From Candidatus Krumholzibacteriota bacterium (GTDB lineage Bacteria > Krumholzibacteriota > Krumholzibacteriia > LZORAL124-64-63): a stretch of 37,372 nucleotides of DNA. Location: positions 1 through 37,372 of the forward strand of contig JAJRZA010000044.1 of assembly GCA_024275485.1 (NCBI GenBank), in the 5' to 3' direction. The notes beneath the pieces were generated by a model, which was not told the DNA's origin, ran no database searches, and saw only the letters and a list, made by a program, of their open reading frames with translations. A program made the translations under genes and the position numbers. Position 1 is the first letter of the stretch, and every line of letters begins with the position of its first letter. Shown here piece by piece: positions 1 through 37,372 of the stretch.

Positions 1-319
1 GATAAGGGTTTGTGATGAATGCACTTGGGAGATGGGCAGTGTGGTGGTTGCCAGCCCTTGGGTATTGTTTTTGAGTATTTCATACTCAAGGACTGGCAGA
101 TCTGGGGCCAGGAACATTTTCGGGGGCACAACTAAAAATGAAGTTTGGCTTTTTGACCGCGACATTCTCTTCGACACAACCCCTTGACTTTTCAAACCAG
201 CTTTGGCCATCTTAGAATCCATTGCATCAGCCATCAGCCATCAGCCCCGAATCCAGCCAAGATCGAGACTGGCCATTTACTAAACAGTCCGGTAACCCCG
301 GACCAACCAAGGTTTTGAC
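1..319. other. Non-coding region upstream of mutA
   Basis: I see no convincing gene here. The region holds the hairpin set at 51-96 and a short tandem repeat of CCATCAG (about 225-248). TTGACC (153-158) and TTGACT (184-189) resemble -35 boxes, but neither has a good -10 box at normal spacing, so I do not call a promoter. The mutA ribosome binding site (AAGG) lies at the end of the region. Confidence 0.5.
51..96. repeat. Overlapping, mutually exclusive hairpins
   Basis: A perfect 8-bp inverted repeat, TTGAGTAT (71-78) and ATACTCAA (82-89), has a 3-nt loop. The segment 83-96 can instead pair with 51-64 over about 14 positions, with one mismatch and one G-U pair. The two pairings share 83-89 and cannot coexist, as in attenuator-like switches. 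No promoter or upstream gene is visible to show whether this is transcribed, so function is unknown. Confidence 0.4.
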
Positions 320-2463
320 ATGAGCAAACAGGGTCGGTCTTCAGTTTCCGGGAACAACCTGCTGGAAGAATTCAGTGCTCCCACTCTCAAACAGTGGCGC
401 GAAGAAGTGGAACGTCTGCTCAAAGGCGCACCGTTTGCCAAAAAAATGTTCACCAATACGGTGGAAGGGCTCCCCGTATCGGGTATGTACACCAAAGTGG
501 ATACCGACGAGTTGCCCTGGGCTGAAAACCTACCTGGCCAGTGGCCTAATTTGCGGGGCAACCAGGCAGCAGGGGAAAAATCCAACGCCTGGATGGTTGC
601 CCAGGAAATTCTCTTGCCTACGGCGGAAGAATTCAACCATGCCCTGCGCTCTGATTTGCGTCGGGGACAAACAGCGGTGAACCTGGTCCTGGACAAGGCG
701 GGTCTCAAGGGAATGGACCCGGATCAATGCCCTGCTGAATTGGTTGGTGCCCAGGGCACTTCCATCGCCTCCATGGCCGATCTTGAAGTGGCACTAGACG
801 GAGTTGATCTGGAGACCACGGCCTTGTTTTTACAGACCGGATCGGCCGCCCTTCCGGTGACAGCTTTGCTATTGGCCATGCTTAAAAAACGAGGAAAATA
901 TCCCAACAAATTGAGTGGGTGTCTCGGCAGCGACCCCGTGTTCGGTTTGGCCGAAATGGGGCAGCTGCCTTTGGAACTGGGCCGTCTTTACGATGAATTG
1001 GCCACCATCTCACGCTGGTCCGCCCAGGAGGCACCAGCCTTGAAAACTCTGCCTGTGCACGAAGATCCTTGGCACGATGGTGGTGCCGACAGCGCTCTTT
1101 CCCTGGCCTTGGTGCTGGCCTCGGCTGTTCAAATGCTTAAGGCCATGCAGCAACGCGGTCTCGACCCGGAAACTGCTGCTGCCCGGATTCAATTCAACCT
1201 TTGCATCGGCTCGGACTTTTTTATGGAGATAGCCAAGGTGCGCGCCTTGCGTCTGCTGTGGTCTGATATTCTGGATGCCGCTGGATGTCCGGAAGTGGCT
1301 TCCTCGGCCAGGATTCACGCCCGCACCAGTAGGCGCACCCAGAGTCGGCTCGATCTTCATGTGAACATGCTGCGCGTGACGACCCAGGCCATGAGTGCGG
1401 TTTTTGGCGGTGTGGACAGCCTGCACGTGAGTCCTTTTGACGAGGTGGACAGTGTGCCCGATGAATTCAGCCGCCGCATTGCCCGGAATGTGCAATTGAT
1501 GTTGTCCCACGAGTGTCATTTTGATCAGGTGCGGGACGCAGCGGGTGGTTCCTGGTATGTGGAAAGCCTGACCAGGGATTTGGCTGAAAAAGCCTGGGGC
1601 ATATTTCAGGAAATTGAAGCTGGCGGGGGAATCATCGAAGGCATGAAAACTGGTTGGGTGCAGGATCGGGTGGAGGCTGCGGCAGAGTTGCGAAAGTCTC
1701 GTCTGGCCACTCGCAAGGATGTGCTGGTGGGCACCAATCAATATGCTGATCCTCTGGAAACCAAACACGAGACACGTCAGGTTGATCACTCCACTGTGCA
1801 TGCCTGTCGTGCTGAGGTCATGAAAAAAATGCGCATCAGCGGGGCCCAGGATGAGCACATGTTGGTCCTTGGACGACTGGAAAAGATCATGGATGCCGAA
1901 AGTGGCGACCTGCTTGCCCTGTTGTGTGATGCTGCCACCCATGGTGCCACCCTTGGTGAGTTGACGGATATACTACGTCATGATACGGACCCTGGCTTGT
2001 CTGTCCGCACCATTGAACTGCGTCGGGATGCGGAGCCATTTGAGGATCTGCGTCGGCAAGTGGCGGCCCTTCAAAGTGGAGGCCGGGTATTTGCCATGTG
2101 CCTTGGTGATGTGGCTCGTTATATGCCTCGTCTCGATTTCACCCGGGGTTTTTTCCAGGTTGGTGGGTTCGAGGTGCTGGAACTGGGCTCCTTTACCAGC
2201 GCTTTCGATGCAGTGAAGGCTGCCGACGAATCGGGAGCGCTTGTGGTTATGCTGGTTGGTCTGGATAAAACATACGATGATCTGGGGGCAGTAACCCTCA
2301 AAGGATTGCGGGCCTTGTCTCATCCTCCGATTAGTATTCTTGCCGGTGGATCGGCTGATCAGTTGGCTGAATTGAACGAGGCTGGATTGGACCAGTCCAT
2401 CAACATGCGCAGCAATATTCTGGACGTTTTGGGAAAACTTGCCCAGGATCTGGGGGGGCAGTC

Positions 2464-2467
<4 letters not shown>
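320..2467 (+). CDS. mutA: Methylmalonyl-CoA mutase small (beta) subunit
   Basis: This is the non-catalytic partner of the B12-dependent mutase that interconverts (R)-methylmalonyl-CoA and succinyl-CoA in the cytoplasm. The 715-residue product shows the MM-CoA mutase TIM-barrel fold, with motifs such as [10 protein letters not shown] near residue 410, followed by a C-terminal flavodoxin-like domain (about 560-715). That domain lacks the B12-ligand motif DxHxxG, which marks it as the small subunit. It is longer than the roughly 640 residues of the Propionibacterium MutA. The start at 320 follows AAGG by about eight bases. It overlaps mutB by 4 nt (ATGA), so the two are translationally coupled and should form a 1:1 heterodimer. 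Confidence 0.93.
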
Positions 2468-4650
<2,183 letters not shown>

Positions 4651-4667
4651 CAGGCTGTTGACTCGGA

Positions 4668-4787
4668 CTACTTCGGCAGACCGAGATTACGGAGCAACTG
4701 GCGACCCTCAGTGGTCAGGACCAGGAACTAGGTTCCCACCGCTCGGGCCGTTTGGTGGGCGATAGTCTGCTGATAGCTTCTGGGCAT
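4668..4787 (-). pseudogene. Possible small ORF (39 aa) with an internal TAG
   Basis: On the minus strand a GAGGAG Shine-Dalgarno sequence is followed five bases later by ATG (4787). The frame runs 19 codons (MPRSYQQTIA...) to TAG (4728-4730), then another 19 codons in the same frame (FLVLTTEGRQ...) to TAG at 4668. The good ribosome site and protein-like second half suggest a real short gene or gene remnant interrupted by an amber codon. It lies just downstream of the large secreted-protein gene on the same strand. I do not recognise the peptide. It may equally be a decayed fragment of a repeated element or chance. Confidence 0.3.
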
Positions 4788-4806
4788 GATGTCTCCTCTG
4801 CGGGTA

Positions 4807-7716
4807 CTATTTCAACAGGGCAATTTTTCGCATCATCACCTTCGGGCCGACCTGCAATCTAGCGAAATACACACCGCTGGGGGCGGCCTGCCCCGCATCA
4901 GTTCGTCCCTGCCAGGGCTCCTCATAGGAACCGGCAGGCATTTGCTGGTGCATCAAATTTCGAATGCAACGCCCGGCTAGATCATAGATTTTCAGGGAAA
5001 CCTCGGCTGGTTCTGCCAGATCGAAACTAAATGCAGTGCTGGGGTTGAATGGGTTGGGGTAGTTGCCGGTAAATGCGGTGACCGTCGGCAGTGGATTTTC
5101 CGGGGCAGCCATCGGCTTCAGTAAGTCCGATTCAATGAAGGGGGAGTTGATTGTGGCCACCAAGGGTTCCCCTGTGGATGTGGCGGCCTGAATTGGAATA
5201 CGCCAGTTTGGAAACGGTTCGTAAGGGAGCCAGAAGGCAGCCGTTCCCGGAATCAGCGGATCTTCCGTTGGGTAAATCCTTATTTTCGTGAAACAGTCAT
5301 CGCAGGCGATCAGGAGCCGGGCAATGGCCAGAATACTGCCCTCAGGACTACCGAAATTATTTGGCGCTTCGATAGAAAAGCAGGGAATTTCCAGGGAATT
5401 TGGATGGTCTTGAAAAACATAGAAATCAAGCACCTGATTGGGTCCCAGGATCTCCAGGCAGGCTTCCCAACCGGTGATGGGAGTGGGGGTTTTGGCCACC
5501 ACATAAGCATTGACGATGGTGCCGGCCAAAGCTGTGACATGGTTTTGTTCAAACTGGCCGATGTCGAAGAAAACACCGATTTCCGCCTGGTTGGTGCCTT
5601 GGCTGCTATTGACCGAAACAAGGTATTCCTCAGCTTCGGGAATCTCCATGTCAATCATATCGGCGAAAGACCCCTCTTCTCCGGTGAAGGAAACCTCGAC
5701 TTCATAATCCTGCCCGGGAAATAGATCAAAGTTTCCTGCCGTTTCTCCCAGCGAAAACGGATTTTCGTTGGGGAAGACGAGAGAGGCTCGTCCTACCAAC
5801 CGCTCCGGACCTTCATTGTGAATGACCACGGTTCTGGTTGATGGCGCACCGGGATTGGTGAACCCAAAATGGGAGCCCGATGGTTCAATGGTGTAGGCAG
5901 GAATCTCCTCGAGGCCTTCGGCGTTGAGCAGAAGGTAACTGCCGAAGGATGGTGAGAAACTGACGGCGCCACCGTAAACCAAGGTCCCCGGAGGGCTGAA
6001 CGAAACCAGCAGATCCTGACTGTTGAGGGAGCCATAGGAATCAACAGGCTCCAGCAGGAAGGGTTCAGTATGGGAACTGAAAAAACCGTCCCCATAGACT
6101 GTGAGTTGGCCCTCATAAGGAACATCGCCATGGTTGGTGATGGTGAAAAACTCCTGGTGATCGTACCCCATGTAGGTGGGAATGAAATTGATTTGGGTGG
6201 CCGATAACTCAAGATCAGGAACTTGTTGCACCCCGACCCCGGTCAACTGGACGGGGTTGCAACCGGTGCCCAGATCCACAACGGCACTGAATGTGCCAGA
6301 AAACTGCGGGTCGAAATGAACTGCCACTTCAAGACTTTGACCGATTGATAAACTGAAGGGTCCCACGCCGCTGGTCACCGAAAATGGCGAACCCCCTGTC
6401 GGGGAGGTGACAGCCCCTTCCAGAACTTCAGGGCTGATGTTGCTGATGGTGAAACCCCGAGTGACGGGGAAGCCGATACCAGTGTTTTGGAAATCCAGCA
6501 AATCGGGAGTTATCAGACAGGGATCGCCAGCCCAACCCAGACACGGTAGGGGGAAACTGGCTGAATGGTTGGTTCCTTTGAAGACGATGGCGCATTCGTG
6601 GACACCTGGTCCAGCTGGAAAATAGGTGATGCTGCCGTGGCGAACTTCTCCCAAACCTATGGGCTCATTATCGATTTCTACCTGGAAACCGGGACACGAG
6701 GTGGGCTCAAAAGGAAAAGGATTCTGCCCAAAGCTCGTCACGGTGAATTCCCTGGTGATGGGGGCACCGTCAGGCAGGTCAAAATGCCCAAAATTGAGTT
6801 CATCGGGTTCAAAGACCAGCCAGGGCTGGTTGTTTGGAATGATAACCACTGGTATATCGTTGGAATCATCGCAAATTTCCCAGCCAAGGTATCCCAAAAA
6901 CCCAAATTCAGCTTCGGGTGCGCTGACGGTGACGAGTAACTCTTGCCCCGGGTTGAGGTGAATGCTGATGGGAATCTCAGTGGCTGCATGATTGCCATAG
7001 TAGAAAAAAATGTACTCTTCCAAAACGGACAGCGTTCCGGCGAAGGGCAACAGCCCAGTGTTGCTGATGGTAAATTCGCCAATTCCACTGGTGCTGAGAT
7101 GAACTATCGGTGAGATCAACTGGAAATCCAACTCGGGCAATATTCCATCATCATTGGCGATGGCCACGGGGATGGCTTCACAGCCAGAGGCAATCTCCGC
7201 AGCATACCATTGACCTGCACGGGCCACGGCAGGCTGGTGGATCGGGTAAGGAAAGAGATGTCCTGGCTCCAAAGGTGCAAAAAGGCTGGGCTCATCCAGG
7301 GAATGGAGGTAAATCTGTGAGGATACATTTGAGCCGGTGACCAGAAGTTGTCCGGTGGCAACAACAGTGATTTCAGCCGGTGGCAAAGGCTCTGGTAGAT
7401 AAACCCTGAATTCGTTGTTGGAGAATTGGTTGATGCCATTGCCGGCCAACTCCCAGGAAAGCAAATATGAGTTGCCCAAGGTGGAAACCCGGCATTCCCA
7501 CTCGGTGAGGTGTTCAGTGGCTTCGGGTTCATGGATAATAAGGTAGACTGGAATAGTTTCGGGCTGGTTCGAGGTTGTGATTTGGGTTTGGGTGCCAGCC
7601 TCATCGAAATAGACACCGAACTGGACGATGGCCAGGGTTGGACAGGCCATGAATAGGCTCATGGCACATATAAGGCAGGACAAACTTATCCAGGGCCGAA
7701 ATGTTATTCGTCGCAT
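4807..7716 (-). CDS. Secreted ASH-repeat protein with FlgD-like C-terminal module
   Basis: A large exported protein of 969 residues from the chosen start. ATG at 7716 is preceded by AGGAGGG and opens a signal peptide ending near A29 (PTLA). The frame stays open upstream to 7773 but without such a site. About five ASH / choice-of-anchor D-like beta domains follow, near residues 200-290, 300-390, 400-500, 505-600 and 610-700; each begins with a pattern like LNFG..., then a FTISN-type strand. A segment starting IGVFFDIG (about 710-860) resembles the N-terminal VQFGVYFDEAG segment and may be a cohesin-like duplication. The C-terminus (about 880-969) is the FlgD-like module with NYPNPFNPST and GVYFARL, used in FCB bacteria for export or surface attachment. 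It interrupts the mut cluster. Function is probably structural or adhesive. Confidence 0.85.
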   Translation of the reverse strand: MRRITFRPWISLSCLICAMSLFMACPTLAIVQFGVYFDEAGTQTQITTSNQPETIPVYLIIHEPEATEHLTEWECRVSTLGNSYLLSWELAGNGINQFSNNEFRVYLPEPLPPAEITVVATGQLLVTGSNVSSQIYLHSLDEPSLFAPLEPGHLFPYPIHQPAVARAGQWYAAEIASGCEAIPVAIANDDGILPELDFQLISPIVHLSTSGIGEFTISNTGLLPFAGTLSVLEEYIFFYYGNHAATEIPISIHLNPGQELLVTVSAPEAEFGFLGYLGWEICDDSNDIPVVIIPNNQPWLVFEPDELNFGHFDLPDGAPITREFTVTSFGQNPFPFEPTSCPGFQVEIDNEPIGLGEVRHGSITYFPAGPGVHECAIVFKGTNHSASFPLPCLGWAGDPCLITPDLLDFQNTGIGFPVTRGFTISNISPEVLEGAVTSPTGGSPFSVTSGVGPFSLSIGQSLEVAVHFDPQFSGTFSAVVDLGTGCNPVQLTGVGVQQVPDLELSATQINFIPTYMGYDHQEFFTITNHGDVPYEGQLTVYGDGFFSSHTEPFLLEPVDSYGSLNSQDLLVSFSPPGTLVYGGAVSFSPSFGSYLLLNAEGLEEIPAYTIEPSGSHFGFTNPGAPSTRTVVIHNEGPERLVGRASLVFPNENPFSLGETAGNFDLFPGQDYEVEVSFTGEEGSFADMIDMEIPEAEEYLVSVNSSQGTNQAEIGVFFDIGQFEQNHVTALAGTIVNAYVVAKTPTPITGWEACLEILGPNQVLDFYVFQDHPNSLEIPCFSIEAPNNFGSPEGSILAIARLLIACDDCFTKIRIYPTEDPLIPGTAAFWLPYEPFPNWRIPIQAATSTGEPLVATINSPFIESDLLKPMAAPENPLPTVTAFTGNYPNPFNPSTAFSFDLAEPAEVSLKIYDLAGRCIRNLMHQQMPAGSYEEPWQGRTDAGQAAPSGVYFARLQVGPKVMMRKIALLK

Positions 7717-7930
7717 GTTTTTCCCTCCTGAAAAAGCAGCGCGCTTCCCTAATATTTGTGGATGAAACTGCATTTTAGCATTTTTGATGATGGGATACCA
7801 ACTTTTTGGGGTTCAGACAAAGTTCCATGGCCAGAACTGGCATACTCTGGATGATTGCCATTGTTGAAAAATCGTGGTACATGATATGTGGAATCGCGAT
7901 TCCTGAACCAGTGCTCACATTGGATGGATC

Positions 7931-9043
7931 ATGGCCAAAAAAGACCACAAGAAGAAGGAACCTTCGGCTTTGAGTGTTAGGCCTGGCGTGCACGACAAAC
8001 ACGACGGTCTTCACGACAATTGTTCTGTTCCCGAAGGCGATTCCCGTCCTCGTCGCCGACTTCTCACTCCACGGCAATATATTGACGGGGTCCTGTCCGG
8101 CGACCGAGCCTTGCTGGCCCGGGCAATCACTCTGGTGGAATCCGGCTCTGCGACTCATCAGAAATTGGCCCAGGAAGTTCTCACTGCCCTGCTTCCCCGA
8201 CGCAAACCCGCCCACCGCGTGGGTATCACCGGCGTACCGGGCGCCGGCAAGAGCACCTTCATTGAAACCCTTGGTACCAGGTTGACCGCTCAGGGCCACA
8301 AGGTTGCCGTTCTGGCAGTGGATCCATCGAGCAGTTTGACCGGTGGCAGCATTCTCGGTGATAAAACCCGCATGGAAAAACTGGCCGCCGATCCCAACGC
8401 ATTCATTAGACCTTCTCCCAGTGGTGGAACTCTAGGTGGTGTGGCCCGCAAAACCCGCGAAACGATGATGCTCTTTGAGGCCGCCGGCTACGATGTGATT
8501 CTGGTGGAGACCGTGGGCGTAGGGCAAAGTGAGATTCTGGTGCGCAGCATGGTGGATTTTTTCCTGCTCATTCTAATTTCAGGCGCGGGGGACGAACTGC
8601 AGGGTATCAAAAAAGGAGTGGTGGAAATCGCCGACGCCATTCTGATCAACAAAGCCGATGGATCTGGACTCCAGGCCGCGCAATTGGCCAGGGCGGAGTT
8701 TGAGAGGGTTTTACACTATCTGAGGCCGGCAACCGAAGGTTGGCGGACCGGAGCTTTCAACGCCTCCGCTCTCAAGGGAGAGGGTGTGGACGAAATCTGG
8801 GCCGTAGTCCAGAAATTTTATGCCCTGACCCGCACTTCCGGTGTGCGCCAAAAACGGAGGCAGGATCAGGAAAGGCAATGGCTGCACGACCTGGTCCGTG
8901 AAGGATTGACCAGCTTGTTCCAGGCCAACGCGGAGGTTCAAAAGCAGCTGGAAGGGTTGGAAGACAAGGTGGCTCGTGGGGAAATTCCAGCCACTGCTGC
9001 GGCAACCTTGCTGCTGGATACTTTTTCCGGGAAATCTTCGTAA
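7931..9043 (+). CDS. meaB: Methylmalonyl-CoA mutase-associated GTPase MeaB
   Basis: A G3E-family P-loop GTPase that gates adenosylcobalamin delivery to methylmalonyl-CoA mutase and protects it from inactivation. The 370-residue product has Walker A GVPGAGKST (about residue 100), DPSS (switch I region), ETVGVGQSE (switch II/Walker B region) and the guanine-specificity motif NKAD. It carries a charged N-terminal extension of roughly 40 residues (MAKKDHKKKE...) beyond typical MeaB (about 320-330 residues), so a later start is possible, but none stands out. It has the same strand as mutAB but is separated by the divergent secreted gene, so it needs its own promoter. An intrinsic terminator follows at 9077-9103. 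Confidence 0.95.
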   Translation: MAKKDHKKKEPSALSVRPGVHDKHDGLHDNCSVPEGDSRPRRRLLTPRQYIDGVLSGDRALLARAITLVESGSATHQKLAQEVLTALLPRRKPAHRVGITGVPGAGKSTFIETLGTRLTAQGHKVAVLAVDPSSSLTGGSILGDKTRMEKLAADPNAFIRPSPSGGTLGGVARKTRETMMLFEAAGYDVILVETVGVGQSEILVRSMVDFFLLILISGAGDELQGIKKGVVEIADAILINKADGSGLQAAQLARAEFERVLHYLRPATEGWRTGAFNASALKGEGVDEIWAVVQKFYALTRTSGVRQKRRQDQERQWLHDLVREGLTSLFQANAEVQKQLEGLEDKVARGEIPATAAATLLLDTFSGKSS

Positions 9044-9076
9044 TTTCATCAAATCCATCATAAAAATTTTAAAAAA

Positions 9077-9103
9077 GAGGCCGGAATTTCCGGCCTCCTC
9101 TTT
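9077..9103 (+). terminator. Intrinsic terminator of meaB
   Basis: GAGGCCGG (9077-9084) pairs perfectly with CCGGCCTC (9090-9097) around an AATTT loop. A pyrimidine tract CTCTTT follows, and an A-rich run precedes it. It lies 34 nt after the meaB stop. Confidence 0.8.
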
Positions 9104-9304
9104 CGGTGATGCCGCACGACGGGGGAACGAACAAGCGGTCATCACTTACTGTTGATTTGATTGGAAACCCGGTTGTCGCCAGCACCTCCCGAATTTCTCC
9201 CGGTGCTTTCGGCCACCCCTCCGGTGGCAAGGGCGACAACGCTGGTTTCAAAAGGGTTGTTTGCCACCAATGGCAGGTCTTACATCTAAATTACGAAAAA
9301 ACAC
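9104..9304. other. Gap between convergent terminators with a three-way-junction fold
   Basis: This stretch lies between the meaB terminator and the terminator of the minus-strand gene, so neither neighbour should transcribe it. I see no convincing gene. At 9165-9248 three nested inverted repeats form a three-way junction. The closing stem is GTTGTCGCC (9172-9180) with GGCGACAAC (9232-9240), extended by AAACC (9165-9169) with GGTTT (9244-9248). Arm 2 is AGCACC (9181-9186) with GGTGCT (9202-9207). Arm 3 is GCCACC (9212-9217) with GGTGGC (9223-9228). I do not recognise the fold as a known riboswitch or ribozyme. Confidence 0.5.
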
Positions 9305-9333
9305 AAAAAACCGGACGCCTAAAAGACGTCCGG
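9305..9333 (-). terminator. Intrinsic terminator of the 9377-10099 gene
   Basis: Read on the minus strand, CCGGACG (9333-9327) pairs with CGTCCGG (9317-9311) around a 9-nt loop. It is followed directly by six T residues (9310-9305). It lies about 45 nt after the stop of the small secreted protein and probably ends the sigma/anti-sigma/secreted-protein transcript. Confidence 0.85.
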
Positions 9334-9376
9334 CCGATAATTGGTGCCATTTGGTATATACGGTGTTTGTTGAGGG

Positions 9377-10099
9377 CTATTTGTACAAGGACTTGACGCC
9401 ATCCCAGGTCGTTGTGGTCTGGCCTACCGAGGCTGGAGCGAAGACAATGTCCCCAAAAACTATAACCTTGCCGCCACCGCTTCTTTTCTGTCCAAACAGA
9501 TCTTCCCAGCCAGCACCGCGGTTGATGAATTCGATGCAGGGTTGGGGGTCATTGTCCACCACAAGTTGGGCCATGGCGTTGCCACTGTACCGCAGAGCAA
9601 GGAAATAGTGGTCGGCCAGAAGCAAGGCAGGGGCATCGGGAGTGGGGGTCTGAACGGTGAATATACCGCTGTCAAAGATCTCAAAGGTTTGAACGGGACC
9701 GTCGTACAATGGTGCGCCCGGAACCCAACAACCACTGACCGAATCGAAATCGGCGACGAGAAGGGCTGGCTGGACGATCAGATCGGCAGGCACCTGATCG
9801 ATATTGAAATCCAAAAGCTGGGAGATGCTCTCCAGAATGAAACCATTTTCGTTGCCTTGGCACGGCTCTGCCGGGAGAATATGGTACGCGTAGGTTTCGT
9901 CACCCATGAAAATGTCAGGGGCGGGGGGGGCAACCGGTGGGTTCAGGTTCCCTACCTGGCAGTCGCCAAAGAGAATCGTTTCATAATCGTAACCGACAGT
10001 TTCACCGTTGCCGGCGAAGGCCAAAGGCACGGTAAAAATCAATGCAACCAGGAAACTCAAAGGCAGGATGGATTTTCTGGTGTTGGAATCGGCAAACAT
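9377..10099 (-). CDS. Small secreted protein of unknown function
   Basis: A 240-residue exported protein. I chose ATG 10099 because GAAGGG precedes it and the protein then begins with a clear signal peptide (MFADSNTRKS..., cleavage near AFA|GNG at residue 29). An upstream in-frame start (10153) would bury the signal. The mature part is acidic and beta-rich, with repeated proline-rich turns and four cysteines that could form disulfides (in DCQVGN, EPCQGN, SGCWVP and QPCIEF). I recognise no domain, and it lacks the FlgD-like tail. It is the third gene on the same strand after the ECF sigma factor and anti-sigma factor (111-nt gap) and shares their terminator, so it may belong to the same envelope-signal operon. 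Confidence 0.75.
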   Translation of the reverse strand: MFADSNTRKSILPLSFLVALIFTVPLAFAGNGETVGYDYETILFGDCQVGNLNPPVAPPAPDIFMGDETYAYHILPAEPCQGNENGFILESISQLLDFNIDQVPADLIVQPALLVADFDSVSGCWVPGAPLYDGPVQTFEIFDSGIFTVQTPTPDAPALLLADHYFLALRYSGNAMAQLVVDNDPQPCIEFINRGAGWEDLFGQKRSGGGKVIVFGDIVFAPASVGQTTTTWDGVKSLYK

Positions 10100-10210
10100 G
10101 ATTTTCCCTTCGGAATGGGCGATGGAGCAGGGATGAGGCCCATGATTTGGCAAGGATTATAACATATGCTGAAAAATTTGCAATACAATCCCGCTCAATT
10201 CGGTCTCAAT

Positions 10211-11029
10211 TTAATTTTGCAACATTGAGACGATATCAGACATCAAGGAAGTGGCTTGGGACCCGTAAACAGGACTGTTCTCCAGTTGGCTCAGCACAGC
10301 AAGGGCTTCCTGTGGTTGCTCGTTGATCAAATGAGCCTGGGCCAGATACCACAATCCTTTTTGCCGGACCGGCATCAGAGTGCTCTTGGATACAATCTGA
10401 AGGGTGGCGAGTGACTCTGCAATGCGATCGCTGAGCAGCTGAGATACACCAAGAAAAAGCCGTGCATTATCCAGAGCCGCAAAATGCTCATCCGGAGAGT
10501 TGAGAGAAGCAGTCAGCAAGTCGATGGCCTGGGCAAGATCGTCAGCAGCAGAATCGTATTCACCACTTTGATAGAATTGCATGCCGCTGCTCCAGAGGGG
10601 GAACCACTGGTTCTGCTGGCCGGTTCGGACTTGAATGGGGGAAAAAGCCGGGGCTTCGGTGATGGCCAGGTTCCGGTATTTGGTGTCCGTGCCTTGGGGC
10701 ATGAAAATCAACATGGCCAGGACGGCGGCCACTGCCATGGGAACCAACACCCGTTTTGGACCTGAAAAAATAACTTGATTCAGGCGGGAGAACCAGGACT
10801 CGGATTGATTCAGTTCCAGATAACGCTCGGCCTGATCGGCATAAATACCAGGTTGAGAAGTCAGTTCAGTCATGGCAGGAGCCATGGCGTACATCTCCTC
10901 CAGACAGTCGGAACAACCAGCCAGATGGTTTTCAAACCCCAGGCGCTCGTCGGTTTCCAGCAAAGCTAGCTCATAGGCTGCCAGCAGGTCACAAAACTTG
11001 ACGGCGTTGTGTTTGCGGTTCTCAGGCAT
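10211..11029 (-). CDS. Anti-sigma factor: zinc finger, one TM helix, C-terminal TPR-like domain
   Basis: A 272-residue membrane protein expected to hold the neighbouring ECF sigma factor inactive. The N-terminal cytoplasmic domain has the zinc anti-sigma (zf-HC2) pattern, with C13 and H35-x3-C39-x2-C42. A single membrane helix covers about residues 94-110 (VLVPMAVAAVLAMLIF). The roughly 155-residue outer part is alpha-helical with TPR-like repeats (YQSGEYDSAADDLAQAI, WYLAQAHLINEQPQEAL), suggesting a protein-binding sensor domain. Its start overlaps the end of the sigma gene by 8 nt, so the two are co-translated. The link to the divergent TPR-CHAT protein is inference from position. Confidence 0.85.
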   Translation of the reverse strand: MPENRKHNAVKFCDLLAAYELALLETDERLGFENHLAGCSDCLEEMYAMAPAMTELTSQPGIYADQAERYLELNQSESWFSRLNQVIFSGPKRVLVPMAVAAVLAMLIFMPQGTDTKYRNLAITEAPAFSPIQVRTGQQNQWFPLWSSGMQFYQSGEYDSAADDLAQAIDLLTASLNSPDEHFAALDNARLFLGVSQLLSDRIAESLATLQIVSKSTLMPVRQKGLWYLAQAHLINEQPQEALAVLSQLENSPVYGSQATSLMSDIVSMLQN

Positions 11030-11639
11030 GATTCGTTCCTTTGTCCATTCGGGCCAGAATATCCCTGAGCTGGGCGCGGCAACGATGCAAGGCGGTGTAG
11101 AACCTTCCCCGGTTCATGTCCGGATGGTCCCGCTGGACCAGTTTCAGGGTGCGGGTGGAAACCTCGTTGGGGCTTCCTCCGTACTCCAGGCTGGACAGCA
11201 GGTGATGGAAGATGGTCCCGCAGCGGGGGAATCGCTCAGCCAGGCTGGCGATGGCTCCCATGAGGGTTTCCCGGGTTTGGGCCAGCTCAGTATCGGCCAG
11301 GAAATCTACTTCACAGGCGGCATCGGCGGGCAACTCTTCCACAAAGGAAAGTCGCTCGTTTTCACGACCCTTGGCCTGGTAGAAGTTGCCGATGACATTG
11401 CGCAACACGGTAAGCCCCCAAACGAGAATTCCCTGTCCTTCATTGCGTTCGCCGTAACGGTCGAATACGATCTTCAGGGTGTCCTGGACCAGGTCCTCTG
11501 CATGGTCCACTTGCACCCTACGTTTGGCGATGGGCAGAAATCTTACACGCAGAGATTCAAAAAGGACGGCTTCAGCCCTTGGGTCCCCCGCCAGGGACCG
11601 TTCGCTGAGGGTGTCGAGGGACAATTCACCAGTATTCAA
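11022..11639 (-). CDS. ECF-type RNA polymerase sigma factor
   Basis: A 205-residue sigma-70 family protein with only region 2 (about 20-90, containing DHAEDLVQDTLKIVFDRY) and a region 4-like C-terminus (about 120-200) that is longer and more divergent than usual. The start is TTG at 11639, supported by GGAG eight bases upstream; no in-frame ATG has comparable support. It overlaps its anti-sigma partner by 8 nt. About 67 bp separate it from the divergent TPR-CHAT gene, so one short region must serve both promoters. The sigma factor may activate itself and the CHAT gene, but no target promoter motif can be confirmed here. Confidence 0.87.
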   Translation of the reverse strand: MNTGELSLDTLSERSLAGDPRAEAVLFESLRVRFLPIAKRRVQVDHAEDLVQDTLKIVFDRYGERNEGQGILVWGLTVLRNVIGNFYQAKGRENERLSFVEELPADAACEVDFLADTELAQTRETLMGAIASLAERFPRCGTIFHHLLSSLEYGGSPNEVSTRTLKLVQRDHPDMNRGRFYTALHRCRAQLRDILARMDKGTNHA

Positions 11640-11706
11640 AAGCTCTTCTCCGGAAGATGACTAGGCCGGAAATCGAGTTGATTCCAAGGCTTCGGGGAGT
11701 TTGATG

Positions 11707-14673
11707 ATGATCCAGATGGGTTCCAATGGCAAGATCCTTCTTGCCCAGACCATTTTTGCATTGTTCCTGCTGATACTCGTTTCAGCACCCAGGGCGCATG
11801 CCATCCCCGAAAATGAACAGGCCTGGATTATCCTGGAACGGGGCGAAAGCAAAGGGGCACTATCCCTGGCTCAAAACCGCACTGACGCCCTTTCCCGCTG
11901 GCTGGTGGCGGTTATCGAGTTGGAAAATCAATCTTCACCAACCGACACGTCCCAGGTAAGCGAAGCTGCCCGAGCCTTCGAAAATGGTGATTTCGACCTG
12001 GTTGTACAAATTCTCCAACCCCTTCTCGACAATCCAGCCAATGAAGATGATAGGCTGCAAATTCGCCTGCGCCTGGGGGCTTCTCTGGTTGAATTGGGGC
12101 GTTTCGCCGAAGCTGAAGAAATGCTGACCATTGCCATCAACGATGCACAAACCCAGCGGCGAAAAGCCTCTGAATTCTTTGGTCTGCTGACCCGGGCGAG
12201 GGCCCGGGCGAGATTGCGTCAAATTGAACCGCCCCGCCAGGATTTGCAGGGGGCGCTGGGATTGGCCCGCAAAATGAACACCCATCGTTGGTCCGGGGTT
12301 GCGGCCATTGGCCTTTCGGTCATCAGTCGTCTGCAAATGGATTTGGACGATGCCCTGTTTTGGCGGGAAGCAGCCCTGGAACACTATCGTCACGCAGGGG
12401 ATCTCGGCGGTCAGGCCCAGGCCCTGCACTACATCGCGGCCATCGGCATCATGAAAGGCGAGCTGACCCGGGCCATGACCCAGTTGCAGGATGCCGATGC
12501 CCTGGCCCGAGAAGCCGATGACCAGGCCGAGTTGGGCGGCATTCTGGGAGAAATGGCGGCGATCAACTATCTGCTGGGTGATTTTGACAAGGCCCTGGAC
12601 CAATATCGTGAGGCGGTGCGTTTGGCTCCCAATCCATGGCGGCGGGGCATGATGCTGGTGAACGTCGGCTCCATTCACGAATACAGAGGGCAGTTTGATG
12701 AGGCCGTGCCGGTTCTGGAGGAAGCTCTTCAGTTGATGCGACAGGTTGGGGATCATCGCACCGAAACACAGGCCCTGCAGTCTTTGGGTGAAGCTCTGTG
12801 CGAGATGGGACAATCCGAGCGGGGATTGACCTATCTGGATGAGGCCATCGCCGCGGCCAGGGAATTTGAAATTCCCATGAGTGAGGCTTACGCCCTGGAA
12901 ATCAAGGGTCAGGCTTTGCTCCGCCAGGGTGATCTGGTGAGAGCTGCCGAATCTTTTGATGGGGCCACGACCCTGGCCAAGCAAATAGACTACTTCGATA
13001 TCCTTGAATGGTCGTTGCTGGGACAGGCCCAGGTTGCTCGTGCCGAAGGGAAACCAGAACAGGCCCTGCAGCATCTTCGCAACGCCCTGACCGAGGTGGC
13101 TGCTGTGCGCCGGCGCAGTGGCGGTTCGGATCGGGTGACCAGCGGCATCGTCAGCCAGGCGGGTCGGATTTATGAAGAAATGATCAACTTGCTGTATGAA
13201 ATGCACCAAGCCAATGCCGATTCCGGTTATGACCTTCAAGCCTATGAAGTGGCCCAGGAAGCCCGTGCTCGAGCTTTTCTCGACCTGATGACAGAAGCGC
13301 AGTACGATCTGCAAGTCAGTGCGGTGCCAGGTTTTCGCCAGCAGGAAAGCCAAATCCTGACCCGCATTGTTGATTTGGAAACCCGATTGACCGGAGCGGA
13401 CCCTGATTCCATGGGGCAACTGAAGGCCCAACTGGCCGGAGCTGAAGATGAACTTCAGTTGCTGGAGGCGCGCTTGCGGTCGGCGGATCCTCGTTATGCG
13501 GAAGTGCTGTATCCCGAGCCGCTGTCTTGCACCGAGGTATGCCGGGATGTTCTGCGACCAGGCGAAATAATGCTGGAATACGCCCTCGGTGAAGAGTCAT
13601 CCTATCTGTGGGTATTGAGTAGGGATAAGGTGAGCATGGTGGCCTTGCCTGGAAGAGCGCATGTGGAAAAGCAGGTTCGCCGAATGTTGCCCCTATTGCG
13701 GGACTACAATGTGACCGGGGCGGAAGCGGCCTGGTTCGTTGAACCCGCCCGTCAGGTGTACGAAATGCTGCTCGGGCCGGTAGCCCAGGAGATTGCCCTG
13801 GCTGAGCGTCTGATTATTGCCGCTGATGGAATTCTGCATTATCTGCCCTTTGAAGCTCTTTTATCCGCTGATACCAAGGCTCGGACTTTTGCAGAGTTGC
13901 CTTGGTTGGTCCGTGAGAAAGTGGTCACCTATACCCCTTCGGCAAGCATTCTGGGGAGCATCCGCCAAACCGACCGTCCGGCCCGGGTCCCGGGACCGTG
14001 GCTGTTGGTTGGCGATCCCTTGTTGATCCAAGGTGAAGACGCCGGATTGTTTGCCCGGGCCGCAGGGGCTGCCGGTTTGCCACCCTTGCCGTACGCGGCC
14101 CAGGAGTTGAAAGCCCTGGCAGCACTGGTGCCTGCGGGTTTGCCTCCGGCTGAGGTTTTGTCCGGTCCCCTGGCCACCCGCGGCAATTTGGCCGAGGCCG
14201 GTCGTGGCAAGGATCTCAGCCTGGTGCATTTTGCCAGTCATGGCTTGTTCAATGAATCCCGTCCACGCTATTCCGGTCTGGTGATCAGCCCGGATCCCAC
14301 CCGGGATGACGACGGTTTTCTGAGTATCTCCGAAGTGTTGGCCCTGGACCTGGATTGCGACCAGGTGGTACTTTCGGCCTGCGCATCGGCCCTGGGCCCG
14401 CATGTGACAGGTGAGGGCCTGGTGGGGTTGACGCGCAGTTTCATGTTTGCCGGGGCCCGCAGTGTTGTCTCTGCCTTGTGGGATGTTTCAGGCCGGGAAA
14501 CGTCTCGTTTCATGGAAAGCTACTACCGGGAGTTGGCCCTTGGCCCGGGAGATCGCGCCGAGTGTTTGGCCAAGGCCAAAAGAGCCATGCTGTCCAGGGG
14601 GGCCGCTGAAGGTCCCGACCCCGCGCACCCGACTTTCTGGGCCGCATTTGTGCTCAGTGGCACCGGACGTTGA
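11707..14673 (+). CDS. Secreted TPR-CHAT caspase-like protein
   Basis: A 988-residue protein. TTG 11701 and ATGs 11704, 11707 and 11716 are all in frame; 11707 has the best spacing (7 nt) to GGGGAG. It begins with a signal peptide or membrane anchor (about residues 9-32, ending RAHA). Residues about 70-450 are tandem tetratricopeptide repeats. A helical linker (about 490-600) includes a glutamate-rich coiled-coil stretch. The C-terminal CHAT domain (about 690-988) keeps the clan CD dyad: H845 in FASHG and C892 in LSACAS, with the typical GARSVVSALWDV strand near the end. It should be a protease of the caspase/separase fold acting outside the cytoplasm. Exported TPR-CHAT proteins differ from the cytoplasmic CRISPR-linked TPR-CHAT. 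Substrate unknown. Confidence 0.88.
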   Translation: MIQMGSNGKILLAQTIFALFLLILVSAPRAHAIPENEQAWIILERGESKGALSLAQNRTDALSRWLVAVIELENQSSPTDTSQVSEAARAFENGDFDLVVQILQPLLDNPANEDDRLQIRLRLGASLVELGRFAEAEEMLTIAINDAQTQRRKASEFFGLLTRARARARLRQIEPPRQDLQGALGLARKMNTHRWSGVAAIGLSVISRLQMDLDDALFWREAALEHYRHAGDLGGQAQALHYIAAIGIMKGELTRAMTQLQDADALAREADDQAELGGILGEMAAINYLLGDFDKALDQYREAVRLAPNPWRRGMMLVNVGSIHEYRGQFDEAVPVLEEALQLMRQVGDHRTETQALQSLGEALCEMGQSERGLTYLDEAIAAAREFEIPMSEAYALEIKGQALLRQGDLVRAAESFDGATTLAKQIDYFDILEWSLLGQAQVARAEGKPEQALQHLRNALTEVAAVRRRSGGSDRVTSGIVSQAGRIYEEMINLLYEMHQANADSGYDLQAYEVAQEARARAFLDLMTEAQYDLQVSAVPGFRQQESQILTRIVDLETRLTGADPDSMGQLKAQLAGAEDELQLLEARLRSADPRYAEVLYPEPLSCTEVCRDVLRPGEIMLEYALGEESSYLWVLSRDKVSMVALPGRAHVEKQVRRMLPLLRDYNVTGAEAAWFVEPARQVYEMLLGPVAQEIALAERLIIAADGILHYLPFEALLSADTKARTFAELPWLVREKVVTYTPSASILGSIRQTDRPARVPGPWLLVGDPLLIQGEDAGLFARAAGAAGLPPLPYAAQELKALAALVPAGLPPAEVLSGPLATRGNLAEAGRGKDLSLVHFASHGLFNESRPRYSGLVISPDPTRDDDGFLSISEVLALDLDCDQVVLSACASALGPHVTGEGLVGLTRSFMFAGARSVVSALWDVSGRETSRFMESYYRELALGPGDRAECLAKAKRAMLSRGAAEGPDPAHPTFWAAFVLSGTGR

Positions 14674-14744
14674 TCCCTCCGTCGGATATGATTAGATTCC
14701 GGGGAAGATTTTTGCTCTCAACTTAAATTCTTAGGATAGGAACC

Positions 14745-16352
14745 ATGTCCGCCAACAATGCCTACAACGCCAACAACATCCGCTTGCACAATACCCTGAC
14801 CGGTAACAAGGAGAAGCTGGAAACCCTGGAGCCCGGCAAATGCGGCATCTATTGCTGCGGCCCCACGGTTTACGACTATACTCACCTGGGCAACGCCCGG
14901 GCCGCAGTGGTTCCCGACTTGCTGGTGCGTTTTTTGCGTCATCAGGGGTACGAGGTGAAGTATGTGCGCAACGTGACGGATATCGACGATAAGATCATTG
15001 CGCGCAGTGCCGAGCAGGGGGTGGAACCGGCCGAACTGGCTGTTCGATTTACCGACGCATACCACCAGGACATGTCTTCCCTGAATACCCTGGACCCGGA
15101 TGTGGAACCGCGGGTCAGCGATACCATCGATGAAATTATTGATCTGGTAGCGACGTTGATGGACAAGGGCTTGGCCTACGATGTTGATGGTGATGTTTAT
15201 TTCCGAGTCACAAAATTCAAGGGTTATGGCAAGCTGAGCAAGCGTTCGGTGGATGAAATGCTGGAAGCGGCGGGCAGTCGCATCGATGTGGATGAGCGCA
15301 AGGAGACGCCTCTCGATTTTGCCCTCTGGAAAGCCGCCAAACCAGGTGAACCTTCCTGGACCAGTCCCTGGGGCGAGGGCCGTCCCGGCTGGCATATCGA
15401 GTGCTCGGCCATGAGTGCCAAACATCTGGGTGATAATTTCGACATCCACGGTGGCGGTCGGGATTTGATTTTCCCCCACCATGAGAACGAAATCGCCCAG
15501 AGCCAGGGCGCCCACGGCGAGGATACCTACGCCCGCACCTGGGTGCACAACGGTTTTATCAATTTTGCCGGGGAGAAAATGTCCAAAAGTCTGGGCAATT
15601 TTTTCACCACCCGCGAGTTGACGGCAATTTTTCCTCCAGAGACGCTGCGTTATTACCTGATGACGGTTCATTACCGCAGTGGCCTGAATTTTGACCTGGA
15701 AGTGACCTGCCCGGCCTGCCATGCGGTCATGGACAAGGAGCAACAGGAAAGTGCCGTTTGTGGATCCTGCGGTCATGAGACCACAGCTGAAATTCTTAAA
15801 AAGCAGGTGCGTTTTCCGAGCCTTGAGGATGCTGACGATCGTTTGGCCTATATTTATTCCACTCTGGCTGCGGCTGGTCGATTCCTCGAAACGGCCAAGG
15901 CTTCCGCTTCGGAAGTTATCGTGGAGGGTCCGGTGGCTGAAATGTTGCCGGCATTTGTGGCCCACATGGCGAACGATTTGAACAGCAGCGGCGCTCTCGG
16001 TGTGCTGAGCAAGCCGCTGAGTGAAATCAACACCCTGCTGGCATCGGGCAAAGGAGTGAACAAGGACTTGCGGTATGCCACCATCGCCTATTTTGTGACC
16101 TCCATGAAAGAGGTGGCGGAAATCCTGGGCTGCTTTGGCAAGGATGCTTCCGAATGGCTGGTGCAGCGGCGAGACATGAAGGCCGGCCGCGTTGGGTTGG
16201 ATGTGACCCGGGTGGACGAGCTCTTGGTGCAGCGTATTTCGGCCAGGCAGGAAAAAGACTGGACTGCTGCGGACCGAATTCGGGATGAATTGGCAGAGCT
16301 GGGTGTCACCGTGCAGGATGATCCCACGGGTTCTGTTTGGGCGTTTCTTTAG
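14745..16352 (+). CDS. cysS: Cysteinyl-tRNA synthetase with zinc-ribbon insertion
   Basis: Charges tRNA-Cys with cysteine (class I synthetase). The signature motifs are intact: CGPTVYD at 38-44, HLGN (HIGH motif) at 47-50, [20 protein letters not shown] and KMSKS at 278-282. The 535-residue protein is about 70 longer than the bacterial norm. Just after the HYRSGLNF segment lies an insertion of about 45 residues with C322-x2-C325 and C339-x2-C342, a zinc-ribbon pattern absent from the common bacterial form. The anticodon-binding region follows, and the C-terminus ([18 protein letters not shown]) is normal. The start follows AGGATAGGA. It lies directly upstream of the importer operon (12-nt gap), so readthrough transcription is likely. 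Confidence 0.95.
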
Positions 16353-16364
16353 GAGTTAATCACG

Positions 16365-17243
16365 ATGAAAAAGGTAAGCATGGTGATCCGCGTTTTGCTG
16401 GGGCTGGTTTTTCTGGCCTCCTGTGGAGGCAGTCAGGATGCGCAGCCGGTGTTGCGATTCACGGCCATTCCGGATCAAAACACCACGGAATTGATGCAGC
16501 GATTTGCCCCCCTGACAGCACATCTCTCGGAAGTTCTGGGTGTCCCTGTCGAGTACGTGCCTAGCCGCGATTACCAGGCTTCGGTGGAGATGTTTCGTGC
16601 CGGAGATATCCAACTGGCCTGGTTTGGCGGGTTGACCGGAGTGCAGGCTCGCTCTGCGGTTCCGGGGGCCGTGGCCATTGCCCAAGGTGAAGTCGATCCT
16701 CAATATTACTCGTACTTTATTGCAAATATTGAAACCGGCTTGGAACCTGGCCCGGAGTTTCCGGCGAGCATTGGGGAATTTGCTTTCACTTTTGGCAGCG
16801 AGAGCAGCACCAGCGGACGTCTGATGCCCGAATATTACATCAAGGAAAACACAGGCCAATCTCCGGATGATTTTTTTACCAGGGGATTCAGTTTCTCAGG
16901 CAGTCACGACAAGACCATCGAGTTGGTTGAAGCGGGACGTTTCCCCTGTGGAGTTGTCAACTACAAGGTCTATGACAAAAGGGTAGCCTCGGGGAAAACG
17001 GATCCGGAAGTGTGCCGTGTCATCTGGAAAACACCCACTTATGCGGACTACAATTTCACGGCGCATCCGGATATGGAAAATGTTTTTGGGGAAGGCTTCA
17101 CCCACAAGTTACAAAGGGCCCTGACGGGAATCACCGATGAAGACCTGCTGTCGGCCCTGCCACGCCGAAAACTGATCAAGGCGAGCAATGAAGAATTTTC
17201 CGGTATCGCTGCGGTGGCCCGGGAGCTGGGGATGGTGCGGTGA
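16365..17243 (+). CDS. ABC transporter substrate-binding lipoprotein, PhnD/putative-selenate type
   Basis: Extracytoplasmic binding protein of an ABC importer. The 292-residue product has a lipoprotein signal (LVFLASC, lipid-modified Cys near residue 20) and the PhnD-like two-lobe fold. Stretches such as FTAIPDQNTTELMQRFAPL, WFGGLTGVQAR and FGSESSTSGRLMPEYYI match my memory of the PhnD-like subfamily annotated as putative selenate binding protein rather than classical phosphonate PhnD. Substrate is therefore uncertain (selenate, phosphonate, phosphite or another oxyanion). It overlaps the ATPase gene by 4 nt (GTGA) and heads a four-gene importer operon. Confidence 0.85.
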   Translation: MKKVSMVIRVLLGLVFLASCGGSQDAQPVLRFTAIPDQNTTELMQRFAPLTAHLSEVLGVPVEYVPSRDYQASVEMFRAGDIQLAWFGGLTGVQARSAVPGAVAIAQGEVDPQYYSYFIANIETGLEPGPEFPASIGEFAFTFGSESSTSGRLMPEYYIKENTGQSPDDFFTRGFSFSGSHDKTIELVEAGRFPCGVVNYKVYDKRVASGKTDPEVCRVIWKTPTYADYNFTAHPDMENVFGEGFTHKLQRALTGITDEDLLSALPRRKLIKASNEEFSGIAAVARELGMVR

Positions 17244-18010
17244 AATCCGGATGGGCCTTTCGACTGCGTGATGTTCAGGTGGCTTATGGTGCCAAAAAAG
17301 TCCTTCAAGATTTCAATATTTCGGTGAATTCTGGAGAGTCCGTGGCCTTGCTCGGTCCCAGTGGGGCAGGGAAGACCACCATGTTGCGGTTGTTGAATCG
17401 TGCCTTGCGTCCTACCCGCGGCAACATTTTTGTTGATGACCGTAACCTGGATGATTTGACCAGCGGCCTGTTGCGTGAGTTGCGCTCCGGTATTGGTTTT
17501 GTGCATCAGGATTTGCGTTTGGTTCCCAATTTGCGGGTTTCCCAAAACATTTTGTCTGGTGCCCTCGGTCGGCTCAGTTTTTTTCAATCCCTGTTGATGT
17601 TTCTCAAACCCCGCACGGATGATCTGCTGGAAGTGCATCGTCTGTTGGAGCGGGTGGGCATTCCCGATGAAATGTACCAGAGGTTGGATCGTCTCAGTGG
17701 AGGACAGATGCAGCGGGTGGCCCTGGCCAGGGCGCTTTTTCAAAAACCCGGCCTGCTGTTGGCCGACGAACCCGTCTCCAGCGTCGACCCTGCCCGTGCA
17801 GCCGATTTGGTGCAGTTGATCACCGACATCAGCAGGGACGACGGTCTGACATTGTGCGTCAGCCTGCATGACCCCGCCTTGGCCCGACGGTTTTTCCCGC
17901 GGATCGTAGGTTTGCGGGCCGGTCGGGTTGTCTTTGACAAACCTACGGGGGATATCACCAACCGGGAAATCCAGGATCTCTACACCCTGGCGGTGGACGA
18001 TGGCGTCTGA
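17240..18010 (+). CDS. ABC transporter ATP-binding protein, PhnC-like
   Basis: Cytoplasmic ATPase that powers the importer. The 256 residues carry Walker A GPSGAGKTT, a Q-loop (VHQDLRLVPN), the signature LSGGQMQRVALARAL, Walker B LLLADEP and an H-loop (SLHD). Length and sequence match the PhnC family. The start is GTG, overlapping the binding-protein stop. The end overlaps the first permease by 11 nt, so the operon is tightly coupled. The importer appears complete. Confidence 0.92.
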   Translation: MKSGWAFRLRDVQVAYGAKKVLQDFNISVNSGESVALLGPSGAGKTTMLRLLNRALRPTRGNIFVDDRNLDDLTSGLLRELRSGIGFVHQDLRLVPNLRVSQNILSGALGRLSFFQSLLMFLKPRTDDLLEVHRLLERVGIPDEMYQRLDRLSGGQMQRVALARALFQKPGLLLADEPVSSVDPARAADLVQLITDISRDDGLTLCVSLHDPALARRFFPRIVGLRAGRVVFDKPTGDITNREIQDLYTLAVDDGV

Positions 18011-18878
18011 AGCCTATCAGGGACGGCCTTCCTTCCTGCGGCGACCAGGTTCGTTGGCGGCAGGTGGCTGGGTTCTGGCATTTCTCTTGGCGGCCGCCCT
18101 GTTTTCTGCCCTGAAGCTGGGGCTTTTTCGCACGGACATCTGGCCCACAGCCGGCGGCTGGCGATTGGCCGGGGAGTTTTTCAGGGATGCGTTGCATCCA
18201 GCCCTGCATTTCGTGGGAGAGGGTACACCCCAGGGAACCTGGGATCTGCCCCGGCAGGCCCTGATCGCCGCCGGCAATACCATTATTTTTGCCGCTGCGG
18301 CCATTTCAATTGCTCTGGTCGGTGGCCTGATTCTGGGATTTGTGGGCTCTTCGGTCTGGTGGGATCAACCGGGAAGTCCGCGGGGGCGGTTTGGTCCAGT
18401 GCTGACTTCCACCTCCCGCACCTTGATGACTCTCATGCGCTCGGTTCACGAATTGGTTTGGGCGGTTTTGATGCTGGCGGCCCTGGGCAGGGGCGAGCTG
18501 GTGGCCGTCATTGCCATCGCTATCCCATACACGGGAACCCTTGGCAAAATTTTTTCTGAAATGCTCGACGAAACTCCTGCCGATTCCGCTTCGGCGCTAC
18601 GTTTGGCCGGCGCTCCCCTGGCCGGCTGGTATTTGTTCGGCCTGTTGCCCCGCGCCTTGCCCGACATGTTGGCCTACTTGTTTTACAGATTTGAATGTGC
18701 CTTGCGGTCCAGTGCTGTGCTGGGTTTTTTTGGCTTTCCCACTCTTGGCTATTTCATCAGTGCTTCTTTTGAGAATCTTTATTATGCCGAGGTCTGGTCC
18801 TATCTCTACGTGTTGATTGCCTTGATATTATTGGTGGACTGGTGGAGTGGGAAATTGCGACGGGCGGTGTTGTCTTGA
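18000..18878 (+). CDS. ABC transporter permease 1, PhnE-like
   Basis: Inner-membrane subunit of the importer, 292 residues from ATG 18000, which overlaps the ATPase end. The frame is open further upstream (to 17928), but that would read through the conserved end of the ATPase. About six hydrophobic segments are visible. The cytoplasmic coupling loop is present (DETPADSASALRLAGAP, then FGLLPRALPDMLAYLFYRFE), as is the PhnE-typical RSSAVLGFFGFPTLGYFI stretch near the C-terminus. It pairs with the following permease to form a heterodimeric channel. Confidence 0.88.
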   Translation: MASEAYQGRPSFLRRPGSLAAGGWVLAFLLAAALFSALKLGLFRTDIWPTAGGWRLAGEFFRDALHPALHFVGEGTPQGTWDLPRQALIAAGNTIIFAAAAISIALVGGLILGFVGSSVWWDQPGSPRGRFGPVLTSTSRTLMTLMRSVHELVWAVLMLAALGRGELVAVIAIAIPYTGTLGKIFSEMLDETPADSASALRLAGAPLAGWYLFGLLPRALPDMLAYLFYRFECALRSSAVLGFFGFPTLGYFISASFENLYYAEVWSYLYVLIALILLVDWWSGKLRRAVLS

Positions 18879-19789
18879 GTGACCGTCTGCAAAGAATTCA
18901 ACATCTTCACAAGGTCAGGCCCAGGCGCCCCATGGTGGCCTGGAGTGTCCGGGCAATGGCCTTGTTGCTGGCTGCCAGCTGGTGGCTTGGCGAATTCGAT
19001 CTGGCTGGGTGGCTGACGGAACGCCGATTGACAAATTTGCAGCGTTTCCTGGGCGAATTGCGTCCCTGGCCGGTGCAACAGAATGGATGGGATACCGCGA
19101 GCATAGTCCATTGGGCGAGGGGTCTTTGGGGCGATGGAGGCGGCGAAGCCATGGTCAGCACCCTTGCCATCAGCGTGGTGGCGATTGTTTTGGCGGGAGT
19201 CTTTGGTGCCCTTTTCAGTTTGCTTGCCGCCCGGAATTTATCATCGGCGGAACCCATGTTGCCGGGCGGGAAACCGCCTGGTTTGTCGACCATCCAGCTC
19301 TGGCGTGCCGTTGCATGGATGACCCGTACCTTCCTGGTCTTTATCCGTGCGGTACCCGAGTATGTCTGGGCTTTTCTTTTCCTGGCTCTGCTCGGTGCCA
19401 ACGCCTGGCCCATGGTCTTGGCCCTGGCCCTGCACAATACGGGAATCCTCGGCAAGCTGTCGGCGGAACTCATCGAAAATGTTGATCCCAAGAGCGCGGC
19501 CGCCCTGCGCGGTGCCGGTGCCAATCGTTTTCAAATTGTTTGGGCGAGTATTTTCCCACTCTCGCTGGCACGCTTTCTTCTGTATTTCTTTTACCGCTGG
19601 GAGACCTGTGTGCGTGAGGCCACGGTCCTAGGCATGTTGGGCATGGCCTCTTTGGGTTTGTTGATCGTGGATTCCAGGGCCCGAAATCGTTACGATGAGA
19701 TGATTTTCTTTATCCTGCTCGGGGCTTTGTTGGTTTTGCTGGGGGATCTGGTTTCGGCTCTTTCTCGGCGTTTTGTGCGGAAATCCTGA
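18875..19789 (+). CDS. ABC transporter permease 2, PhnE-like
   Basis: Second permease, 304 residues from TTG 18875, whose TTGA overlap with the preceding stop is a classic coupling. A GTG at 18842 is also in frame but lies well inside the upstream gene. It has about six membrane segments and the same coupling-loop pattern (ENVDPKSAAALRGAGA, FPLSLARFLLYFFYRWE), followed by REATVLGMLGMASLG. It is clearly paralogous to permease 1. It is the last gene of the importer operon; about 250 non-coding bases follow. Confidence 0.87.
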   Translation: MSDRLQRIQHLHKVRPRRPMVAWSVRAMALLLAASWWLGEFDLAGWLTERRLTNLQRFLGELRPWPVQQNGWDTASIVHWARGLWGDGGGEAMVSTLAISVVAIVLAGVFGALFSLLAARNLSSAEPMLPGGKPPGLSTIQLWRAVAWMTRTFLVFIRAVPEYVWAFLFLALLGANAWPMVLALALHNTGILGKLSAELIENVDPKSAAALRGAGANRFQIVWASIFPLSLARFLLYFFYRWETCVREATVLGMLGMASLGLLIVDSRARNRYDEMIFFILLGALLVLLGDLVSALSRRFVRKS

Positions 19790-20039
19790 CTTTCAATATC
19801 GGGGACATCTAGGGTCGTTTCGCAAATAATCTGGCTATAGCACGATAAATATTGGTGATATAGAAGGTTTTTGATCATGGGGTAGATTGTTGTTTGAAAT
19901 AATGCTATACTGCTTTTGTCTGATCTTGGACCGGCAATCAAATGCCGCCTTTCCGTTGGATTTTCTCTTTCCGGAATACACCAAAATGAGATGGCAATCG
20001 GTGTCCCTGGAGGATGCATTACTTTTCTGGAGGAAAAAA

Positions 20040-21449
20040 ATGAAACCCACTAAAAAACTAGGAATTTCCGTGGTGATGGTAATGCTGTTGTCATCCGCTT
20101 CAGTCATGGCCGCCCGAGTTGGTTTTGACGACGGCGTTGTCGGCACTGCGTTCGGTCAACCCATGGGCACTCCGGTGTTTTCACATATTCTCAGTGAAGA
20201 TGGTGTCGACGTTTTCATCACCTCGTTGGTTTCCAATGGGTCGTCCACCTATAATACCTGCAAGGTCGAACACTCTTTGGCGGCTCCGATCAATTTCAAC
20301 CATGGCAACAACAACATCATGGAACTGAACAACGTGGGCCTTCTTTTCAATTTTGATGGCGTCGGTGATTCCCGCTTCGAGTTTTATCATACGGGAGGAA
20401 CGGTGAACATTGAAGTCAACGGCCTTGGCGATGTCATTGCAGGCCCTGATTTCCCCAGCCTGGCCGGCCAGTTGGCCCCGGGGATAACCTTGTCCATCAC
20501 CGGGATGGAAGTGCCGGGTGGTTTCAAGGGCACCGGCACCATCACCGGGCCTGTGTCGAGCCTCCGCATCGGTGGAGCAGAGCTTTACCTTGACGATGTC
20601 TCTGGCGGCAGCGCTGCAGTGACGGATAATTGCAGCTTTCAGGTGAACCACGAATCCCTTACTGTGGGCCTTGCCTGGGGGTCGTCCTTCGGTGATGCAC
20701 CCGGCACCGTCATGTTCAATGAAGACACCATCCCCGTCTCCGCCGAAGAGTTCCATTTCTCAAACGACAGTACCACTTTTGGTGACTGCCTGGTGGGCAT
20801 CACACCCTTGATAGAATTCGGCACCGACAAGGTGATGAGGCTCCAGCATATCAGCAATCTATACGATATTCAGGCCCTTGGAATTTCCACGCTGGGGGTT
20901 TCGTTTGAATTCCTCAACGACGGCCGTTTGGAAAACCTGCAAGTGAACGATGGTCCCCTGCATATGGATCTTTTTGAAAACATGCCGACGGAAGTGGCGC
21001 CTGGAGTGACCATGGTTGTGGAAAGCTTCCTGGCTGGCACCGGCACCTATGGTCTGGTAACTTTGACGGGCAATATTGAAACCCTTTTGGTGGGTGGTAG
21101 GCTGTTCTTCCTGGACAACATCTGTGTCACCGAAGGGACCCTGAGTGCCGCTGGCGACCAGATGGCTACTGTCGGGTTGATGGTGCAACGGAATTATCCC
21201 AACCCGTTCAACCCCAGCACCACTGTTGTTTTCCGCACCAAACGGAGCGAGACGGTGGAACTTTCGGTGGTGGACTTGGCTGGACGGCGGGTGGCCACTT
21301 TATTTACCGGCATTGTTCAGGCCGGCGAGCATGAAGTCTTTTGGGATGGTCGCAATACTAAAGGACAACAGGCGGCCACGGGAGTTTATTTTGTGCAACT
21401 GCGTAGTGGGCAGGGTGTGGTGAGTCGAAAAATTACCATGGTAAAATAG
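20040..21449 (+). CDS. Secreted two-repeat protein with FlgD-like C-terminal module
   Basis: Exported protein of 469 residues from ATG 20040, which follows TGGAGG with good spacing and opens a signal peptide (MKPTKKLGIS..., cleavage near VMA|ARV). The mature part holds two tandem domains of about 150-170 residues that look duplicated. Both contain a GNNNIMEL/GTDKVMRL-type strand, a LAPGITLSI/VAPGVTMVV strand, a GTGTI/GTYGLVTL turn and end in LYLDD/FFLDN. The C-terminus (about 380-469) is the FlgD-like module with NYPNPFNPST, VVDLAGRRV and GVYFVQL, like that of the 4807-7716 protein. It is probably surface-associated. I do not recognise the repeat domain. Confidence 0.82.
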   Translation: MKPTKKLGISVVMVMLLSSASVMAARVGFDDGVVGTAFGQPMGTPVFSHILSEDGVDVFITSLVSNGSSTYNTCKVEHSLAAPINFNHGNNNIMELNNVGLLFNFDGVGDSRFEFYHTGGTVNIEVNGLGDVIAGPDFPSLAGQLAPGITLSITGMEVPGGFKGTGTITGPVSSLRIGGAELYLDDVSGGSAAVTDNCSFQVNHESLTVGLAWGSSFGDAPGTVMFNEDTIPVSAEEFHFSNDSTTFGDCLVGITPLIEFGTDKVMRLQHISNLYDIQALGISTLGVSFEFLNDGRLENLQVNDGPLHMDLFENMPTEVAPGVTMVVESFLAGTGTYGLVTLTGNIETLLVGGRLFFLDNICVTEGTLSAAGDQMATVGLMVQRNYPNPFNPSTTVVFRTKRSETVELSVVDLAGRRVATLFTGIVQAGEHEVFWDGRNTKGQQAATGVYFVQLRSGQGVVSRKITMVK

Positions 21450-21476
21450 AGGTTGAAAATACAGCGGTTCAGGGAC

Positions 21477-21498
21477 GGCCCGGGCCAAAGCCCGGGCC
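21477..21498. terminator. Strong GC hairpin between convergent genes
   Basis: GGCCCGGGC (21477-21485) and GCCCGGGCC (21490-21498) form a perfect 9-bp stem with a CAAA loop. It lies 27 nt after the FlgD-tailed gene and before the end of the convergent caspase-like gene. No T-run follows on either strand, so it may work with Rho or as a bidirectional transcript stabiliser. Confidence 0.55.
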
Positions 21499-21523
21499 GC
21501 CTGTGGGTTAGCGCTCAGGATAA

Positions 21524-22237
21524 CTAGGTTCTTGCGGTTTCCTTCTCGGCAGTCTCTTCCAGGGTTTTCCCTTCCATCTCCTGCACAACTTTCTCCGGCC
21601 TTTCTGCCAACTCGATCTGCTCCATCTGCTCGAGATGTTCCCATAGCCAGCTGAAATTGGCGCCGACTTCAACCAGGTCGAAGGTTGCGGTGGTGGTCCG
21701 TTGTGGGTGGTTGGCCATGAGGTGTTTTCGTCCCCCGTCCTCGGCACACACGTATTGCCCTTTCTTGGCCCGCAGGGCAACTTTGTTGTCACCAAGCTCG
21801 GTCAGTACGAAGGTCTCCCAACTGCGCAGCCAACTGCGGTCGGCAACCAGCTTGCGGCCACCGCCCTTCTCAGCGCAAACGAACCTATTGTTCACGGCCC
21901 GCAAAGCGATTGAGCGGCCGAGGGTTAGGATACCCTGGTCGCCTGATATCCCGTGCGCGCCGGCGGTGGGATAGTGTGATTGCTCACATGACCTGAGGGA
22001 TGGCCCCATGCGCTTATGACGCACCAGGGCCTTGTCCCAGAAGCATTTGCAGACTTCCTCGGAAGAACCGATGCCCAGATTGATGTTGCCACCGATATAG
22101 GTCCGTGCACCAGCACCCAAAATGGCGGTTTCCAACGGCTGATTGTGGACCTTGCAGGAGTTGAAGTAGAGCACGGCCGGTGCCAGGGGATGGTTTTGCA
22201 GACCCTGGAACCAGCTGGCGGAAAGGTTTCCATCGTT
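21524..22237 (-). CDS. Caspase-like/fascin-like protein, C-terminal part after the frame break
   Basis: This frame continues the upstream half after a +1 shift at 22235-22241. In the joined 426-residue protein it covers residues 190-426. It begins NDGNLSASWFQGL and carries the second catalytic residue of a clan CD (caspase-fold) protease, C217 in YFNSC. Residues about 290-380 form two repeats of a fascin-like beta-trefoil (NRFVCAEKGGGRKLVADR and QYVCAEDGGRKHLMAN), a carbohydrate- or protein-binding fold. An acidic helical tail (about 385-426) follows. Read alone it has no good start, so translation probably depends on the upstream half. The gene is either recoded, a recent pseudogene or a one-base sequence error. 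Confidence 0.72.
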   Translation of the reverse strand, partial: NDGNLSASWFQGLQNHPLAPAVLYFNSCKVHNQPLETAILGAGARTYIGGNINLGIGSSEEVCKCFWDKALVRHKRMGPSLRSCEQSHYPTAGAHGISGDQGILTLGRSIALRAVNNRFVCAEKGGGRKLVADRSWLRSWETFVLTELGDNKVALRAKKGQYVCAEDGGRKHLMANHPQRTTTATFDLVEVGANFSWLWEHLEQMEQIELAERPEKVVQEMEGKTLEETAEKETART

Positions 22238-22241
22238 AAAG
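22235..22241 (-). other. Candidate +1 frameshift site CTT-TAA-C
   Basis: On the minus strand the upstream frame reads CTT then the stop TAA followed by C. Slipping one base forward (CTT to TTT, next codon AAC) restores a perfect continuation SL-NDG in the caspase domain. The heptamer matches the shifty-stop class of the prfB +1 site (CTT-TGA-C). The Shine-Dalgarno-like stimulator found upstream in prfB is not visible here. One extra T in the TTT run gives the same picture. Confidence 0.4.
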
Positions 22242-22805
22242 TGAAATACTGTTGGGATTGCCGTGACCAATGTTGACGAAGCCCTTGAGGCCGGAGGTGA
22301 GGTAGCGGCGGTAGTTGGTCAAGGTGGCTTGGGCCCCAATCAGCTTCTTGGTGTTCAGGCCCATCTCCCGAGCCATTGCATCGATGTGATTGACTGCGTT
22401 GACGGTCGAGGTAATGTCGTCGCAGGGAGTGGCCACCACCATGTCGTAGGCGTAGGTGGCCGTATCCTCACTCTCCCATTCGTAGGTGTCTTCCTCGTTG
22501 AATTCCTGAGAGTCATCGTAGTCCTCCTTGATGTCCGTCACTTTGAAATCCTGGTCAACGTCGATGCGTCGCACTTCCGATGTGTAGGTGTCCTTGCGCA
22601 GCAGATAGGCAAGGAGGTAGTCCGCGGTACCATCTGGTTTGCGCTTGACCTTGACGTTGACCTGCCGGTACTGCGCCGTGGTTCCCGGCAGGACCTGCTG
22701 CCGAATGGTGTCGGTCACGGCCTGTTCGTCTTGGTCATCGTAGACTTTGTTCTGAGTTCCTGAGCCGAAGATTTTGATGGGAATTTTTTCGAAGCGATCA
22801 GACAT
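22236..22805 (-). CDS. Caspase-like/fascin-like protein, N-terminal part up to the frame break
   Basis: It starts at ATG 22805 behind AGGAGGG (6-nt spacing) and encodes 189 residues before TAA. No signal peptide is visible, so it is probably cytoplasmic. Residues about 1-115 are charged and acidic (EDYDDSQEFNEEDTYEWESED). Residues about 118-189 begin a caspase-fold domain, with a DMVVATPCDD strand, a helix (NAVNHIDAMAREMG) and the catalytic-histidine motif FVNIGHGNPNS with H181. The matching cysteine lies in the next frame (21524-22237). The start and the intact codon pattern up to the break suggest the gene is still, or was very recently, functional. Confidence 0.72.
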   Translation of the reverse strand: MSDRFEKIPIKIFGSGTQNKVYDDQDEQAVTDTIRQQVLPGTTAQYRQVNVKVKRKPDGTADYLLAYLLRKDTYTSEVRRIDVDQDFKVTDIKEDYDDSQEFNEEDTYEWESEDTATYAYDMVVATPCDDITSTVNAVNHIDAMAREMGLNTKKLIGAQATLTNYRRYLTSGLKGFVNIGHGNPNSISL

Positions 22806-22873
22806 GGCAATCCCTCCTGGTCTGGGTATGGATCCCTAAGGCACCAAAAGTGCCTCTCCCTCTATGGTTAAAG

Positions 22874-22980
22874 GGCACTACCGATACCCTTGTCTCCGCC
22901 ACGGAGGAAAGGGGGCAAGGCGTCTCTACGGAGACGCGAAAAAACGGCTTTGGTATCACCAAGCCGTCGGCGTCCGTGCC
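22874..22980 (+). ncRNA. Candidate structured RNA (four-helix junction), family unknown
   Basis: GGCAC (22874-22878) plus CCGA (22881-22884) pair with TCGG (22967-22970) plus GTGCC (22976-22980) to close three helices. Helix A is CCTTG/CAAGG (22888-22892/22916-22920) with inner CTCCG/CGGAG. Helix B is GCGTCTC/GAGACGC (22920-22926/22931-22937) with a UACG loop closed by C-G, the extra-stable UNCG class only when read on the plus strand. Helix C is CGGCTT-GGT/ACC-AAGCCG (22945-22966). It matches no riboswitch or housekeeping RNA consensus I can recall. Confidence 0.35.
22939..22966 (-). terminator. Terminator-like hairpin upstream of the caspase-like gene
   Basis: On the minus strand a hairpin CGGCTTGGT...ACC(A)AAGCCG (22966-22945) is followed directly by TTTTTT (22944-22939). 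It lies about 135 nt before the caspase-like start, so it could attenuate a transcript begun farther upstream. It overlaps helix C of the plus-strand fold, so the two interpretations compete. Confidence 0.45.
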
Positions 22981-23104
22981 ACTGAAATATGGAAGGTGTA
23001 TGGGAATTGAGTCAGCCCGTGGACAAGTTAATTGCAAAATTTGATGGCGCAAGCCACCTGCTGGCGTCGACCAAAATTTGGCGAAACCAAGTAGAAGCAG
23101 GGGA

Positions 23105-23133
23105 TTGACCAATAGCCCAAAATCCGCTATTCT
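23105..23133 (+). promoter_or_regulatory. Sigma-70-like promoter of the POT gene
   Basis: TTGACC (23105-23110) and TATTCT (23128-23133) are separated by exactly 17 nt. Transcription would start near 23140, giving a leader of about 75 nt that contains the terminator at 23153-23189. Confidence 0.6.
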
Positions 23134-23152
23134 GATCGTCAGAGACAGCCCA

Positions 23153-23189
23153 CCTGGGCCCCTGGATCTGCGGGGGCCGGGTTTTTTTT
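23153..23189 (+). terminator. Intrinsic terminator in the POT leader (possible attenuator)
   Basis: GGCCCC (23157-23162) pairs with GGGGCC (23173-23178), with CC/GG pairs beyond a small bulge, followed by eight T residues (23182-23189). It lies downstream of a good promoter and 26 nt before the POT start, and no plus-strand gene upstream needs terminating. Confidence 0.65.
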
Positions 23190-23215
23190 AGGCCCTCGCT
23201 CAGCAAAGGCAAACT

Positions 23216-24787
23216 ATGTCCACCACTGCATCGAACAACGCCCCTCGTGGGTTTCGCCTGTTCCCGGGCGCCTTCTGGACCGCAAACGTCATGGAAATTT
23301 TTGAACGCATGGGGTGGTATGGTTTTTATGCCGTCTCCAGCTTGTATCTGACCGGGGCTATAGCCGACGGTGGTCTGGGTTTCACCAGTGCGGATCGTGG
23401 CGTCATTCAGGGCGTGGTGACGTTCTTTCTCTACCTCTTTCCTGCGGTTTTTGGCGCCCTGGCTGATCGTTATGGTTACAAAACCATGTTCCTGGCTTCA
23501 ACCATGATCATGGGACCGGCTTATCTGCTGTTGCAATTCCCCACCACTTTTTGGGGGTTCTTCGCGGTCTATTTCCTGCTGGCCATCGGTCACAGCATGT
23601 TCAAGCCGGTTGTTATTTCCACCGTCGCATTGACCACCAATGAAAAGACGGCCTCCATGGGGTTCGGCATCTTTTACATGATGGTCAACGTGGGTGGGTT
23701 TATCGGTCCCATCATCGCGGGTATCGTGCGCGGCTGGAGTTGGACTTATGTATTTTGGGCTTCGGCGGCCTGGATTGGGCTGTTGGCATTGACCTGCCTC
23801 TTTTTCTACAAGGATCCCCGCAGTGCGGAAGAGAAGGCCAACAAGAAGAGTCTTGGTGAAGTTTTTTCAGGCATGATCGAAGTGGTGGGCAATGTCCGCT
23901 TCTTCGTGATGGTCGTGGGTGTTTTGGTCGTTTTGGTCATGGGCTCGAAATGGTGGGATTTCAAACTCGTGGGGCCTATCTCGCTTGTATGGATCATTTT
24001 CAACCTGGGTGTTGATTTTGTACTCAGGGCCAAGGGGCGCCGCGCCGGTGAAGGCTCCTGGCTGACTCAGCCCATGCAGGTGGGCGAAGGTCGTTACATG
24101 GTTTTCCTGCTATTGATGGCCGGTTTTTGGACCAGCTTTAACCAGATCTTCCTGACACTTCCGGAATATATTCGCGACTATGGTGATACGTCGGACCTGA
24201 TCAGAACTCTGACCCCCATGGCAGGTTCCATCACCGGATTTTTTGAGAACATGGGTTTCAACACCGGCAATTGGGGGCAGGCCGTACTGGAGAACGGTCA
24301 GGTTAAACCCGAACACCTCATCAATCTGAATGCGTTTGGCATCATCCTGGGTCAGGTCGGGATTTCCTACCTGATCAGGAATGTGAAGCCTCTCAATACG
24401 ATCATCAACGGTGTGGTCGTTACCGTGATCAGTTTCCTGGTATTCATGCTGGGCGAAAGTGGATGGATAATTGTCGCGGCGATCCTCGTCTTTTCCGTTG
24501 GTGAGATGCTGGCTTCCCCAAAAAGCAAGGAATACGCCGGGCGCATCGCCCCACCGGGCAAGGTTGGCATGTACATGGGGTATTTTTACTGGTGCACGGC
24601 TTTGGGGCATCTTTTTGGTGGTTTGCTTTCCGGGGTTATGTATCAGCACTTCGGGCCTACCGAACGTGGGGGCATCGATAATCCTGATGTGATGTGGATT
24701 GTTTTTGCTGCGCTGGCTGCTTCCACGGCGATCTCCTTGGTAATTTATGATCGTTGGGTCAGGGCGAATCCGTTGCAGGAAAAATAA
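23216..24787 (+). CDS. POT/PTR-family proton-dependent oligopeptide transporter
   Basis: Inner-membrane major-facilitator transporter, 523 residues, likely importing di- or tripeptides with protons. The first helix carries the POT ExxER motif (EIFERMGWYGFYA), and the following loop has the family pattern ALADRYGYKT. About 12-14 hydrophobic helices are visible, with two extra near the centre (around the FFVMVVGVLVVLVMG region), common in bacterial POT proteins. The start at ATG 23216 follows AAAGG. The protein is intact. The leader contains a promoter and a terminator hairpin, so expression may be attenuated. Substrate specificity is inferred from the family only. Confidence 0.9.
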   Translation: MSTTASNNAPRGFRLFPGAFWTANVMEIFERMGWYGFYAVSSLYLTGAIADGGLGFTSADRGVIQGVVTFFLYLFPAVFGALADRYGYKTMFLASTMIMGPAYLLLQFPTTFWGFFAVYFLLAIGHSMFKPVVISTVALTTNEKTASMGFGIFYMMVNVGGFIGPIIAGIVRGWSWTYVFWASAAWIGLLALTCLFFYKDPRSAEEKANKKSLGEVFSGMIEVVGNVRFFVMVVGVLVVLVMGSKWWDFKLVGPISLVWIIFNLGVDFVLRAKGRRAGEGSWLTQPMQVGEGRYMVFLLLMAGFWTSFNQIFLTLPEYIRDYGDTSDLIRTLTPMAGSITGFFENMGFNTGNWGQAVLENGQVKPEHLINLNAFGIILGQVGISYLIRNVKPLNTIINGVVVTVISFLVFMLGESGWIIVAAILVFSVGEMLASPKSKEYAGRIAPPGKVGMYMGYFYWCTALGHLFGGLLSGVMYQHFGPTERGGIDNPDVMWIVFAALAASTAISLVIYDRWVRANPLQEK

Positions 24788-25055
24788 GTTTGGATTGGCA
24801 ACCGAAGAGTTGTGGCGTGCAGTTCCCAACGGCACGCCAACCGTCCTGCGACCATGATGGGGAACCGCCTAACACTGAAAGGTGAGACTGTGGAAGAGGC
24901 CCCAATGAGCATCAAGCGTTTGCACCTGGTGCTCCAATTTGTCACACCTTGTGCATGGCATAAAGTGTGACAGATTGGCCCGCAGTTTAACAAAACGCTG
25001 ACTGATTTTGAAAAAAGGTTGCCTGGTGAACCAGTGGATTTTTCAGGAGGGCCCT
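24788..25055. repeat. Intergenic region with several inverted repeats
   Basis: TGGCGTGC (24813-24820) pairs with GCACGCCA (24832-24839) just after the POT stop. GTTCCC (24822-24827) can pair with GGGAAC (24860-24865), which is incompatible with the first hairpin. A longer stem pairs 24934-24947 with 24965-24978 over 14 positions with a single G-U, around the TGTCACAC/GTGTGACA core. The loop can pair further (TGTGC/GCATA). No T-run follows any stem. They could be a terminator set, a regulator site (the core resembles a CRP/FNR-type palindrome) or a small mobile-repeat remnant. Confidence 0.45.
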
Positions 25056-26219
25056 ATGAAACCAGGTAGTATTATCTTTGTGGTAATAATCCTAAACTCC
25101 GTGGTCCAACTATCCTTCGCTGAGACATATGATAACCATGTGATTCTTGACAGCAATGATGATGGGGAAGGGACGATCTTCTTCCCTGGGCAAGTCGAAG
25201 AGGGACCCGATGGAAATTTGTATGTGTTGGATTTAGGAGACTCTTTCATAAAGGTATTTTCTCCGGAAGGTCAGTACTTGTCCAAAATTGGAGGTGAGGG
25301 AGAAGGGCCAGGGGAATTCCAGCGAACAGACGGAGCAACCTTCGGGTTTACGAGAAATGACAAACTGTTTTTTTCTGAGTTTATCGGCGGCCACCGCTGG
25401 ATTTCGATCATGGAGTTGGACGGAAATTTGATGAAAGTACTTTCACCTCAATTGGATGATTTTTTTGGTGTTCAATCCGCGAGTTCGCTTGGCGATGGGT
25501 CCTTCCTGGTACAATTTGCATTCAATTCAAAACCACGCGTAAAAGGAAACTACTTTCTTTATGACTCACCACGAACCTTGGCGGTTGTGGATAGCTCGGG
25601 AATAGTCGTTTCAGAGATTGTAATGAGTGAATTCACAAAATTGATTTCTTATTCTTCAAACGGGGCGACAACAAGCCTTCCGTTTACGCCGACGTTTGTG
25701 TGGACCCCAATTGGCGAGAATGAGGTGGTTTGGAGCGATGGGATGAGCCCAATCCTCAAGGTGTTTGACTTCATGGGGAAACTTGTTCGTGAATTGGAAA
25801 CGCCTCTGCCTTATTCCGAAAAAGTAACCCAAAGTGATCTTCAGCAGTGGAAAAGAAGGCGGGAAGAATATATGAAATCGCGTGATCCGGTTTGGTGGGG
25901 CCGGTTCGGTCGAGTTGTCGAGGAGTACAAAAAGCCACTTTACGAAAAGCCCGTTCTACGATCGATCTCAGCAACACCGTCAGGCAACCTGCTGATCAAT
26001 GGTAAGGATTCAAATTCGGATGATTTCGTTTATTGGCTACTTGATATACAGGGGAAGGAGATTGCCCGTGTCAATGTTGCCGCCAGGTACGTTCATTTTT
26101 CCAAAAACAATCTATTGTTCGTCACTTACGATGAAGAAGAAATCCCACAGATTAACGCATTAAAGCATTTTGGGGAGGAAGCCACGGCGATGTCCCGAAT
26201 GGGAATGCTTGTGGAATAA
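25056..26219 (+). CDS. Secreted six-bladed beta-propeller-like protein
   Basis: An exported protein of 387 residues. ATG 25056 follows AGGAGGG and opens a signal peptide (MKPGSIIFVVIIL..., cleavage near SFA|ETY). The frame is open from 25008, but that start has no support. The mature protein has NHL/6-bladed-propeller-like blades: EGPDGNLYVLDLGDSFIKVFSPEGQYL, then GGEGEGPGEF, a signature of 6-bladed propeller proteins in FCB bacteria, and later repeats such as LKVFDFMGKLVREL. It stands alone between intergenic regions. Its DNA is visibly AT-richer than its neighbours, with more AAT, AAA and TTT codons, which hints at separate ancestry. Function unknown; ligand binding or surface association is plausible. 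Confidence 0.75.
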   Translation: MKPGSIIFVVIILNSVVQLSFAETYDNHVILDSNDDGEGTIFFPGQVEEGPDGNLYVLDLGDSFIKVFSPEGQYLSKIGGEGEGPGEFQRTDGATFGFTRNDKLFFSEFIGGHRWISIMELDGNLMKVLSPQLDDFFGVQSASSLGDGSFLVQFAFNSKPRVKGNYFLYDSPRTLAVVDSSGIVVSEIVMSEFTKLISYSSNGATTSLPFTPTFVWTPIGENEVVWSDGMSPILKVFDFMGKLVRELETPLPYSEKVTQSDLQQWKRRREEYMKSRDPVWWGRFGRVVEEYKKPLYEKPVLRSISATPSGNLLINGKDSNSDDFVYWLLDIQGKEIARVNVAARYVHFSKNNLLFVTYDEEEIPQINALKHFGEEATAMSRMGMLVE

Positions 26220-26310
26220 GACAGTATGAGCACTTGCACCCGACCATCTCCACTGTCACTCTTCGCGCTGGTACACGAACCGCCCCTGCCCTGCTTGCAG
26301 GTGAAGTCAA

Positions 26311-26335
26311 ACGATCGGCGGATCCGTAGTTTTTT
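26311..26335 (+). terminator. Possible terminator after the propeller gene
   Basis: ACGATC (26311-26316) pairs with GATC-C-GT (26321-26327, one bulge) around GGCG and is followed by AGTTTTTT. The stem is short, so confidence is modest. Confidence 0.4.
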
Positions 26336-26394
26336 CGCAATTTAACAACAAATCCCTTGCATTCGTTCAAACAGTACCTATTTTGTCTACAATG

Positions 26395-26419
26395 AAACTA
26401 TACTAAAACGGTAAAGTTT
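26395..26419. promoter_or_regulatory. Inverted-repeat operator upstream of the rrf2-suf operon
   Basis: AAACTATAC (26395-26403) and GTAAAGTTT (26411-26419) are inverted repeats with one mismatch, separated by 7 nt, 18 nt before the Rrf2 start. TACAAT (26388-26393), a near-consensus -10 box, abuts it. The arrangement fits an autoregulatory site for the Rrf2 protein. It does not match the published E. coli IscR type 1 site closely. Confidence 0.5.
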
Positions 26420-26437
26420 GCCGACAAAGGTAAATCA

Positions 26438-26923
26438 ATGATCCGCGTGACGAAATTGACAGACTACGGAATTGTCCTGATGACCAAGATGGCCTCGTTG
26501 GGTGAACAATTGCAAACCACTGCTCCGGACTTGAGTCAGGACATTGGCCTGCCTTTGCCTACGGTGCGTAAACTCTTAAAAATCCTGACCATGGAGAATC
26601 TTCTGGTATCGACTCGCGGCATCGGTGGGGGGTACCGGCTGGGCCGCAGCCCGGAACAGATCACCCTGATGGATATGGTGAGGGCTCTTGAGGGACCGGT
26701 GGCCATGACCGAATGCTCGTCCGATGAACCTTGCGGTTGCAAAATTGACAATTGTACCCTGGGGAAAAACTGGAGCCTGATCAATCAATTGCTGCAAAAC
26801 ACTTTGGAGAGCTACAACTTGGCCCAAATGGCGGGATCACTGACTGATTTGCCCACCCGGATTGTTCAGTTGAACAGTTCGACTGACTGTCCAACCGAAA
26901 TTTCCAATCTGAGGTTGAAATGA
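26438..26923 (+). CDS. Rrf2-family Fe-S-sensing regulator of the suf operon
   Basis: Transcription factor of 161 residues with an N-terminal winged helix ([14 protein letters not shown]..., [13 protein letters not shown] recognition region, [10 protein letters not shown] wing) and the Rrf2 cysteine cluster C93, C99 (or C101) and C106. The cluster would hold a [2Fe-2S] centre, as in IscR and SufR-type Rrf2 proteins. It is the first gene of the suf operon and overlaps sufB by 4 nt (ATGA). By family precedent it represses the operon when clusters are plentiful and releases it when they are scarce. The inverted repeat at 26395-26419 is a likely binding site. AAAGG precedes the start. Confidence 0.88.
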
Positions 26924-28368
26924 GCGAAGAAAAGAAAATGCTGGAGAAAATGGCCTCCCAGCAATACAAGTGGGGTTTTGTGACGGACATTGAGTCCGAT
27001 ACCTTGCCTCCTGGCATCAACGAAGAGGTCATCCGCTTCATCTCTGCCAAGAAGAACGAGCCCGAGTGGCTGTTGCAGTGGCGGCTCAAGGCGTTTGCCC
27101 ACTGGCAGACCATGGAAGAGCCCAACTGGCAGAAGGTTCAATTTCCAAAAATCGACTTTCAGGCCATCAGCTACTATTCGGCGCCGAAAGCACTTGAAGC
27201 CAAGAAGAAGAGCCTGGACGAGGTGGACCCGGAGCTGTTGGCCACTTATGAAAAACTGGGCATTCCCCTGACGGAACAAAAGCGCCTGGCCAATGTTGCC
27301 GTGGATGCGGTTTTCGACAGTGTCTCGGTGGCCACCACACATCAGGAAAAACTGGCCGCCATGGGCGTGCTGTTCATGCCTCTGTCAGAGGCGGTGATCA
27401 AGCATCCGGAACTGGTGAAGAAGTACCTGGGAAAGGTTGTTCCCTTCACCGACAATTATTACGCAGCGTTGAACAGCGCCGTGTTCACCGATGGTTCTTT
27501 TGTCTATATTCCCAAGGGGCTGAAGTGTCCCATGGATTTGAGCACCTACTTCCGCATCAACGAAGCGAGCACCGGGCAATTCGAGCGGACCCTGATCGTG
27601 GCCGAGGACGGCGGCAGCGTCACCTATCTCGAGGGTTGCACTGCTCCCCAGAGGGATGAGAACCAGCTGCACGCCGCAGTTGTGGAACTTTTCTGCCACG
27701 AAGATGCGACCATCAAGTACAGCACGGTTCAGAACTGGTATCCCGGGGATGAGAACGGCGTTGGCGGCATCTACAATTTTGTGACCAAACGGGCTCTGTG
27801 TGCTGGCGATCGGTCGCGCATAAGCTGGACCCAGGTGGAAACCGGTTCGGCTATCACCTGGAAATATCCCAGTTGCGTTTTGAAGGGCGAAGGCTCCGTG
27901 GGCGAATTCTTTTCCGTGGCCCTGACCAACAATTTTCAACAGGCGGATACCGGAACCAAGATGATTCATCTGGGAGCCAACACCAGCAGCACCATCGTTT
28001 CCAAGGGCATCAGTGCCGGAATGGGTGATCAAACCTATCGCGGGCTGGTGCGTATGGGCAAGAAGGCGTCCGGGGCCCACAACTATACCCAGTGTGATTC
28101 CATGTTGCTGGGCGATCGTTGCGGGGCCCATACGTTTCCCTATATCGAGTCGGCCAACAGTTCAGCCAAGGTGGAGCACGAAGCGACCACCACCCGCATC
28201 GGGGATGACCAGATTTTCCTTTGCAACCAGCGTGGGATCAGCACCGAGGATGCGGTTTCGATGATCGTCAACGGCTTTTGCCGGGAAGTTTTTCGGGAGT
28301 TGCCCATGGAGTTCGCCGTGGAGGCGCAGAAACTTTTGAGTGTTAGTCTGGAAGGCAGTGTCGGTTGA
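26920..28368 (+). CDS. sufB: Fe-S cluster assembly scaffold subunit SufB
   Basis: Core subunit of the SufBCD scaffold that builds Fe-S clusters. The 482 residues match the family throughout, including [57 protein letters not shown] and [13 protein letters not shown] near the C-terminus. It overlaps the Rrf2 regulator at its start. A 48-nt gap separates it from sufC. Confidence 0.96.
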
Positions 28369-28416
28369 TTCTTCCGGCGGGCCTTAATTTCCAAATACCA
28401 AGGAGACAGAGAGCAA

Positions 28417-29169
28417 ATGCTGCAGATAAGGAACCTGAAAGTTAATATCGACGGCAAGGAAATCCTCAAAGGCGTCGATCTGGATATTCCCACCGGCGAG
28501 GTGCACGCCATCATGGGTCCCAACGGCTCGGGCAAGAGCACCCTTGCCCAGGTGCTTGCGGGCAACGAGAATTACGAAGTTACCGGTGGCACCATCACCT
28601 ATATGGGGCAAAGCCTTTTGGATTTGAACACTGAGGAACGTGCCCTGAACGGCATTTTCCTGGCATTTCAGTACCCCGTGGAGATTCCCGGCATCAGCAA
28701 TGAGGAATTTTTGCGCGCCGCAGTGAACGCCGGTCGCAAGCACCGGGGTGAAGCGCCCCTGGACGCCTTCGATTTTTCTGCTGTGGCCCGAAATAAAATG
28801 AAAATCATGGAGATGAAGAGTGACCTGCTGGAACGCTCCCTGAACGTGGGTTTTTCGGGCGGCGAAAAGAAGCGTAACGAGTGCTTTCAGATGGCCATGC
28901 TGGAACCAAAATTAAGCATCCTTGATGAAACGGATTCGGGACTGGATATCGATGCCCTGCGGGTGGTCAGCAAAGGGGTGAACAGCCTTCGCGACCCCGA
29001 ACGAAGCTTCCTGGTGATAACCCACTACCAGCGTCTGCTGGAATACATTGTTCCGGACAAGGTGCATGTGCTGGCCGAGGGGCGCATCGTCAAATCCGGT
29101 GGCAAGGAATTGGCTTTGGAGCTGGAAGACAAAGGATACGCTTGGGTCGGTGGGGAGGCCTCATCGTGA
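28417..29169 (+). CDS. sufC: Fe-S cluster assembly ATPase SufC
   Basis: ABC-type ATPase of the SufBCD complex, 250 residues. It drives conformational change in SufB-SufD during cluster assembly. Walker A GPNGSGKST, the family-specific signature FSGGEKKRNE and Walker B LSILDETDSGLD are all present. Its stop overlaps the sufD start by one base (TGATG). Confidence 0.96.
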   Translation: MLQIRNLKVNIDGKEILKGVDLDIPTGEVHAIMGPNGSGKSTLAQVLAGNENYEVTGGTITYMGQSLLDLNTEERALNGIFLAFQYPVEIPGISNEEFLRAAVNAGRKHRGEAPLDAFDFSAVARNKMKIMEMKSDLLERSLNVGFSGGEKKRNECFQMAMLEPKLSILDETDSGLDIDALRVVSKGVNSLRDPERSFLVITHYQRLLEYIVPDKVHVLAEGRIVKSGGKELALELEDKGYAWVGGEASS

Positions 29170-30464
29170 TGGCCCAGGGAAGCGGAAGCCTGTCCGCCCT
29201 GGTGGCTTCGGGCGAAGCCAGGGTTGCGGCGCGCAGCCACGAGGATGCGGCGACGAATGCTCTGCGTCAGCAGGCGTTGGATGCCTTTTTGGGTCAGGGA
29301 TTCAACCTCCGCAGGCGTGAAGACTGGAAGTACAGCGACGTCAAGCTGTTCGATGATGGCCGGTTTGTGCCCATGATTGGCCGGGAAATCCAGTCTGCGG
29401 ATATCAATCTGCCCGAGTTTGCGGGATATCGGCTGGTTTTTATCAATGGGGTCTTCTCTGCTCAGCACTCCCTCTTCGATGAGTTGCCCGAAGGTGTGAA
29501 ACTCTGTCCCATGGCAGGAGCGAACTCCACCGGCCTGGGAGATCTGGCGTCTTTTGAAAAGTCGCCGTTTGTGGCACTGAACACGGCCTTCTGGAACGAC
29601 GGTCTGTTGCTCGAATTGCCGGCCGAGGTGACCCTTGAACAACCCATTCATTTGCACTTCCTGACCGACAGGAACGCGGCCGGAAAGTTTGTGGCGGCGC
29701 GCAATCTTATTCGTGCCGGACGTGCCAGCAAAGCCACCATCATTGAGCATTTCAGCGGAAATGTGGGCGACGAATTTCTGCACGCTCCGGTGACCGAAAT
29801 TTTTTGCGCTGCCGAGTCGGACATCACCCACTTGAAAATCATCGACGAAGCTGGCGGTGCCCTGCATCTGGGCAGCACCCATGTGCGGCAGGCCGAAGGC
29901 AGTCGTTATGCCAGCCGGGAGTTTACCATGGAGCCATCCATGGTGCGCCGGGAGTTGCATCTGGACCTGGTGGGCAGCGGTGCAAGGTGTGACCTGACGG
30001 CTCTGAGCATGGCCGGGGGCGACCAACGGCGGGATATGCGCACCAGGGTGGGTCATCTGGTTCCCGGATGCGAGACCCATGAACTCTACAAGGGTTTGTT
30101 CGACGATCACAGCAAAGGTGTTTTTGACGGGAAAATTTTCGTGGCGCGCGACGCCCAGCAAACCAATGCACATCAAAGCAATCGCAACCTGCTTTTGAGC
30201 GACGATGCCGTCAGCTACAGTATTCCCCGCCTGGAGATTTACGCCGACGACGTCAAGTGCAGCCATGGATCCACCACCGGACAACTGGACGACGATCAGG
30301 TTTTCTTTCTGCGCTCCCGCGGCTTCGGCTCTGTGACTGCCAGGGTGATGCTGGCCAAGGCTTTTGCCAATGAAATCCTGGAGGGAGTCGGCGATGCTGA
30401 CCTGCGCACCCAACTTGACGCCGGAATCACGGCTCGTCTGTCCCGCAGCCTGAAAGGGAAGTGA
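29169..30464 (+). CDS. sufD: Fe-S cluster assembly subunit SufD
   Basis: Paralogue of SufB that pairs with it on the SufC dimer. The product is 431 residues from ATG 29169, which follows GGGGAGG; an upstream in-frame start at 29142 would lie within sufC. Family features include the FNLRRREDWKYSDV N-terminal motif, the central beta-helix and the C-terminal GSTTGQLDDDQVFFLRSRG and AFANEILEGV segments. It is followed within two bases by sufS. Confidence 0.93.
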   Translation: MAQGSGSLSALVASGEARVAARSHEDAATNALRQQALDAFLGQGFNLRRREDWKYSDVKLFDDGRFVPMIGREIQSADINLPEFAGYRLVFINGVFSAQHSLFDELPEGVKLCPMAGANSTGLGDLASFEKSPFVALNTAFWNDGLLLELPAEVTLEQPIHLHFLTDRNAAGKFVAARNLIRAGRASKATIIEHFSGNVGDEFLHAPVTEIFCAAESDITHLKIIDEAGGALHLGSTHVRQAEGSRYASREFTMEPSMVRRELHLDLVGSGARCDLTALSMAGGDQRRDMRTRVGHLVPGCETHELYKGLFDDHSKGVFDGKIFVARDAQQTNAHQSNRNLLLSDDAVSYSIPRLEIYADDVKCSHGSTTGQLDDDQVFFLRSRGFGSVTARVMLAKAFANEILEGVGDADLRTQLDAGITARLSRSLKGK

Positions 30465-30466
30465 CC

Positions 30467-31720
30467 ATGAGTGGTGTTGTTTCCGATAGCCTTCTCGCTC
30501 GCCTGCGCACGGGCAGTCTGCGCAGTGACTTTCCAATTTTTCAAACCGATGGCCGGGACAATGGCCTGGTTTATCTGGACAGTGGCGCCAGCGCCCAGAA
30601 ACCCCAGGTGGTTCTGGACGCGGTGAACGATCTGTACGCCAATTCATACGCCAACATCCATCGTGGTGTGTACCAACTGAGCGTAGAGGCCACCAGGCGA
30701 TACGAAGGCGCCCGTGATACGGTGCGGCGCTTTCTTAATGCCAGGCACCGCAAGGAAATCATCTTCGTGCGTGGCACAACCGAGGCCATCAACCTGCTGT
30801 CCAACACCATTGGGCGGGATCGTCTTGGCCAGGGCGATGAAGTGCTGATCACGCATATGGAGCACCACTCGAACATCGTACCCTGGCAATTGCTTTGCAA
30901 GAGCAGCGGCGCCACCCTGAAGGTTGTGCCCATCAACGATGAAGGCGAACTGGATATGGACGCCATGGTCGGGCTGATGGGCTCGCGAACGAAAATGATT
31001 TCCGTGGCCCATGTCTCCAACGCCCTGGGCACCATCAATCCTGTGAAGAAGATTGTTGCCCTGGCCCATGAGCAGGGAATCCCCGTTATTCTTGACGGCG
31101 CCCAGGCGGTGCCACATCTCCCGGTGGATGTGCAGGACCTGGATTGCGATTTTTATGTCTTTTCCGGACACAAACTCTATGGACCCACGGGCATCGGGGT
31201 TTTGTACGGCAAGGCAGAACTGCTGGAGCGCATGCCGCCCTACGAGGGTGGCGGCGACATGATCGAGTCGGTGACCTTCGAAGAAACCACCTATGCTCCA
31301 TTGCCGGCACGTTTTGAGGCAGGGACGCCGAACATTGCCGGTGCCGTGGGGCTGGGCGCGGCTATTGACTATGTTACAGGTATTGGATTCGAGACCATCG
31401 AGGCCCACTCCGCGGAACTCCACCGATACGGCAATGATCTTCTGGCGGGAATCCCCGGTTTGCGCCAGATTGGTACGGCAAAGAACAAGGCCACCATGTT
31501 CGGCTTCGTTCTGGACGGAATTCATCCCCACGATGTGGGCACCTTTCTGGCCGAAGAACGTGTTGCGGTGCGCACGGGCCACCACTGCGCCCAACCGGTG
31601 ATGGAGCGATTCCAGGTGCCGGCCACCACCAGGGCCTCGCTGGGCATTTACAATACCAAAGCCGATCTGGACGCCCTCGTGGAGGCCATCGGCAAACTCA
31701 GAAAGTTCTTTGGAAAATGA
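30467..31720 (+). CDS. sufS: Cysteine desulfurase SufS
   Basis: PLP-dependent group II desulfurase that removes sulfur from cysteine for cluster assembly. It has 417 residues from ATG 30467, which follows AAAGGGA; GTG 30461 is an alternative. K236 in FSGHKLYG is the PLP-binding lysine, and C374 in RTGHHCAQP is the persulfide-forming cysteine. It overlaps sufU by 4 nt, consistent with SufU being its sulfur acceptor. Confidence 0.95.
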   Translation: MSGVVSDSLLARLRTGSLRSDFPIFQTDGRDNGLVYLDSGASAQKPQVVLDAVNDLYANSYANIHRGVYQLSVEATRRYEGARDTVRRFLNARHRKEIIFVRGTTEAINLLSNTIGRDRLGQGDEVLITHMEHHSNIVPWQLLCKSSGATLKVVPINDEGELDMDAMVGLMGSRTKMISVAHVSNALGTINPVKKIVALAHEQGIPVILDGAQAVPHLPVDVQDLDCDFYVFSGHKLYGPTGIGVLYGKAELLERMPPYEGGGDMIESVTFEETTYAPLPARFEAGTPNIAGAVGLGAAIDYVTGIGFETIEAHSAELHRYGNDLLAGIPGLRQIGTAKNKATMFGFVLDGIHPHDVGTFLAEERVAVRTGHHCAQPVMERFQVPATTRASLGIYNTKADLDALVEAIGKLRKFFGK

Positions 31721-32199
31721 GCGACCTGCGAGACCTGTACCAGAGCCTGATCCTGGACCACGGACAAAATCCACGCAACAAGCGGACCATGGATTGTCAT
31801 GAAGGCGGCCAGTGCCGCTGCACCGAAGGCTACAATCCTTTGTGCGGCGACAAGCTGACCCTTTTCGTGAAGGCCGAGGACGGAGTACTGGAAGACCTGA
31901 GTTTTGAAGGTCACGGTTGCGCCATTTTCACCGCTTCGTCGAGTATGTTGACCGAAGTCCTAAAGGGACGCAGCATTGACGATATCCGCGAAATCCAAAA
32001 CAAATACCTGGAGATGCTGACCAACGAAGAGATTGAGCCCGATCCCGAAGGGCTGGGAAAGTTGGCCGTTTTCGGCGGGGTGAAAGATTTTCCCGCCCGG
32101 GTGAAGTGCGCAACGCTCCCTTGGCGTGCTCTGGAAGCAATCTTGAAGGCGGTGGATGAGGACAATGCCAGGTCCGAGGATCCGGTAGCCACCGAATGA
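31717..32199 (+). CDS. sufU: SufU-type sulfur acceptor/scaffold
   Basis: IscU-like partner of SufS, 160 residues. The zinc/sulfur-transfer residues are present: C43 and D45 in NPLCGD, C68 in GHGCAIFTAS and C131 in KCATLPW. The spacer before C131 has the length typical of SufU rather than IscU. Three extra cysteines (C27, C33, C35, in DCHEGGQCRC) precede the first active-site cysteine, which is unusual and may give another metal site. It is the last gene of the suf operon and converges on phoU with 18 nt between. Confidence 0.93.
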   Translation: MSDLRDLYQSLILDHGQNPRNKRTMDCHEGGQCRCTEGYNPLCGDKLTLFVKAEDGVLEDLSFEGHGCAIFTASSSMLTEVLKGRSIDDIREIQNKYLEMLTNEEIEPDPEGLGKLAVFGGVKDFPARVKCATLPWRALEAILKAVDEDNARSEDPVATE

Positions 32200-32217
32200 T
32201 GCAAGGTGATCCTATCG

Positions 32218-32877
32218 TTACCCTTGCCCGTGCCGCACAATTTCCCCTTTGACCATGTAGAGGGTGTCCTCGGCTATATTGGTGGCCAGATCGGCCACAC
32301 GCTCAATGTGCTTGGCCACCATGATCCAACCGATCAGTTCTTCGGCCTGGTTGGGCCCTCGGCCAATTTCTTCTTTGACCATTTCGATCAATTTGTAGTA
32401 ATAGGCGTCCACTTCGTCATCGTCTGCCATGACCTGGGCAGCTTTTTCCTCATCCCGGCTCATGAGTGATTCCAGGCTTTTGCGAAACATCGAACGGGCC
32501 ATGCCGCCCATCTTCAGGATGTGATCCGTGAAAAGATGACGGCTTTCGCTGGCCGCCAGGAACCGCTGGGCCCCGGCGATGTTCACCGCCAGATCCCCGA
32601 TACGCTCGAAGTCGTTGTTCATTTTCAAGGCAGCGATGAGAAAACGCAGATCGACCGCCACGGGTTGGTGCAGGGCCAGTATTTTAAGGCACTCCTCTTC
32701 CACTTCCACTTCCAGACGATCGATTTCCCGGTCCTTGGCCTTGATCCCGTCCAATCGATCACCTTCGTTTTGGGTGATGATTTGAACGGCGTCTTCAAGG
32801 ATATTTTCCACCAGGGAACTGAGGTGGAAAAGGTGTTTGTTGAGGGAGTCAAGTTCCCGCTGCAGATGGATTTTCAT
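32218..32877 (-). CDS. phoU: Phosphate-signalling regulator PhoU
   Basis: Cytoplasmic helical-bundle protein (219 residues) that links the PstSCAB transporter to PhoR and represses the Pho response when phosphate is ample. It has two PhoU repeats with the E/DxxxD-type metal motifs (for example KAKDREIDRLEVEVEEE and FERIGDLAVNIA in the first repeat, HIERVADLATNIAED in the second). It overlaps phoR by 4 nt as the last gene of the phoBRU transcript. pstS and pstC are divergent, on the other side of phoB. Confidence 0.94.
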   Translation of the reverse strand: MKIHLQRELDSLNKHLFHLSSLVENILEDAVQIITQNEGDRLDGIKAKDREIDRLEVEVEEECLKILALHQPVAVDLRFLIAALKMNNDFERIGDLAVNIAGAQRFLAASESRHLFTDHILKMGGMARSMFRKSLESLMSRDEEKAAQVMADDDEVDAYYYKLIEMVKEEIGRGPNQAEELIGWIMVAKHIERVADLATNIAEDTLYMVKGEIVRHGQG

Positions 32878-34664
32878 TTCTCGGCCTCCAAGGGCAAGGT
32901 CAGGGTAAAGGAAGAGCCCTCACCGGGCGTACTCTTGACGGTGGCTTGACCGCCATGGATCTGGGTGATGTGCTTGACGATGGCCAGACCCAGTCCGGTT
33001 CCACCAAGACGGCGACTGCGGGCTTTGTCGATACGATAGAACCGTTCGAATAGTCGAGGCAAATGTTCCACTGAAATGCCCGGGCCCTGGTCCCTGACCT
33101 GCAAAACAATGCTGAACTCGTTTTTACTGCAGGACACATGCACCGGCGAATCATCCGGACTGTAGATCAAGGCGTTGTCGATGAGATTGCCCATGGCCTG
33201 TTCCAGCAAAGGGGAGTTGATTTTGCTGCCGATGTCTTCGGGGCAATGGATTTCCAGTCGGTCGGCGGCTTGGGGATTGCGCGAAGCCAGGTCCCGGATC
33301 ACCCGCTCCAACATGGGACGCAGGGGTTGTTCAATCATCTCCAGGTTGCCGGTCCTGTTTTCCTCTTCCAATCGTGAAAGGGCCAGCAGATCGCCGATGA
33401 TATTTTCGAGACGATCGGTTTGGCGGTTGATGATTTTCAGGAAATGGTTCGCATCAGCCCGGCTCTCCGGCGGATCATCCAACAGGGTTTCCACAAATCC
33501 CTTGATGGAAGTGACGGGGGTTTTCAGTTCGTGGGAAACATTGGCCACAAAATCACGGCGCATGGTTTCCAGACGACGCAGTTCCGTCATGTCGCTCAAA
33601 ACCAGCAGGGCGCCAATTCTTTCACCCTCGAGATTCACCAGGCTGCTGGCCTGAATTTGGATCAAACGACCGCCCTGACCCCCATATCGCACATCAGTTT
33701 CTCCTGCTTCACCGTGGATGAGCACTTTCTGGGTCAGGCGGGTCAAGTCGGGATGCCGTCCGATTTCCTGGATGCTTCGCCCCAGGGCGTATTGTTTGCT
33801 TTGGCCCAGCATTGAGGCGGCTTTGCTGTTCAGACGGATGATATTTTCTGAACTGTCCACTGCCAGAATGCCTTCGCTCATGCTGGCGAGTACGGCTTCC
33901 AACTCTTTTTGCTGGTTTTCCGCAGTGCGGATCCTGTCGGCGAGTTGATCGGCCATGTGATTCATGCTGGCGGCAACGGCATTGATTTCCAGGCTGTCAT
34001 CCACTTTGATTCGACCAGCGAGGTTGCCCTGGGCAAAGGCCTCGGCGCCGTGTTGCAAATGCTTGAGAGAAAGACTCAGTTTGCGGGCGAGAATATAACC
34101 GAAGAGGCCCGCCAATACTACCAAAGCAAGGCTGACCAGGGCAATTTCTCCATACAATTTACCCATGATGTCGCCAAGGTCATCAAGGGAAACCGAAGTG
34201 CGAACCACATAGGTGACCGTTTGAACACCCGGGCTGTCGAAACCGGGCACGGCTACATAAAGACGCTGGTGTCCCAGGGTGGAACTGTAGCGCTGACTCA
34301 CGCCGACTGTGCCGTCGAAAGCACTCTTGATTTCCGGTCTCTGGGCATGATTCTCCATCAGGGCCGGATCTTCGTTGGAATCACCGACCACCTTGCCGCC
34401 ATCCAGGATCACAGTCAGTCGGTATCCACTTTCGTGACCGACCCTGAGGCAGGTTTTCTGAATGGCAGGAAAATCTCCCGACTCCGTCTGGGTTGCGATT
34501 CCCGGAGACAGGACCCTGGCAAAAGCTTCCAGATTCTGGGTGGTGTGCTCAACCATGAAAGACCGCATGGCCCGGCCGGAAAACCCGGTTACGAGGACCA
34601 GGCTGACCACCAGAATGGTCAACAGTGGCGGGTAGAATTGCCATAATAGTCCAAGGCGTCGCAT
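32874..34664 (-). CDS. phoR: Phosphate-sensing histidine kinase PhoR
   Basis: Membrane sensor kinase of 596 residues. The first TM helix is near 10-30, a periplasmic segment runs about 31-165, the second TM helix is near 170-192, then come HAMP (about 190-245) and PAS (about 255-360) domains. HisKA has H378 in VSHELKTP, and a full HATPase domain carries NLIDNALIYSP, DQGPGIS and GTGLGLAI. The periplasmic domain makes it longer than the enterobacterial PhoR (431 residues). The start codon follows the phoB stop with no gap, so the pair is coupled. Confidence 0.92.
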   Translation of the reverse strand: MRRLGLLWQFYPPLLTILVVSLVLVTGFSGRAMRSFMVEHTTQNLEAFARVLSPGIATQTESGDFPAIQKTCLRVGHESGYRLTVILDGGKVVGDSNEDPALMENHAQRPEIKSAFDGTVGVSQRYSSTLGHQRLYVAVPGFDSPGVQTVTYVVRTSVSLDDLGDIMGKLYGEIALVSLALVVLAGLFGYILARKLSLSLKHLQHGAEAFAQGNLAGRIKVDDSLEINAVAASMNHMADQLADRIRTAENQQKELEAVLASMSEGILAVDSSENIIRLNSKAASMLGQSKQYALGRSIQEIGRHPDLTRLTQKVLIHGEAGETDVRYGGQGGRLIQIQASSLVNLEGERIGALLVLSDMTELRRLETMRRDFVANVSHELKTPVTSIKGFVETLLDDPPESRADANHFLKIINRQTDRLENIIGDLLALSRLEEENRTGNLEMIEQPLRPMLERVIRDLASRNPQAADRLEIHCPEDIGSKINSPLLEQAMGNLIDNALIYSPDDSPVHVSCSKNEFSIVLQVRDQGPGISVEHLPRLFERFYRIDKARSRRLGGTGLGLAIVKHITQIHGGQATVKSTPGEGSSFTLTLPLEAEK

Positions 34665-35351
34665 TCACTCACCCATTTTGTAACCGACCCCACGGACGGT
34701 CTGAATGTGCTCACCGGCAGTACCGAGTTTGCGCCTGAGGGCAGCCACCTGTACGTCTACGGAACGGCCGGTGACAGGATAGTCGTCACCATGCACTGCA
34801 TGGACGATCTGTCGCCGTGTGAAAACCCATCCTGGCCGGGAGGAAAGAAAGTGCAGGATGCGGAATTCGGTGTTGGTCAGATCCACTTTATGGTCGCCGG
34901 CAAAAACCTCGCGCCTGCCCAGGTGTATGCGAAGTCCTTCGAAAACCAACTCCTCCTGGTCGCTCTTTCGCGTGGATGCTCCCCTTCTCAACAGGGCGTT
35001 GACCCTGGCCAGCAAAACCTTGGGCCGGAAGGGTTTGGTGACGTAGTCATCGGCACCGGCTTCGAACCCGGCAATGATGTCTTCTTCCTCACCCTTGGCA
35101 GTCAGCATGATGACGGGGATTTGGGCGGTTTCCGGATCGGCTTTCAATTGCCGACAAACTTCGAGGCCCGAAAGCCTGGGCAGCATGAGGTCCAGAATCA
35201 TCAGGTCGGGCATGGTTTCCCGGCTAACCTGCAACCCTTTTTCACCAGTGCCGACAGGTTCGGCCGCATAACCCTGGCGGGACAAGATGTACTCCAGCAG
35301 TTCGGCGATGTCCTCTTCGTCTTCCACGATCAGGATGTTTTCTCCGGCCAT
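34665..35351 (-). CDS. phoB: Phosphate-regulon response regulator PhoB
   Basis: OmpR/PhoB-family regulator of 228 residues. The receiver domain has acidic E10/D11, the phosphorylation site D54 (LDLMLP) and K in VTKPF; the C-terminal winged helix has GRSVDVQVAALRRKLG. It would bind the TTTACA repeats at 35496-35534 upstream of pstS. It is the first gene of phoBRU. A possible set of weaker repeats upstream of its own start is not clear enough to call. Confidence 0.94.
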   Translation of the reverse strand: MAGENILIVEDEEDIAELLEYILSRQGYAAEPVGTGEKGLQVSRETMPDLMILDLMLPRLSGLEVCRQLKADPETAQIPVIMLTAKGEEEDIIAGFEAGADDYVTKPFRPKVLLARVNALLRRGASTRKSDQEELVFEGLRIHLGRREVFAGDHKVDLTNTEFRILHFLSSRPGWVFTRRQIVHAVHGDDYPVTGRSVDVQVAALRRKLGTAGEHIQTVRGVGYKMGE

Positions 35352-35495
35352 GATTCACCTCTGGGAAATACTGAACTGGATGCCTTTCGAGCCAGACGTT
35401 CGGTGCTTTTCATGTTTTGTGCAAGTTAGGATTGTGTAAAGAGAATTGTTGCCGGGCCAACCGGCGATTTCGGATGAAACCATCCCATGTCGGAA

Positions 35496-35534
35496 TTTAC
35501 AGGATTTTTACATAGGCCTCGTCTGGTGTTTACA
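35496..35534 (+). promoter_or_regulatory. Pho-box-like array upstream of pstS
   Basis: TTTACA occurs at 35496-35501, 35507-35512 and 35529-35534. The first two are 11 nt apart and the third is 22 nt farther (two 11-nt steps), the helical phasing expected for PhoB/PhoP-type binding sites. The array sits 80-120 nt before the pstS start, and a weak -10-like TACCCT follows at 35544-35549. Confidence 0.65.
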
Positions 35535-35614
35535 AACGACAACTACCCTGTGGGCATCAAGTGGTCCGGAATTTCTCCGGAATGCAGAAAAATCCGATAC
35601 AAAGGATGGATAAG

Positions 35615-35986
35615 ATGAAAATCCTGAAATTGAAGACCCTCCGCATGGCCTTGCCGGCAAGCACGGTGTTTTGCATCCTCGCCGCCGGTGTCGCCATCGC
35701 TGGTGTGGGAGTCGATGCCGAACTGCCCGAGTACAACCCGACCGGCAATGTTTCCGGCAGCATCAAGAGCATCGGCTCCGATACCATGAACAACGAGATG
35801 GCTTTGTGGGCCGAGGGCTTCCGCGGTTTCTATCCGGGCGTTAAGGTTGAGATCGAAGGCAAAGGATCTAGCACTGCTCCTCCGGCCCTGATCGCAGGCT
35901 CCTGCAACTTCGGTCCCATGAGTCGCGCCATGAAGGCCAAGGAGATCGACGCCTTCGAAAAGAAATTCGGTTACCCGCCCGTGTAG
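35615..35986 (+). CDS. pstS: Phosphate-binding protein PstS, N-terminal part, ended by amber codon
   Basis: Start at ATG 35615 behind AAAGGA, giving a signal peptide (MKILKLKTLR..., cleavage near AIA or the following GVG). The mature part has the PstS-type phosphate-binding motif (KSIGSDTMNNEM) and GKGSSTAPPALIAGSCNFGPMSR. Codon 124 is TAG (35984-35986). The same frame then continues for 212 sense codons (LRTSIDMLAVYV...) without a further defect. In homologues this is a coding position inside the protein, so the gene is interrupted by one base. Either the gene is inactivated, the stop is read through, or the base is an error. Confidence 0.8.
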   Translation: MKILKLKTLRMALPASTVFCILAAGVAIAGVGVDAELPEYNPTGNVSGSIKSIGSDTMNNEMALWAEGFRGFYPGVKVEIEGKGSSTAPPALIAGSCNFGPMSRAMKAKEIDAFEKKFGYPPV

Positions 35987-36004
35987 CTGCGCACCAGCAT
36001 CGAT

Positions 36005-36625
36005 ATGCTGGCTGTATATGTGCACAAGGACAACCCCATCGCGGGCCTTACACTGCAACAGGTGGATGCCATATTCAGCAAAACCCGCAAGGGCAACTAC
36101 GGCAAGGACATCATCACCTGGGGTGACCTGGGATTGACCGGCGAGTGGAAGAATCGGCCCATCAGCATGTATGGCCGCAACTCGGCTTCGGGCACCTACG
36201 GCTATTTCAAGAAGCATGCGCTGTTCAAGGGTGATTACAAGAACAATGTCAACGAACAGCCGGGCAGCAGCTCCGTGGTGCAGTCCGTGGCCAGCGACAA
36301 GTATGGTATCGGTTACTCAGGCATCGGTTACATCACCAGCGATGTGCGCGCGGTGGCTTTGTCCACCGACACCGGATCCAATCCCGAGATGGTTCCCGCC
36401 ACTCCGGATAACGCCTACACTGGCGATTACCCCCTGGCGCGTTTCCTCTATTTGACGATGAATTACCGACCCGGCAGCAAACTGGATACCCTGAGGGCCG
36501 AGTTCGTGAAGTTCGTTTTCAGCCGGCAGGGTCAGGAAGTCGTGGTCAAGGATGGCTACTTCCCGGTGCCGGCAGGTGTGGCTCGCGAAGAATTGGAAGC
36601 CGTCGGTATCAAGGCAATCTTCTAA
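36005..36625 (+). pseudogene. pstS: Phosphate-binding protein PstS, C-terminal part after amber codon
   Basis: In the same frame as the N-terminal part, separated only by the TAG at 35984-35986. The first ATG after it is 36005, with no ribosome binding site. It holds the second PstS lobe: VHKDNPIAGLTLQQVDAIF, ITWGDLG, YGRNSASGTYGYF (phosphate-ligand loop), GIGYSGIGYI and the C-terminal FSRQGQEVV helix, ending in TAA. The absence of any further damage over 212 codons says the lesion is recent or the product is still made. It is followed four bases later by pstC. Confidence 0.7.
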
Positions 36626-36629
36626 CGGT

Positions 36630-37372
36630 ATGTGTACCACGGAAAAGCAGCACACAAGGCGCAATTTCACGGGCCGGATCAATGAACGCAAGCCTCGCCG
36701 ATCCGTGAGGTGGATGGATGATATTGCCCGTTGGGTGATAACGCTCAGCGGCATCGGCAGCATTGTGGCGGTGTCGTTGGTGGGGTTATTCCTCGTATGG
36801 GTCGTGTGGCCGCTTTTTTCCCCCACTGGCCTGCAAGAGGTGGGGACCACCGGAGCTGCCGGGTCCGGGAGCCCGGTAATTTATCAGGCTCTGGACAATT
36901 ACGATTCTCTGGTTTGGAGCCTGCGCGAAGACGGAACGATTCAATTGCGGGATCTGGACCAGGGGCGCGTTTTGCATCGTCTCGTTGTTCGGTCTGGCCA
37001 GAAACCAATCTGTTGGGCGGTATCGGATCAAGGCCGGCGATTGGTTTTTGGGTATGAAGACGGCTCCGTTTTGACCACAACCCTGGAATTTGTGGTGCGG
37101 TATTTTGGAGCCGACGAAGTCACCCGCCAGATGCAATCCCTGGAGCCCGGCCAGCGGTTGCCGCATGAGCGGGGGATCGTTGAAAAAACCAATGAAGGCC
37201 AGATCCGGTTTTCCCAACTTCAACTGCAAATTGACAAACCCTTGAATCTGTCTTCATCGCTGGTTGAGGTACTGGGGGTTGCCAGCACCACCAACGGTTT
37301 GGTTGTGGTGGCTTTGGATCAGGCCGGTCGATTGCACGACCGCAGAATCACCTGGAAAAAGAACCTGCTGAC
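36630..37372 (+). CDS. pstC: Phosphate ABC transporter permease PstC, long form, 5' part
   Basis: An open frame from ATG 36630 to the window end (at least 247 codons, no stop). A basic N-terminus (residues 1-30) is followed by one membrane helix (about 33-62, WVITLSGIGSIVAVSLVG...VWPLF). The next 180 or so residues form a beta-rich outer domain with WD-like strands (DGTIQLRDLDQGRVL, RRLVFGYEDGSVLTTTLE). This matches the long PstC form of some bacteria, in which a large domain precedes the permease core; the core lies beyond the window. Four bases separate it from pstS, so they form one operon under the TTTACA array. Confidence 0.75.
   Translation, partial: MCTTEKQHTRRNFTGRINERKPRRSVRWMDDIARWVITLSGIGSIVAVSLVGLFLVWVVWPLFSPTGLQEVGTTGAAGSGSPVIYQALDNYDSLVWSLREDGTIQLRDLDQGRVLHRLVVRSGQKPICWAVSDQGRRLVFGYEDGSVLTTTLEFVVRYFGADEVTRQMQSLEPGQRLPHERGIVEKTNEGQIRFSQLQLQIDKPLNLSSSLVEVLGVASTTNGLVVVALDQAGRLHDRRITWKKNLL

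What the first reader, a model, noticed from the sequence alone, without database searches (positions are those of the whole stretch)
21524..22805. Caspase-like/fascin-like gene broken exactly at a CTT-TAA-C shifty stop
The upstream frame ends in CTT-TAA-C. A +1 slip there joins two frames into a 426-residue protein with a complete clan CD dyad (H181, C217) and a fascin-like beta-trefoil, with no residue lost or gained at the junction. The heptamer is the class used for the prfB +1 frameshift, though no upstream Shine-Dalgarno-like stimulator is visible. Bacterial caspase-fold proteases fused to a fascin-like domain are uncommon, and programmed frameshifting would be a new way to control one. 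A single extra T in the TTT run is the plain alternative.
Basis: partly seen in the sequence, partly recalled or inferred. Interest (0 to 1): 0.75.

Follow-up and report, generated by a model that had tools for sequence, protein, structure and literature searches.

The report
Frame-broken clan CD protease gene
A bacterial gene for a caspase-fold protein is split by a single extra base just before a stop codon; every relative found is unbroken, so this is most likely an ordinary mutation or assembly slip and not a new genetic switch, though the break does fall on a sequence at which ribosomes can slip.

Summary
On the minus strand, 22805-22236 ends in CTT-TAA-C, and a +1 step there joins a second frame (22237-21524) into 426 residues. 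Homologues from four other lineages (44-56% identical) align without a gap across the junction, and all read through it in one frame. H181 and C217 are invariant, and the AlphaFold model matches clan CD enzymes (CHAT, gingipain, separase). So the joined protein is the family's real full-length product and the break lies within the TTTAA stretch.

The programmed-frameshift reading is not supported. No relative carries the heptamer or a break. There is no Shine-Dalgarno-like stimulator, whereas the same genome's prfB has a canonical one (AGGAGG, then CTT-TGA-C). No upstream structure stands out. The gene is a singleton in its phylum, on a 3.4-kb stretch that a same-genus genome lacks. The heptamer remains the one real oddity: a random one-base insertion makes CTT-TRA-C at the break only about 2-4 times in 10,000. 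Published counts imply tens of thousands of frame-broken singleton genes, so a few such coincidences are expected.

Best reading: a recent one-base insertion (real or assembly-made) in an accessory clan CD protease gene, perhaps with leaky full-length product. Reads over 22230-22245 would decide.

The parts
22812..22818 (-). Shine-Dalgarno sequence AGGAGGG, 6 nt before the start codon
   Evidence: sequence
22236..22805 (-). upstream frame (ORF A), 189 aa, N-terminal domain plus the first half of the clan CD domain up to and beyond His181
22235..22241 (-). CTT-TAA-C heptamer at the break; the extra base lies in its TTTAA part
21524..22237 (-). downstream frame (residues 190-426 and the stop): second half of the clan CD domain with Cys217, DUF7910/fascin-like repeats and a charged tail
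22521..22805 (-). N-terminal alpha/beta domain, residues 1-95, shared by all close relatives
21926..22445 (-). caspase-fold (clan CD) domain, residues 121-293, interrupted by the break
22263..22265 (-). His181 codon, invariant
22154..22156 (-). Cys217 codon, invariant, downstream of the break
21668..21910 (-). DUF7910 / fascin-like repeats, residues 299-379
19759..23172 (.). stretch absent from same-genus genome G001 (about 140 bp there instead): accessory islet holding this gene and a gene for a protein with a Por/FlgD-type tail

Best explanation
This is an accessory, sparsely distributed gene for a stand-alone caspase-fold (clan CD) cysteine protease with a C-terminal fascin-like module. In this assembly it carries one extra base in the TTTAA stretch at 22236-22240. 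Ribosomes that read the normal frame stop after 189 residues, having made the part with His181 but not Cys217, so no active protease results. The insertion is recent (or a consensus or assembly slip), because the downstream frame is as well preserved as the upstream one. Because of where the base landed it happens to create CTT-TAA-C, at which a small share of ribosomes might slip +1 and make some full-length protein; that would be accidental leakage, not a selected switch. Shown: the break, its position, homology on both sides, unbroken relatives, lack of a stimulator. Inferred: loss of activity, recency, low leakage. Real mutation and assembly error cannot be told apart here.
For: All four close relatives, from separate lineages, read through this point in one frame with codons CTT CAT, CTC GCC, CTC GCT and CTC GCG, none with a heptamer or stop. 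No SD-like sequence lies upstream, while this genome's prfB (L008) has AGGAGG, a short spacer, CTT-TGA-C. Upstream RNA structure is unremarkable (z 0.13); downstream is only mildly stable (z -2.36; 6 of 200 shuffles as stable). The gene is absent from the other 79 searched genomes of the phylum, including all five same-genus genomes, and G001 has the empty site: no sign of a long-conserved regulated locus. Identity to L004 is 56% upstream and 54% downstream of the break, so the downstream part has not decayed. Published survey: unclustered, homology-validated frame-broken genes are expected to be sequencing errors or indels (PMC3711429).
Against: A one-base insertion gives CTT-TRA-C at the break with probability about 1.9e-4 (any inserted base) to 4.2e-4 (duplications), so the coincidence is uncomfortable. 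The assembly is not visibly error-prone: 0 frame breaks in 119 ORFs (43.7 kilo-residues) shared with a same-genus genome, where a control found 34 of 40 planted insertions. The TTT run is short, so it is not a classic error hotspot.
Confidence: 0.85

Rival explanations
1. Programmed +1 ribosomal frameshifting: tRNA-Leu slips from CUU to UUU at the slow UAA-C stop, joining His181 and Cys217 into one active protease only when termination is weak.
For: Exact CTT-TRA-C heptamer at the break, rare by chance; 1.4% of prfB sites use CTTTAA (PMC12421855); the genome retains prfB frameshifting; the downstream frame is intact and the stop falls between the two catalytic residues.
Against: No SD-like stimulator; not conserved in any relative; TAA is read by both RF1 and RF2 and is poorly represented even in prfB; no clear RNA structure; a single species.
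Confidence: 0.1
2. Two separate proteins: the downstream frame starts on its own by re-initiation and the halves assemble into a split protease.
For: The frames overlap by about 35 nt and a TTG (22270) opens the downstream frame.
Against: No SD before the TTG; the ATG just after the stop (22233) is in the third frame, not the downstream one; the cut would fall inside the conserved GHG...L.DG segment; no relative is split.
Confidence: 0.03
3. Phase variation: the T run gains and loses a base in the population to switch the gene.
For: A one-base change in the run restores or breaks the frame.
Against: Three T's is far shorter than known phase-variable tracts (own knowledge); no tandem repeat is visible at the site.
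Confidence: 0.02

Closest known systems
prfB (RF2) programmed +1 frameshift
   Same: CTT-TRA-C heptamer in phase, +1 direction, stop followed by C
   Different: no SD-like element just upstream, TAA in place of TGA, not conserved, no link to RF2 autoregulation
Clan CD cysteine peptidases (CHAT, gingipain/C25, separase, caspase/C14)
   Same: predicted beta/alpha fold with His in a GHG turn and Cys after the next strand; Foldseek E 5e-6 to SAVED-CHAT 8tl0, about 1e-4 to separase and gingipain
   Different: no Pfam or NCBIfam peptidase model matches, so it belongs to no named family tested
DUF7910 / fascin-like repeats (PF25490, PF06268)
   Same: about 80 aa with repeats of the form .FVCAE.GG...L.A
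   Different: only about two repeats; below the Fascin cut-off; relatives carry other C-terminal modules (DUF6623 in L007)
Singleton frame-broken genes (Antonov et al. 2013, PMC3711429)
   Same: one species, homology-validated break, unbroken relatives
   Different: break lies on a slip-prone heptamer

Membership tests
prfB-type programmed +1 frameshift | in-phase CTT-TRA-C | tested here: met
prfB-type programmed +1 frameshift | SD-like AGGGGG about 3 nt upstream of CTT | tested here: not met
   upstream is AATCCCAACAGTATTTCA; own prfB has AGGAGG
prfB-type programmed +1 frameshift | site conserved among homologues | tested here: not met
   four relatives unbroken
prfB-type programmed +1 frameshift | measured full-length trans-frame product | not testable with these tools
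   needs a reporter or proteomics
Clan CD peptidase | His (GHG) and Cys dyad after successive strands | tested here: met
   H181 and C217 invariant; strands E175-178 and E211-214 precede them
Clan CD peptidase | fold match to solved members | tested here: met
   TM about 0.45 normalised by the query, a moderate-confidence model (pLDDT 72.7)
Peptidase C14 (caspase/orthocaspase) proper | match to a C14 profile | tested here: not met
   no Pfam peptidase hit
Fascin domain | score above the Pfam cut-off | tested here: not met
   14.7 v 23.1 bits; DUF7910 passes with 50.1 v 35

The most novel reading that the evidence does not exclude
A selected, SD-independent +1 frameshift at CTT-TAA-C that makes an active bacterial clan CD protease only when termination is slow, for example under release-factor shortage.
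Probability: 0.06. Interest if true: 0.8.

Novelty: new member of a known kind. Interest (0 to 1): 0.25.

Why it matters
If programmed, it would be, as far as I know, the first frameshift-gated caspase-fold protease and a rare cellular use of the RF2 slip site outside prfB. As it stands, it is a caution that a textbook slip heptamer can arise from a single-base insertion, and it points to a small, unnamed clan CD family with a shared N-terminal domain and exchangeable C-terminal modules, found in scattered bacterial and archaeal MAGs.

Tried and rejected
Close relatives at the same locus: none in five same-genus genomes or the rest of the phylum searched. Viral contigs: none. Plasmids: only the fascin-like part hits. 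PDB by sequence: none. PADLOC: no defence family. Own prfB frameshift as a positive control: present and canonical. General assembly error rate: no breaks in 119 shared ORFs, so a very error-prone assembly is rejected. RNA structure as stimulator: weak. Searching around the L004 and L007 genomes failed because the tool needs G handles. The apparent break in L006 is a run of N, not a mutation.

Full report
Observation. The gene lies on the minus strand, 22805-21524. The first frame has an ATG with AGGAGGG 6 nt before it and ends after 189 codons in ATT TCA CTT TAA C. A +1 step at the stop gives 426 residues without another stop.

Is it one gene? Yes. A scan of GTDB genomes found four relatives, labelled Zixiibacteriota (L004), Methanomicrobiales (L005), Verrucomicrobia (L006) and Anaerolineae (L007). 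tblastn with the joined protein aligns through the junction with no gap in all four, and each is a single frame there (L006 has a run of N further upstream). Testing each base in turn as the extra one, the peptide fits the relatives best for a break in TTT-AA. The relatives' codons there are CTT CAT GAC, CTC GCC GAC, CTC GCT GAC and CTC GCG GAT: no heptamer and no stop.

What the protein is. Residues 121-293 are predicted to form a caspase-like fold (mean pLDDT 72.7 for residues 1-293), and Foldseek ranks SAVED-CHAT, separase and gingipain first (same picture for the full-length model). H181 and C217 are invariant in five sequences. No Pfam, NCBIfam or PDB sequence match covers this domain. 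The C-terminus has about 80 aa of DUF7910/fascin-like repeats; L004 has more repeats and L007 has DUF6623 in their place. The relatives' shared N-terminal domain, shared catalytic domain and differing C-terminal modules suggest a small, unnamed family.

Context. The gene is missing from all other genomes of the phylum that could be searched. In same-genus G001 the ABC permease and the POT-type transporter that flank the region lie about 140 bp apart, so 19,759-23,172 is an accessory stretch. It also holds a gene for a protein with a Por/FlgD-type C-terminal tail.

Programmed or not. For: the heptamer. A random inserted base gives CTT-TRA-C at the break in 1.9e-4 of trials, a duplicated base in 4.2e-4. 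Against: no SD-like stimulator, although the organism's own prfB has the canonical one and that element is described as hyper-conserved in prfB sites (PMC12421855); TAA in place of TGA (1.4% of prfB sites); no conservation; no marked upstream structure, with the downstream stretch only mildly stable. A survey of 1106 genomes had 104,260 singleton frame-broken genes, about 30% homology-validated and mostly judged errors or indels, against 146 recoding clusters (PMC3711429). About 31,000 validated singletons times 2-4 in 10,000 gives roughly 6-13 chance heptamers of this kind, so one met in a large scan is not remarkable. This estimate is mine and assumes similar base composition.

Mutation or error. 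In 119 ORFs shared with G003 no break was seen in this genome, with 85% detection in a control; the assembly is therefore fairly clean, which leans towards a real, recent base change. Without reads this stays open. The equal identity on both sides of the break (56% and 54% to L004) says the downstream part has not decayed.

Mechanism in short. Most ribosomes stop at codon 190, giving a fragment with the His but no Cys. Slippage at CUU-UAA-C without an SD is expected to be low (own knowledge, not measured here). The gene is therefore probably off, or nearly so, in the assembled population.

Noticed in passing
window 11701-14673: A second clan CD-type protein in the window: TPR repeats followed by a CHAT domain (Pfam 2.1e-63).
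   Followed up: no
L008 2512-2526 (G000 C50), minus strand: Canonical prfB +1 frameshift site (AGGAGG, short spacer, CTT-TGA-C) in this genome.
   Followed up: yes
L004, L005, L006, L007: Unnamed clan CD family with a conserved N-terminal domain and exchangeable C-terminal modules (fascin-like repeats, DUF6623; L006 looks beta/gamma-crystallin-like by eye).
   Followed up: partly
window 19759-23172: Two-gene accessory stretch absent from same-genus G001; in G005 the POT-type transporter gene follows the CysS gene directly, so the whole spot varies.
   Followed up: partly
window 22900-22975: G+C-rich inverted repeats next to A/T runs upstream of the protease gene, possibly terminators (by eye).
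   Followed up: no
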